This document shows, in pieces, positions 1 through 47,516 of a stretch of 47,516 nt of DNA. Position numbers and translations under genes: made by a program. Position 1 is the stretch's first letter; each line of letters starts with the position of its first letter. The notes beneath the pieces were generated by a model. The model saw only the letters and a program-made list of their open reading frames with translations. It did not search any database and had not been told where the DNA came from. Source of the DNA: a virus; the IMG/VR virus record IMGVR_UViG_3300030107_005583, positions 1 through 47,516 of that record. One strand, written 5' to 3'.

Positions 1-67
1 AGAATTGTAGCTCACTTCCTACGTTATCTGCGAGTACCTTTATCTTATCTAATTGTGCCTCAGTCAT
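1..67 (-). CDS. partial hypothetical protein (N-terminus only)
   Basis: An ATG at 67 opens a frame reading MTEAQLDKIKVLADNVGSEL, which runs off the left edge. A Shine-Dalgarno-like AAGGAAGG lies upstream of the start, within the end of the preceding gene (76-219). Only about 22 residues are visible, so no family can be assigned. It is probably the next small gene of the early operon. Confidence 0.6.
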   Translation of the reverse strand, partial: MTEAQLDKIKVLADNVGSELQF

Positions 68-75
68 TAGTTTAC

Positions 76-219
76 CTACCTTCCTTGTTCAGCTTGCTCG
101 ACGGTGAGTCGTACATAATCCCAGTTTATCGCTTCCATGATTTCGCTATCAGAAGCACTGGGATCCCAGTCCATTGTATGGAGGATGTGTTTAAGCGCCT
201 CCAGTAGTTCTTTTTCCAT
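76..219 (-). CDS. small hypothetical protein, 47 aa
   Basis: The frame starts at ATG 219 with GGAGG seven bases upstream and ends at TAG 76-78. The product is acidic, begins MEKELLEALKHILHTMDWD and ends EQAEQGR. Its start overlaps the stop of the upstream gene as TAATG, the usual sign of translational coupling. I recognise no family; context suggests an early accessory protein. Confidence 0.65.
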   Translation of the reverse strand: MEKELLEALKHILHTMDWDPSASDSEIMEAINWDYVRLTVEQAEQGR

Positions 220-347
220 TAGTTTACCTCCGCGTCCCAAACTATGAACCATCCGAACTCTAGAGTCGTTACTAGATTAGCGTCAGGCTGCGAATCGCAA
301 AACTCAATAGCCTCAAAAATTGTAAGAAACCGTTTAACCTCTTTCAT
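219..347 (-). CDS. small hypothetical protein, 42 aa
   Basis: ATG at 347 follows a GAGG ribosome site, about 22 nt downstream of the predicted transcription start of the promoter at 376-403. The product begins MKEVKRFLTIFEAIEFCDS. The stop overlaps the next start (TAATG). It is the first gene after that promoter. No function is assigned. Confidence 0.65.
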   Translation of the reverse strand: MKEVKRFLTIFEAIEFCDSQPDANLVTTLEFGWFIVWDAEVN

Positions 348-375
348 ATCTACCTCACTTGTTTGATATGTCCTT

Positions 376-403
376 ATTATATACCAACGGGACTACCCGT
401 CAA
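376..403 (-). promoter_or_regulatory. sigma70-like early promoter
   Basis: The minus strand reads TTGACG (398-403), 16 nt, then TATAAT (376-381). The preceding bases TGATAT include the stop codon of the upstream gene. It belongs to a family of near-identical promoters in this window and should drive the three short genes at 347-1. Confidence 0.75.
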
Positions 404-406
404 ATA

Positions 407-610
407 TCAGATAAGTTCATCGTCGCATTCCTCTATAATCCCTGCATCCACAAGGGATTGTTTAACCTCTAAACGTGCTCTATCAGACTCCCGTCGTGCT
501 ATCTCATGCAATAAGGATTGTCTTTTCTTGTGTTCTACTATCGGTACCTTGCTTTCTATATCCCGCAATTCCCTATGTAATTCCTGTAAGTTTAATTGTG
601 TAACGTCCAT
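407..610 (-). CDS. small hypothetical charged helical protein, 67 aa
   Basis: ATG at 610 has a strong AAGGAGG ribosome site. The product begins MDVTQLNLQELHRELRDI and is rich in Glu, Arg and Lys with heptad-like leucine spacing, so a short coiled coil is likely. The stop codon is embedded in the promoter at 376-403. No family recognised. Confidence 0.75.
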   Translation of the reverse strand: MDVTQLNLQELHRELRDIESKVPIVEHKKRQSLLHEIARRESDRARLEVKQSLVDAGIIEECDDELI

Positions 611-631
611 TGTAATCCTCCTTGTCTACAC

Positions 632-787
632 TCATTCGGGAGCATCCTGCACCCAAGCGCCATTGTCACCATCGAACTTGCCACCATGCTTCTCGGCAAT
701 CTCCTTGCCAAACTCAAGAGCAGCATCTAGCAACTGCGACGGATCCGCGTCAGTAACGATCTCAATAACGATTCTTTGCTTGTCCAT
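632..787 (-). CDS. small hypothetical protein, 51 aa
   Basis: ATG at 787 follows GAGAGGATTACA. The product begins MDKQRIVIEIVTDADPSQLL and ends GAWVQDAPE, suggesting a short beta strand followed by a helix. It lies downstream of a 24-nt perfect palindrome at 814-837 and 21 nt before the start of the 67-aa gene. Function unknown. Confidence 0.7.
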   Translation of the reverse strand: MDKQRIVIEIVTDADPSQLLDAALEFGKEIAEKHGGKFDGDNGAWVQDAPE

Positions 788-813
788 TGTAATCCTCTCA
801 AAATTGTGGTAAA

Positions 814-837
814 CAGGGGGACAACGTTGTCCCCCTG
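814..837 (-). terminator. 24-nt perfect palindrome between genes, possible terminator
   Basis: CAGGGGGACAAC is followed directly by its exact reverse complement, 14 nt after the stop of the 290-aa gene. The GC-rich arms would make a stable hairpin in RNA. Only a short TTTACC follows on the minus strand, so it is either a weak terminator or a dyad for a protein dimer. Confidence 0.5.
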
Positions 838-849
838 CTACAGATTAAC

Positions 850-1722
850 CTACGCCGCTTGGTACATAGGGAGTGCTTTAGACCTTTTGAGTCTAGCACC
901 ATTGGAATGGTCAAATACAACTTTCTGGAAACCAGAACCGTCGCATTTCTCCGGGCACCCTTGGCAATTAGCGTCGAACCCTTTCTGCTTCATATCCTGC
1001 TTGAAACAGAGATCTAGGCCAGGATCCACAGTGTCTACGTCCACAGAGGCTACGTGAAACACTCCCCAACCTTGAGACTGCGCTTTGTGGGCCATACCAT
1101 AGGCGTTACCATTCACAGACTGCGTAGAAGCTTGGTGGGTGTCCTGTAGCCACGGAGACCGATGCCATTGGTGGGTGTACCCCAAGATGGAGAACCCCAT
1201 AGACTTGACTAAATCCATGATAGCGGTCCCAACTTCCTTAGATAGAATCCCGATATCTCCTACGATAGCAGAACGAAAGTCCCGCATACCTACGACACGA
1301 GCACCCGCCAACATATCAGCCAGGACATCCAAACGAAGGCCGGACAACCCATCACAACGGAAACCAGAAACGCTATCTTTTGCGTTCATGATAATTCCCG
1401 CCGCTTCCATAACCGTGGTGAAGTTTAGCTGTGCATAACACCCACCAAGGCCATGCTTTTTGGCTACCTCAGGTTTACCAAAGATACACCCACCACAAGC
1501 CGCTTTTAGGCCGTCCGGTGTCTTATTGTACTCTAGGTATACGTGACGCGCCTGTTTGGTGCTATCACAAGTCTCTCTAATCTTATCGAAGATGAAAGCA
1601 TCGAAGACAGCCATACCTACACAAGGGCCAGTACCATTGTTACCACCTAAAGTAATGGTACCCACAACAGGCAACCCGTCTCTGTTATCGCCACGAAAAA
1701 ATACTGCGCTTTGCTTACTCAT
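850..1722 (-). CDS. conserved Cys-rich phage protein with GYTHQW motif, function unknown
   Basis: A 290-aa soluble protein. Visible features are a CGGCIFG cluster near residue 76, a GLGGCYAQLNFT stretch near 91, GYTHQWHRSPWLQ near 180, and a C-terminal CQGCPEKCDG cluster near 254. The order Cys cluster, GCY, GYTHQW and C-x2-C-x3-C matches, from memory, a phage and plasmid protein family of unknown function; I could not search for it. The cysteines suggest metal binding. It is the only gene behind the promoter at 1751-1778 and is followed by the palindrome at 814-837, so it is probably a single-gene early transcript. Confidence 0.8.
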   Translation of the reverse strand: MSKQSAVFFRGDNRDGLPVVGTITLGGNNGTGPCVGMAVFDAFIFDKIRETCDSTKQARHVYLEYNKTPDGLKAACGGCIFGKPEVAKKHGLGGCYAQLNFTTVMEAAGIIMNAKDSVSGFRCDGLSGLRLDVLADMLAGARVVGMRDFRSAIVGDIGILSKEVGTAIMDLVKSMGFSILGYTHQWHRSPWLQDTHQASTQSVNGNAYGMAHKAQSQGWGVFHVASVDVDTVDPGLDLCFKQDMKQKGFDANCQGCPEKCDGSGFQKVVFDHSNGARLKRSKALPMYQAA

Positions 1723-1750
1723 AACAACCTCACTTGCTTAAGTTACTCAC

Positions 1751-1778
1751 ATTATATCTTTCTGGTAGTCTCTGTCAA
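1751..1778 (-). promoter_or_regulatory. sigma70-like early promoter
   Basis: TTGACA (1773-1778), 16-nt spacer, TATAAT (1751-1756) on the minus strand. The spacer contains the shared ACTACCAG core. It lies about 30 nt upstream of the 290-aa gene start. Confidence 0.8.
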
Positions 1779-1782
1779 ATAT

Positions 1783-1938
1783 CTATACCTCACATGATAC
1801 GACCACACGATCATTCAGTACACGTATCCCCTGTATAGGCATATGTTCACTCTCATACTCTAGGTATGCAGTGGCTTCCATCTCTAACTGGTCTCTGGTA
1901 AGCGTGTGTAGCTTACTTAACAATTCCCTGTAGGTCAT
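1783..1938 (-). CDS. small hypothetical protein, 51 aa
   Basis: ATG at 1938 has AAGGAGAG upstream. The product begins MTYRELLSKLHTLTRDQLEM and ends DRVVVSCEV. Its TAG stop sits just upstream of the -35 of the promoter at 1751-1778. No family recognised; it probably shares a transcript with the gene at 2242. Confidence 0.7.
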   Translation of the reverse strand: MTYRELLSKLHTLTRDQLEMEATAYLEYESEHMPIQGIRVLNDRVVVSCEV

Positions 1939-1948
1939 GATTCTCTCC

Positions 1949-2242
1949 TTATTTTTGAAGTAGACTTGCGTGAGAGTACTTATCTTGTAGGTGTGGAGCT
2001 ATCTCCGCGCCTATTCTTTGCATAAAGCCCAGGATCGCATACGCATCTCCCTCGCGGGTGTCCATCTTTTCCATAACTCTATCTACACTTACATACTCTC
2101 CCACCTGAAATTTAATAGTAGACCCGCCAGAACCACCCCGATGCATCCAAGACAGAAACACTACTTTCTGTCCCATCTCAGATACAATAAAGTCATAGTG
2201 GGTCGCGTTTCCCGGTTCCCATCCGAATTGCGTAACACTCAT
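1949..2242 (-). CDS. hypothetical protein, 97 aa
   Basis: I place the start at ATG 2242 (MSVTQFGWEPGNATHYDF), which has a strong AAGGAGG. A longer frame would begin at 2278, inside the promoter -10 region. The protein has a predicted beta-rich N-terminal half (VSEMGQKVVFLSWMHRGGSG) and a helical C-terminus. Behind promoter 2269-2296. Function unknown. Confidence 0.75.
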   Translation of the reverse strand: MSVTQFGWEPGNATHYDFIVSEMGQKVVFLSWMHRGGSGGSTIKFQVGEYVSVDRVMEKMDTREGDAYAILGFMQRIGAEIAPHLQDKYSHASLLQK

Positions 2243-2268
2243 AATTGCCTCCTTGTTGATACAGGTAA

Positions 2269-2296
2269 ATTGTACCAATATCTTTCAGGTAGTCAA
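2269..2296 (-). promoter_or_regulatory. sigma70-like early promoter
   Basis: TTGACT (2291-2296), 16-nt spacer, TACAAT (2269-2274) on the minus strand. The spacing matches the other early promoters although the spacer sequence differs. It drives the genes at 2242 and 1938. Confidence 0.7.
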
Positions 2297-2314
2297 ATAT
2301 TGTAAATTGAATTG

Positions 2315-2602
2315 CTAGTGAATTGTGGGTTCTTTCTCAGCTTTAGTCGGTACTGCTGAATCGCTCCCATGCATATTGCGTACCGTTATATCCTTGAGTG
2401 TGTTTAGTTTCCACTCATGGTCTAGTCTGGACACCTCTAGGTGTTCTGTTAATTTTGTCAGGTTATCTACCTGTCGTACTGTCTCCCCGATTGCGGAGAT
2501 CATGGTAATGATAAGTTCCACAAGTCTAGGGTTAGACTCTTGTACGTCCTGAAGTTCATCCAGTAACTCTTGACTTATCGTATCTTCTAAAGACTTACTC
2601 AC
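2315..2602 (-). CDS. hypothetical helical protein, 95 aa
   Basis: The start is GTG at 2602 with GAGAGG six bases upstream; no better ATG is available. The product begins MSKSLEDTISQELLDELQDV. Its central part (VETVRQ-like heptads through LTEHLEVSRLDHEWKL) looks coiled-coil. No cysteines or membrane segment. Function unknown. Confidence 0.7.
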   Translation of the reverse strand: MSKSLEDTISQELLDELQDVQESNPRLVELIITMISAIGETVRQVDNLTKLTEHLEVSRLDHEWKLNTLKDITVRNMHGSDSAVPTKAEKEPTIH

Positions 2603-2629
2603 AGTAACCTCTCTGGAATTGTGACAGGA

Positions 2630-2665
2630 GTAGGTGGGCCAGGGTCCAGTCTAAAACCCACCTAC
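2630..2665 (-). terminator. intergenic hairpin, possible terminator
   Basis: GTAGGTGGG at 2630-2638 is the reverse complement of CCCACCTAC at 2657-2665, giving a 9-bp stem with an 18-nt loop. It lies between the stop of the gene at 2683 and the start at 2602. There is no U-tract, so termination is uncertain; it may instead control the GTG-started gene. Confidence 0.4.
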
Positions 2666-2682
2666 CCCCACACAAATTGCAA

Positions 2683-2859
2683 CTACTCGTTCTCATCCTC
2701 CAGTTCCTGAAAGCACTTTACTATGAACTTATGTACGTCCTCAGTGCTGGCATCCAGAATTACCAGAGATTTATTTTTCCCCTTACTTTCCCCTTTGATA
2801 TAAGGATAGGGTTGAATTGCAATTTTAACCCCAGCCTGTTTTTGACCTTGTAAACGCAT
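2683..2859 (-). CDS. small hypothetical basic protein, 58 aa
   Basis: I use ATG 2859 (MRLQGQKQAGVKIAIQPYPY) because AAAGGAG precedes it. An in-frame start ten codons earlier has no such site. The N-terminal half is Lys-rich and the end is acidic (QELEDENE). No known family. It follows a promoter-like sequence at 2922-2950. Confidence 0.7.
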   Translation of the reverse strand: MRLQGQKQAGVKIAIQPYPYIKGESKGKNKSLVILDASTEDVHKFIVKCFQELEDENE

Positions 2860-2921
2860 TGTCTTTACTCCTTTAAGATAAATTGTCAAAACCTATAACA
2901 GAATTGACCTCTAACACACAC

Positions 2922-2950
2922 AAAGTAGTCTGCCAGTACTACTATGTCAA
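2922..2950 (-). promoter_or_regulatory. possible promoter
   Basis: TTGACA (2945-2950), 17 nt, TACTTT (2922-2927) on the minus strand. The -35 is perfect but the -10 is weak. It is suitably placed about 60 nt upstream of the 58-aa gene at 2859. Confidence 0.45.
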
Positions 2951-3189
2951 TCATAAATTGCAATACACGAATTCACTCGTAACTATAATAAATGATTTTT
3001 TAATTTTAACAAATTATTAAAAATTCTAGCAGAAGTTTCATTTAACCCTGTTCATTGCCGCATATCACCTACATCTGAATTGTGTCTTTCAGAATTGTGA
3101 AAATATTTTTTTAGTAGTACGGGGCGAAGGCTAGACACCTGATTTAGGGTGTTTAGAGTGTTTAGGGTGTTTTCTCTATTCTTCTACCC
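2951..3189. other. gene-free AT-rich region with tandem 9-mers
   Basis: No coding frame with a ribosome site is visible here. The segment at 2985-3030 is almost pure A/T. Two copies of GAATTGTG occur at 3077-3084 and 3092-3099. Three 9-nt tandem units follow at 3143-3169. Neighbouring iterons and an AT-rich stretch would suit a replication origin or regulator-binding site, but nothing proves it. Confidence 0.5.
3143..3169. repeat. three tandem 9-nt repeats (TTTAGRGTG)
   Basis: The plus strand reads TTTAGGGTG, TTTAGAGTG, TTTAGGGTG with no gap. Only one base differs in the middle copy. The array is outside any gene, about 110 nt from a strongly AT-rich tract. It could be an iteron or operator cluster. 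Confidence 0.7.
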
Positions 3190-3366
3190 TTATGCCATAA
3201 TCCAATACCATTCTGTGACTACAGCATTCTGTGCATTCCTAATTGCACTTTCTTCTGTGAGTCCATCTCTTATGCATGAGTTATATTCTTTCTGGTAGAT
3301 CTTGTTTCCTCCTTCTCCCAGTTCCTCTAATGCTTTTTTGAATTTATATTCTCTATCGGTGTTCAT
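3190..3366 (-). CDS. small hypothetical protein, 58 aa
   Basis: ATG at 3366 follows AGAGAGGTATAT, a good ribosome site. The product begins MNTDREYKFKKALEELGEGG and ends VVTEWYWIMA. It is Glu/Lys rich and probably helical. It ends an operon that begins near 4615. Function unknown. Confidence 0.7.
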   Translation of the reverse strand: MNTDREYKFKKALEELGEGGNKIYQKEYNSCIRDGLTEESAIRNAQNAVVTEWYWIMA

Positions 3367-3376
3367 ATATACCTCT

Positions 3377-3628
3377 CTAGTCTATTGGATAACCTTTCTC
3401 ATCCAGTTCTAATTCTTCTTCTGGCCACTTCCAATCTGTGTAGTGGTTCATATCAAAGTTTCCATCAAACTCTAGCGTATCTCCGTTTTTCATCTTGAGT
3501 TTCAGACCTGTGTATTTTACGAACCATTCTTCTACGTCTTCCCATTTGATATTGAGTTTCTTTTCTACTTCTTCAACGTCGAAGTGGAGAGACACATTGT
3601 AGTTTGCTTGTAATATAGTCGGCTTCAT
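3377..3628 (-). CDS. hypothetical acidic protein, 83 aa
   Basis: ATG at 3628 with AAGGATGG upstream. The product begins MKPTILQANYNVSLHFDVEE and has a DNFD..NHYTDWKWPEEELELDE C-terminus. It is strongly acidic, and many small early phage proteins that block host enzymes are acidic, but no family is recognised. Operon member between 4019 and 3366. Confidence 0.7.
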   Translation of the reverse strand: MKPTILQANYNVSLHFDVEEVEKKLNIKWEDVEEWFVKYTGLKLKMKNGDTLEFDGNFDMNHYTDWKWPEEELELDEKGYPID

Positions 3629-3632
3629 AGTT

Positions 3633-4019
3633 TTACCATCCTTGTATACTTGGTGTTTTGTTTTCTCTTGTTTCTAGTATTGCTATGTTTCTGGTTTCTA
3701 CTTTTGTTCCGTCCTCCGTATGAAAGAAGGGAAGTTTATAAGGGTTATACTTGATCTGCTCTACGATAGAAGAAGTACTGCTTGTGATAGTTCCCTCTAC
3801 ATATGCATGTACGTTCTTCTTCTTTTCTCTGAGCACTCTTTGTCTACCTTTCTCACTTACCTTAAACACTGGAGAGTCCAGGTTCAGTTGGTTTACATGA
3901 GCTACAACCAAACCTTTCTTTTCTTTCTCTAGCGATATGACAGAGAAACACTTCTTGTGGAGATTCCAATACACTCGGACTTTCTTTCCTGTCTTCATGT
4001 GTTCTGCTTCATACCTCAT
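3633..4019 (-). CDS. conserved phage hypothetical (VRVYWNLHKKCFSV family), 128 aa
   Basis: I choose ATG 4019 (MRYEAEHMKTGKKVRVYW) because GGAGG precedes it; this start overlaps the upstream stop by 11 nt. Residues 10-75 carry the pattern VRVYWNLHKKCFSV, VVAHVNQLNL, FKVSEKGRQRVLREKKKN. I remember this pattern from conserved hypothetical proteins in many phages; the function is not known. The C-terminal third (LPFFHTEDGTKVETRN) appears separate. Confidence 0.75.
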   Translation of the reverse strand: MRYEAEHMKTGKKVRVYWNLHKKCFSVISLEKEKKGLVVAHVNQLNLDSPVFKVSEKGRQRVLREKKKNVHAYVEGTITSSTSSIVEQIKYNPYKLPFFHTEDGTKVETRNIAILETRENKTPSIQGW

Positions 4020-4368
4020 TGTGTTCCTCCACCATGTTGTAGTCTGCCTCGAAAGAGTTTTGTACATAATCTTGGTTATCGAATGTATCCAAGTCCATAC
4101 CATGTGCTAGGTCTATGGCTTCTACTTCATCTTTGGCTTCTACTACTGTTTCAGCACACACTGTCCAAGATACATAAACCTTGTACTTCTTGGGTGTTCC
4201 GAATGTGAGTTCCCAGTCTTCTTTGAACTTATTGGTTTTGGTGTTGATATCTATACTTCTATATAGGCTTACCAGTTTATCCTTTACAAACTTACGACAT
4301 TCTTCTTCTGTCCAAGTTTGGGAGATCTCACCAGCAAGTTTATGTATATCGGTGTTTGTATACTTCAT
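4009..4368 (-). CDS. hypothetical acidic protein, 119 aa
   Basis: ATG 4368 (MKYTNTDIHKLAGEISQTW) is preceded by AGAGGTAGAG; a longer frame to 4401 lacks support. The C-terminal part (YKVYVSWTVCAETVVEAKD) looks like a beta-alpha module typical of small phage proteins with the V-x-A-x-x-x-x-E-A-x-x-x-A pattern. Function unknown. Confidence 0.7.
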   Translation of the reverse strand: MKYTNTDIHKLAGEISQTWTEEECRKFVKDKLVSLYRSIDINTKTNKFKEDWELTFGTPKKYKVYVSWTVCAETVVEAKDEVEAIDLAHGMDLDTFDNQDYVQNSFEADYNMVEEHNEV

Positions 4369-4378
4369 GTCTCTACCT

Positions 4379-4615
4379 CTAGTAAGTGTTTCCTTCTTCA
4401 TCTACCATCTTGTATTGCTTTCTCTCATTGTCCCAACCATCCGCTTGATCAAGCATGGCATCCAGACAGTTAATGACTCCCTGTAAAGCTACACCATACT
4501 TACCTACAAACTCACAGTTCGTGTACTCATCTTGCATGTCCACAAGTAAGTCTCGCTGACCCCTCAAAAGAACCGGACAAATATTCACTGTTACATCACT
4601 AAACATATCACTCAT
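4379..4615 (-). CDS. hypothetical acidic protein, 78 aa
   Basis: Starts at ATG 4615 (MSDMFSDVTVNICPVLLRGQ), with AGGAG about ten bases upstream; a GTG two codons earlier (4621) is closer to that site and remains possible. It is the first gene after promoter 4760-4788. No domain recognised. Confidence 0.65.
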   Translation of the reverse strand: MSDMFSDVTVNICPVLLRGQRDLLVDMQDEYTNCEFVGKYGVALQGVINCLDAMLDQADGWDNERKQYKMVDEEGNTY

Positions 4616-4759
4616 GACCACAAACTCCTGTAAACTTTATATTCTCTGAAATTTAATAATAAAATACTGATAACTATAAACAAAAAGTCATTTTAGTATT
4701 CAAGACTACTGAGCACTTCCAGTAGTTTGTTGCGAATACCTTTCCTGACATTTGAGTAC

Positions 4760-4788
4760 ATTATATACCTAAAGAGTAAACACGTCAA
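4760..4788 (-). promoter_or_regulatory. sigma70-like promoter
   Basis: TTGACG (4783-4788), 17-nt spacer, TATAAT (4760-4765) on the minus strand, with the family ATTTGAC context. It lies about 140 nt upstream of the gene at 4615, leaving an AT-rich leader without a supportable gene. Confidence 0.75.
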
Positions 4789-4789
4789 A

Positions 4790-5149
4790 TATTATTAAGG
4801 GAATACTAAAAATAAATTGGAGGATAGTGTGAGATTGAGTTTCTCCGACTCCCGATCATGCTAAACACTTCAGTGGTACTTACGTTCACTTCGTCCGCAC
4901 AAATAACTCGGCTTTACGATCCAAGTAGCTCAGTCAAATGTCTCCACCCGTTCTCACTCACGACGCCATCCTCGCCGACCCGACCTGGGTAAGGAACTTA
5001 TTGCTATTCGTACAGGTCCGATTTATGTAAGTACGAATAACCTATGGGTAACTATCCCACTTCAATCATCAGGTGTAGTAACCCCCGACTAGCCGGTAGT
5101 GAAACCAGCATGGCTCACAATCCCTCAACCTTATAACAAAACAACACTC
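4790..5149. other. 360-nt gene-free segment, candidate structured RNA or origin
   Basis: No frame with a ribosome site covers this segment on either strand. Its base composition is visibly more GC-rich than the AT-rich flanks. It contains a perfect 9-bp inverted repeat (TATTCGTAC at 5005-5013 and GTACGAATA at 5031-5039, 17-nt loop) and several shorter hairpins such as TGGGTAACTATCCCA. I checked by eye for tRNA, tmRNA, RNase P and group I intron signatures and saw none. It sits between the stop at 5150 and the promoter at 4760-4788. Confidence 0.5.
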
Positions 5150-5404
5150 CTAAATGAAAGGAGTTTGTGTGCCGTGAGGGAAAAGTTTCATTATCTCCTT
5201 TGACTTCTCCACCGTGAACTCATTCCTAGCATCAAAATGAGTCTGTTGCGACCACTGCTCAATGGTCTTCAAGAACAAAGAGAAGATGTTCTGTTGTAAG
5301 GTTCTGTGTTCTCGCAATACCTCTTTCGCAAACGCAGCATCATCCAGACACATACGATTAGCAAACTGAGATAAACTTCTTACTGTTTCCTTTGCATCAC
5401 TCAT
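5150..5404 (-). CDS. hypothetical protein, 84 aa
   Basis: ATG 5404 with AAAGGAGCA upstream. The product begins MSDAKETVRSLSQFANRMCL and appears all-helical (KEVLREHRTLQQNIFSLFLK). It is the last gene of an operon starting at 5977. Function unknown. Confidence 0.7.
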   Translation of the reverse strand: MSDAKETVRSLSQFANRMCLDDAAFAKEVLREHRTLQQNIFSLFLKTIEQWSQQTHFDARNEFTVEKSKEIMKLFPHGTQTPFI

Positions 5405-5405
5405 A

Positions 5406-5666
5406 TCACACTTGCTCCTTTAGTCTACTGACCTCAAGTTCCAACCTCTCTATCTCAGATAGAAGGCGTTTCTTCTCCGCGTACCATGCCTTTTTAGTCT
5501 CTTCTTTAAGACCACACTCGTAGTGACCGTCCCACCAGATACCCTCGCAACCGTCACTTTCCAGTTTGTGCTCTTTCCATGCTATTTTTACTAAAGATAG
5601 CTGGCGTTTAGACTCATCCAACTCCGTCCATGGCTTCTCATTCCCATCTTTATCAGACCACTTCAT
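5406..5666 (-). CDS. hypothetical protein with C-terminal coiled coil, 86 aa
   Basis: ATG 5666 (MKWSDKDGNEKPWTELDESK) overlaps the preceding stop as TAATG and has GGGAGAAGT upstream; an in-frame TTG earlier is unlikely. The last 25 residues (AEKKRLLSEIERLELEVS) form a clear leucine-heptad coiled coil, so it may dimerise. Function unknown. Confidence 0.7.
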   Translation of the reverse strand: MKWSDKDGNEKPWTELDESKRQLSLVKIAWKEHKLESDGCEGIWWDGHYECGLKEETKKAWYAEKKRLLSEIERLELEVSRLKEQV

Positions 5667-5977
5667 TACTTCTCCCAAGCAGCAACAGGCTTACCCCCAG
5701 TCAATTCACTGGCCCAACTCGATACTGAAAGAGACTCAATAGAATCTTCAACCTCACAAGTAACTTGCTGAGTCTCACCCTTGTCATTGGATACCCAGTC
5801 ACCTGCATCATCATGCAAGATAGTCTCAATCTCATCATCCACATGACGAGAACTCTCTTCACACAAGTCCTCTACAGCACTCATAGCAGTGTGCTTGTTA
5901 GGGGCATTTACAACCATGATGAAAGTACGAGTTACCTTCACCTCTACTTCAAAATCTTTGTGCTTTGGCGTTTGCAT
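5666..5977 (-). CDS. hypothetical acidic protein, 103 aa
   Basis: ATG 5977 with AAGGAG. The N-terminal EVEVKVTRTFIMVVNAPNK followed by HTAMSAVEDLCEE is the beta-strand plus helix pattern of a common small phage fold. The middle is very acidic (DDEIETILHDDAGD). First gene behind promoter 6006-6033. Function unknown. Confidence 0.7.
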   Translation of the reverse strand: MQTPKHKDFEVEVKVTRTFIMVVNAPNKHTAMSAVEDLCEESSRHVDDEIETILHDDAGDWVSNDKGETQQVTCEVEDSIESLSVSSWASELTGGKPVAAWEK

Positions 5978-6005
5978 TATTTATACTCCTTGTTTATTTA
6001 CCTAT

Positions 6006-6033
6006 ATTATATAACATTGGTATTCTCTGTCAA
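6006..6033 (-). promoter_or_regulatory. sigma70-like early promoter
   Basis: TTGACA (6028-6033), 16 nt, TATAAT (6006-6011), with the shared spacer core AGAGAATACCA. The 30-nt core is nearly identical to the promoter at 6454-6481. Drives genes from 5977 leftwards. Confidence 0.85.
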
Positions 6034-6040
6034 ATATCAG

Positions 6041-6229
6041 TTAAACTATCCTGTATCCTTGGTCCGATATGAAGTCCAAGGCAGACTGCTCAATATCATC
6101 CGCCATCTCAGGACAGTAATCTGAATCTGAACCATCAGAAAACTTATCTACCCAACCGAGAGACTCAGCAAAATCTAGGGTAGGTCCGAATCCGTCATAC
6201 ACATAATACTTAGGGAGACTATCTGTCAT
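6041..6229 (-). CDS. small acidic hypothetical protein, 62 aa
   Basis: ATG 6229 with AAGGAGTAACTT upstream, overlapping the previous gene by 11 nt. It begins MTDSLPKYYVYDGFGPTLDF and contains an acidic SDGSDSDYCPEMADD stretch. Function unknown; coupled to the zinc-binding gene at 6425. Confidence 0.7.
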   Translation of the reverse strand: MTDSLPKYYVYDGFGPTLDFAESLGWVDKFSDGSDSDYCPEMADDIEQSALDFISDQGYRIV

Positions 6230-6425
6230 AAGTTACTCCTTGTTGTTGCGGCTCTCTCTCAAGAGTAATGTGTAGTTTCATGGTCCAATCATGACCACAC
6301 GCTCCACAATGATATTCTCCTCTGAAGTAAAACTTCTCCATACACGGAAGTTCGTAGTTCACAAAGATATCGTCCTTGTTACAACACTCAGGACAACAAA
6401 TGTTCTCAAACTCTTCAGGTGTCAT
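6219..6425 (-). CDS. small zinc-ribbon-like protein, 68 aa
   Basis: ATG 6425 with a strong AAGGAGG. Two cysteine knuckles are visible: CCPECCNKDD at residues 9-18 and YHCGACGHDW around 38-47, spaced as in a zinc ribbon. It may bind nucleic acid or an RNA polymerase, which is common for early phage ribbons, but that is inference. First gene behind promoter 6454-6481. Confidence 0.75.
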   Translation of the reverse strand: MTPEEFENICCPECCNKDDIFVNYELPCMEKFYFRGEYHCGACGHDWTMKLHITLEREPQQQGVTYDR

Positions 6426-6453
6426 CTCACTTCCTCCTTGTTTATTTACCTAT

Positions 6454-6481
6454 ATTATATAAAACTGGTATTCTCTGTCAA
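6454..6481 (-). promoter_or_regulatory. sigma70-like early promoter
   Basis: TTGACA (6476-6481), 16-nt spacer containing AGAGAATACCAGTTTTA, TATAAT (6454-6459). The stop codon of the upstream 75-aa gene forms part of its TGATATTTGACA head. Confidence 0.85.
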
Positions 6482-6484
6482 ATA

Positions 6485-6712
6485 TCAGTCATAACCATAC
6501 ATCATCATATTTTCGTACTCTTCCGGGTGCATCATAGGAACAGATAAGTTATTGAAAACCTCACGCTCAACAAAGTCATACTCTCTTGACGGAAGGAAAT
6601 GTGCATGACCACTAATCTCATTAGTAATCTCGTCCCTGCACTGCACACCGCGTAGAATGTTTGCGATGTCTTTTGCCATAGCTACCAACTCATTATATTT
6701 TTCGTCTGTCAT
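6485..6712 (-). CDS. hypothetical protein, 75 aa
   Basis: ATG 6712 with AAAGGAT upstream. The N-terminus MTDEKYNELVAMAKDIANIL looks helical; the C-terminus is Met- and Tyr-rich (EEYENMMMYGYD). Second gene of the transcript from promoter 7033-7060. Function unknown. Confidence 0.7.
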   Translation of the reverse strand: MTDEKYNELVAMAKDIANILRGVQCRDEITNEISGHAHFLPSREYDFVEREVFNNLSVPMMHPEEYENMMMYGYD

Positions 6713-6728
6713 AATTTATCCTTTAAGT

Positions 6729-7004
6729 TTACCAGTCACTTGGATCTGGAGTGTTTTCCTCTATTAACTTTACTTGGTTTTCATAAATGTATTCCTCAAC
6801 AGCATCCCACATTTTTGTAAACACAGGATGCTGGCTCAGATTCTTACGAGTAATCTCAAAACCAAAGAATTCAATACTATCCAACTCAAACTCTGGACCT
6901 TCGGGCGGTTGAATTGCTTGACCTGACCTGTCATAGCCGATACCAACACCCTCACTTGTTTGAGTAAAAGAAAACTCAATATATTCTTCCATTGAACCGT
7001 ACAT
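6729..7004 (-). CDS. acidic hypothetical protein, 91 aa
   Basis: ATG 7004 with GTGAGG upstream. It begins MYGSMEEYIEFSFTQTSEGV and has very few basic residues. First gene after promoter 7033-7060. No domain recognised; charge and position suggest a host-directed early protein. Confidence 0.7.
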   Translation of the reverse strand: MYGSMEEYIEFSFTQTSEGVGIGYDRSGQAIQPPEGPEFELDSIEFFGFEITRKNLSQHPVFTKMWDAVEEYIYENQVKLIEENTPDPSDW

Positions 7005-7032
7005 AAATACCTCACTTGTTTTGTATACCCAT

Positions 7033-7060
7033 ATTATATAAAACTGGTACTACCTGTCAA
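7033..7060 (-). promoter_or_regulatory. sigma70-like early promoter
   Basis: TTGACA (7055-7060), 16-nt spacer with AGTACCAGTTTTA, TATAAT (7033-7038). Nearly identical to 6454-6481 over its 3' half. The upstream gene's TGA is part of the TGATATTTGACA head. Confidence 0.85.
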
Positions 7061-7063
7061 ATA

Positions 7064-8188
7064 TCATTCTATAATGCATTCCTGGCTATTGATTGGACTA
7101 TACAAACTAAAGAAAAGCGTATCTGAGTCCAGCCATCGGTGATACACAGGTGCATTGGCTTGTCCAGTTCTAATTAAAGACCTCATGAAGTCCAAAACGT
7201 AGTCTTCATCAACAGTTTTGTTTAGAATTAGAGCATGCAGAGCAGCAATCCTACCAAGTTTGTCTGGAGAAAATACATCTTCACTCAACTCATACTCGAC
7301 TCGGTCACTCTCTTGACACGTACCTAGAATTTCCAAAGCGTAAGCCTGAGCACTGCTATACTTTGGGCTATTCAAAAAAGCATAGGTCAAGTCATGAGTC
7401 CATTTCTCGCATTCCAAAGCATCAAGCCAATCGTCCAAGTTAGGTAAAAACCCACTAATGCCAGCATTTTGTTTTGACTCAGGAAACTTGTCTTTAGAAA
7501 CTCCAGCTTGTTCAAAAGCTGTACGACACAAGACGTTAGCTAAAAGTCTCTGACGTACATGAGCATCGACGACTGGTTTGAAAGACTCCTCAAAAACCTG
7601 AGTGCAAAGTTTACGTACAAACTCTTTGATTTTAGGATGTTTACCACGATTCACATCGACGTTGAAACTATGCACAAGCTGATGGTACTCAACAGAGTCG
7701 ATAAAGTCTGATTGCTCAACCAAAACCCTTTCTTCAGACTGTGTCGGCCAGCCAAACCCATCCTCTGGAAGTTCTTCAAAAAGGTCAACTTTGTATATTT
7801 TCCAAATTACCCTCTGGCCATCACTTTCGGATTGATATTTTTCAATAAATTTATTCTTTTCAGAAATAGCATCATCAAGGTTTTGGTACAGAAAATCACC
7901 TTCTTTGACCTTAGAGTCATTACCCTCACTCATACGAATGTTCACTTCAAACGGTGGAAGGCGATGGCTCAACACAGAGTCGCTTGGGAAAACACCACGT
8001 TGGTCGCGACATGCATCCCAAAGCATATCCCAGTCGATCAAAGCAAGAGCACTCGTGTATTGAATCTCAGTGTCATAGTCTGGAAAAAACATATACATAA
8101 TATCATTACGCCACCACGACTCTTCAGCCGTTTTTGGTGCAATGATTGCAAGAACTTCATAACCAGTAAGATAATTGTTTCTCTTCAT
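7064..8188 (-). CDS. hypothetical protein, 374 aa
   Basis: One of the longest genes in the early region. ATG 8188 (MKRNNYLTGYEVLAIIAPKT) is used; GAGAGGTAAATT precedes it. No signal peptide, membrane helix or metal motif is visible. Residues 95-130 contain the pattern FLYQNLDDAISEKNKFIEKY, reminiscent of the small domain that rewrites a numeric field in phage accessory proteins, but I do not recognise the family. It is third in a run of three longer unknown genes (9528, 8680, 8188) with touching ends, so they probably act together. Confidence 0.75.
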   Translation of the reverse strand: MKRNNYLTGYEVLAIIAPKTAEESWWRNDIMYMFFPDYDTEIQYTSALALIDWDMLWDACRDQRGVFPSDSVLSHRLPPFEVNIRMSEGNDSKVKEGDFLYQNLDDAISEKNKFIEKYQSESDGQRVIWKIYKVDLFEELPEDGFGWPTQSEERVLVEQSDFIDSVEYHQLVHSFNVDVNRGKHPKIKEFVRKLCTQVFEESFKPVVDAHVRQRLLANVLCRTAFEQAGVSKDKFPESKQNAGISGFLPNLDDWLDALECEKWTHDLTYAFLNSPKYSSAQAYALEILGTCQESDRVEYELSEDVFSPDKLGRIAALHALILNKTVDEDYVLDFMRSLIRTGQANAPVYHRWLDSDTLFFSLYSPINSQECIIE

Positions 8189-8191
8189 AAT

Positions 8192-8680
8192 TTACCTCTC
8201 TACCACCACCATATGCTCACCGCTAAAGTCAAAGTCAAAACCTCGACATTTACTACCACCGGGTCGATATGGACGATTATTATATTTACCAATAATTTTC
8301 TCTTCTGCGTGAATCAAAGCCTCTGACCACTTCATGGTCGGTTTCTTATCAAACCATTCGTCTCGATAAAAATACCTATTCCCAAGCTCTTCCTCGAAGT
8401 TATGAGGTGTGGCTCTACTTTCATCTTTGATAGAAACCCCACAATTCAACAAGTCCTTCACCTTGTTTTTGACATGAGTTGGGAGTTGCTCCTCCATGAG
8501 AAACCTCATGACTTGCTGTTCAATGAGTCTGTAGAGTTCACGATTCTCATCTTGGTCAGGTAACATGTTAGTGTGTCCAATGGGAGGTGTTCCATCCCAA
8601 GACGGACCAATACAGTTCATCACACCTTCGATGTCGTACATAAACTTGATAACTACTTCTTTCATTTTCTCAAGAGTCAT
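8192..8680 (-). CDS. hypothetical protein, 162 aa
   Basis: ATG 8680 overlaps the stop of the preceding gene by one base. Product begins MTLEKMKEVVIKFMYDIEGV. The middle is helical and acidic; the end carries Arg/Gly-rich NNRPYRPGGSKCRGFDFDFS. No recognised domain. Operon-coupled to the genes at 9528 and 8188. Confidence 0.7.
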   Translation of the reverse strand: MTLEKMKEVVIKFMYDIEGVMNCIGPSWDGTPPIGHTNMLPDQDENRELYRLIEQQVMRFLMEEQLPTHVKNKVKDLLNCGVSIKDESRATPHNFEEELGNRYFYRDEWFDKKPTMKWSEALIHAEEKIIGKYNNRPYRPGGSKCRGFDFDFSGEHMVVVER

Positions 8681-9528
8681 TATTCACCATCCTTTGTTAT
8701 AAATTTTTCAAAAACCTTATCCATTATCTCTTGCATCTTTTTGTCACCGACGAGCATAGAATTACCTTCTGTCACATTAACGATGTCGCTCAAAAAGGCA
8801 TTAGAGCGTCTTGGTGCGTCGCTGAATGCCCCACTCAAACTACTCGTTAGTGATTCGTTTAAGTCATTGGAGAAGTCTGTCTTTTTAGAGTTCACGATTG
8901 AACGTGATATTGACCGATTTGTTTGCTCAACCTCTTCCTGTAAGAATCTTGCAAAAACTTCTTCAGTAATTTTTTTTGCTTGCTCATAAGTAAAACTTAT
9001 GTCCTCTCCAGCGGCCACATGTCTAATTTCATCCAGAAACAACCAGGATCCTTCTGGTGCATCAGAAAAAGCCTCTTTCAAACCTGTTCGTAAATTAGTT
9101 TCTAGTTCAGACTTCAAGTCTTCTGAATCAATCAAAGCATCACTTGTGTCTTGGCATAGCCCAAGCACGTAAGGTAATTTTTCACCACAAGACTTTATGA
9201 AGTCTGCTAGTGCCAGCCATGCGGCACATTTATATGCTTTGTTGATAGCTTGATCTATGCTTTCACCATGAAAAAACAACAACTCTTGTTTATGCTCTGC
9301 CATGTGTGAAATCAATCCAGACAGATTCTTTTCATAACTCAAAAAATGAAACAGAATTTGAGACGCAGGTGTTTTAGGCATCAATGCAGCTAACTCAATA
9401 GCATCCATAGTTTCAGGTAAACTAAAGTCATAGTTGAGGTCGTCAACTACGTGTGTCATACGCACCACTTTCTTAGCTAAAATATTTTCACAATTATCAC
9501 GATTAAGATCTAAATTTGACCAGTCCAT
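8680..9528 (-). CDS. hypothetical helical protein with internal repeat, 282 aa
   Basis: I choose ATG 9528 (MDWSNLDLNRDNCENILAKK), preceded by AGGAGG, over an upstream frame extension. The protein appears to repeat internally: LKSELETNLRTGLKEAFSDA near 175 and LNESLTSSLSGAFSDA near 235 are each followed by a P-x-x-S-x-x-FL segment and an E-x-x-x-x-x-EVFARFL / DKVFEKFI helix. This suggests duplication of a roughly 60-residue unit. Function unknown. Confidence 0.7.
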   Translation of the reverse strand: MDWSNLDLNRDNCENILAKKVVRMTHVVDDLNYDFSLPETMDAIELAALMPKTPASQILFHFLSYEKNLSGLISHMAEHKQELLFFHGESIDQAINKAYKCAAWLALADFIKSCGEKLPYVLGLCQDTSDALIDSEDLKSELETNLRTGLKEAFSDAPEGSWLFLDEIRHVAAGEDISFTYEQAKKITEEVFARFLQEEVEQTNRSISRSIVNSKKTDFSNDLNESLTSSLSGAFSDAPRRSNAFLSDIVNVTEGNSMLVGDKKMQEIMDKVFEKFITKDGE

Positions 9529-9536
9529 AAAACCTC

Positions 9537-9782
9537 CTATCGACATCCGTCGCAATACTCACAATACAAAGTACAGCTACATTTAACTGCTACCCTGCCC
9601 TGCAAATAATCCGATATCATCTTGGCCATCTCTTCCGTGTCACACTCACATACAAAAACAGAAGGCTGCTCTACCTCGCCACGTTCGTATGCAGCATATT
9701 GAAGGCCACGCACTATGTGTGTGTCCCCATCAGAACTGGGTTCTGATATTACTTTCTCTACTTTTAGTTCGTTAAGTAACAT
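9537..9782 (-). CDS. small protein with C-terminal Cys cluster, 81 aa
   Basis: ATG 9782 (MLLNELKVEKVISEPSSDGD) has AAGGAGG upstream; in-frame starts farther upstream lie inside the promoter. The C-terminus contains CSCTLYCEYCDGC, a dense Cys cluster likely to bind metal. First gene behind promoter 9809-9836. Function unknown. Confidence 0.7.
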   Translation of the reverse strand: MLLNELKVEKVISEPSSDGDTHIVRGLQYAAYERGEVEQPSVFVCECDTEEMAKMISDYLQGRVAVKCSCTLYCEYCDGCR

Positions 9783-9808
9783 AGGTAGTCCTCCTTGTTT
9801 ATACACAT

Positions 9809-9836
9809 ATAATATACTAAAAGGATTACTTGTCAA
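9809..9836 (-). promoter_or_regulatory. sigma70-like early promoter
   Basis: TTGACA (9831-9836), 16-nt spacer, TATTAT (9809-9814). It drives the operon 9782-7064 or its first genes. Upstream (9840-10014) I see no supportable gene. Confidence 0.7.
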
Positions 9837-10014
9837 ATATTAAAAAAGTAAACTACGCAAAACGAGGAAGTCCCTGCAAGCGAACTCACAAGGACCGAGA
9901 TTTGAATTGAGTGGATTCCGGCTTTTCCTGCTCGAAGGATTCGTGCTGGATACTTCCGGGGAAGGATATAAAAATCCTACACCAATATCACAATCCCACA
10001 AGAAAATTATCTGA

Positions 10015-10200
10015 CTACGTCCTATTCTCGGACAACCATCTCTCACCCAAAGGGGTTATGGTCCATCCGGTGTTGCGCTTACCAGACACTAAACCTTTTT
10101 TCTGTAGCTTTTCTAGTGTTCCTCTCGGCCTAGACAAATGACCTTTTTGCTTAACTTCTAACAGAACACTTCTTTGAACAGGGGTTACTATTTTTTTCAT
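10015..10200 (-). CDS. small winged-helix-like protein, 61 aa
   Basis: ATG 10200, beginning MKKIVTPVQRSVLLEVKQKG. The segments VLLEVKQKGHLSRP, TLEKLQKKGLVSGKR and GWTITPLGERWL follow the helix-helix-wing order of a small DNA-binding winged helix. The ribosome site is weak and the start overlaps the upstream gene by 50 nt. Possibly a regulator; moderate confidence. Confidence 0.55.
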   Translation of the reverse strand: MKKIVTPVQRSVLLEVKQKGHLSRPRGTLEKLQKKGLVSGKRNTGWTITPLGERWLSENRT

Positions 10201-10438
10201 TGGATTTCTTATCTCTTTTCTCTTTGTAATATAATTTTAAGTTTAATAAATACTCTCTCGACTTCTCTATTTTTAGGAAAGGAACTTGATCGTACTTATC
10301 CGTCTCAATACCCAACTCTGCGTCTTCTAATATTTCGTGGTACATCTCACCAAGAAACTTATCAAAAAACAAGTCATAGAGCTTCTCCATTAAGACAAGC
10401 CCTTCTGCAACTTCTTCTGTCATCCTTGGTCGGTTCAT
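10151..10438 (-). CDS. hypothetical protein, 95 aa
   Basis: Starts at ATG 10438 (MNRPRMTEEVAEGLVLMEKL). Predicted helical, with a very basic tail (YYKEKRDKKSNEKNSNPCSK). The C-terminal region overlaps the next gene. Function unknown. Confidence 0.6.
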   Translation of the reverse strand: MNRPRMTEEVAEGLVLMEKLYDLFFDKFLGEMYHEILEDAELGIETDKYDQVPFLKIEKSREYLLNLKLYYKEKRDKKSNEKNSNPCSKKCSVRS

Positions 10439-10445
10439 TCAAATC

Positions 10446-10745
10446 CTACTCTGTGTGGAACGATTCTATAAGATTATCAGCCTCTAAAACTAAGAAAAAT
10501 TCCCAATCTTGCTCAGTCCAGGGTACTAAAGCATCGTCTACCCCATTGTCGTAGTCTTTGCATGCAGAATCCATGTCATCATATCTATCGTTTTCTTTCA
10601 AGCCATAACATTCATTAGATAGTGCGTTGAAGTTCTCCACCACTAGATCTCCATCTGGGTTGTAGATAGCTAAACCCCAATCCATGTACAACGAAGTAAA
10701 TACCTGTAACTTGAATCCGTCTTCCGTAATGTGCTCTGCAAACAT
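10446..10745 (-). CDS. acidic hypothetical protein, 99 aa
   Basis: ATG 10745 with AAAGGAG upstream. It begins MFAEHITEDGFKLQVFTSLY and contains an acidic DRYDDMDSACKDYDNGVDD segment and several tryptophans (PWTEQDWEFF). It resembles small acidic inhibitors in character only. No family recognised. Confidence 0.7.
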   Translation of the reverse strand: MFAEHITEDGFKLQVFTSLYMDWGLAIYNPDGDLVVENFNALSNECYGLKENDRYDDMDSACKDYDNGVDDALVPWTEQDWEFFLVLEADNLIESFHTE

Positions 10746-10771
10746 AATATAATCTCCTTTATCTATAATAA

Positions 10772-11095
10772 TTATCTTTCTTTTTCTCTTACCCTATATA
10801 AAGACTCTCGCTCTCTAGCAAGCAACTGGCCCTGCAACGACTGGGCCTGAGTCAACAACTTATCCTCTTTGTCACGATTCTCTCTACGTATCTCTGATAT
10901 GATTTTATCATACTTTTCTCTAGTCAGTTCAATTCGACGGTCATAACCTGCGTCAATCTCTTTTAACTGTGTTTGAAAAGAAACAACCAGCGTATCAAAC
11001 TTCTTTTGCATACTTACGTGTTGCCACACCAAAAAAGCTGCGAATGAACCCAATGCCCCAAAGTCCAGTATTTGCGATATTATTGCGTCTGTCAT
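10772..11095 (-). CDS. membrane-anchored coiled-coil protein, possible holin-like
   Basis: 107 aa. Residues 9-26 (ILDFGALGSFAAFLVWQH) form one hydrophobic segment near the N-terminus, followed by a long charged coiled coil with many Arg and Glu residues to the end. One short N-terminal membrane helix plus a charged helical tail resembles UviB/BhlA-type holin-like proteins or an inner-membrane spanin, by architecture only. ATG 11095 follows a GGGGGGTGA site. Confidence 0.55.
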   Translation of the reverse strand: MTDAIISQILDFGALGSFAAFLVWQHVSMQKKFDTLVVSFQTQLKEIDAGYDRRIELTREKYDKIISEIRRENRDKEDKLLTQAQSLQGQLLARERESLYRVREKER

Positions 11096-11169
11096 ATCAC
11101 CCCCCTACTTCTGACAAACTTATTAGAAGTTAGGATACAGGCAACAACAACATACGCAAAGCAGATAAA

Positions 11170-11385
11170 CTATCCGCTAGTCGGAACAGAGCCAGGGTTT
11201 GGGTTATCCTCTCTCCACAAAACCTCTCCGCATGTAGAGCAAACAATCATCGCACAAACCACTTCATCATCTACAAAACAAACAAAATCGCCACCAACAT
11301 TAGCGTATTGAACAACACACTCTATCTCGTGACCTCTGTGTTTGAGTAGTATGTCAAACAAGTTTGGATCATCTGTTTTTTTCAT
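11170..11385 (-). CDS. small protein, 71 aa
   Basis: ATG 11385 (MKKTDDPNLFDILLKHRGHE) is preceded by GGGGT; the frame extends further but without a better site. Contains two cysteine-valine beta stretches and a late CSTCGEVLWRED knuckle, so zinc binding is possible although only one C-x2-C pair is clear. Overlaps the upstream gene by 17 nt. Confidence 0.6.
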   Translation of the reverse strand: MKKTDDPNLFDILLKHRGHEIECVVQYANVGGDFVCFVDDEVVCAMIVCSTCGEVLWREDNPNPGSVPTSG

Positions 11386-11635
11386 CACTACCCCAACGAC
11401 CATTTATTAGTCCGTGAAGGATGTGAGAACGGATCAATTTTACAGAAGAAAACTCTTTATCTTTTTGAGAGTCTTTTAATTGAAGCAACCAAGACACTTT
11501 TGGTCTTTTAAAGTTATCCACAACCACAGTTTTTCTTAACGCCTTGCCGACATGATTGCCGAAAACAATTATATCGTAAGAGTTAATTACTCCATCAGTA
11601 GAATTTTTGTGAAATACGATTTCTTTTTTCACCAT
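11369..11635 (-). CDS. basic hypothetical protein, 88 aa
   Basis: ATG 11635, beginning MVKKEIVFHKNSTDGVINSY. Lys/Arg-rich with a central LRKTVVVDNFKRPKVSWLLQ segment. It lies directly downstream of tRNA-Arg and may be on the same transcript. No known family. Confidence 0.65.
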   Translation of the reverse strand: MVKKEIVFHKNSTDGVINSYDIIVFGNHVGKALRKTVVVDNFKRPKVSWLLQLKDSQKDKEFSSVKLIRSHILHGLINGRWGSDEKNR

Positions 11636-11674
11636 ACTAAACTCACTTTTATAAGGTTTTTATTTATAGCCAGC

Positions 11675-11747
11675 ACCTCGAACAGGACTCGAACCTGTGA
11701 CCTACGGCTTAGAAGGCCGTTGCTCTATCCAACTGAGCTATCGAGGC
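11675..11747 (-). tRNA. tRNA-Arg(UCU)
   Basis: The minus strand folds as a full cloverleaf. Acceptor GCCTCGA pairs with TCGAGGT (one G-U), the D-arm is TAGCTCAGTTGGATAGAGCA, the anticodon loop is CTTCTAA with anticodon TCT, and the T-arm contains GGTTCGAGTCC. The 3' CCA is not encoded. This tRNA reads AGA (and AGG), codons often rare in bacterial hosts. Confidence 0.95.
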
Positions 11748-11783
11748 AAAATTAAATAAGTAATACTTTTAAGATATAAACAC

Positions 11784-11811
11784 ATAATAACAAAAATATA
11801 CTATTTGTCAA
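11784..11811 (-). promoter_or_regulatory. promoter upstream of tRNA-Arg
   Basis: TTGACA (11806-11811), 16 nt, TATTAT (11784-11789) on the minus strand. It sits about 37 nt upstream of the mature tRNA 5' end, so it can drive the tRNA and the genes after it. Confidence 0.7.
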
Positions 11812-11814
11812 CTA

Positions 11815-12945
11815 CTATATTTTACTACAGATAATAGTCATATCTGCGTTTGCGGATAGACTTTCCCAAGTAACTGTAATCTTATGAAAATGTTGTAGCG
11901 ATCCTGTAAATTGATCGTCAGAAAAAACAATCAGACCATCTGTTGCCGCCCTTCCCATTGAAGGATCCCCTGATGACAACAAAGACCCTCTTTCAGGAAA
12001 ATCAGGGTCGCCAGGTAATAAAGTTCCATATACATTAACTATTGCTGTTGAAGTACCACCCTCAGAGGGGAATATTGAAGTGCCTCCACGAAGCCTTGAA
12101 TTAACTTGGACTCCTCCCCTAGTGACAGATATAGATTCTGTTGAAGAAGATAATTCAATATCATTACCGGCTAACCCAGAGTTCACGGCACTAATAAAAA
12201 CTACATGACTATCTGGCGCAGTGGTTGAATCTCCACGAGTTGCGGTAATTAAACTGGAGAAATTTGTCCCTGACAACGCGGTCGCTATAGAGGTCGCAGT
12301 GTTGGCAACAACTCCATTAGTCCCCCCAGTAAATGCCGTTGGTACGTTAACACTACATACAGAATCCCAGTGAGATCTATCTATTACATATATGGGTAAA
12401 TTACCTACTGCACCAGCAGTATCTTGAGTCAATAAAACAACCCCAGGGGAGGGATTGCTTGCAGTCACGGTAATACCACTATTATTTATAGCGTTAACGA
12501 GCGCAATGGCAGACCCCGAAGCGCCGCCTCCTGCTGCGGTAATACCTGTCACAGGCAAATATCCAAACTCAACACCATTGGCACTATCATCAATCTCAAA
12601 AGGAATTAAGCTAGGAGAATCAGTGCCTGAAGAGACTATCGGTATCGTAATTTTTGATCCATCATTTGGCTTTCCAGAAAAAGTAAATGTGGCTGTTGCT
12701 GCAACATATGGATCTGGAGTAACAGTCGCACTAACACCACCCACGGTTAAAGTAAAATTACTATCAGGATTTGATAAAACAAAAAAAGACCCATTAGACG
12801 AATTGAAAAAATTAGACGATCCTGCTTTTGCAGACCCTTGCTTCACAACGTAACGAATAGCAGCAGACTTAGCATCTCCTACAAGAAAACTAACACTACC
12901 GGATGTTGCCGTAGAGTGTCGAACTAATGTTTGTTTAGTAGCCAT
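11815..12945 (-). CDS. virion-like structural protein, 376 aa
   Basis: Rich in Ser, Thr, Gly, Val and Ala with almost no Cys, typical of beta-rich virion proteins. An ATFTFSGKPNDGSKITIPIV-type segment near 85 is followed by ALVNAINNSGITVTA near 150 and by VVLLTQDTAGAVGNLPI; a related A-x-x-L-x-x-T-N-F-x-x-x-I-T-A-T segment with GLAGNDIELSSS repeats near 225-265. The repeated A-[LT]-x-x-I/L-N/S pattern suggests two copies of a beta domain. Probably a tail, decoration or adhesin-like virion component. Its start overlaps the neighbouring stop (TAATG). Not identified to family. Confidence 0.65.
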   Translation of the reverse strand: MATKQTLVRHSTATSGSVSFLVGDAKSAAIRYVVKQGSAKAGSSNFFNSSNGSFFVLSNPDSNFTLTVGGVSATVTPDPYVAATATFTFSGKPNDGSKITIPIVSSGTDSPSLIPFEIDDSANGVEFGYLPVTGITAAGGGASGSAIALVNAINNSGITVTASNPSPGVVLLTQDTAGAVGNLPIYVIDRSHWDSVCSVNVPTAFTGGTNGVVANTATSIATALSGTNFSSLITATRGDSTTAPDSHVVFISAVNSGLAGNDIELSSSTESISVTRGGVQVNSRLRGGTSIFPSEGGTSTAIVNVYGTLLPGDPDFPERGSLLSSGDPSMGRAATDGLIVFSDDQFTGSLQHFHKITVTWESLSANADMTIICSKI

Positions 12946-13202
12946 TATTCCAAATCAACTAAAATAGGACCATTTTCACCAACGTAAGCACCTGCCACGT
13001 TGTACTCCATGTACTCTACGGCTTCATCATGAGACATACCATCTCTATCTACCATCACATCCACACATTTTGCGTAGTCATAAACAGCGACATCTGGAGA
13101 GCCACATCTACGAGCTATGCCTATCAAAGCATTATCGAACCCGTCAATGAATAAAGCCTCAGGATTACACTCAGAGAGTCTTTCTTTAATAATTTCAAGC
13201 AT
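12945..13202 (-). CDS. conserved phage/bacterial hypothetical (DGMSHDEAVEYMEYN family), 85 aa
   Basis: I use ATG 13202 (MLEIIKERLSECNPEALFID). The segments FIDGFDNALIGIARR, AVYDYAKCVDVMV and DGMSHDEAVEYMEYNVAGAY with VGENGPIL match, from memory, a widespread short protein family in phages and bacteria of unknown function. The conserved YDY-x-K-C, DGM-x-x-x-E-A and YVGE-x-x-P positions are all present, so it is likely intact. Confidence 0.75.
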   Translation of the reverse strand: MLEIIKERLSECNPEALFIDGFDNALIGIARRCGSPDVAVYDYAKCVDVMVDRDGMSHDEAVEYMEYNVAGAYVGENGPILVDLE

Positions 13203-13204
13203 GA

Positions 13205-13429
13205 TTAACCCGAATAATAAGCATCGAAGCCCGTTTTGCTCGACAATACTGTCCAACCACTGTCAGTAGCGTAGGTCTTAGCAAGGGCCTCAGTAGTAAA
13301 AAATGAGTTATTTAATATCCAACTATATGCCTGGTTAGTAAAGTACAAAAAATCATCCATACTACCTTCTATCAATCGGTAGCCAGATGGATTCGATTTA
13401 TGTCTGTACTTCACCCAGAAATAGATCAT
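13205..13429 (-). CDS. small hypothetical protein, 74 aa
   Basis: ATG 13429 (MIYFWVKYRHKSNPSGYRLI) overlaps the upstream stop as ATGA and has GGGGAG upstream. Aromatic- and Ser-rich, probably a small alpha/beta fold. Function unknown. Confidence 0.65.
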   Translation of the reverse strand: MIYFWVKYRHKSNPSGYRLIEGSMDDFLYFTNQAYSWILNNSFFTTEALAKTYATDSGWTVLSSKTGFDAYYSG

Positions 13430-13833
13430 TCTCCCCAATCCCTTACAATCGCCTGAAGAACTAGCAGGAATGCTAATTTTAACCTAACTGCCTTCCTATC
13501 CACAGCGATTTCTTCAACATCATCTGTTTTCTTAGTAGCCTTCACATAGAAAGCCTTATCTCCAGCACTTAATTGAAGATTAGTTATGTCCCAACCCATG
13601 TCAATAATCTTATCAATAACCTTATCGACATTGTCATCTATCTCTACGGAGTATTTTCTTCTAAGCCTACGAATGATTAGTTCTTCATCCCCATCCTGAG
13701 CATCGCCATGATATCGACTACGCTCTTTCGTAAGTGGAATTTTGACACTTCCGTTTCTACGAATGTGAACCGAATGCGTCTTTTCCGAATTTTTCTTAAC
13801 GGATGAAACACTATAATCTTTTGCAAGTCTCAT
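13426..13833 (-). CDS. basic hypothetical protein, 135 aa
   Basis: ATG 13833, beginning MRLAKDYSVSSVKKNSEKTH. Strongly basic N-terminus, an acidic DAQDGDEE segment near 46, and a hydrophobic C-terminus (LKLAFLLVLQAIVRDWGE) that is too short and charged-flanked to call a membrane helix confidently. Coupled to the next gene. Function unknown. Confidence 0.65.
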   Translation of the reverse strand: MRLAKDYSVSSVKKNSEKTHSVHIRRNGSVKIPLTKERSRYHGDAQDGDEELIIRRLRRKYSVEIDDNVDKVIDKIIDMGWDITNLQLSAGDKAFYVKATKKTDDVEEIAVDRKAVRLKLAFLLVLQAIVRDWGE

Positions 13834-13850
13834 AACCTTCCCTTTGCAAA

Positions 13851-14651
13851 CTAATAATTGGTAATCAATAACTCAGTACAATGCCCACGAGATTTACCCT
13901 CTCTGGATATTGAACTAATTGTTTGGATCTCACGCAGGTGAAACCCATCATACCATTCACGAACAAGTTTCGTATCACTGTTACTTACAGCAAACAAAAC
14001 ACCTCTCTCATCAAGACCTTTACAGAAGTCAGATAACTTTCTGTTCTCTGTATTCATAAATTCATTTGAGTTGTAGCCTGTAAAAGACTTCTCTGACTTC
14101 TTTACATACGGAGGGTCAAAATATGCAAAGTCCCCAGACGAGACGCCTTCCATGGTTTGTGTGTAATCACCTAACCTAATCTCAACATTCTTTAGTGAAT
14201 CACTGTACGACCTTACATTTGCGAAGTCCTTATGTGGCTCGCCCAAACGCTTTCCAAAAGCCACATTAAACAAACCTTTCTTGTTTCTTCGATACAGACC
14301 ATTGAACCCACACTTGTTTAAATAAATAAACCTAGCTGCTTGACGTATAGATTCAGAACTGTCTGAGTTAAACTCTTCTCTTATTTTGTAATAGAAATCT
14401 TCTCGGTTAACGAAAGAGTCGAGAACGTATATGACATCCTCTACATTGTTTTTCATTTGCCTGTGAGCATTTACTAAGTCTTTTTCAATGTCTCCGACTA
14501 CCTTAGAGTCAGAATTTACATTGAGACAGACTACGCCAGAACCAAGGAATGGTTCATAATACGTATTAAAGTCTTTCGGGAAAGAGACACGTAATTGATT
14601 TATGGACCGGAACTTGCCTCCAGGCCATTTTATAAACGAGCGTTTAAACAT
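13851..14651 (-). CDS. dam: DNA adenine methyltransferase (Dam / D12 class)
   Basis: 266 aa, a usual length for the family. AdoMet motif IKWPGGK at residues 7-13, motif YYEPFLGSG at 31-39 and catalytic DPPY at 179-182 are all intact, in the order of alpha-class N6-adenine methylases. It transfers a methyl group from AdoMet to adenine in a short DNA site, GATC in the closest relatives; the site here is not predictable. The usual phage role is protection from restriction or marking of packaged DNA. It starts directly after the small terminase gene. Confidence 0.95.
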   Translation of the reverse strand: MFKRSFIKWPGGKFRSINQLRVSFPKDFNTYYEPFLGSGVVCLNVNSDSKVVGDIEKDLVNAHRQMKNNVEDVIYVLDSFVNREDFYYKIREEFNSDSSESIRQAARFIYLNKCGFNGLYRRNKKGLFNVAFGKRLGEPHKDFANVRSYSDSLKNVEIRLGDYTQTMEGVSSGDFAYFDPPYVKKSEKSFTGYNSNEFMNTENRKLSDFCKGLDERGVLFAVSNSDTKLVREWYDGFHLREIQTISSISREGKSRGHCTELLITNY

Positions 14652-14654
14652 ATA

Positions 14655-15281
14655 TTATTCTTCAGAAAATTCAGCTACATCTTCAAAAGTCACGACCTCT
14701 TCTTTTGGCATTGAGTCGTGCTCCGGTAGCTCTAAAAACTCTTCTGCGTCGAGAATAGCAGCATCAAGAACTGCATCGGCAACCATTTGCTTTTGGTCTT
14801 CTGACCATCCACCAATCACCTCTGATGTCACCTGAACCTCGACCTTCTGAGCCTCCTTGTGTAATAAACCACTACTTTGTAATAACTTTATTTGTTCTTT
14901 CCTAGACGCCCTTACGGAGTCTAAAAACTTTGCCTTTCTTACATCACCATCATCAAGCTCTGCAACCTGATTCCACGCTTCTTGCTCAAGTCTTTGGAAG
15001 GTTTGAAGTGTGTCACCTATGAAGTCTTCCTGAGCAAAGGTGGTAATGTGTTTAACATTGCTATCCCTAATAGCCTTTATATCATTGTAAATAGTATTCT
15101 CAGACACGCTCAACGCTCTAGCTATGGTGCCAGCCGTTTGCCCCCGCAACCTACGACGTATGACTTCCATACGCCTAAGCTCGATGACTTCCTCAGGACT
15201 CATCATCATCTGCTGTGCGTTTGGACCATCAGACTCAAAATCTTCTAAGTCATCTGGATTGGTTATTGGAGTGCGTGTCAT
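14655..15281 (-). CDS. probable small terminase subunit (HTH protein)
   Basis: 208 aa from ATG 15281, chosen because AGGA lies five bases upstream; ATG 15287 is two codons longer. A helix-turn-helix is visible at about residues 47-68 (GQTAGTIARALSVSENTIYN). It is followed by a long helical region and an acidic C-terminus (LELPEHDSMPKEEVVTFEDV). HTH plus helical oligomerisation region directly after terL is the usual layout of terS, which binds phage DNA and stimulates the large subunit. It could also be a transcriptional regulator. Confidence 0.65.
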   Translation of the reverse strand: MTRTPITNPDDLEDFESDGPNAQQMMMSPEEVIELRRMEVIRRRLRGQTAGTIARALSVSENTIYNDIKAIRDSNVKHITTFAQEDFIGDTLQTFQRLEQEAWNQVAELDDGDVRKAKFLDSVRASRKEQIKLLQSSGLLHKEAQKVEVQVTSEVIGGWSEDQKQMVADAVLDAAILDAEEFLELPEHDSMPKEEVVTFEDVAEFSEE

Positions 15282-15288
15282 ATACATC

Positions 15289-17028
15289 CTATAAAAACTC
15301 AAAAGAGAAAGTTCTCTTCCTTCTCTCCATCGCAATAACGCAGTAAGCCCATGCATGTGTTAGGTGAGGATCTAAACCAAGATAATTCCACTTATATCTA
15401 TAATTAGTCGGGTCTGATTTACTTTGAACAAGCTCTCTGATGACTGACTTTAAATGCAGAAAGAGAGACTGCTCACAAACAAACTCCGGGTCATAGTTAC
15501 CAGTCTTAAAATTCCTGACCTTCTGTACCAAACCTCGTGGGTGAGGGCATTCAACTCTGCGATCCACCCACTGCTTTAAAGCATACTCAATACACTTGTA
15601 CCTGTCTAAGAAAACAGTCCACTTAAACTTTAAGTCGTCACTACTTCTTCGCAAGTGCGGCTTCTCAGAACTCTTTGTACGCGAGTTCTTATCAGACCAT
15701 TTTACCATATCTTGAGCGTCTTTGTAATACGATAAAAATACCCGTCCAGGGAAAGCTCTAGCAAAATCTTTAGCCTCATTCGCGTTAGGCAAAGCATCCA
15801 ATACACACAAATCAACGTCATACTCATTCATCAAGGAGTACAATCGCTTAAACGGAGTTACCACCTTACCATCGACTTTGTATTGCTCTGCTTGATTGTC
15901 CACAATCTCAACGTGGATTATCCTACGCTTGTTATCTATCATCTTGGCTATAACAAGGTGTAAGTTTCCAGATCTCTGGTCAGCCCCCATGCATGTATTT
16001 TTCATGTCAGAGTTCCAACTTATATCAGGGTTTACACACGCCTGAAGCTCCTCATCCGTAACACCCACGTTCTCTTCGTCAACGTAAGGTTTACCTAAAG
16101 TAGCGTTATAAAACTCTTTCGGGTTGTCTGTTGTAATGTAGCGTTCCCAAACCTGTTTTGCAGATCGAGTAGCGGAAAGCATCTGATGGATATGAAAACT
16201 CTCGTATTCGGAGGTAGGGTTGTGAGCAACATAGCCCCCATCTTGAGGGTCTAGGTCCTCTTGCCCACACTTTGGACATCTGTAGAAGTAATCTGGTCTA
16301 CCACTTTTCACGTTGGTTCTAGACCCAATACAATTTGGAAAGTTGTCTGAAAGAATAATTCCGTCAGGACACTTACAGTTCGTATGCCAAACCTTTTGAG
16401 TCCCCATCATAAAAGACTTATCAATGGCATCATTCGGGTAACCAGCAGTACTAATTTTGTATAACTCAGGATCCGCACAACCACTCAAACGTTCTTCTAA
16501 TTGGTTTATTGTTGCTGGGGCCATCAAGCGAACCTCATCAAGACACAACACATCCATGGGAGTAGAGTCCATGGACGCAACACCACCAGTATACGACAAG
16601 TATAAAGAACTGTTCCCAAACTGAACCAGGTCAATACTTATGCTGCCTGACAAAGCTTCTTTAAATTCAGGAATACTGTAAACCAAAGGCCTAAGTCTAT
16701 CTTTTGAAAACTTTGCTACGGAATCAAAGACTGGAAAGTAGAAACCAGCTTTTTTAGCTAAATGCTTTCCGGTCTCTTCAGAAAATCTTAATTTATGTAA
16801 GATTTTCAAAACCATCCAAATGGTAAGTCCGACCTGCGTACACTTCCTGACAGTTATATAAGGATTGTTGCACTTATATATATCTTTCAGGAACTTACGT
16901 CCCTTAAAAGTAAACGGCTTATGATCAACATCAAATTTATTTAAAGCACACCAAACAGCTAAGTTTTCTTTTCTTAGCGCGTCTATTTGTGTTTTATTGA
17001 GTCCACCTAGACCAGAAAACTCAGACAT
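15289..17028 (-). CDS. terL: terminase large subunit (GpA-like)
   Basis: 579 aa. ATPase features: VRKCTQVGLT at residues 60-69 is a Walker A of the QVG type with Leu where Lys is usual, as in TerL proteins where the basic residue comes earlier; DVLCLDEV near 170 is Walker B. A zinc-like CPKCGQEDL lies near 250. The nuclease domain shows ADQRSGNLHLVIAK near 355, DLCVLDALPNANEA near 410 and DPHLTHAWAYC near 555, fitting the RNase H-fold aspartate triad. Packages DNA into proheads and cuts concatemers. Confidence 0.88.
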   Translation of the reverse strand: MSEFSGLGGLNKTQIDALRKENLAVWCALNKFDVDHKPFTFKGRKFLKDIYKCNNPYITVRKCTQVGLTIWMVLKILHKLRFSEETGKHLAKKAGFYFPVFDSVAKFSKDRLRPLVYSIPEFKEALSGSISIDLVQFGNSSLYLSYTGGVASMDSTPMDVLCLDEVRLMAPATINQLEERLSGCADPELYKISTAGYPNDAIDKSFMMGTQKVWHTNCKCPDGIILSDNFPNCIGSRTNVKSGRPDYFYRCPKCGQEDLDPQDGGYVAHNPTSEYESFHIHQMLSATRSAKQVWERYITTDNPKEFYNATLGKPYVDEENVGVTDEELQACVNPDISWNSDMKNTCMGADQRSGNLHLVIAKMIDNKRRIIHVEIVDNQAEQYKVDGKVVTPFKRLYSLMNEYDVDLCVLDALPNANEAKDFARAFPGRVFLSYYKDAQDMVKWSDKNSRTKSSEKPHLRRSSDDLKFKWTVFLDRYKCIEYALKQWVDRRVECPHPRGLVQKVRNFKTGNYDPEFVCEQSLFLHLKSVIRELVQSKSDPTNYRYKWNYLGLDPHLTHAWAYCVIAMERRKRTFSFEFL

Positions 17029-17035
17029 AATTATC

Positions 17036-17599
17036 TCAACGGTTTATATCTACAAATTCATCAGCACTTTTAGACTGATTCGCTTTATATTTTTCTTTTG
17101 GATCGTATACAACATCGTCACACAGATAGAACACTTCATCTGCTACTTGAGAAACGGCCTTATTAAGTGATCTCTCAAAAGAGACTACTACAACCTCTTT
17201 ACCTAAGTCCTTTAGAGGGTCTAATAAATAAATAAAATCACCATCACCACTCACCAGTACAAACGAATCATAGCTTTCGTTATGAAAAAGAGCGTCAGCA
17301 GTTATACCAACATCCCAATTCGTATTCTGAGCATGGCGCTTATCAGAATCATAATGGAGATTACGCTTCTTTATATTAAAACCAAGCATCCTGAGAGTGT
17401 TAACGAAGTTTGTCTGGTCATGATTTGGACTAGCGATCATGTAAGCAGTACAATTCACAACAGAGTCTTTTTCCTCTGCTATATCTGCGACGTAATCTAA
17501 TAACTTTTTGTAATCAACTCGGTAGTTTGGGCCGTAAGCGTACCTACACGAATACCACAAATTCTGAATATCAACTGCAACCTGGTATCTCTTAGCCAT
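17036..17599 (-). CDS. NYN-domain (PIN-like) putative RNase
   Basis: 187 aa. VAVDIQNLWYS at residues 8-18 provides the first acidic residue. WDVGITADALFHNESYDSF near 95-113 and LVSGDGDFIYLLDPLKDLGK near 115-134 are typical of LabA/NYN proteins (DUF88-like), which share the PIN RNase fold. Family members cleave RNA or regulate it; the substrate is unknown. It sits between the nuclease gene and terL with four to eight nt gaps, so it is translated with the packaging genes. Confidence 0.85.
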   Translation of the reverse strand: MAKRYQVAVDIQNLWYSCRYAYGPNYRVDYKKLLDYVADIAEEKDSVVNCTAYMIASPNHDQTNFVNTLRMLGFNIKKRNLHYDSDKRHAQNTNWDVGITADALFHNESYDSFVLVSGDGDFIYLLDPLKDLGKEVVVVSFERSLNKAVSQVADEVFYLCDDVVYDPKEKYKANQSKSADEFVDINR

Positions 17600-17605
17600 T
17601 TTTCC

Positions 17606-17737
17606 CTACTTTTCCAAAGCATTGGAAGAGCAATCGCAGTGTAAAAACACACGACCACATGTAGCGCAGGTACTGACCTTAACAGGCTTTACTTCGCCGT
17701 CTTTTTTTTCAGCGCCATTTTCATCGCTTTGAAACAT
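17606..17737 (-). CDS. small zinc-finger-like protein, 43 aa; possible frameshift tail
   Basis: ATG 17737 has GGGAAG upstream and opens MFQSDENGAEKKDGEVKPVK, ending CATCGRVFLHCDCSSNALEK. Cys/His spacing CATC and HCDC suggests zinc binding. It lies entirely in the -1 frame relative to the nuclease gene at 17689-18324 and overlaps it by 49 nt. The overlap contains A AAA AAG, so the peptide may also be added to the nuclease by -1 frameshifting. Confidence 0.6.
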   Translation of the reverse strand: MFQSDENGAEKKDGEVKPVKVSTCATCGRVFLHCDCSSNALEK

Positions 17738-18324
17738 GTTTCTCTTCCCATTCCCAGAAATCTTTTTAAAGTTACCACAGAAACATCGCCAACTCGAACG
17801 TGTGCCGTAGACTCCAAAGATTCATCACTATTCCACTCAACGCAATCCCAAAAATAATTAGGAAACATACAAAATTCTGGAATTCTATTTTTTGTAAACA
17901 CAAGAAGAGGGATTTGACCCTCCGGGCACTCACTAGAAGCTTGTTCCCACCACTTCCAAACAGCAGACTTTTTACTAGTTAATATAGTATGAAAACCGGC
18001 TAGTGCCTCTTGGTTCTTACACTCTACATGGAACAACCAGTCCTCATCAGAGGTGCAAAGGTCGCCAGCCATATTAAAGTCGCCTTTTAATGGAGATCCC
18101 CCAGAGGCAGGGGTACGGTGAAAAGAAGCTCCCCAAAACTCAGAAAGATATTTAGCTATCTTTCTCTCAAAGGTGCCGCCTTTTCTTTTTGCTTTCTTTC
18201 CTGCTCTCGAACGAGAACAGCTAGAACCTATATTATCTGGTACGCCCACTATAAATTCATCTGACTCTAATATCTCATCAGTGAACGGTTTCAGAGGCTG
18301 CGGGTTTGGTTTCATAATTACCAT
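17689..18324 (-). CDS. PD-(D/E)XK nuclease-like protein
   Basis: 211 aa. Residues 49-62 (GGTFERKIAKYLSE) contain the early Glu; D88 follows in NMAGDLC, and VECK at 100-103 gives the E-x-K, the full E...D...ExK set of this nuclease fold. HRTPASGG before the D resembles phage holliday-junction-resolvase or restriction-like endonucleases. Placed next to the terminase genes it may process packaged or branched DNA. ATG 18324 overlaps the upstream gene; M4 is an alternative start. The last codons run into a slippery A8 tract. Confidence 0.7.
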   Translation of the reverse strand: MVIMKPNPQPLKPFTDEILESDEFIVGVPDNIGSSCSRSRAGKKAKRKGGTFERKIAKYLSEFWGASFHRTPASGGSPLKGDFNMAGDLCTSDEDWLFHVECKNQEALAGFHTILTSKKSAVWKWWEQASSECPEGQIPLLVFTKNRIPEFCMFPNYFWDCVEWNSDESLESTAHVRVGDVSVVTLKRFLGMGRETCFKAMKMALKKKTAK

Positions 18325-18493
18325 CTTTAAGATTTATTTCTACTTGAAGTACTTTGCCTTCATCATCAATATATTGTTTGATTACATAATTATCATCTAT
18401 GTAATCTCTAAACTTATCTATCTTTAATAACGCTTGGAATAATCCCAAAAGGTATTCATTAGCTTCAGATATTGATAGTTCTTTCGTTTCCAT
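18278..18493 (-). CDS. small acidic protein, 71 aa, possibly leaderless mRNA
   Basis: Product METKELSISEANEYLLGLFQ and onward, rich in Asp, Lys and Tyr. The first ATG in frame is at 18502, which falls inside the predicted -10 of the promoter at 18501-18529; ATG 18493 coincides with the expected transcription start, and no Shine-Dalgarno is present. So translation may be leaderless. Function unknown; overlaps the nuclease gene by 47 nt. Confidence 0.6.
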   Translation of the reverse strand: METKELSISEANEYLLGLFQALLKIDKFRDYIDDNYVIKQYIDDEGKVLQVEINLKDGNYETKPAASETVH

Positions 18494-18500
18494 CGCGACC

Positions 18501-18529
18501 ATACTAGAAATGGTTTAAGTTATTGTCAA
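18501..18529 (-). promoter_or_regulatory. promoter upstream of the nuclease/terminase operon
   Basis: TTGACA (18524-18529), 17 nt, TAGTAT (18501-18506) on the minus strand. The start point would fall at about 18493, exactly on an ATG of the first gene. It may drive the nuclease, NYN, terminase and methylase genes. Confidence 0.6.
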
Positions 18530-18542
18530 GGAATACAGGCAT

Positions 18543-18776
18543 TTAAGAGAACACTCCAGCGTAGTAAGATACGAGGTAGATTATACAAACTGCAAATAAA
18601 TCAGTATTAAAATCAAAGGTAAAAGCTTCTTGAACCTTTTGCTCGTCAGGCAACTGTTGAGCGTTCTCTGGAATGGGATCACGTTTAAAATTTCGTATGG
18701 TGCCATATATGTCAACGCACGATACGACAACATAGTATATGGCAATAAAAGACAGAAATTTAAAAACGCCTTCCAT
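18543..18776 (-). CDS. small membrane protein with two helices, 77 aa
   Basis: ATG 18776 with AGGTTAGC upstream. Two hydrophobic segments: FKFLSFIAIYYVVVSCVDIYG (residues 5-25) and LFAVCIIYLVSYYAGVFS (60-77), separated by a hydrophilic loop of about 35 residues. It may be a holin-like or a host-membrane protein. Only topology supports this. Confidence 0.65.
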   Translation of the reverse strand: MEGVFKFLSFIAIYYVVVSCVDIYGTIRNFKRDPIPENAQQLPDEQKVQEAFTFDFNTDLFAVCIIYLVSYYAGVFS

Positions 18777-18777
18777 G

Positions 18778-18993
18778 CTAACCTACTTTTTCAAACGAAA
18801 ACCCACCGCGTCTGACTAATTCATCGAAGGCGCTGCCAATCGACACTGCGACCATTAAACTATTGTAAGTGCTTTCAGGCACATCAAAATACTGATAAAC
18901 CTGGCCTTTAGAAAACTCCACTTCCATCGTCTTTTCGGATAAGTCATACCCTACAGACCGAATAGAACTTGATACAACTTCATCCCTTTCCAT
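18778..18993 (-). CDS. KTSC-domain protein, 71 aa
   Basis: ATG 18993 (MERDEVVSSSIRSVGYDLSE) is preferred over ATG 19014 because KTSC proteins usually begin this way and GAGGA precedes it. The S-I-x-S-V-G-Y-D start, MEVEFSKGQVYQYFDVP and S-x-G-S-A-F-x-x-x-V-R-x-x-x-x-F match the short KTSC domain found in phage and bacterial proteins. Its function is not established; it sits beside tRNA-Leu. Confidence 0.8.
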   Translation of the reverse strand: MERDEVVSSSIRSVGYDLSEKTMEVEFSKGQVYQYFDVPESTYNSLMVAVSIGSAFDELVRRGGFSFEKVG

Positions 18994-19038
18994 CAAAATC
19001 CTCGAATCAAACATAAAAATCCCCCCCCCTTAATTATG

Positions 19039-19121
19039 TGGGGCTGGGGGGAATCGAACCCCCACAGCCAAAGGCTAACGGATTTTAAGTCCGTCGTGTC
19101 TACCTATTCCACCACAGCCCC
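19039..19121 (-). tRNA. tRNA-Leu(UAA)
   Basis: Minus-strand cloverleaf with long variable arm. Acceptor GGGGCTG pairs with CAGCCCC, D-arm TGGTGGAATAGGTAGACAC, anticodon loop CTTAAAA with anticodon TAA, variable arm CGTTAGCCTTTGGC, T-arm GGTTCGATTCC. The discriminator is A; CCA is not encoded. Reads UUA/UUG, favoured in an AT-rich genome. Its 5' G is also the last base of the TAG stop of the upstream gene. Confidence 0.96.
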
Positions 19122-19405
19122 TATTCGTCAGAGTCTTCAGAAACTTCCTCATCACCCTCTTTTTCAACAGGCTCATAGAACAAACCGATGGTTATGTTCT
19201 GTACCGGGACCGAAGAGTCTTGTTCACCCTCTTCAAGTTCAACCCCAGGTAACGAGCTTCTTGGAACAGAAAAGATATTAGAGTCCATCTGCACATCAAG
19301 AACCTTAGCCTCATCCATACCTTCAGACTTCAACCATTCGTTCACAACGTTATCCAAAGGGATAGGGTCATTGAGAAAATTCACACTAAACGACTTAAAC
19401 TTCAT
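19121..19405 (-). CDS. acidic hypothetical protein, 94 aa
   Basis: ATG 19405 with an ideal AGGAGGTAATT, located just after the 3' end of tRNA-Met. Begins MKFKSFSVNFLNDPIPLDNV; the C-terminus is very acidic (EPVEKEGDEEVSEDSDE). It is sandwiched between two tRNA genes with a one-base overlap of its stop and tRNA-Leu. Function unknown. Confidence 0.65.
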   Translation of the reverse strand: MKFKSFSVNFLNDPIPLDNVVNEWLKSEGMDEAKVLDVQMDSNIFSVPRSSLPGVELEEGEQDSSVPVQNITIGLFYEPVEKEGDEEVSEDSDE

Positions 19406-19415
19406 AATTACCTCC

Positions 19416-19491
19416 TGGTGGACCCCCAGGGACTTGAACCCTGAACCGTCCGGTTATGAGCCGGATGCTCTAACCATTGAGCTAGAGGTCC
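19416..19491 (-). tRNA. tRNA-Met(CAU), or tRNA-Ile2 (CAU modified)
   Basis: Minus-strand cloverleaf with acceptor GGACCTC pairing to GGGGTCC (one U-G), D-arm TAGCTCAATGGTTAGAGCA, anticodon loop CTCATAA with CAT, T-arm GGTTCAAGTCC, and an encoded ACCA at the 3' end. CAU can be elongator Met or, if lysidine-modified, Ile for AUA. The elongator/Ile2 choice cannot be made from the sequence. The next gene's ribosome site starts one base after the CCA. Confidence 0.95.
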
Positions 19492-19507
19492 GTGTATTGT
19501 TAACTAA

Positions 19508-19538
19508 TAGTAATACCATAGTATTACTAACCTGTCAA
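19508..19538 (-). promoter_or_regulatory. promoter with palindromic operator before the tRNA cluster
   Basis: TTGACA (19533-19538), 17 nt, TATTAC (19510-19515). A perfect dyad TAGTAATAC-TATG-GTATTACTA at 19508-19529 covers the spacer and -10. Its -35 overlaps the sbcC stop codon. A repressor or activator binding the dyad would control tRNA-Met, the 94-aa gene and tRNA-Leu. Confidence 0.65.
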
Positions 19539-21469
19539 ATAGAGATGCTCATCCCATCTTTTCTTTGCAAAATAATCTCGTCACTAAAGTAACTTTTTAA
19601 CTCATCCCTATGCGTAATAACAAAGACCGATGATTTTCTCCGGGCCAGATCTTCCAACACCTTGATGACATAGTAAAGACCCTCTGCATCAACTCCCTCA
19701 AAAACTTCGTCCAAGAGTAGAATATTGAACCTCTTGCCAGAGCGGGACGCTATGAAATCGTTGAAGGCCAAAGCCACCGCCAAGTCCACTCTACGTCTCT
19801 CACCACCGCTATTACCTTCATAGGTCTCAGATGCTTTTTTGTTTTTTATTTTAAGATTAAAATCCTCTCTATATTCACCGGAAGCTAACTGTTTAACTGT
19901 GCTGAATCTCGCAGTAATCCCACCGTCAGTAAGGATGTTAAGATAGTGATTTAATCTGTCATTTATGTAGGGTACGACCTTGTCTAACATAAAAGATCGA
20001 ATCCCTTTTCTGGAAAAACCATTCGCCCAAAAATTAACATATGCCATCTTTTCAGACTTTTGCTCAAGCTCAGAATCAAAAGACTTTATCTTTTCCTTAC
20101 ACCCGCTTAATTCGCGCTCTTCAGAGGCTAATACTCCTTTCCAAGGAACCTCCTCAGTTTCCTCTTCAAGTTCTTTAATTCGATTCTTCAGAAATTCTAT
20201 TTCCTGAGTGTATGTTTCGATACGAGATTTAAGAGATTGCTTCTCAGACTCTATCTTACTTTGTTGGATCAACTCAGCCGTAAACTGTTTAGATAAGCCC
20301 CTAGCAGCTCTTATGGAAGTTTCTATCTTTTCTTTTCGACTTTCGTAAGATTTAGACAAAGACTCTAGTTTTTCAGCCAATGCCTTAACAGATCGCAAGT
20401 TATCCGCAATCTCAAACTCAAGGTAATCTTTATGGCTCTCAATGCTATCGACCGTGACTACAGACCCACAGTGATTACAGTGCTCCCCTGCATCACTACC
20501 ATCACTAAGAGCAGCTATTCTGGCTTTAAAAGAACCTATGACGCCGCTTATTCTACCTTTACGACTTACAATTTCGTCTCTGCGCTCACGATATCTTTTA
20601 ATAAGGCTATCTCTTTTCATCTTTTCAGACTTCTCTAACTCCTCACATTGAGAAATTCTATCTTCGATATCCGAGACATCTTTTGTTTCAGGCATGCCAG
20701 AGAGGGCTTTTTTCTCGCTGGATAGCTTTTCAATGCAGTACTCTAGCTCCTCATCTACGGTCTTTTTCTTTTGCAGCAATTCACGCTCACCCTCTGCGAT
20801 TCGTCTCTTACACTCAACTATACTTTTAGTAAGATCTTCTTGTCTTGCCAGATAATGTTTGCGCTCTCTACGAAGCATTTCTATGTCAGAGGACAGGTCA
20901 CTTAATATCTTTTTAGAGTGGTCATGTGCCCTAGCAAATGCCTCGATATCAAGAACCCTTTCCATCGTGGCTTTCTTCTCAGCATCACCCATCTCAGAAA
21001 AACGCTTTAGATTTTTACTGTGCCCTTGTCCAAATACGATAGAGTTGGCAAACGATACCTTGTCCATACCTATAACGGACTCGATAAACTCCTGGGTCTC
21101 TTTGTTATCCTTCCCCCTAGAGTCTATGCCATTTATGTAAAGATATAGGTTGTTCTTCTTTTTTGAGTGCTTTCGGTACCTTTCAACTCTGTACTTTGTG
21201 TCGCCCTCAGACATTTGAACAATGACAGAGCAATCTTTTTTAACGTTGTTATTCACAACGCCATCCGCAGACTTGATGCTGCGTAAAGTGTCCCCAAAGA
21301 GACACCAGTACACCGCTTCCAAGATGCAAGACTTACCACTCCCATTACTGGAACTGGTGGTGTCGTCCAGGTTCTCCCCAGCAATCCTAGTGAGACCTCT
21401 CCCACTTAGAATAGCGTCTACTTCACTTATTATTAGAAAGTTTCTGATCCCTACAGAATTTATGTCCAT
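19535..21469 (-). CDS. sbcC: SbcC / gp46-like Rad50 ATPase
   Basis: 644 aa. Walker A SSNGSGKS at residues 40-47, long coiled coil, zinc hook CNHCG at 331-335, second coiled coil, then NSGGERRRVDLAVALAFN (signature motif) and FNILLLDEVFEGVD (Walker B). It is an SMC-like ATPase that works with SbcD/gp47 to resect DNA ends. The hook CxxC dimerises through zinc. It is shorter than bacterial SbcC, as in T4 gp46. Partner gene lies at 24217-23144, separated by lysis-like genes. Confidence 0.93.
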   Translation of the reverse strand: MDINSVGIRNFLIISEVDAILSGRGLTRIAGENLDDTTSSSNGSGKSCILEAVYWCLFGDTLRSIKSADGVVNNNVKKDCSVIVQMSEGDTKYRVERYRKHSKKKNNLYLYINGIDSRGKDNKETQEFIESVIGMDKVSFANSIVFGQGHSKNLKRFSEMGDAEKKATMERVLDIEAFARAHDHSKKILSDLSSDIEMLRRERKHYLARQEDLTKSIVECKRRIAEGERELLQKKKTVDEELEYCIEKLSSEKKALSGMPETKDVSDIEDRISQCEELEKSEKMKRDSLIKRYRERRDEIVSRKGRISGVIGSFKARIAALSDGSDAGEHCNHCGSVVTVDSIESHKDYLEFEIADNLRSVKALAEKLESLSKSYESRKEKIETSIRAARGLSKQFTAELIQQSKIESEKQSLKSRIETYTQEIEFLKNRIKELEEETEEVPWKGVLASEERELSGCKEKIKSFDSELEQKSEKMAYVNFWANGFSRKGIRSFMLDKVVPYINDRLNHYLNILTDGGITARFSTVKQLASGEYREDFNLKIKNKKASETYEGNSGGERRRVDLAVALAFNDFIASRSGKRFNILLLDEVFEGVDAEGLYYVIKVLEDLARRKSSVFVITHRDELKSYFSDEIILQRKDGMSISI

Positions 21470-21596
21470 CGTTGTCTCTATCGGTGTTTATATAATTATT
21501 AGGCCAGTCATCGACTGGAGATCCACATACAATACAAGTTTTTGATTCAAGAATTACGCCACATTTATAACACAAAAAAAACTTTTTACTTGTCAT
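21423..21596 (-). CDS. small zinc-ribbon protein, 57 aa
   Basis: ATG 21596 with GGGAG four bases upstream. Reads MTSKKFFLCYKCGVILESKT followed by CIVCGSP: two C-x2-C pairs about 11 residues apart, a compact zinc ribbon. It overlaps the upstream gene by 11 nt and the sbcC start by 47 nt. Probably a small nucleic-acid-associated protein. Confidence 0.65.
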   Translation of the reverse strand: MTSKKFFLCYKCGVILESKTCIVCGSPVDDWPNNYINTDRDNDGHKFCRDQKLSNNK

Positions 21597-21894
21597 GCTC
21601 TCCCAAACAAACGTCTCGTTGACAAGCCATGACTAAATTTAAAGCTTCGACACTGGTCTCTATTCTGTGTGACGAAACACACTTCAACACTTCTTCTCTG
21701 TCACAGGTATTTAAGTTTATTAACGCTGTATTAGAGCATCCGTGTAAACTATATAGACCCATAAGGATAAGAAGAACAGCAATGATACGGAGTAAAGTAG
21801 TCGCAAAGGTTTCATTTTTCGAAGTCATTAAGCTCTCAAAAGTCAAAGCCAAGTTTTTCAATGTTTCGTAAGACTCTTTATCTCGGTAAATCAT
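21586..21894 (-). CDS. membrane protein or lipoprotein, lysis-cluster candidate, 102 aa
   Basis: Hydrophobic TTLLRIIAVLLILMGLYSL at residues 32-50 is followed by HGC. If translation starts at Met23 (21828, preceded by GAGAG) the product is a short signal-anchored protein with a Cys right after the hydrophobic core, resembling an o-spanin lipoprotein, although His at -2 is unusual. The mature part has several Cys. Adjacent to the transglycosylase gene, so a spanin role is plausible but unproven. Confidence 0.55.
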   Translation of the reverse strand: MIYRDKESYETLKNLALTFESLMTSKNETFATTLLRIIAVLLILMGLYSLHGCSNTALINLNTCDREEVLKCVSSHRIETSVEALNLVMACQRDVCLGEHDK

Positions 21895-21909
21895 GAAAAA
21901 CGACCCAGA

Positions 21910-22386
21910 TCAATCAAATAGCATAGACTCCAACCACCACCAAACATAATCTAATCTATTTTTTGTCCTGATAACACGCTTGGCGTAGTACCTTGATTTC
22001 TTATTACATTTGTTGCCTGAATTATAATGACACAAAGCCTCTTTTTCAACGGTGTATTTGTCCAGGTACACCTTTAAAGCCCTAATACCTTCTTTCGTTA
22101 AATCACAGCCCTTTAACTTGCCGTCAGGACACCAATATTTAGGCAGCACTTGCAATGCACCCCTAGCTCCTGCCTTGCTTACAGCATCTTTATTAAATTT
22201 AGACTCGTGCCAAGCCACTGACGCTGCCAATATTGGGGATACCGAGGCTTTCTCTGCCTCGTCTATCACACGCATGCAAGTCTCCATGCGACCATCTAAA
22301 GACAACTCAACTTTCTTATTCCAAGAATCAGACGACTCTGAATACAAACCTTGCAATAAAACCAAACAAATAACAGAGCTTACCAT
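21910..22386 (-). CDS. secreted lytic transglycosylase (SLT domain)
   Basis: 158 aa. Signal peptide at residues 1-16 (VSSVICLVLLQGLYS). Catalytic Glu61 lies in AWHESKFN; GARGALQVLPKYW at 73-85 is the GxxGxxQ-type SLT motif; LCHYNSGNKC near 118 is the YNxG substrate motif. It cleaves peptidoglycan between MurNAc and GlcNAc. A signal sequence makes it an exported endolysin or a virion penetration enzyme. Its neighbours support lysis. Confidence 0.88.
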   Translation of the reverse strand: MVSSVICLVLLQGLYSESSDSWNKKVELSLDGRMETCMRVIDEAEKASVSPILAASVAWHESKFNKDAVSKAGARGALQVLPKYWCPDGKLKGCDLTKEGIRALKVYLDKYTVEKEALCHYNSGNKCNKKSRYYAKRVIRTKNRLDYVWWWLESMLFD

Positions 22387-22703
22387 CAACCATACCCCCC
22401 ACGTTTATAATTTGCCCAAGCACGTTTTTCTTTCTCGTACCAATTTACTAAAAATATTTTTAAAAAATTATCTGGGATACTCATTAAACTCTCGGCTTCC
22501 TCATCCGATAACCTGGTGTGCGGATAGCCAAGATCATTCAACACACTTACAAAACCATTAAAAAGCTCTTCAGAGTTGCACCTAACCACCCCCCTTCCAA
22601 AGTAATTTACTTTATTTTCTAGTGCCAAATTCAAAACATCGACACTGGGGTTAGGGCCGCAATGAACTTTTAGATAAAAATTTTCTACTTTTTTAAAAAA
22701 CAT
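22386..22703 (-). CDS. hypothetical protein, 105 aa
   Basis: ATG 22703, beginning MFFKKVENFYLKVHCGPNPS. Alpha/beta with a basic C-terminus (WYEKEKRAWANYKRGGYG). No known motif. It is coupled by TGATG to the transglycosylase start. Function unknown. Confidence 0.65.
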   Translation of the reverse strand: MFFKKVENFYLKVHCGPNPSVDVLNLALENKVNYFGRGVVRCNSEELFNGFVSVLNDLGYPHTRLSDEEAESLMSIPDNFLKIFLVNWYEKEKRAWANYKRGGYG

Positions 22704-22705
22704 AT

Positions 22706-23140
22706 TTAAAAATTAACTCCATAAGTCTCAGAGTCATTCATATTCCACAGTTCCGTAGTGTTTTCAGGGTAATAGAAATTATAAGACTCATCTTCTATAG
22801 CTTTCTTTATACTAAGGACTATCCTCACATACTCATCGGGTATGCATGTCTGAAGCCATAGCTTTACCTCTGACTCGTCAACAGAAAGACACTTAGCAAC
22901 CTCTGCCAAGCCTATGTTCCGCACACAAAATACAAGCTTGCTAGACTTTGCAGAGAACTCTCTTCTCTCGTGATCTTGCGTCCTATCTTCCTGGTACCTT
23001 GGATAAGATCTAAGGTCCCCACTCTTTTTCACTTTTCTAAAACAAGTCGTACAAAGACCTCTTAACTTATAAGTAAGATTTTCTTTTGTACGATTGCACT
23101 TAACACAACAACTCAATTCATCAGGCCAACACTTTGCCAT
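22706..23140 (-). CDS. zinc-binding protein with HTH-like region, 144 aa
   Basis: N-terminal CVKCNRTKENLTYKLRGL then CTTCFRK gives a C-x2-C...C-x2-C zinc module (residues 12-36). Residues 75-108 (IGLAEVAKCLSVDESEVKLW) read as a helix-turn-helix. A DNA-binding regulator is a fair guess; the target is unknown. It lies between sbcD and the lysis-like genes. Confidence 0.65.
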   Translation of the reverse strand: MAKCWPDELSCCVKCNRTKENLTYKLRGLCTTCFRKVKKSGDLRSYPRYQEDRTQDHERREFSAKSSKLVFCVRNIGLAEVAKCLSVDESEVKLWLQTCIPDEYVRIVLSIKKAIEDESYNFYYPENTTELWNMNDSETYGVNF

Positions 23141-23143
23141 TTC

Positions 23144-24217
23144 TTACTCTATTACGTCAGATAAAATGTCCTTACCAAGATTTAGAAGTCTATCTATATC
23201 CAAGTCTTTAGTGTTCACTATGTCAGAACCAACATAATCCTCTAAGATACCGTAGAAGCCTTTGTTCTCCGACAACTCAACTCTCTCAATAGAAATATTC
23301 TTCTCATCAGGCTCAAATCGAAAGTCAACGCTCAAAGCACCACTCTCCACCAAGGACTTTGTGATGCGATTCTTCTCGTCTTCCTCCAACGATGTCTTCC
23401 TAACAATTCTAACAAACTTATTATTTACGTCTACACCATTTAGGTCTTCACCAAAAACTTCAAATTCTGGTGCGCTGCAAAATTCACGACAGACACGGTT
23501 ATCATCAGTATCAAACACAACAAAAGACTTACTAAACCCAACATCATCCCACCTATGCTGCATAGCAGAGCCGATGTAATGGAATTTAGATCCTATCTGT
23601 TGCCCTATATGATAGTGACCGCTGAAAATAACATCCCAATCAGTAGGTCTAAGCATATCGATGCTTAACTCACACGGTATTATATAGTCACCAGGACCTA
23701 CTTTTGCGCCCTGTACACCGTAGTGAATCAATAGCATTGCGTGTTTTGCCCAATCAGGTCTTGCATCAATACCGCTAGACGCATAATCAGCTATGACTTC
23801 GCCATCATCGTAATAAGGTACAGTGAACAAGCCCACGCCATCCCCAAGGTCCCACCATTTAGGTTGGTCTGCAACAAAACAGTCCTTACCAGACTTAAAC
23901 CTTTCTAGTGCGTGGATGGTCCCAGACCTATTCGCCTGGTCATGGTTACCTACTAACAAGATAGTTTTAACACCACCCCTAGTTTCTGAAAGGATGGTCT
24001 CGTGTATCTTGTTATAGGTGTCCACGTCGATAGACTTTCTTCTGTCAAAAAGATCTCCACCAAACAGTACCCATTCAGCGCCAACTTCTCTAGCATGAGC
24101 ATATACCTGGCTTATAACACCAACGGCGTCTAAGACTCGGCTATTCGTCCCATGTTCAAGAACAACACCATTTGAGTACGGATGTGCGTGAAGATCAGAA
24201 AATAAACATATCTTCAT
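23144..24217 (-). CDS. sbcD: SbcD / gp47-like Mre11 nuclease subunit
   Basis: 357 aa. All five metallophosphoesterase motifs are visible: SDLHAHP at 7-13, GGDLFDRR at 53-60, GNHDQ at 90-94, a central LIHYGVQG near 162 and SGHYHIGQQ near 198. It is the exo/endonuclease partner of SbcC. The C-terminal part is the typical capping region. Starts two nt after the small secreted peptide gene; the SbcC partner is separated by five genes. Confidence 0.92.
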   Translation of the reverse strand: MKICLFSDLHAHPYSNGVVLEHGTNSRVLDAVGVISQVYAHAREVGAEWVLFGGDLFDRRKSIDVDTYNKIHETILSETRGGVKTILLVGNHDQANRSGTIHALERFKSGKDCFVADQPKWWDLGDGVGLFTVPYYDDGEVIADYASSGIDARPDWAKHAMLLIHYGVQGAKVGPGDYIIPCELSIDMLRPTDWDVIFSGHYHIGQQIGSKFHYIGSAMQHRWDDVGFSKSFVVFDTDDNRVCREFCSAPEFEVFGEDLNGVDVNNKFVRIVRKTSLEEDEKNRITKSLVESGALSVDFRFEPDEKNISIERVELSENKGFYGILEDYVGSDIVNTKDLDIDRLLNLGKDILSDVIE

Positions 24218-24391
24218 TTATACACACGTATTATACCCCACACAGATACCAGACTCGCATAATCCAACCCAACAATGGCCCTCGCCACAGTCTCCGTCAT
24301 ACTTACACAACATCTCTTCTGGGTCTCTTGGTGGCTTAGCTTGAGCGTCAACAGGAACTAAAGAAATACAAATAAAAGCTAATAACCACAT
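24218..24391 (-). CDS. secreted Cys-rich peptide, 57 aa
   Basis: ATG 24391 overlaps the upstream stop (TAATG). N-terminal MWLLAFICISLVPVDAQA is a classical signal peptide with an AQA cleavage site. The remaining 38 residues contain seven cysteines in CKYDGDCGEGHC, GLCESGIC and C near the end. It resembles short Cys-rich secreted repeats, probably disulfide-linked in the periplasm. Placement between recA and sbcD is unexpected. It may act in superinfection exclusion or at the cell surface; I do not know. Confidence 0.7.
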   Translation of the reverse strand: MWLLAFICISLVPVDAQAKPPRDPEEMLCKYDGDCGEGHCWVGLCESGICVGYNTCV

Positions 24392-24603
24392 TATATAAAT
24401 TCCTCGTTTTTAACATTCTTAAGTAATGAATCTAGTTTCCTAGAAATCATTCCCTCTAAATTATCCGATACTGTAGACTCCAATTCCTTCAGATCTTCTT
24501 TAGCTTCCAACTCTGCCTCAATAGCAAGGTCAAATCTGGCGCTTTCAAAGTTCCCAAGGTTTACTGTTCTACCCATATTTATAGTTGCTTTTTTAATATC
24601 CAT
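24391..24603 (-). CDS. conserved phage hypothetical near recA, 70 aa
   Basis: ATG 24603 (MDIKKATINMGRTVNLGNFE) is preferred; an earlier in-frame GTG exists. The VNLGNFESARFDLAIEAELE segment followed by an acidic helix resembles, from memory, a short conserved phage family linked to replication genes, function unknown. It lies nineteen nt downstream of recA. Confidence 0.65.
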   Translation of the reverse strand: MDIKKATINMGRTVNLGNFESARFDLAIEAELEAKEDLKELESTVSDNLEGMISRKLDSLLKNVKNEEFI

Positions 24604-24621
24604 GACACCCACTATAACACG

Positions 24622-25686
24622 TTAGGGACTACTTTGCAAATACGAGAGTAGTCTTTTTTCTATACTATCTTTTATATCTTTATTTTCTTTGAGAAAACCA
24701 ACAACGCTTTGCTTTCCTTGACCGATGTTCTCACCTTCGTACTTGTACCAAGAGCCAGACTTCTCGATTATGTCAGCATCTAAGCCCATATCCACAAGTT
24801 CTCCAAGGCGATCTATGCCCTTACCAAAAACAATATCTGTAGTACACGACTTAAACGGAGGTGCAAGTTTGTTTTTAATAACTTTCACACGAACAGTGTT
24901 ACCTACAGCCTTATCTCCTTCTTTGATGCTTTTAATTCTATTTATCTGCGCTCTCACGGAACAATAAAACTTCAAAGCATTACCACCAGGAGTAGTTGTC
25001 GGATCTCCAAACATAACGCCAATTTTTTGACGGGTCTGATTGATAAACATTAAACATGTGTTTGTCTTACTCACTATTGCAGTGAGCTTACGCAAAGCCT
25101 GACTCATCATACGAGCTTGAAGACCGACATGGTTTTTCTCCATGTCTGCGTCTATCTCAGCCTTTGGAGTCAAAGCGGCGACAGAATCCACCACAACAAG
25201 GTCAACGACATCTGCTTTAACGATGTCTTCGACAATGTTAAGAGCTTGCTCACCGTAATCTGGCTGAGAAAAAAGAAGATCATCAACGCTTACACCAAGG
25301 TTATTAGCATACGCTAAATCTAAAGCATGCTCTGCATCAATGAACGCAGCCACGCCGCCAGCCCTTTGGCACTCTGCGATTGCATGCAGTGTAAGGGTTG
25401 TTTTTCCACTGGACTCAGGACCAAAAATCTCAACAATTCTTCCACGTGGGTACCCCCCGATACCAAATGCATAGTCAATACCTATGCTTCCAGAAGAAAT
25501 AACACCAACTTTCTTAGTTGGAGACTCACCCATTTTCATAAGTGAGCCATCACCATGCTTCTTAGATACATCAGCCATCAATTTAGATAAAGCTTTTACT
25601 TTCTCAGAGGAGGGGTCCGAAGACCCTCCCTCCAAAACAGTCTTCTCTACTCGTTTTTTACGAGGCTTTGATCCAGCCATCTTCAT
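24622..25686 (-). CDS. recA: RecA recombinase
   Basis: 354 aa, close to bacterial RecA length. Walker [10 protein letters not shown] at 89-97, the DAEHALD segment near 116-122, [15 protein letters not shown] at 161-175 (Walker B region), [21 protein letters not shown] and the L2-type loop are all present. It forms filaments on ssDNA and catalyses strand exchange. This is a bacterial-type RecA, not a T4 UvsX-type protein. It is co-transcribed with ssb and the UvsY-like gene. ATG 25686 overlaps the ssb stop and has GGGAGG. Confidence 0.97.
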
Positions 25687-26627
25687 TACTTACCTCCCTT
25701 CGCCAACTTCTTGAGTTCGTCCAACTTTTTCAGGACATCATCTTCTGGCTCAGCGGGAGACTCGTCGTCAGACAAAACCTCATCCCAGTCATCTTTTTCC
25801 TCAACGACCTCTTCCTGTACAACCTTTTTTGAAGCAGGCTCAAATTCGTCCTCAACATCCAAAGGATCTGGTGCCGCGATTTGCTTTGTTGCAGGAGTTT
25901 TTCCTGTCAAAGACGGTTGGCCTGGAGAACCTTTTGGGTCTAACAATCCCTCAAAAATCTGCTCTTGTTGTTCATAAGACCAATGCTTTACTGGAAACTC
26001 TGCGTCCAGATCATACAAGTGATCTAACGCCTCAGGAACGACCAACTCCTTTGGACTCGCGCCAACTTGCACATCATATCTTGTCCAACTCTTATCCCCA
26101 GAAGACGATACGACGTTCGCAGAAATCTTAAAATTACGTCCTGTCAAAGGATGAGTCAGATCTCCGTACTCTGGATTCTGGAAGTAAGACCGAATGTCAG
26201 AAAACAAACGCCAACTGTACTGATAGATCTGAACCTTTGGTGTTCCATCTTCATTAAAAGGATCGTCAACGTCAATTACGTTCGACATTACAGACGCACT
26301 CGCCTTCATTCTACGTGCTAAATCCTGCTTTCTCGGATCTCCTGCGTTGTAGTAATCGTTTACCACCTGGCAGAAAAAACAAGGTTCTTCAAAGTGACTG
26401 TAGTTGCATGGCAACGGTGGTGTCTTACCCATACCGATAGGTATTCCCCAGTGCTGCTTTCGCACAATATAAAACTTAGGATCTCTTGGACCCCTCAAAA
26501 ATCGAATTACCTTTGATTCACCAGCAGGAATTTTCAAACGATCAATTCTTTTACGCTTACCGAACTGACGCTCATCACTAGACATTCCACTTATATCAAG
26601 ACTAATAAAATCATCATACTTTCCCAT
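25686..26627 (-). CDS. single-stranded DNA-binding protein (gp32-like)
   Basis: 313 aa from ATG 26627, preceded by AAGGAG. A zinc-like [13 protein letters not shown] segment lies at about residues 74-86. The C-terminal quarter is highly acidic ([19 protein letters not shown]) ending in a Lys-rich helix, as in gp32-type proteins whose acidic tail contacts partners. Placed between the UvsY-like gene and recA. It should coat ssDNA during replication and recombination. Confidence 0.8.
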
Positions 26628-26637
26628 TTCTAACTCC

Positions 26638-27111
26638 TTATTCTTCAAATACTCTTGGTTCTACTGTTGTCTTTCTTTGGTCAGCGCCTGCGTTTATTAA
26701 CGCCTGCAACTTATGGTTCAATGCATTACAAGTAGCTTTAAACAACTGCTTCTGTTTCTTGGCCTCAAGCAACTCTAATTTAAGCTCTTGATACTCTGAA
26801 TTTGTAATGATTGTGTTCTTCAATTTTGTTTCTGTAGTTCTAACACCAGCAGCCTCAAACTCAACCCGTGTCTGATGGTCCAATACCGCATAAACCCTTT
26901 CTAACTGGTATTCAAGTTGTTTTTCCTCACACTCCGCTACTGATGTCAAATACCCGTAAGCCGCAACCAATTCGGACTGTTTAAAAAACTCTTCCTGCAG
27001 ATCTGAATAATCAATCTTTACATCATTGACTGGGTCTAATCTCAGATACAAATCTGTTAAATTAAAATTTCTACCGTCTATCGACATACTATGTTTATCT
27101 ACTTCACTCAT
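26638..27111 (-). CDS. putative UvsY-like recombination mediator
   Basis: 157 aa. Mostly helical: a DLQEEFFKQSELVAAYGYL segment near 38, charged helices, and a C-terminal EYQELKLELLEAKKQKQLFK then ALNHKLQALI. This helix arrangement and its position between polymerase and ssb/recA resemble UvsY-type mediators, which load the recombinase onto SSB-coated DNA. Sequence identity to T4 UvsY is not obvious by eye, so this is an inference. Confidence 0.5.
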   Translation of the reverse strand: MSEVDKHSMSIDGRNFNLTDLYLRLDPVNDVKIDYSDLQEEFFKQSELVAAYGYLTSVAECEEKQLEYQLERVYAVLDHQTRVEFEAAGVRTTETKLKNTIITNSEYQELKLELLEAKKQKQLFKATCNALNHKLQALINAGADQRKTTVEPRVFEE

Positions 27112-29046
27112 TTATAACTCCAATTCTTGTTTGTTCCCCCAAGACACATCACTCCAACACACCTCCGCAATAATCGGCACCCGAAAATTCCACTCTTCGA
27201 ACGCCGCTTTTATATCTAAAATAATGTTGATCTCATCCTTATGTACGTAAAAGACGCACTCATCATGAATGTTCATGACCATTTTAGATTTTTTCCCTTT
27301 CAATAATTCATGGCAGCGAATCAGGATAATCTTGAACATATCAGCAGACGAACTTTGGATTACAAAGTTAACTGCCTGACGGTAAGATCTTTCTCGCTTC
27401 CACTCTTCAATATTTGCATCCTTTAAATGCTCCAGGTGCCTCACTCTCCCAAAGTAGTTTTTTACAAAACCATCCTTCTTGGCCAATCGCTTATATTTTT
27501 CAATAAACCTAGCCACTCCAGAATACCTCTCCAAGTACCTATCTATGTAATGCTTAGCGTCCGAGACCGATACACTTAATGTCTCAGCCAAACGAGTAGC
27601 GCCAATGCCATAAATAATCCCAAAGTTAATTGGCTTAGCTATGGTTCTCTGATCCTTAGTAACCTCATCAATTCCCACGTCAAAAATCTCTGCTGCTGTC
27701 CTTGTATGGATATCCTCCTCATACGTATAGGCATGCATCAAAATTTTGTCCTGTGAGTAATGCGCGGTCATTCTCAACTCAACTTGGCTTAAGTCTATAG
27801 GCACAATAATGTAGTCTTTTGTAGGCGGCACAAAAGCGTTACGGATTCCAGTGCTTCGAGGTATCACCTGTAAACTTGGGTTTTTACACGTAAGTCTGCC
27901 TGTCACAGCCACTGCTTGCATGTAGTTGCAGTGAATATTGGAGTTTTCATCACAATGGCCTGTCAAAGGATCTGTATACGTATACTTTGTCTTGTAATGG
28001 TCACGATACTCTAAAAGCTTCTTCACAAAGGGAAACTTGCCAGAGATACCTTTCAAAGCCTTTGCGTCCGTAGACATCTTTTTCTTTGGCGTGTACTGAA
28101 AAGTGTGAATCCCCTTTGACTGTAAAACCTTTGAAATTTGATTTGGGCTATTTAAGTCAAACTCAACGTCAGCTAACTCCCACACCTCTTTCTGCAATGC
28201 TTCGAGACTAACCCCTAGTAATTCTGACTTTTCTAACAAGATGTTTTGATCTACAAAAACGCCAGTCTCTTCCATGGAGCATAAAACTGGCAGCAGGTCT
28301 AACTCTCTACTGTAAACCTTGTACCTGTCTTCATCTGACACAACTTCCACAAGAAGCTTACTGAACAGCTTCAACGTGTACAGCGTGTCCCTGCAAGCGT
28401 ACTCAACCATAATATCTATAGGGATATGCTCAAAGCCAAAGTCCTTAAGCTTAATCTTAAGAGACCTGGCCAACTTTCTTCTAATCTCACCAATAACTTT
28501 CTCGTAGTCATGAGCAAGAGGATCTATAAACCTAAACGCAAGGTTTTTAAGGGAATGTGATTCATTTTCATCAATGACATAATGCATCAACATGGTGTCG
28601 TGAACTTCACCACCTATTACAAGACCGTCTTTCTTCATCTTGTGGTAATCAAACTTGTAGTTATGAAACACATACTTTTTGTCTTCAAAACCAAAAAGCT
28701 CATTCAAGATGTCGCGGCAATCGTTTACGTCCATCTGATGGGCATCAGAATCATGGCGAAACGGTATGTAGTAGTTATCAGTGTCTGACCAGGAAAACGA
28801 CAAGCCTATTATCTTATCAAACCACTTTAATCCGGTAGTTTCCGTATCAACGGCCACAACCGATGGGTTATCAGATTTGAATTTCTCAAATACTGATTTA
28901 ATATCTATAAGGTTATCTAAAAGTTTGAATTCATAAGGAGTGTCTTGTGGCTTTGGTAAATCCACTGACGCTACTATTTTTTGAACAATTTGTTCTTTAG
29001 ATAAATTTGCTGTCGTATTTAACTTTTGCTGCTTCGAGTCTGTCAT
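27112..29046 (-). CDS. family A DNA polymerase with 3'-5' exonuclease
   Basis: 644 aa. Exonuclease motifs: AVDTETTGL at 66-73, FHNYKFDYH near 152, YACRDTLYTL near 222. Polymerase motifs: A (DLSQVELRMTAHYS, about 420), B (RTIAKPINFGIIYGIG, about 470) and C (NIHDECVFYV, about 592). All catalytic acidic residues are in place, so it is a complete Pol I/T7-type replicative polymerase without a 5' nuclease. I use ATG 29046; a TTG one codon earlier is possible. Overlaps the zinc-ribbon gene by 50 nt. Confidence 0.96.
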   Translation of the reverse strand: MTDSKQQKLNTTANLSKEQIVQKIVASVDLPKPQDTPYEFKLLDNLIDIKSVFEKFKSDNPSVVAVDTETTGLKWFDKIIGLSFSWSDTDNYYIPFRHDSDAHQMDVNDCRDILNELFGFEDKKYVFHNYKFDYHKMKKDGLVIGGEVHDTMLMHYVIDENESHSLKNLAFRFIDPLAHDYEKVIGEIRRKLARSLKIKLKDFGFEHIPIDIMVEYACRDTLYTLKLFSKLLVEVVSDEDRYKVYSRELDLLPVLCSMEETGVFVDQNILLEKSELLGVSLEALQKEVWELADVEFDLNSPNQISKVLQSKGIHTFQYTPKKKMSTDAKALKGISGKFPFVKKLLEYRDHYKTKYTYTDPLTGHCDENSNIHCNYMQAVAVTGRLTCKNPSLQVIPRSTGIRNAFVPPTKDYIIVPIDLSQVELRMTAHYSQDKILMHAYTYEEDIHTRTAAEIFDVGIDEVTKDQRTIAKPINFGIIYGIGATRLAETLSVSVSDAKHYIDRYLERYSGVARFIEKYKRLAKKDGFVKNYFGRVRHLEHLKDANIEEWKRERSYRQAVNFVIQSSSADMFKIILIRCHELLKGKKSKMVMNIHDECVFYVHKDEINIILDIKAAFEEWNFRVPIIAEVCWSDVSWGNKQELEL

Positions 29047-29260
29047 CAAATTTCTTCTTGTGGTCGTCTACTGATCGTTTTTTTAAAGCTGTATTAATTC
29101 TTTCTTTGGTGTTTAATGTTGCGATTGCCGGTGCGGAAAGTTGTATTTCTAACTTTTCACTTCCACACACCTTGCATCTCAAGTTTTCTATTTCATCGTT
29201 TCGGTAATTGTATTCTTTTCGAGTTCCACACTCGCCGCATAAAAAGTTATTTAAAACCAT
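28997..29260 (-). CDS. FmdB-like zinc-ribbon protein, 87 aa
   Basis: LCGECGTRKEYNYRND at residues 7-22 and LRCKVCGSEKLEIQLSAPAI at 27-46 form two C-x2-C knuckles with the P-A-x-x spacing of FmdB-type regulatory ribbons. The rest is Lys/Arg-rich helix, perhaps nucleic-acid binding. Starts two nt upstream of the next gene boundary and overlaps the polymerase start. Confidence 0.75.
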   Translation of the reverse strand: MVLNNFLCGECGTRKEYNYRNDEIENLRCKVCGSEKLEIQLSAPAIATLNTKERINTALKKRSVDDHKKKFDDRLEAAKVKYDSKFI

Positions 29261-29262
29261 TT

Positions 29263-29880
29263 TTAAAACCCATAAACCTGTTTAGTTGATTCCAAAAACT
29301 TATCTACATCTTGGTGACTAGAGAGTTGTACTGCCCAGCACAAATAACCCGGAAAATTTGGAACCTCCGAATCATATAAAGACCTACACGCAATACCTTT
29401 CTCCACCACCACACTAGCTAATTCATCTTGAAGGTAAACAAGTACAGAATTTTTCCTTCTCAAATCAACCTTAACCAAAAAATTTCCATCCAACTTAAAC
29501 GAATGGAGATATTTCGTGGCCTTCAATTCACAACCGTGTTCCTCAAAACAATCAACTAACCTTGCAAGGTAATTATCTTTTGGATACCCCTCATCTCTAT
29601 ACAAAAGTTTAGCTGGCTTTTTGTACCCCTTTCTTTGCAAAGGGTACTGGCTTCCGGTTTTTATCACGCCTTCAAAGAACGAATCATTCTGTTTCTTTAA
29701 GGCTTTCTTAAATCTTTGGTCCTGTTTTTCTTTCTGCTTCTCTTTCTCTTTCTTCTCTTCAGCGAGTCCAAGAGCAGTTATCTGGACCTTTTTACATTGA
29801 GACCTAACAAGACACTCGCTGAATGGACATTCAGACCCAGATTCATCAAAGAATTCGAATCCAAAGCATTCAGGTTTCAT
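29263..29880 (-). CDS. hypothetical protein with Cys-rich N-terminus, 205 aa
   Basis: Begins MKPECFGFEFFDESGSECPF with several Cys in the first 30 residues (ECP-FSEC, RSQC), then a Lys/Gln-rich coiled coil (KKEKEKQKEKQDQRF) and a C-terminal alpha/beta domain (residues 120-205). The Cys could bind metal or Fe-S. Part of the polymerase operon; function unknown. Confidence 0.7.
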   Translation of the reverse strand: MKPECFGFEFFDESGSECPFSECLVRSQCKKVQITALGLAEEKKEKEKQKEKQDQRFKKALKKQNDSFFEGVIKTGSQYPLQRKGYKKPAKLLYRDEGYPKDNYLARLVDCFEEHGCELKATKYLHSFKLDGNFLVKVDLRRKNSVLVYLQDELASVVVEKGIACRSLYDSEVPNFPGYLCWAVQLSSHQDVDKFLESTKQVYGF

Positions 29881-30050
29881 TAAGCTCTGTTCAACTTCTC
29901 GTCATAGTGCTTTCGAATTAAACTACGAACAAGTTCAGAAATTGTAATTCCACACTTCTCACTATCTTCAGACAAATGTTTGTGGTCAACAGGTGACACA
30001 TATATCTGTATCTTAACTTTTTTCGTTTCCGCTGAGCGGCTTTTTAACAT
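29880..30050 (-). CDS. ribbon-helix-helix regulator, 56 aa
   Basis: ATG 30050, stop overlapping the next start (TAATG). A basic N-terminus (SAETKKVKIQIYVSP) forms the DNA-contacting beta strand, followed by two helices (SEDSEKCG and TISELVRSLIRKHY), the CopG/Arc layout. Acts as a dimer on operator DNA. It lies immediately downstream of a promoter-like sequence at 30096-30124, so it may regulate its own transcript. Confidence 0.75.
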   Translation of the reverse strand: MLKSRSAETKKVKIQIYVSPVDHKHLSEDSEKCGITISELVRSLIRKHYDEKLNRA

Positions 30051-30095
30051 TCTCAATTTTCTCTCCCATAACTAAGATACCACTAACGAATTACC

Positions 30096-30124
30096 ACCGT
30101 AGTCTAAAGGGATTCTCAAGTCAA
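30096..30124 (-). promoter_or_regulatory. possible promoter before the RHH regulator
   Basis: TTGACT (30119-30124), 17 nt, TACGGT (30096-30101) on the minus strand. The -35 overlaps the primase stop region. The -10 is weak, but the CCTTTAG spacer core is shared with the promoter at 37628-37656. Confidence 0.45.
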
Positions 30125-31116
30125 CTTAAATGTTCCAATTTGAACATTTGATAATTCACACTATCTACAGGTGTAGACTCTTGTATCAGTTTTCCGTTTT
30201 CTTCCATAGTTCTTTCTGCGGCATCCCTTCCATCTGAATGCATCACTACGAAGCATTCTGCCTGGATTCTTTTATCGTATTTCTCAACTTGTGGATACGC
30301 ATCTAAATCCCAGTAGAAAATAACACGCTTAAAACCATTTAACAGATTTATTTGGCGAGTAGATAGGGACTTTCCAAAAGACGCGACTGTAGGCGCAACC
30401 TGCGCCATGTGAATAGCATCAAACACCCCCTCAACAAGAACAACTGTGTCCCCCTCTATAGAGTCATAGTTGTATAAAAAGTCAGACTGCTTGTTTCCTT
30501 TCGGGTTTAGGTATTTCCTGTCACTAAACCCATATAAGTCTCGTGCCACAAAAGTCACTATTTCATCTCTGTAGTAACACGGAACAATTATTCTCCCAGA
30601 AAACTCTCCATCGTAACAAAACCTAATGCCAAACCTTTTAGCTACCTCTTTCCCGATACCTCTTGATGAAAGATACTTTCTTGCTTCTTTCACATGCCTA
30701 TCTAAGCCCGGTATACCTGGCAGGCTTGTGACGGGGACAAAGTTTTGTCCAAGACTCATAACCTTATAATCAAAGTCCTTCTCCTGCTCCTCTTCAAACA
30801 ACTTGTCCACCAAGTCTTCAACATCCACATCCATAGACGTAAACGAAGTGCCTTCATCTGCCATGGCAAGCACTTCACGTATGCTTATACCCTCAACATC
30901 AGAGATAAACCTTACAGGAGATTTAGGATCATATTTGCACTTTTGGCAGTACGGAAGACCAGCAGACACTAGGACGTACAAATGTCCCTTTGTGTCATCA
31001 CAAAAAGGACAGTCAACCCGTACCCTATCTTCATCAGAGGTTTCGTAAACGCTTGAAAACTTATTTGAAACATAAGAAGCAAAGTCAAAATTTAAAAGAA
31101 AGTCTTTCCGATTCAA
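30121..31116 (-). CDS. DNA primase (zinc + TOPRIM)
   Basis: 331 aa. CPFCDDTKGH and YCQKC at residues 36-60 make a CxxC-x17-CxxC zinc site. TOPRIM acidic motifs are VVLVEGVFDAIH at 225-236 (Glu229) and FYWDLDAYPQ near 270. Synthesises RNA primers for lagging-strand replication. It is smaller than DnaG and lacks the helicase-interaction domain, like gp61-type primases. Start is TTG 31116, three nt after the preceding stop, with GAGG upstream; no early ATG exists. Confidence 0.85.
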   Translation of the reverse strand: MNRKDFLLNFDFASYVSNKFSSVYETSDEDRVRVDCPFCDDTKGHLYVLVSAGLPYCQKCKYDPKSPVRFISDVEGISIREVLAMADEGTSFTSMDVDVEDLVDKLFEEEQEKDFDYKVMSLGQNFVPVTSLPGIPGLDRHVKEARKYLSSRGIGKEVAKRFGIRFCYDGEFSGRIIVPCYYRDEIVTFVARDLYGFSDRKYLNPKGNKQSDFLYNYDSIEGDTVVLVEGVFDAIHMAQVAPTVASFGKSLSTRQINLLNGFKRVIFYWDLDAYPQVEKYDKRIQAECFVVMHSDGRDAAERTMEENGKLIQESTPVDSVNYQMFKLEHLS

Positions 31117-31118
31117 TT

Positions 31119-31598
31119 TTACATAACCTCTTCAGACATATTCTTGCCGCAACATTTACACTTCAAAACCACTCTTTTCTTTCGAAGTAACTCGTTGCCA
31201 CAGCAAACATACTTATATCTATATTCACGAACCGGCTTTGCATAAAGGAACTCCTTGTAGTCTTCCGGTATAATCTTTTCTTCTATATCTTTTTGTCTCT
31301 CTAACAATAGTTCGTAATACTCTCTAAACTTCGGGCCATGGTTTGGGTCGTCGCAGAAAGCAAAGTGCCCTAACTCATGCAATAACGTGGATTTAAAATC
31401 ATCAGGGTACCGATAGTGGTAAGCAGGGTAGACCACCAACTTCTTTTTAGCTGGGAAAGCAATCGCTGCGTAGCTGTACTTCCCCTTACCTATACTTACC
31501 GTAATTTCTGATGGGTCATACTCAGGTACAAATAAATCACAAAGCCGTTTAATCTCGGCTTGTATGTACTCCTCGTCGCATGGAAAAGCTAATCTCAT
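31119..31598 (-). CDS. SprT-like zinc metalloprotease
   Basis: 159 aa. HELGH at 74-78 with a downstream His in PNHGPKF (His87) is the SprT/Spartan-type catalytic zinc site. CCGNELLRKK and CKCCG near the C-terminus form a zinc ribbon as in SprT proteins. Family members remove proteins cross-linked to DNA; in a phage it may clear obstacles for the fork. It sits between helicase and primase genes. Confidence 0.87.
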   Translation of the reverse strand: MRLAFPCDEEYIQAEIKRLCDLFVPEYDPSEITVSIGKGKYSYAAIAFPAKKKLVVYPAYHYRYPDDFKSTLLHELGHFAFCDDPNHGPKFREYYELLLERQKDIEEKIIPEDYKEFLYAKPVREYRYKYVCCGNELLRKKRVVLKCKCCGKNMSEEVM

Positions 31599-31609
31599 AA
31601 TAATATCCT

Positions 31610-32920
31610 CTATAAAGCATCATAAAATTTACCGTGAGCAAAATTAGTACTGATGGTCACCTCCGTCCCCGACGTACCATCACGGTTTTTAGCTAGAAAA
31701 AGACGCATCTCTTGCTGCTCCTTCTCCTTCTTATTTTGACAAAGTCCAATAATCACATCTGCAATCATGGCTTTACCAAAGTCCTCAGATATATCCGCTA
31801 CGGTCACCTGAGATTTACTAAGGGAGGCTCTGTTAGCCTGAGAAGCTGTCCATATAGGCAACTGCTCGTCTACAGCCCACCCCCTAAGCATCTTGTATAT
31901 GTAAGACTGATTGTGCCGCTCTTCAGAAAAGTTCTGCTCTGACTTCAGCAAGTCAGCGTAATCCACCACAATAAAGTCTGGAAAAAACCCGGTTCTTTTA
32001 AGATTATCTGTATAAGTTCTAAGATTTCCTACCGTCACAGATTTGGTAGGATATTCTTTAATGTGAACATTCCCGACTGCCTGGTCATTCATTAACTCGA
32101 CGAGGCGTTTCTTCACAGCATCAGGTCGTTCTTGAGTCTCCACACTAGTCATACTAGCAACGCTCATATCGAATCGATCTAAGTACCTGTCCTCACTCAT
32201 CTCTAAAGTGAATATGATACCCTTTAACCCCTTCATCATATTGAACTCAGAGATCTGCTTAAGGAACATCGATTTACCACGGTTTGTAGGAGCCAAAACA
32301 ACGCCAAGCTCCTTCTCACCAAGACCCCCACCGCGAAGAAAGCTGTCCAGTTCAAGGATGCCTGTAGGGACAATCCTACGTTTCACAGAACGCCTGCTAA
32401 TACGCTCATCGTACTTCTCTACATCAGGGTAAGTCTGTCCAGTTTTAAACTGGATGTCAGACCGCTGAGATGCCTCTATGAATATCTTGGGTATGTCTAT
32501 GTACTCGCCCTTCTGATACGAGGCTTGAGCTTTAATAAACGCCTCTTTCATCAGATTCTTCTTAACGAATATAACTACCCTAGATTCTATGTATCCAGCG
32601 TCCGTTAGGTCGTCCTCTCGCATGAAGTTGTATAACTCCTGAAAGAACTTTACACGGGACTTATCAATCTTCCCGTCATTGATTCCTATCTTGATTCGAT
32701 CAATCAACGAACGCTTCGTAATTACCGAACGAGCGTTTTTAAAGTGTGTACGAAGGGCATTGAACATCCAGCCCATATCACTATCAGAAAAATACTTTGG
32801 TGATAGGTTGTCGCTTGCATATGCCAAGAACCTTAAGTCCTTGTACATTAGCGACAGTATCCCTATTTGGAAGTCCTTATCGAACTCCTCTTTTAAATTC
32901 CCCAGAATTTCAGATTGCAT
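31610..32920 (-). CDS. dnaB: DnaB-type replicative helicase
   Basis: 436 aa. Walker A APTNRGKSM at 210-218, FTLEMSEDRYLDRFD near 240 (DnaB H2 region), IVVDYADLLKSEQ near 320 (Walker B), and a conserved TASQANRASL near 360 with a downstream R-finger region. N-terminal domain is helical. It is a RecA-fold hexameric helicase unwinding at the fork. Starts six nt after the 363-aa gene that may be its loader. Confidence 0.93.
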   Translation of the reverse strand: MQSEILGNLKEEFDKDFQIGILSLMYKDLRFLAYASDNLSPKYFSDSDMGWMFNALRTHFKNARSVITKRSLIDRIKIGINDGKIDKSRVKFFQELYNFMREDDLTDAGYIESRVVIFVKKNLMKEAFIKAQASYQKGEYIDIPKIFIEASQRSDIQFKTGQTYPDVEKYDERISRRSVKRRIVPTGILELDSFLRGGGLGEKELGVVLAPTNRGKSMFLKQISEFNMMKGLKGIIFTLEMSEDRYLDRFDMSVASMTSVETQERPDAVKKRLVELMNDQAVGNVHIKEYPTKSVTVGNLRTYTDNLKRTGFFPDFIVVDYADLLKSEQNFSEERHNQSYIYKMLRGWAVDEQLPIWTASQANRASLSKSQVTVADISEDFGKAMIADVIIGLCQNKKEKEQQEMRLFLAKNRDGTSGTEVTISTNFAHGKFYDAL

Positions 32921-32925
32921 GTGTT

Positions 32926-34017
32926 TTATTCTCTATATGATTTAATTTTCCTATAAAATCCTGTGCGCTCAACCCCAGCGCCCCAAGCCTCTTCCTCTAC
33001 AAGCTCCTGATACAACGGCAAACTTTTGAGGTATTGCCACGGTATGTATCCCGTTTCAGGGTGCCCTAATACCCAAAGCACCTGTTTACGAGAAAGTCTC
33101 GTACTCTGCATTTGATGCTGAATCATCTCTTCGTAAATACTAACCATTTGAGCACTAGGTGTTTCGATCTTAACTTCCGTACTCCTAGATCGATACGCCT
33201 GCTCAACGTTATCTACTCCAACATCAAAGTAGTTTAACTGGTCCTTAAATCGTTCGCAGTAACTCTTGTACCTACCAACTGAGTTCCATGTCGAGTTTAT
33301 AGACATCGAATACGAAAGGCTTGGAGCAGTGCCTTTCCACTTGTCGTGATAGAAGAACTGAGCCTCTATGAACCTTCGAATGTTAAAATCGTAATGCTTA
33401 CATATCGCAGTGCCCATCACGTATTTACCAAATGTTTTTCGCTTCTTAGACAAGATACCATTCGTCATCAATTTGTAGAATGGCTTATCATTGTATTCTT
33501 GGATTTTCTTTTCGTAGGCCCTTACAAATTCAATGACTTCTTTACCCGTCACAGGTACCTTTGTAGTATGAATGGTAGCTACAAATTTGTCCGTCTCTTG
33601 AACAACATCTTTAGCCTTGTGGCTACCTCTCCCCTTACCCTTCTTAAAAGCGGTAAAATCCTCATCTTTTCGGGCTACGACCCGTTTCTGAGAGATAAAC
33701 TCCTCGCTGTCCGAATTACGATGTTTTTCACCACTTTCCTCTCTTGAACTCGGACGAACGGCTGTGCATTTCAAATCTTTCATAGAAAATCTGGCTCTTT
33801 TTTTTGAATTGATTGTGTTTGACGACAATACGGTTGAACGTACATCAAGGAAAAAAGAATTGGAAGCATCTTCAAATAATTCTGGACATTCTTCTTGTAA
33901 GGTGCCGAAAAGCTGAGAGTCCGTAGGACGACCAGGGTCTCGGCTCCTATCCAACATAGCCTGATAAGAAGCAAACACGTAGTGTTTGTTGATTTGAAGG
34001 ATTTGTTGGATCATATC
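32926..34017 (-). CDS. unknown protein before the DnaB helicase, possible loader, 363 aa
   Basis: I start it at ATG 34017 (MIQQILQINKHYVFASYQAM), after a terminator hairpin; an in-frame ATG at 34176 with GGGGA would add 53 residues and run through that hairpin. The protein is basic, with a Lys/Arg-rich middle (FKKGKGRGSHKAKD) and Trp-rich WVLGHPETGYIPWQ near the end. Placement immediately upstream of dnaB suggests a helicase loader, but no loader motif is visible. Confidence 0.65.
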   Translation of the reverse strand, partial: DMIQQILQINKHYVFASYQAMLDRSRDPGRPTDSQLFGTLQEECPELFEDASNSFFLDVRSTVLSSNTINSKKRARFSMKDLKCTAVRPSSREESGEKHRNSDSEEFISQKRVVARKDEDFTAFKKGKGRGSHKAKDVVQETDKFVATIHTTKVPVTGKEVIEFVRAYEKKIQEYNDKPFYKLMTNGILSKKRKTFGKYVMGTAICKHYDFNIRRFIEAQFFYHDKWKGTAPSLSYSMSINSTWNSVGRYKSYCERFKDQLNYFDVGVDNVEQAYRSRSTEVKIETPSAQMVSIYEEMIQHQMQSTRLSRKQVLWVLGHPETGYIPWQYLKSLPLYQELVEEEAWGAGVERTGFYRKIKSYRE

Positions 34018-34043
34018 TATACCTAAAAACAAAAAAGAAAAAC

Positions 34044-34066
34044 CCCTATATACTACGTATATAGGG
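34044..34066 (-). terminator. intrinsic terminator just before the 363-aa gene
   Basis: The minus strand has CCCTATATAC-GTA-GTATATAGGG (10-bp stem, 3-nt loop) followed by a run of Ts (GTTTTTCTTTTTT). It lies 27 nt before ATG 34017, inside the leader transcribed from 34306-34334. This places it as an attenuator rather than a gene-end signal. Confidence 0.75.
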
Positions 34067-34126
34067 TCAAAAAGAAAAAACAAAGAACGTGCGGGGATTG
34101 GGTCAAGACCATCAAAAAAATAACTC

Positions 34127-34156
34127 TTGACAATACCAGGAAGGTCGCCTGATAAT
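34127..34156 (+). promoter_or_regulatory. plus-strand promoter for small RNA
   Basis: TTGACA (34127-34132), 18 nt, GATAAT (34151-34156, with TG before it as in an extended -10). It points right, opposite to the minus-strand protein genes of the window. A start at about 34163 gives a ~98-nt RNA ending at the terminator at 34218-34260. Confidence 0.65.
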
Positions 34157-34162
34157 CTTAAA

Positions 34163-34260
34163 CGTATTGTTGGCATTGTTCCCCAGACCTTGTCGATAAA
34201 CAGATGATACCTTTAGTAGCCCTGACGTCTAACCCCCTTAGGTGTCAGGGCTTCTTTTTT
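34163..34260 (+). ncRNA. candidate antisense small RNA
   Basis: Between a plus-strand promoter (34127-34156) and a strong terminator (34218-34260). The 3' hairpin AGCCCTGAC/GTCAGGGCT extends to 15 bp with an apical CCCCC loop. Two G-U pairs (27-43, 28-42 within 342xx) form only in the plus-strand RNA; on the minus strand they become A-C mismatches. The RNA is complementary to the minus-strand leader including the start at 34176 and its GGGGA ribosome site, so it could control the operon. The 5' end is estimated. Confidence 0.6.
34218..34260 (+). terminator. plus-strand intrinsic terminator
   Basis: Stem AGCCCTGACGTCTAA pairs with TTAGGTGTCAGGGCT through 15 bp (two G-U) closing CCCCC, followed by TCTTTTTT. 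On the minus strand no U-tract follows (ACTAAAGG). Confidence 0.8.
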
Positions 34261-34305
34261 ACCTAACAAGCTGATTTCCAAAAGAAAATCTTAACTTGTC
34301 TTGCG

Positions 34306-34334
34306 ATACTACTACAGAAAATTCTTCTCGTCAA
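34306..34334 (-). promoter_or_regulatory. promoter of the helicase/primase operon
   Basis: TTGACG (34329-34334), 17 nt, TAGTAT (34306-34311) on the minus strand, in the gap after the J-domain gene. Predicted leader of about 280 nt to ATG 34017. Confidence 0.6.
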
Positions 34335-34360
34335 TTATTTAATTTCAAAGACTACAAAAT

Positions 34361-34837
34361 TTATTGATTCCAACTCTTTTGTATACTCTCGTAAGCGTCT
34401 TTTATCTTTACAAATTCTTCACTGTTTGGCGACTCACCATCAGGGTGGTAATGCTTCGCAAGTGCCTTATACACTGCCTTTACAAGGAATTTTGGCGCTG
34501 ATTCTTTTAAGAATAAGACTTCATAATTGCTGTTGTAATTAGACGGTTTTTTAATGTTGTTTTTACTTTTTTTATAATTTCCTTGTAAAACATCCTGTAT
34601 TATTTTTTGATATTTTATAGGTAAACTACTTGTGTCAATATGATTAAAGGTGTGTCTTGAAAAAGCAATAATATCTGGCAGAACTTCTGGTAACACCACC
34701 CAACAAGATTTTTTTGGAAACCAAGTTCTTGTTGATTGCTTTATAGAATACGTTATAAAACTTTTTAGTTCTTCGTCTTTAAACGAAAGCTCTATGGTAT
34801 CGTTATCGTCATTATACTCTAATTTTAGTTTACTCAA
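34361..34837 (-). CDS. J-domain-like protein, 158 aa
   Basis: C-terminal PKFLVKAVYKALAKHYHPDG with HPD at 131-133 and NSEEFVKIKDAYESI is the helix II-HPD-helix III core of a J domain, which stimulates Hsp70/DnaK. The N-terminal half (IELSFKDEELKSFITYSIKQ, then WFPKKSCWVVLPEV) resembles the beta module seen before SNF2/UvsW-type helicases. TTG 34837 overlaps the upstream stop and has GGGTG upstream; no ATG is near. It may recruit host DnaK to replication proteins. Confidence 0.78.
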   Translation of the reverse strand: MSKLKLEYNDDNDTIELSFKDEELKSFITYSIKQSTRTWFPKKSCWVVLPEVLPDIIAFSRHTFNHIDTSSLPIKYQKIIQDVLQGNYKKSKNNIKKPSNYNSNYEVLFLKESAPKFLVKAVYKALAKHYHPDGESPNSEEFVKIKDAYESIQKSWNQ

Positions 34838-35241
34838 AATGTCACCCGTACCTTCTGGGTGTTCAATCTTCCATGTTTTTCTGTGGTCCCTGGTATCTCT
34901 ATTTGCTTTAGTAGCCAGAGTTGAACGATGTAGCTTAGAGGTATTTCTGCTTCTGCTTCTACCTTACCCCCCTTACCTACAAAAGATCTGCCTAGGCCCT
35001 CTCCTGAGTACGGACCTCCATAGACGTGAATCTTATTATTACTCAGGTCTATTTTAGAGAGCCTTCCTACAATGCGAGTAGTTTGATTAGATCTAGTAGA
35101 CCCAGTCGCCTTCACAATGCTCCATACATGCCTCCCTACGCCCACCATGGTGTACTCAAGTGGGTTGTTGTGGTGTAAAACCACCTCTACCGTCTCAGGG
35201 GCAGTAACGTCCTTTATATGTACTGGTATTCCATAAGCCAT
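34834..35241 (-). CDS. hypothetical beta-rich protein, 135 aa
   Basis: ATG 35241 (MAYGIPVHIKDVTAPETVEV) after the preceding stop; a GTG at 35247 is possible. Gly-rich GGPYSGEGLGRSFVGKGGK in the centre and a basic C-terminus. Function unknown. Operon with the helicase gene at 36142. Confidence 0.65.
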   Translation of the reverse strand: MAYGIPVHIKDVTAPETVEVVLHHNNPLEYTMVGVGRHVWSIVKATGSTRSNQTTRIVGRLSKIDLSNNKIHVYGGPYSGEGLGRSFVGKGGKVEAEAEIPLSYIVQLWLLKQIEIPGTTEKHGRLNTQKVRVTF

Positions 35242-35243
35242 AA

Positions 35244-35753
35244 TCACTCAACAATCATTGCTGCAACCACGATGCAACAAACGTTGTCCTCCTTAGATTC
35301 ACCTTGAACTGTTGCCTCAACCGGTTGAGGTAATATTCCCAGGTTAAGGTTTTCATATGCATAGTGCATCTCTTTTAAGTTTGATCGCTGCAGTCTATCT
35401 AGAGAAACGTTACCTGAAACTCCAAAAGTAATACATCCCCACTCAGGAGCAACAACAGTTGATACGCAACCAGATATAGTCTTGCCAGGGTCTGCGAAGT
35501 CTATATCGCCATACATATACACTTTATTACCGTGGGCGACTTTGACGAATTCTTCCTTGTCGCAAAGCTTAAAAGAGACTTTTTCGACCTTTGCAACCTG
35601 ATCGTAGTATATCTCATTGATGCCAGCGTTTTTCTTAGCAATAAACTCAGCAGACTTTTCGTTTGTGTACGTTCCCATTCCAGTCGTTATCCATACATAC
35701 CTCGGCGTAACGACTCGTTTCTTATACGCAGGGCTTACTTTGTATCTGTCCAT
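35244..35753 (-). CDS. hypothetical protein, 169 aa
   Basis: ATG 35753 with GGGTGAACTTGTT upstream. Begins MDRYKVSPAYKKRVVTPRYV; contains a Tyr-rich KVYMYGDIDFADPG segment and Cys residues near the end (DNVCCIVVAAMIVE). Alpha/beta; no family recognised. Confidence 0.65.
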   Translation of the reverse strand: MDRYKVSPAYKKRVVTPRYVWITTGMGTYTNEKSAEFIAKKNAGINEIYYDQVAKVEKVSFKLCDKEEFVKVAHGNKVYMYGDIDFADPGKTISGCVSTVVAPEWGCITFGVSGNVSLDRLQRSNLKEMHYAYENLNLGILPQPVEATVQGESKEDNVCCIVVAAMIVE

Positions 35754-36145
35754 AACAAGTTCACCCGTTTTCTATATATTTTTGATGCTGGCATAGTGTG
35801 GGGGTTATCGACCGGGACCTCTAATTCAAAGTCAAGTTTCCTTTTAAGGACAACGGTGTCTGCGTTTGTCTCCCCTTCCCAAATATGGATGTCTCTAATT
35901 GCGTCATAGTCTAACTCAGCAACGCCTTCAATAAAGTTTGTATTGTTTCGGAATCTAACCTTAAGAATCTTATCTGCATTAGAAAGAACAATACATCTAC
36001 CGCCTGTAAAAGAAGGACTTCTTCTCTTATATTGGCCCTTGGTACTGTATATGACTTCGCCAAGTACATTTATAGGGTTAGCTGGTCTAGACCGAAGCAT
36101 AGTAATTAGGATATCATCCCCACTTTTTAAGTCTGTTATATTCAT
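35735..36145 (-). CDS. hypothetical protein, 136 aa
   Basis: ATG 36145 with AGGTGAACT upstream. Begins MNITDLKSGDDILITMLRSR; basic N-terminal region and a beta-rich middle with VVLKRKLDFELEVPVD. It may be an SH3/Tudor-like beta fold. Overlaps the next gene by 19 nt. Function unknown. Confidence 0.65.
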   Translation of the reverse strand: MNITDLKSGDDILITMLRSRPANPINVLGEVIYSTKGQYKRRSPSFTGGRCIVLSNADKILKVRFRNNTNFIEGVAELDYDAIRDIHIWEGETNADTVVLKRKLDFELEVPVDNPHTMPASKIYRKRVNLLWTDTK

Positions 36146-37599
36146 AGTTCACCTAAATCGTTGACTATTTTTATGTCGAAACAATTTTCCTTTTGATAAC
36201 TCTCAATCCGGTCCAAACTATGCTTAGCGAGGTATTTATTGGTTCTATCACAAAAGTCTATAACAGTGAGTTTATCTTTTCCCTCATGCATCCGTAAACC
36301 TCGACCAACTCTTTGGATGGCTCGAATATAACTATTACCCCCTGCCGCAAATATGAGGACATCGATATTAGGAATATCAACACCTTGATCGAGAATGCTG
36401 CTGGTAATGAGTACACGAGTCATTCCATTAGAGAACTGTTCAATTCTTTCAGTGCGTTCATCTAGGGGGGTGTCGCCGTGTATAAAGTAATGGGGAACAA
36501 ACGCATCTTCTTTAAACTCATAGAGAAGATGATCCAGGCGATGTCCATGGTCAATCTTCTTGACTATGACCAAGACGCTCTTCCCACTCATGTAGTAGTG
36601 CTCGGTCAATTCGCAGATGACTCTGTTGCGTTCAGGATTTTTTACGACTCCGAGATCGTAAACATCTTTGTAGTCCCTAACTTTGGTAAGGTCGGGAGTA
36701 GAAATATCAAAAAACCGGATGTCGGTGGGGGCGCTCACACCATCCTCAATCATCTCCTTATTGGTAATTTTACAGCAAACTTCACCCGTAAGTCCGATGA
36801 GCTTCAAATCCTGCTTATCCCCTCTTTTAAAAGGAGTACCGCTAAGGCCATATCGGTAGGGGGCTTCGCACATTCGGACGACGTTCCACAGCCCTTTTGA
36901 TGCCGCCGTGTGACACTCATCAACAATAACAACCTGAACGCTGCCAAGAAGTTTCTTTACAGCCTGTTGTCGAGCGTGAGTGTTATTACCTATCTTGTTA
37001 GGAGATAATCTTCTGGCAAGTGTATCTGCAGAGGCAACAGTGAACTTACGAACGTCCCATTTGTTGGACATAACTAAGCCAATCTCTTCCTCGCCTAAAC
37101 GCTTTTGAAAACGTTTGTACGTTTGCAGTACCAAGTCCTTACCTTTCACCAAGAACAACGTAGGTAAGTCTAAGGCTTTAATTACAGCAATAGCTGTCTC
37201 CGTCTTGCCTGAGTTTGTAGCAGCCCACAAAACACCGTGCTTTTTCTTTAGCATGGCATTCCCGGCACGGACCTGGTGTTTACGCAAGGTTACCCCTTCA
37301 AGAGGAATTTCCTTAACGTTAGGCACTTCTTTGTTTGGCTTAAACACTCTGTGGTCGTTGATAACAAACTTGTGATCTGGGTATTTCTTTTTATAGATAC
37401 GCATGACACGGTCTTTAAGACCTGTAGGAAACAACCCTTTAGACTTGCTAAACAATCGAGTGTACCCGTCCCACTGACGGCTTTTAAACGATGCTACATG
37501 CCTATAACCACTCTTTCTAAAGCGAGTGGCTTGGTCCACGACACTAGAGTCGTAGTCTCCGCTTATCTGTGTATAATTTGGGTAAATATTTAATATCAT
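36142..37599 (-). CDS. uvsW: UvsW-like SF2 DNA helicase
   Basis: 485 aa. Walker A ATNSGKTETA at 127-136, DECH at 227-230, GLSGTPFKRGD near 252, ITSSILDQGVDIPNID near 400 and RAIQRVGRGLR near 435 (motif VI). The order is that of SF2/RecG-UvsW helicases, which process branched DNA and promote branch migration. The N-terminal 100 residues resemble the UvsW substrate-binding region. First gene of its operon, behind promoter 37628-37656. Confidence 0.9.
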   Translation of the reverse strand: MILNIYPNYTQISGDYDSSVVDQATRFRKSGYRHVASFKSRQWDGYTRLFSKSKGLFPTGLKDRVMRIYKKKYPDHKFVINDHRVFKPNKEVPNVKEIPLEGVTLRKHQVRAGNAMLKKKHGVLWAATNSGKTETAIAVIKALDLPTLFLVKGKDLVLQTYKRFQKRLGEEEIGLVMSNKWDVRKFTVASADTLARRLSPNKIGNNTHARQQAVKKLLGSVQVVIVDECHTAASKGLWNVVRMCEAPYRYGLSGTPFKRGDKQDLKLIGLTGEVCCKITNKEMIEDGVSAPTDIRFFDISTPDLTKVRDYKDVYDLGVVKNPERNRVICELTEHYYMSGKSVLVIVKKIDHGHRLDHLLYEFKEDAFVPHYFIHGDTPLDERTERIEQFSNGMTRVLITSSILDQGVDIPNIDVLIFAAGGNSYIRAIQRVGRGLRMHEGKDKLTVIDFCDRTNKYLAKHSLDRIESYQKENCFDIKIVNDLGEL

Positions 37600-37627
37600 A
37601 TGTAATAGCCCTTATAAAATTTAACAT

Positions 37628-37656
37628 ACTGTACCACTAAAGGACTACTAAGTCAA
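37628..37656 (-). promoter_or_regulatory. promoter of the uvsW operon
   Basis: TTGACT (37651-37656), 17 nt, TACAGT (37628-37633) on the minus strand. It begins within the stop region of the upstream gene and is about 30 nt from the uvsW ATG. Confidence 0.65.
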
Positions 37657-37657
37657 C

Positions 37658-38062
37658 TCATAAGTCCATTTCGATAGCAAACTTTTTTCCTATGTTAGTC
37701 TCTATGCTATGCACCGCCCACTTGTTTAGTGTGCTGATTCGCATTTGAGAGTTTTCATCTCTATCTATTACAAGTCCCCAGCTTCTCATGTCTTTAGGAG
37801 CGCCTGGGTGTGGGGATTTCCAGTGGAGTATGATTAACTCCAAGTCTTCCATAACATCAAAGATACGGTAAACTCTTTCTACTAGGGTAGCCATGCAAAC
37901 AGTATAGCTCCCCTTAAAACAGCTATTAGGTTTAGTCCAGCAGCTAAGGCGAGGTAGACTTGTGTCTTTTGTAAGGCTTTTACACTCAGGGAATAGATCA
38001 TCAAGCACGATTAACATGCTCTGCTTTCCAGATTCGCCTTTTAGAATACTGACTTCAAACAT
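37658..38062 (-). CDS. hypothetical protein, 134 aa
   Basis: ATG 38062, beginning MFEVSILKGESGKQSMLIVL. It starts only a few nt after a terminator and lacks a clear ribosome site; Met16 at 38017, with GGAAAG upstream, is an alternative. Contains WTKPNSCFKGSYTVCMATLV and a GLVIDRDENSQMRIS beta region. Function unknown. Confidence 0.6.
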   Translation of the reverse strand: MFEVSILKGESGKQSMLIVLDDLFPECKSLTKDTSLPRLSCWTKPNSCFKGSYTVCMATLVERVYRIFDVMEDLELIILHWKSPHPGAPKDMRSWGLVIDRDENSQMRISTLNKWAVHSIETNIGKKFAIEMDL

Positions 38063-38065
38063 AAT

Positions 38066-38105
38066 AAAAATGGGGTAGTAATCACATAAAGACTACTACC
38101 CCATT
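38066..38105 (-). terminator. intrinsic terminator ending the structural operon
   Basis: AATGGGGTAGTA (38069-38080) pairs with TACTACCCCATT (38094-38105), a 12-bp stem with a 13-nt loop; the minus strand then reads TTTTTATTATG. It ends transcripts from the virion/membrane gene cluster. Confidence 0.85.
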
Positions 38106-38139
38106 AAAGCGGATTTGTCAGCTTATTCGACGAAAGACA

Positions 38140-38301
38140 TTACACTTCACATAAACGTGCTTCTGCACGAGCGCGGAAAAAAGATTGGTACACTCCTTTC
38201 CAAATGCCCCTTTTACACCAGACGTGAAAGCCTTTTAGTATGAGACCATGTGGAGTTTTCCAAGTTCCTAACCACACAAGTGTTGAAGGATAATTTCTCA
38301 C
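38140..38301 (-). CDS. small basic hypothetical protein, 53 aa
   Basis: GTG 38301 (MRNYPSTLVWLGTWKTPHGL) follows GAGGAG by nine bases. An earlier GTG overlapping the previous stop adds four residues. Trp- and Arg-rich, ending FFRARAEARLCEV. It lies after the lipoprotein gene and before the terminator. Function unknown. Confidence 0.55.
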   Translation of the reverse strand: MRNYPSTLVWLGTWKTPHGLILKGFHVWCKRGIWKGVYQSFFRARAEARLCEV

Positions 38302-38309
38302 GTCGTCTG

Positions 38310-38573
38310 TCACTCCTCTATAACCTCGCTATCAATGATTGCATCAGGACTTTCAACGTCCTCGACATCAGCATCAGGACTTTCAACGTCCTCGACATCA
38401 GCGTCAGAACTATCGACGCCCATAATGTCTACACCATCGTTTATGTCTTGCCCCCCAACATCCGCAAGAGGGGCATCTACTTTTCCCGAAGAACCCTGAC
38501 TAGGGTCATCGACACAAGCTACAAAGCCCATCAAGCACGTCAAAACAAAAACTAAGAAAATAAACAAATTCAT
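38310..38573 (-). CDS. putative lipoprotein with Asp/Val tandem repeats, 87 aa
   Basis: N-terminal MNLFIFLVFVLTCLMGFVAC is a signal sequence ending in FVAC, a probable lipobox with Cys20. The mature part is very acidic and has repeating SPDADVEDVE units encoded by a tandem DNA repeat at 38341-38400. Acidic repeat lipoproteins of this type remind me of Bradymonadales/Myxococcota, so it may be host-derived. Function unknown; possibly a cell-surface or superinfection protein. Confidence 0.7.
   Translation of the reverse strand: MNLFIFLVFVLTCLMGFVACVDDPSQGSSGKVDAPLADVGGQDINDGVDIMGVDSSDADVEDVESPDADVEDVESPDAIIDSEVIEE
38341..38400. repeat. perfect 30-bp tandem repeat inside the lipoprotein gene
   Basis: Two identical 30-bp units (38341-38370, 38371-38400), followed by a third, diverged partial copy from 38401. 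Each unit encodes ten residues, so copy number can vary without breaking the frame. Confidence 0.85.
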
Positions 38574-38603
38574 TCATTCCTCTGGGTACAGTTAATGGCT
38601 AAA

Positions 38604-39041
38604 TCACTTAGCGTGATCGAGCACTAGCGCCGTGGTTACCGACCCCACGACTACTCCACCAACTACCACCAAAGTTATTTCCCACCAAGAAAAATCATTT
38701 GAAGACAAATTAGTCAAAATCTCATCTTGAAGGATATTTATCGTTTTATCTTTTTCTTTTACTATACTTAAGAACATTTCTTCTTGGTTCAAAAGCTTAG
38801 CTTCATATTTTTCAGAATCAACGAGTCGAAGATCCGCAAGAGCGTCTAACCGCACCTCGCACTCTTTCTCACACAACTTAATTTTGTTAGAAAGTTTCAA
38901 TGCGGTTTCGTTATTCATACACTGCATGTCTTCATCGAATATAACGCTCTTATTGGCCTGTATAAGCCTTACTGGACCCTCTGCCAGTACGGAGGTAGGT
39001 AAGAAAACAAGAAGAGCCGCAGAAACGAATTTAAGAAACAT
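38604..39041 (-). CDS. secreted coiled-coil protein with C-terminal membrane anchor, 145 aa
   Basis: Signal peptide LKFVSAALLVFLPTSVLAEG ends near residue 21. A long charged helix follows (CMNNETALKL to ILQDEILTNL), then TLVVVGGVVVGSVTTALVL at 123-141 as a membrane segment. Periplasmic coiled coil with a C-terminal anchor fits a spanin-like or envelope protein. No homology is claimed. Confidence 0.65.
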   Translation of the reverse strand: MFLKFVSAALLVFLPTSVLAEGPVRLIQANKSVIFDEDMQCMNNETALKLSNKIKLCEKECEVRLDALADLRLVDSEKYEAKLLNQEEMFLSIVKEKDKTINILQDEILTNLSSNDFSWWEITLVVVGGVVVGSVTTALVLDHAK

Positions 39042-39451
39042 TATTCCACCAGATCATTTAATATATTGTTGATAGCTTCACTGTCATTCTTGAGCTTTTT
39101 GCTATCTTCTTCAATATCTTTTCTGATTTTAGATATTTTTTTTGAAGTTTCTTCTTCTATATCTTGCTGTTTTTTCTTAGCTTCTTCTTCTATTTCTACG
39201 TCTTTTTCTTTGGCGTCTTTTTCGTGCTCGGCTATATTTTTTGATTCCTGGTTCTCTAACCTTCTTAGCTTTTTTACAATCTCTACTGTGGGTTTCGACT
39301 TCCCACCAGACAGGATCCACAGTATCAATCCAACCAAGAACGCGACAGGAATCCAATAGTACTTGTCCCACCATTTTTTGGAGAACAAGGTACTTTTTAA
39401 AAATTCCCATATTTTACCGACAATGTGCAGTAATGGATTGAAGTATTTCAT
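39041..39451 (-). CDS. membrane protein with long coiled coil, spanin-like
   Basis: 136 aa. Basic N-terminus, hydrophobic WIPVAFLVGLILWILSGG near residues 32-49, then a charged Glu/Lys coiled coil to the end (VEIEEEAKKKQQDIEEETSK). This is the topology of an inner-membrane spanin or a periplasmic scaffold. Its neighbour 38604-39041 could be the partner. Confidence 0.65.
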   Translation of the reverse strand: MKYFNPLLHIVGKIWEFLKSTLFSKKWWDKYYWIPVAFLVGLILWILSGGKSKPTVEIVKKLRRLENQESKNIAEHEKDAKEKDVEIEEEAKKKQQDIEEETSKKISKIRKDIEEDSKKLKNDSEAINNILNDLVE

Positions 39452-39473
39452 GTTTGACCAGCCTTGCTAAAAA

Positions 39474-39908
39474 CTACTTTTTACCTTCGTTTCTTTTTTG
39501 CCAGTCAAAAGATACTTTATTTTCTTTTATAGGGCCACCCTTAGCCCAGGTCCTACACGCTCTAGCAGAGTGACATTTGAAATGGTGCATCCAGCAATAC
39601 CCTAAGCGACCGTCATCATCAGAGGTCTTACCGGGCATGCAATTGTCCATTCTTGAACTGATATCAAAGGCTGTGCAATTACCGCAATTTGATTTCTTTG
39701 CAGCAGCTTCGTTTGTGTTCCAATAGTCTGCAATCTTTTTCCAGAAGTCACCGGGTTCATCTACGTTTAACGGGCCATACTGGATGTATTTAGCCTTAAT
39801 GGCTTTATCTCGATTGCGAGTATTTATTTTTAAGTCTTGTGTGGCTATGGGGCATGAATCTACCCTCACGGCTTTCAATAAATCCATCGCTTCTTGCCAA
39901 GATCCCAC
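39474..39908 (-). CDS. virion-associated Cys-rich protein with W-EA motif, 144 aa
   Basis: Start GTG 39908, because GAGGTAGCT precedes it and it places GSWQEAMDLLKAV at the N-terminus; a longer in-frame start (39971) overlaps the previous gene and lacks a site. The C-terminal half contains NCGNCTAFDISSRMDNC, CWMHHFKCHSARACRTW and AKGGPI. I recall this Cys/His-rich pattern from conserved phage virion-associated proteins; function unknown. Confidence 0.7.
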   Translation of the reverse strand: MGSWQEAMDLLKAVRVDSCPIATQDLKINTRNRDKAIKAKYIQYGPLNVDEPGDFWKKIADYWNTNEAAAKKSNCGNCTAFDISSRMDNCMPGKTSDDDGRLGYCWMHHFKCHSARACRTWAKGGPIKENKVSFDWQKRNEGKK

Positions 39909-39924
39909 AGCTACCTCTTTAAAT

Positions 39925-40710
39925 TTACCACTTAACTTTGTCAGCCCAATAAGCCGCTGACATTTTACCACGAGCGATGTTCTTTCCGTGTCTAGCTTTG
40001 AAAGACTTACGCTTCGCTTTCATTCTATCAGACTCGCCCTTTTTAGGCTCACCAGCCGTACCGGACACAGTCCCCACTTTCTTGCCTTGCTGACCAAAAC
40101 GAATGGTCTTGACCTTATCACCTTCTTTGGCCACAACGATATGGCTTTTAGTAGGGTGGTTTGGTGTTCTTTTGGGTTTATTGTACCCCGAAACGCCTGC
40201 TCGTTCTAACCTAGAGTCTTTCTTTTTAACGCCCTTGCAAAGATCGTTAGCCTCTTGCCATGGGTTATAGGACTTACCTAAAGAAGTGCCAGCAGCTAAT
40301 CCGTGTCGAGAATACTGCTCACCCTGACGAGTAGCCTCAGATTTCTTTCGCTCGGCAGACTTTAATTTCTTTTTACCTTCGTCACTACTTAGCAGTCGAT
40401 CTATCTTTGCCTGAGGAAGATAGACACCCTTACCTTTTTGCAGGAAAGATTCGAAAGACTTTTTAACTCTTTTCTTTCTATCCCCAGACCAGCCCCACTT
40501 CTGCTTACCCCACTTCTTTAAGGAATTGCTTTTTGAAGTCGGCTTCTTGCCCTTATATCCACCACCACGCTTTTGGTATAACTGCGTAGCAAGCTGCATC
40601 GCTCTAGCGGAATGTTTACCGCCCATACGAGCTTTAGCATCTCGCTTAGCCTGCTCCCACTTTTCAGGGTCAGTTTTTTCAGCGATTGCTTTACTGATAA
40701 AATGCTGCAT
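39925..40710 (-). CDS. basic virion-associated protein with DUF5872-like N-terminus, 261 aa
   Basis: DPEKWEQAKRDAKARMG then KWGKQKWGWSGDRKKR near residues 14-80, and SHIVVAKEGDKVKTIRFGQQ to GKMSAAYWADKVKW at the C-terminus. From memory this last segment is conserved in several phages as a short structural or virion-packaged domain. Very Lys/Arg-rich. A W-EA motif, SYNPWQEANDLCKGV, lies at 147-161. ATG 40710 has little ribosome site. Confidence 0.65.
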   Translation of the reverse strand: MQHFISKAIAEKTDPEKWEQAKRDAKARMGGKHSARAMQLATQLYQKRGGGYKGKKPTSKSNSLKKWGKQKWGWSGDRKKRVKKSFESFLQKGKGVYLPQAKIDRLLSSDEGKKKLKSAERKKSEATRQGEQYSRHGLAAGTSLGKSYNPWQEANDLCKGVKKKDSRLERAGVSGYNKPKRTPNHPTKSHIVVAKEGDKVKTIRFGQQGKKVGTVSGTAGEPKKGESDRMKAKRKSFKARHGKNIARGKMSAAYWADKVKW

Positions 40711-40715
40711 TTAGA

Positions 40716-42170
40716 TTATTTTATTTTAGGTTGGTTCTTAGAAGCTATTTTTTTCATAGCTTCCTCATTTTTAGCTTTACGAGCGGCTAAGTCTTTAGAT
40801 CTTTGCTGCTTATCTTTCATTTGCTGTGCAAACAAAGGTGACACTTTGTCTGGGCCTGCAATGTTCTTTCTACCTTTACCACTTTTTAAAGACACTTTTC
40901 TTGCAGCAATATCGCCTTTAGAACCAAAAACATCCCCAGATACTTTATTGAAGAATTTATCGCCCATTTTTGCGTACAGATCAGGTCGGCTCGCTGGGTC
41001 AAATTTTCCGGCTTTCTTTTTAGCTACCATGCTAGACTTTTTGCCAGCCATTCTTTTTTTGTAATCTGCTCGATAAGCTTTTCTTCTCGGGTCGCTCACT
41101 TTAAGTTTTAAAAGAGCTTTCATACCACCTTGCTTTAATATCTTTTTAGCATCAGCAAGGTTTTCAGCGTCGGATTTTTTACCACCAAACATTCCAGAAA
41201 GCTTTTTACCAGCGGATTTCATTCCTGATAAAAATTTCTCTTGTTGACCTTTAGGATCTAAATCGTAAGCAGTAGCTTTACTTTGACGCTTAGGGGCACC
41301 TCCAAGACCGCGTACTTCTTCTTGAGGCATTGACTGTTGACCAGCTAAAGTTGCTTCTGGCTTGTAATCTTTATCCGTTCGGAAGGCATCTCGAATGGCA
41401 CCCATGACACCACCAGCCCCACCACCTGAACGAGCGACAGACCCTGCAACCCTACTCTTAGGTTTATTTTTGAATGATGCTTCTTTTCTTTTGCCCGGAC
41501 GACCCGCTCTGTTAGCCGCACTCTGCGCTCTAACATCAGCTTTTATTTTACTTATGCTATACGACTTATTAACGTCCAGTGACTTCAACATGTCACATGC
41601 TACATCCCAATTCGACTTTTTCATTTCGTATCCTTTTTTAACTTTAGGTGCTCGCTTAGATGCCATTTTAGAAGAACCAATCTTCATTGAATCTAAAGTT
41701 GCTTGAACTTTTTTAGGTAGTTTTGGTTTTTGTCCGTAAACGGTCATGCCCTCTTCATCTGAGAACTCCAGATTGGTGACCTTACTTTTTGGAGGATCTG
41801 CTTTACTAAGTGAAGGAAGTCCAGCTTGTTTTCTAGCTTGAGCACGTCGCACATTAGCTCTTCTAACACTTGGGCTTGTTGCGCCACCAGGTCCAGATTG
41901 AGTTCTCTTATATACTGTTCGTGTAGCTGTAGGCTTCATTACAGAACCTTGCTTTGAAGGTTTCTGAGTACCCATGGCACCACCAGTTGCAGAACCTTGC
42001 TTTGAAGGCTTCATTACAGGGTTTTTTGAAGGCTTCATACCTTCTAAAGCATCGTCCATATCAGACATTGCAGAATCATGAGACCCAAAGGGAGGATCTG
42101 CTTTACTCAAGTCTTCAGAATGCTGAAAAGACTTGTTTAAAATTTCTCTTGCTTCAGTCCACGAATTCAT
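40716..42170 (-). CDS. highly basic repeat protein with W-EA motifs, 484 aa
   Basis: ATG 42170 with GAGGT upstream. N-terminal NSWTEAREILNKSF (2-15) and KSNWDVACDMLKSLD (185-199) are copies of the shared motif. Internal repeats include MKPSKQGS (two or three times) and LSKADPP (21-27, 121-127). The rest is Lys/Arg/Ala/Gly with many KKS, RRA, AGKK stretches, a composition like DNA-condensing or virion-internal proteins. Probably internal to the virion; unproven. Confidence 0.65.
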   Translation of the reverse strand: MNSWTEAREILNKSFQHSEDLSKADPPFGSHDSAMSDMDDALEGMKPSKNPVMKPSKQGSATGGAMGTQKPSKQGSVMKPTATRTVYKRTQSGPGGATSPSVRRANVRRAQARKQAGLPSLSKADPPKSKVTNLEFSDEEGMTVYGQKPKLPKKVQATLDSMKIGSSKMASKRAPKVKKGYEMKKSNWDVACDMLKSLDVNKSYSISKIKADVRAQSAANRAGRPGKRKEASFKNKPKSRVAGSVARSGGGAGGVMGAIRDAFRTDKDYKPEATLAGQQSMPQEEVRGLGGAPKRQSKATAYDLDPKGQQEKFLSGMKSAGKKLSGMFGGKKSDAENLADAKKILKQGGMKALLKLKVSDPRRKAYRADYKKRMAGKKSSMVAKKKAGKFDPASRPDLYAKMGDKFFNKVSGDVFGSKGDIAARKVSLKSGKGRKNIAGPDKVSPLFAQQMKDKQQRSKDLAARKAKNEEAMKKIASKNQPKIK

Positions 42171-42205
42171 GACTACCTCGTATATATCAAATACAACAAA
42201 TTTAA

Positions 42206-42511
42206 TTATTTACCAAGAATTGTTTTCTTATGGAATGAATATAATCCATTACAAATAAAACCCATACAAGCCCCGTAAATCCAAAGAGCTTTTCGAGGAA
42301 CATCTTGGAAGAAAAAATTCTCTTCTCCAAAAGGAACATAAACCAGGAACATACCTAAAAGCATGGTTACTGGAACAATCCATCGATTCAGTTTCAGTTC
42401 CTTCATCTTCTCAGACCCAATGCTTTTCTTGGCAGTCGAAACAACTGCGTTTAGAAAGAAAGGAAGTACTACTTCCGGGTGCGAGTTCAACAAGTCAATT
42501 ATCATTTCCAT
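42206..42511 (-). CDS. small membrane protein, two helices, holin-like candidate
   Basis: 101 aa. RWIVPVTMLLGMFLVYVPF at residues 43-61 and KALWIYGACMGFICNGLYSF at 74-93 are hydrophobic; the N-terminus (LPFFLNAVVS) is mildly so. Two-helix topology with a basic end is compatible with a class II holin, but nothing specific proves it. ATG 42511 has AGGAG upstream. It lies between the tail spike gene and the basic proteins. Confidence 0.55.
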   Translation of the reverse strand: MEMIIDLLNSHPEVVLPFFLNAVVSTAKKSIGSEKMKELKLNRWIVPVTMLLGMFLVYVPFGEENFFFQDVPRKALWIYGACMGFICNGLYSFHKKTILGK

Positions 42512-42529
42512 GGTTAGCTCCTAATTGTC

Positions 42530-45500
42530 TTAAGGGATGTACCCGCCATCATTTTTACCAATTATATTTACAGTGGCGTCCGTGGATTTCACGGATACTT
42601 TTACATTGGTGCCGGGTTGTTGTGGTACAGGTTCTAGTATACCGGCAGACGCGTCTGGTAAAGACGACCCGTTTATGTCAAAACGCCCAATACTTTGAAA
42701 ATGATTTATTCCTGACATTAAACGCCCATAAGATTTTATATAACTATTATCATCAAAAAAGTTTGCGTGATAATGGACCGCTGTACCTGAGTGCGTATCA
42801 GTACCGTTGTTTTCAGCCAAATCTTTCACACCAAATAGACTATTTCCAAAATAAGAATCTCTGTTATATATTTTTGTATTACCTTCAAAAATAAACCGTT
42901 GAAATTTATACAGACCAGGTGACTTACCTTCACCATTTTGGTAAGGATCGAACTGAATTACATCTTCAGAAGTATTAATATACTTAAGTCCATTTATTCT
43001 AAAATAACCATCAACTTGTTCACCATTAGTAGGACTAACATCTCCACCAACATCAGCGTCAATTCCAGTTTCATCTTTTGTGACATGAATAATTGAATCT
43101 ATTAAAATATTGTCTTTAATATCCCAAGAGCAAAAGAAGCCTGGGGTGTTCAACCCTGCGTAGTGTATTGGGTAGCTTTTAGATGTTCCACTACTTCCTG
43201 ATTGTGAAGAGGTTAGTCCCCATGACACCACAATGTATTCAAAAAAGTTTTTTATTTTGTACCCAATAGGTTCGTGCCACAACCTGACTACACCACGATT
43301 CGTGCTGTAAGATGAACCTCCAAAACCTTTAATTCTATTATTTTTTAAAATTAAAGTAGTTTGATTATCAACACTTACTGGAGGAGTAGTAGGAGGATCA
43401 ACCGCTATTTCTGAAACAACAAATCCTGTGGCAGGGTTTATGTCAATCGCGGAATTTAAAAATTCGCAATCAATTTGATTGTTACTAATATCAATAGATG
43501 GTGCTACATACCCTCTACTACTAATCTCAGAGAATGACACATAGCCGTCTGCCCTTGTTGAAAACACTACACTGCCATTGTTTGGGTTAAAATTATGTTT
43601 AACGATGACCGGGCAATTTACAAGGACATTATCTTTAATAACGACTTTTTTTGGAAAAGTAATAGTTCTTATCCCAGCAAAACTATTTATACCACCCAGG
43701 GCGATAGTTTGAGCACTGTAAGGGGCAGAACCCTCACTACCTAACTTTAGTGTGTTATTACAAGCGTTTAAACTACTTCCTGTTGGAGAAAAACATTGAA
43801 AATCTAAAACTCCTATGTATTGTGACGTGGCTCCCCCAACAATGTACACCATAGCATACGGTTTTCCCGCAACGTCTGTGCCAGAATCTGTAGTTGTATT
43901 TCCACACAGATCCCATCTTCCTGACCCAAAACCAGACACTGAAGGGTCGTTTATTTGGTACGTTGATTTAATTTGATTATTAGAGGCACTTACACAATCC
44001 CAATGCCAAGACGGGCCGGAACTCCCAGCATCCCCCATTTGTTTTGATACTAATCCAAAGTTCATATTTGTCATTTCCATGACATTATTGTTAAACGTTA
44101 GATCGCAAGTCATTTTTCCAAAAACACCCTCAAAAGTACTAGCGTAGTAATAAAACCTTACGCCGTTATGTATATTCGAAGTTTGCATTGAATTGATTGT
44201 GTTATTACTGATATTAAAATCAGCTTTTCTGGGGGCAGGAGCACCAAGATTATCAACTAGCTCAGAATTTTTATCTATTTTGTGCGGGACACCGACGTTA
44301 ATATACTCAATTACTCTAGCGGCCGATAGACTGTACGGGGCATCAGATCCATTACCTATTCTCAAAAACTTGTTGCCGTCTATATCAAGGGAGTAAGAGC
44401 CTTCGATGTTTAAAACAACTTGTTTTGGTCCAGCAAAAGCAAAACCAGGGAATTTTTTAGTATGCCTAAATACATTTCCAATAACAGATACTGTTTCAGC
44501 ACTAAAAACAACACAATCTTCAAGTGTTTTACTACAGTCAATAACTGTATTATTTGAAAAATTTACTGTACTACAAAAGAAATAATCTTCACTTAAATCA
44601 GAGTTAGCGGCAGGCTTTCTGAGCATGCCTTCGCCTTGAAAAATTACACCATTAACGCCCTTAAAAGTGCAACCACTTACGTCAATCAAACTGTAGCATT
44701 GGACTGGGAAAGTACTGGATGACGAAGAAGAGTAAGGTACTGTTACTGTCATTGCTGCTTCAAGACCGTCGAAGTAACAATTTTTTACAACAACATCATT
44801 TTCCTTATTCGTTGCGTTTGTTGTCAGTCCTGCAATATGAATTCCAGATTGGAAATAGTCATTGTTGCTGTTGTAGTCATAGTTTTTAAATTCGCAGCCT
44901 TCAACAAACAGATTAGCTTCTCCGTCTAAACTCTCAGAACCGTATGTAGATGAGTGTATTACTGATGTAGAAGCGTCGTCTATTTCAATGTTATTTGCGC
45001 CGATATCTACGAAAGAGCACGAAGAGACTCGCATGTTGCCTTGTCGTTGAGTTATCCCGTATGTGTAGCTGGCAAAATTACAATTTGAAACAGAAACATT
45101 CGTAAGTGCCATGTTTAGAATACCAGTGCCTGTCTGATACGTGACAGAATCTGGATAAGCGGTGGCGTTATTAGATCCTAAAATATCTCCTGTAAAATTA
45201 CAGTTTGATATATTTACGTTTGGACCTGTGAATTGAGATGTCAAATATATCCAAGCTCTTCTGGGTATAGAAGAGGTATCTGCCGTATGTTTTCCTGAAA
45301 AACTACAGTTTGTAATGGAGATATCGCCAGACGCTCTCTTGTTACTTTGGCCGTATCTAAACTTATTATATTCAGAATTTGAAGAGGGTGGTCCAGTCAG
45401 AGTAATACCTTCAAGCATACCTTCAAACGTGAAGTTTTCTGCGCCAAAGTCCTCTGATACGAACACACAGTTGTTAATTTTTACATTCCTGGCACCTTGA

Positions 45501-47516
45501 AGCTGGATACCCCCACCACAAACCTCAAACCTTGAGTTCAAGATTTTAATATCCCTGGAAGCCACATCATAATTAGTAGTACCAAGATCTACGGCATAGC
45601 CAATAACTACACCGTTTGTGTCCGAGTAACTACCACCTCTAAATCTAACATCATCTAAAGTCATGTTATATACAGAGTCATTAACTGCTGCAATAACTTG
45701 AGTTCTCCCAGTTATTCCTGACGTGGTGTATTCTGAACCATTAACTGTTATTCTAGAAAATTTTACATTTGGAACGTGCTCTCTGGCGGCACCATCAGCA
45801 GTTACTGATGTTCCATTTATTCGAAAATAAGCTAAGTCAGTCATGTTAACTATTGTTGAGTCGGGACCATCCCCCATGACATGCATGTTCTCTCTAATGT
45901 TAACAGTGGTAGAGCAAGAGTAAGTTCCTCGCTTTATGTATATCGTTCCGCCTTGCTTGCCGAGTGTTGCGTCCTCAGTGATTGAATTGAGAATAGCGCC
46001 TAGATCAATGCTTTGACCTGGGAATATGTTGAAGTCCCCAATGCTATGAACTCCATCACCAATCGTTACGAGGAAAGGCTTATTAGCTTGAAGCTTTGTT
46101 TGAAGATCGTTTGCGTATGTTCCTACAAATCTATCTATTCTAGCTCTGTGGACCTCGCTAAGGGTACCTACTTTTCGGTGATCAACGTATTTATTACTGG
46201 ATGTAAAATTGTTTTTGACAATTTTGTAATTATCCCCGTTTTCAATAGTGGTTGAAAAATCACTATCAAACTTCAGGATATGACTACCAATAACATCAGA
46301 TATTGTTTTTGACTCTCCATCATTGCTACCACTAGTAAACTCTAAAGTTGCACCAATAAATGATTCATCAAAAAATTCAGTTCTATCAACTAGTTGGCTT
46401 TTTGACTTGTAAGTTAATTTATCGGCGTCAGCGGCTGCAGTCAAAGTGCCTACGGCTTGTCCCGTAAAGTTGTCCACAACGCTGTCGTACTTCATCTCCC
46501 GAATGATTGCGCCCATTACGCGAAAGAAGTCTTGAAGTTGTTTTACGTTGTGCTCTACACGGTCGTTTATCTCAAGAACTGTTCTGCTTCCAGTTCCCCC
46601 AGCACTAGGGTAAGTTGTTGCTGGTAAACTATTGACATTGGCGTCGTTCATTAACGCCCTAGCAGAGAAATACTTTAAGTTTCTGTTTTCATCCCCAACA
46701 GTAGGCGACTCAAGTTCTAAAGATCCACCAGAGGAGTCTGTAAAGGAGAAGAACATAGGTCGAGCATCTGAAGCTGTTCCAGCTTTAATGTACTTTCTTG
46801 CTGATGGAGTAACATCGACAACCAGATCACCTACTCTTAATTGACTAAATTGACTAATTGAAGACTCTTTAAAAGCTGTGCCTAATAAATGATTATTAAA
46901 CCTGTCGTTACTTGTGTAAGCGATACTACCAGCCACATCAAATATTTTAGTAACCGTAGGTGATAAGTGATCGACAATCTTAACAGAACCAACATCTGGG
47001 AAGTGTCTAGTGTCAGCACAACGCAAAACTGTAGTTGAGGATGTACCGCTTGTAATCTCTCCGACTGGTGCTTCAATAATAGTGGTTGTAGCAACCTCTT
47101 CTGTGACATTAACGATGCCAGTATTGTTAACTTCAATAACAGCGATTGGGATACTTAAAGTAGAAGCACCAGCATTTACATCTGAAGAAATTACAGCATC
47201 TGGGAATCCAGTCGTGTTGTGTTGGACCTGAAACGTGTGCGCTCGTCTGGTAGTAACTGATTCAGAAAACTCTCTACCATCAGCTAAAGCATGTGTGTCT
47301 CCAGCACTATCTGCAATGGTTCCGTTATCATATGTTGGATCCCAAAACGCTCTCTGTTCATCGTTAGTATTATCCGCTAGAGAGAATTGAATGTATACGT
47401 AGTTCTTTGTGGTGCCTGAAACAGAGGCATCAAGTTGCAATGGTGCAGAAACTGCATCCATGTTGTTCCAAAAGTTATCCCCATCTTCATAGGTAATCAA
47501 GCGGCCTTTTCGATCA
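42530..47516 (-). CDS. giant tail spike/fibre with right-handed beta-helix (N-terminus cut)
   Basis: In frame to the window edge, so the real start is outside; visible part is at least 1,661 aa. An upstream-reading frame gives DRKGRLITYEDGDNFWNN near the N-terminus. Residues about 500-570 show GGTIYIKRGTYSCSTTVNIR then VMGDGPDST, the pectate-lyase-3/tail-spike opening. A long series of N-x-C/I-x-I-x-N-C-x-F rungs (for example ISNCSFSGKH, VKNCYFDGLE) builds a parallel beta-helix. C-terminal LPDASAGILEPVPQQ may be a trimerisation or chaperone region. Likely receptor-binding or polysaccharide depolymerase; catalytic residues not identified. Confidence 0.9.
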   Translation of the reverse strand, partial: DRKGRLITYEDGDNFWNNMDAVSAPLQLDASVSGTTKNYVYIQFSLADNTNDEQRAFWDPTYDNGTIADSAGDTHALADGREFSESVTTRRAHTFQVQHNTTGFPDAVISSDVNAGASTLSIPIAVIEVNNTGIVNVTEEVATTTIIEAPVGEITSGTSSTTVLRCADTRHFPDVGSVKIVDHLSPTVTKIFDVAGSIAYTSNDRFNNHLLGTAFKESSISQFSQLRVGDLVVDVTPSARKYIKAGTASDARPMFFSFTDSSGGSLELESPTVGDENRNLKYFSARALMNDANVNSLPATTYPSAGGTGSRTVLEINDRVEHNVKQLQDFFRVMGAIIREMKYDSVVDNFTGQAVGTLTAAADADKLTYKSKSQLVDRTEFFDESFIGATLEFTSGSNDGESKTISDVIGSHILKFDSDFSTTIENGDNYKIVKNNFTSSNKYVDHRKVGTLSEVHRARIDRFVGTYANDLQTKLQANKPFLVTIGDGVHSIGDFNIFPGQSIDLGAILNSITEDATLGKQGGTIYIKRGTYSCSTTVNIRENMHVMGDGPDSTIVNMTDLAYFRINGTSVTADGAAREHVPNVKFSRITVNGSEYTTSGITGRTQVIAAVNDSVYNMTLDDVRFRGGSYSDTNGVVIGYAVDLGTTNYDVASRDIKILNSRFEVCGGGIQLQGARNVKINNCVFVSEDFGAENFTFEGMLEGITLTGPPSSNSEYNKFRYGQSNKRASGDISITNCSFSGKHTADTSSIPRRAWIYLTSQFTGPNVNISNCNFTGDILGSNNATAYPDSVTYQTGTGILNMALTNVSVSNCNFASYTYGITQRQGNMRVSSCSFVDIGANNIEIDDASTSVIHSSTYGSESLDGEANLFVEGCEFKNYDYNSNNDYFQSGIHIAGLTTNATNKENDVVVKNCYFDGLEAAMTVTVPYSSSSSSTFPVQCYSLIDVSGCTFKGVNGVIFQGEGMLRKPAANSDLSEDYFFCSTVNFSNNTVIDCSKTLEDCVVFSAETVSVIGNVFRHTKKFPGFAFAGPKQVVLNIEGSYSLDIDGNKFLRIGNGSDAPYSLSAARVIEYINVGVPHKIDKNSELVDNLGAPAPRKADFNISNNTINSMQTSNIHNGVRFYYYASTFEGVFGKMTCDLTFNNNVMEMTNMNFGLVSKQMGDAGSSGPSWHWDCVSASNNQIKSTYQINDPSVSGFGSGRWDLCGNTTTDSGTDVAGKPYAMVYIVGGATSQYIGVLDFQCFSPTGSSLNACNNTLKLGSEGSAPYSAQTIALGGINSFAGIRTITFPKKVVIKDNVLVNCPVIVKHNFNPNNGSVVFSTRADGYVSFSEISSRGYVAPSIDISNNQIDCEFLNSAIDINPATGFVVSEIAVDPPTTPPVSVDNQTTLILKNNRIKGFGGSSYSTNRGVVRLWHEPIGYKIKNFFEYIVVSWGLTSSQSGSSGTSKSYPIHYAGLNTPGFFCSWDIKDNILIDSIIHVTKDETGIDADVGGDVSPTNGEQVDGYFRINGLKYINTSEDVIQFDPYQNGEGKSPGLYKFQRFIFEGNTKIYNRDSYFGNSLFGVKDLAENNGTDTHSGTAVHYHANFFDDNSYIKSYGRLMSGINHFQSIGRFDINGSSLPDASAGILEPVPQQPGTNVKVSVKSTDATVNIIGKNDGGYIP

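Follow-up and report, generated by a model that had tools for sequence, protein, structure and literature searches.

Does a phage whose genes run almost entirely on one strand encode a short RNA on the other strand, opposite the leader of its replication operon, and what would such an RNA do to the genes behind it? In plasmids, replication genes controlled by antisense RNA are a classic theme, and to our knowledge few phage cases have been described beyond lambda OOP. The window analyzed here, meaning the whole stretch of 47,516 nucleotides, is a viral record of 47.5 kb that contains genes of tailed phages along with replication genes, and all positions below refer to it. An initial annotation of the locus had proposed that a small RNA is made from the plus strand, antisense to this leader. 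Using the window and two related genomes, we found this proposal well supported by conservation at near-saturated divergence, by compensatory changes and by wobble pairs that can form only in the plus-strand RNA.

Results

Gene organization and promoters

The minus strand carries all three tRNAs and, with few exceptions, the large ORFs, which confirms the gene layout given in the initial annotation. When near-consensus promoters were counted in the window, nine out of ten were also found on the minus strand, and the tenth, at 34127, was the sole one on the plus strand. Since most of the nine directly precede small genes, the phage probably uses sigma-70-type promoters. One family of minus-strand promoters with 16-nt spacing stands before small genes at 403, 1778, 6033, 6481, 7060 and 9836, and several members share an extended common sequence (GATAT TTGACA ... 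ACCAG ... TATAAT, followed by AACAAG and a ribosome site). This family is likely to represent the early promoters of the phage.

The replication operon, also on the minus strand, encodes the first-ORF protein, a DnaB helicase, a SprT-like protein and a primase. The matches to phrog_19 and phrog_47 bear out the earlier placement of the leader ahead of a helicase/primase operon. For the first gene, no homologue was found in the phage or plasmid collections or in the PDB, and the structure prediction of its product (mean pLDDT 43) was too poor for use. Immediately upstream of the operon, the protein encoded at 34364-34837 (minus strand) has a DnaJ domain at its C-terminus (Pfam PF00226, E 3e-8); lambda-type replication too relies on host DnaJ. 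Within this DnaJ-like gene, the 60 nt at 34559-34618 show 90% three-way identity, the highest of any such window in the 9.2-kb alignment of the three genomes.

Predicted antisense RNA

On the plus strand, TTGACA-18-GATAAT is followed by a 15-bp hairpin and TCTTTTTT, exactly as the initial annotation had described from the sequence. The hairpin (34218-34252) is located 61 nt past the promoter and contains 15 pairs, 7 of them G-C, and TCTTTTTT occupies 34253-34260. By itself, the 11/12 promoter match is at chance level, with 0.6 expected per strand in shuffled sequences. When a promoter of at least 9/12 was required together with a strong terminator within 200 nt, the 34127 locus was the only such pair in the window, and none appeared in 60 dinucleotide-preserving shuffles. 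The predicted RNA would run from about 34163 to 34258-34260, which makes it about 96-98 nt long here. In the relatives it would reach ~124 nt, since 30 nt are inserted close to its 5' end, and this insertion is itself predicted to fold into a hairpin. In each of the three genomes, the RNA folds better than all 200 shuffles (z -4.6 to -4.7). Both of its hairpins carry conserved C-rich loops, and conserved complementary G-rich stretches are present on the sense strand. The positions of these and the other elements are collected in Table 1.

Two other assignments were considered and dropped. A role of the hairpin as terminator for the upstream minus-strand gene is ruled out by the absence of a U-tract on the minus side. 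For a known RNA family, Rfam at the gathering threshold gave tRNAs only and no family for the antisense RNA, and a relaxed Rfam search gave only low-scoring matches to unrelated families, which are probably due to chance.

Table 1 Features of the antisense locus, the sense leader and the replication operon, with runs identical in the three genomes.
Feature	Position	Strand	Details
Antisense promoter	34127-34156	+	-35 TTGACA 34127-34132, 18-nt spacer, -10 GATAAT 34151-34156
A-rich stretch just upstream of antisense promoter	34113-34126	+	could serve as UP element
Predicted noncoding antisense RNA	34163-34260	+	start placed from promoter, end from terminator
5' hairpin of antisense RNA	34167-34199	+	stem TTGTTGGCA/TGTCGATAA, inner GTT/GAC, loop CCCCA
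Intrinsic terminator of antisense RNA	34218-34260	+	15-bp stem, loop CCCCC, U-tract TCTTTTTT
Candidate sense promoter	34306-34334	-	TTGACG-17-TAGTAT; sequence match only
Hairpin at predicted sense-leader 5' end	34265-34300	-	covaries; wobbles weakly favour minus strand
Conserved GACAAGGTCTGGGGAACAATG	34174-34194	-	G-rich stretch and ATG; covered by antisense RNA
Sense-leader intrinsic terminator	34033-34066	-	CCCTATATACGTAGTATATAGGG then GTTTTTCTTTT; within 46-nt block identical in three genomes
Imperfect inverted repeat, conserved	33949-34011	-	AUCCAACA/UGUUGGAU outside, CAAACAC-UAC-GUGUUUG inside
First ORF of operon	32926-34176	-	416 codons; coding signature only from about codon 131 (ATG 33783)
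DnaB-like replicative helicase	31610-32920	-	phrog_19, E 2.9e-69
DNA primase	30121-31116	-	phrog_47, E 4.3e-46
Identical run, 46 nt	over leader terminator		three genomes; longest found
Identical runs, 23 and 18 nt	over antisense promoter		three genomes
Identical run, 22 nt	over G-rich stretch and ATG 34176		three genomes
Identical run, 22 nt	just upstream of candidate sense promoter		three genomes
Remaining identical runs	end of upstream gene and 33949-34011 inverted repeat		three genomes

Conservation in related genomes

The case for the RNA depends on two relatives that keep both the promoter and the terminator hairpin. These are the IMG/VR contigs 3300029319_000169 and 3300025141_000238, which encode the same operon with DnaB 85% identical and the first ORF about 60% identical. 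The divergence nearby is high, as ~60% of the third codon positions differ (153/256, in the same ORF). In both relatives, the promoter is found in the same place with its hexamers, its spacing and nearly all spacer bases unaltered, and the block 34157-34116 is identical in the three genomes except for one base in one relative. The terminator hairpin is also retained in both; there the stem was read from the sequence, and a simple terminator scan listed neither of the two. The proposal was to fall if relatives lacked both promoter and stem, and these two therefore leave it standing. The candidate has its own promoter and terminator opposite the target transcript, as expected of a cis-antisense RNA, and it keeps them in both relatives.

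The stems also point to the plus strand. The initial annotation had noticed two terminator stem positions that pair as G-U in the plus-strand RNA only, and the recount agrees: all 15 positions form standard pairs on the plus strand, compared with 13/15 on the minus strand. Across the three genomes, the plus strand forms 15, 14 and 13 of these pairs, and the minus strand 13, 13 and 12. In every one of the three genomes, the outer pairs of the 5' hairpin number 9/9 on the plus and 6/9 on the minus strand. Two bases that vary between the lineages stay paired through G-U on the plus strand only. Between the lineages, the terminator stem changes from CCCTGAC/GTCAGGG to CCCCGGC/GCCGGGG, and over the whole stem three pairs are altered on both sides with compensation, with the loop conserved. 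Covariation at the observed level was reached by 17 of 500 shuffles. The covariation check in relatives that had been called for thus yields three compensated pairs and plus-only wobbles; with three sequences, two of them close, we regard strand preference and covariation as suggestive of a plus-strand RNA. We consider it very probable that the plus-strand RNA exists.

The same region stands out at the nucleotide level, as 9 of the 13 longest identical runs of the 9.2-kb three-way alignment fall in 33948-34404. No further genome with this leader was found in the viral and genome collections scanned; a third contig, L006, whose DnaB is 95% identical, begins inside DnaB. In the records searched, a covariance model of the antisense RNA (R1) had no matches beyond the three known loci. 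Similar DNA was not found among the phages of the collection searched, and a search of the three genomes for second copies of the leader blocks gave nothing beyond chance 12-mers.

The sense leader

The ORF that starts at 34176 is open in all three genomes with indels in frame, and 33962-33662 aligns without gaps, a point in favor of translation. In codons 161-416, changes by codon position number 58/44/153, as against an even 12/12/11 in codons 1-54, with 1 synonymous versus 18 nonsynonymous codons. Therefore the 5' part looks like a noncoding leader, or like coding DNA that is constrained at the nucleotide level. Protein constraint as the cause of the conservation was rejected by these counts for the first ~54 codons and is doubtful to ~130. 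Since the codon-position signal is missing before about codon 131, selection in the leader region appears to act on nucleotides. For the stretch 33783-34176 (minus strand), there are two readings: a leader that is long and noncoding, or an N-terminus that is translated and subject to unusual selection. Accordingly, the initial annotation of a start site at 34176 under the RNA holds in part: the RNA does cover a conserved ATG, but the first ~130 codons behind it have no protein-coding signature, and this ATG may not be the main translation start.

The candidate sense promoter keeps TTGACG in the relatives, and its -10 is not clearly kept. Further downstream, the stem of the leader terminator occupies 34066-34044, with a U-tract on the sense strand only. 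The palindromic elements at 33949-34011 and 34044-34066 are conserved; instead of forming RNA hairpins, they possibly bind protein or belong to an origin.

Discussion

As promoter and hairpins have been kept by selection, the RNA probably holds the replication genes in check. We consider it fairly probable that a cis-antisense RNA represses the replication leader, similar to lambda OOP or plasmid countertranscripts. First, a host-type (sigma-70) promoter at 34127 would make a short, terminated, noncoding plus-strand RNA, which would be wholly complementary to the 5' leader of the operon, including the G-rich stretch and ATG 34176. Second, the C-rich loops of the two hairpins would make first contact by pairing with their G-rich counterpart loops in the leader as it emerges; in plasmid countertranscript systems, such loop-loop kissing usually opens the interaction (PMC4485353). 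The resulting duplex, possibly with interference by convergent transcription, would lower the output of the operon (first-ORF protein, DnaB helicase and primase), and more genome copies would give more antisense RNA and hence negative feedback. Promoter, terminator, strand preference of the stems, conservation and position are seen directly in the sequences and their comparison; from them we infer transcription, pairing, the direction of the effect and the feedback. Given where the RNA lies, the earlier idea of an operon switch is plausible. Repression of the leader by pairing, with some interference between the convergent promoters, is the most economical reading, and several points weigh against it. 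Only three genomes are available and two are close, the 11/12 promoter alone is at chance level, sense-strand functions could account for part of the conservation, and in lambda OOP RNA leaves O-P mRNA stability unchanged (PMC3985674). Blocking of 34176 may also matter little, since it is perhaps not the main start.

The alternatives partly share this ground, and their probabilities overlap with that of antisense repression because attenuation and interference are in part sub-cases of it. Plasmid-type attenuation, in which a nascent leader bound by the antisense RNA would make polymerase stop at 34066-34044 before the operon genes, is attractive because an invariant terminator sits downstream. 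The order of elements is that of pIP501 (antisense target, terminator, gene; PMC4981023), and the terminator follows the target by ~100 nt, in the 46-nt invariant block and with its U-tract on the sense strand only. A dosage-sensing antisense RNA would then decide whether polymerase passes a fixed leader terminator, and helicase/primase output would drop as phage genomes accumulate. However, equilibrium folding in the three genomes gave a terminator probability of about 0.95-0.99 whether the antisense region was blocked or free, and no strong conserved antiterminator partner for the 5' arm of the terminator was found. As blocking makes no difference to the terminator, the simplest switch, an antiterminator of the pIP501 style, is not supported thermodynamically, and we regard attenuation as unlikely.

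It is unlikely, too, that plus-strand transcription itself is the active part, tempering convergent sense transcription or activating an origin in the leader, with the RNA as by-product or primer. The promoter is positioned like lambda pO, whose activity promotes replication and dampens the convergent transcription from pR (PMC3985674), and conserved palindromes at 34044-34066 and 33949-34011 lie here with the replication genes next. However, iterons or tandem repeats were looked for at the site and none was found, nor was a skew switch, which is a weak test because the genes are all on one strand. Selection on hairpins, loops and wobbles suggests that the RNA itself matters, and OOP has been shown to be no primer (PMC12197685).

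That the locus holds no antisense gene, and that the conserved blocks reflect a structured sense leader or a protein N-terminus with a fortuitous plus-strand promoter match, we consider quite improbable. The sense leader itself does contain conserved hairpins and a terminator, no stop interrupts the frame that begins at 34176, the alignment is gap-free as described, and a promoter match of this quality is expected about 0.6 times per strand. However, the stem wobbles suit the plus strand better, the U-tract follows the hairpin on that strand, -35, spacing and -10 are retained in 3/3 genomes, and codons 1-54 change evenly with nonsynonymous changes prevailing. Very unlikely is a trans-acting sRNA whose two conserved C-rich loops would target the G-rich ribosome-binding sites of other mRNAs, from the phage or its host. 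Several window genes are G-rich before their start, and at 19014, 27111 and 11095 the predicted duplexes reach -16 to -18 kcal/mol. However, no predicted pairing is stronger than that with the cis target of the RNA, and the site at 27111 was discarded, since it falls mostly within the end of a coding sequence and the relatives do not clearly retain it. The G-runs at the ribosome-site positions of the minus-strand gene starts 19014 and 11095 are unusually long (AAGGGGGGGGG and AGGGGGG), and they are possible loop partners.

Comparison with known systems

The proposed antisense repression of the leader has its closest phage counterpart in lambda OOP (promoter pO, terminator tO), which is likewise a short terminated RNA opposite the replication-operon transcript, just before the replication genes (PMC3985674, PMC12197685). 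The target of OOP is cII, upstream of gene O, whereas the candidate here is antisense to the replication-gene leader. Genes of the lambda cII, O or P type were not identified; the upstream gene is DnaJ-like and the replication genes are DnaB and primase, and Rfam gives no relation in sequence or structure. In lambda, the OOP promoter tempers convergent transcription and the RNA is without effect on O-P mRNA stability (PMC3985674), which calls for caution in taking the RNA, rather than its transcription, as the active part.

Among plasmids, pIP501 RNAIII is also a countertranscript over a replication-gene leader with an intrinsic terminator downstream in the leader (PMC4981023). However, the operon here belongs to a phage, and no CopR-like gene was identified adjacent to it. 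Compared with attenuation of the pIP501/pT181 type, the leader terminator downstream of the target is present, but the alternative-pairing switch is not supported by equilibrium folding. pMV158 RNAII resembles the candidate in being a short, terminated RNA antisense to the region in which translation of a replication gene begins; it inhibits translation of repB (PMC4485353). RNAII has a single hairpin and acts via its 5' tail, whereas the candidate has two hairpins with C-rich loops and covers ATG 34176, which may not be the main start, since the coding signature behind it begins only near codon 131.

Noncoding antisense transcripts are also produced from the genomes of the virulent phages PAK_P3 and LUZ100 (PMC4933390, PMC10134795). 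RNA-seq revealed them, mainly in regions of structural genes, whereas the candidate lies at a replication leader and is known from sequence only. By kind, it would belong to the well-known class of cis-antisense RNAs; by place, it would differ from OOP in its target and from the antisense RNAs of virulent phages, found chiefly in structural regions. If true, a conserved antisense RNA on a helicase/primase leader would point to RNA-based metering of the replication machinery in phages as well.
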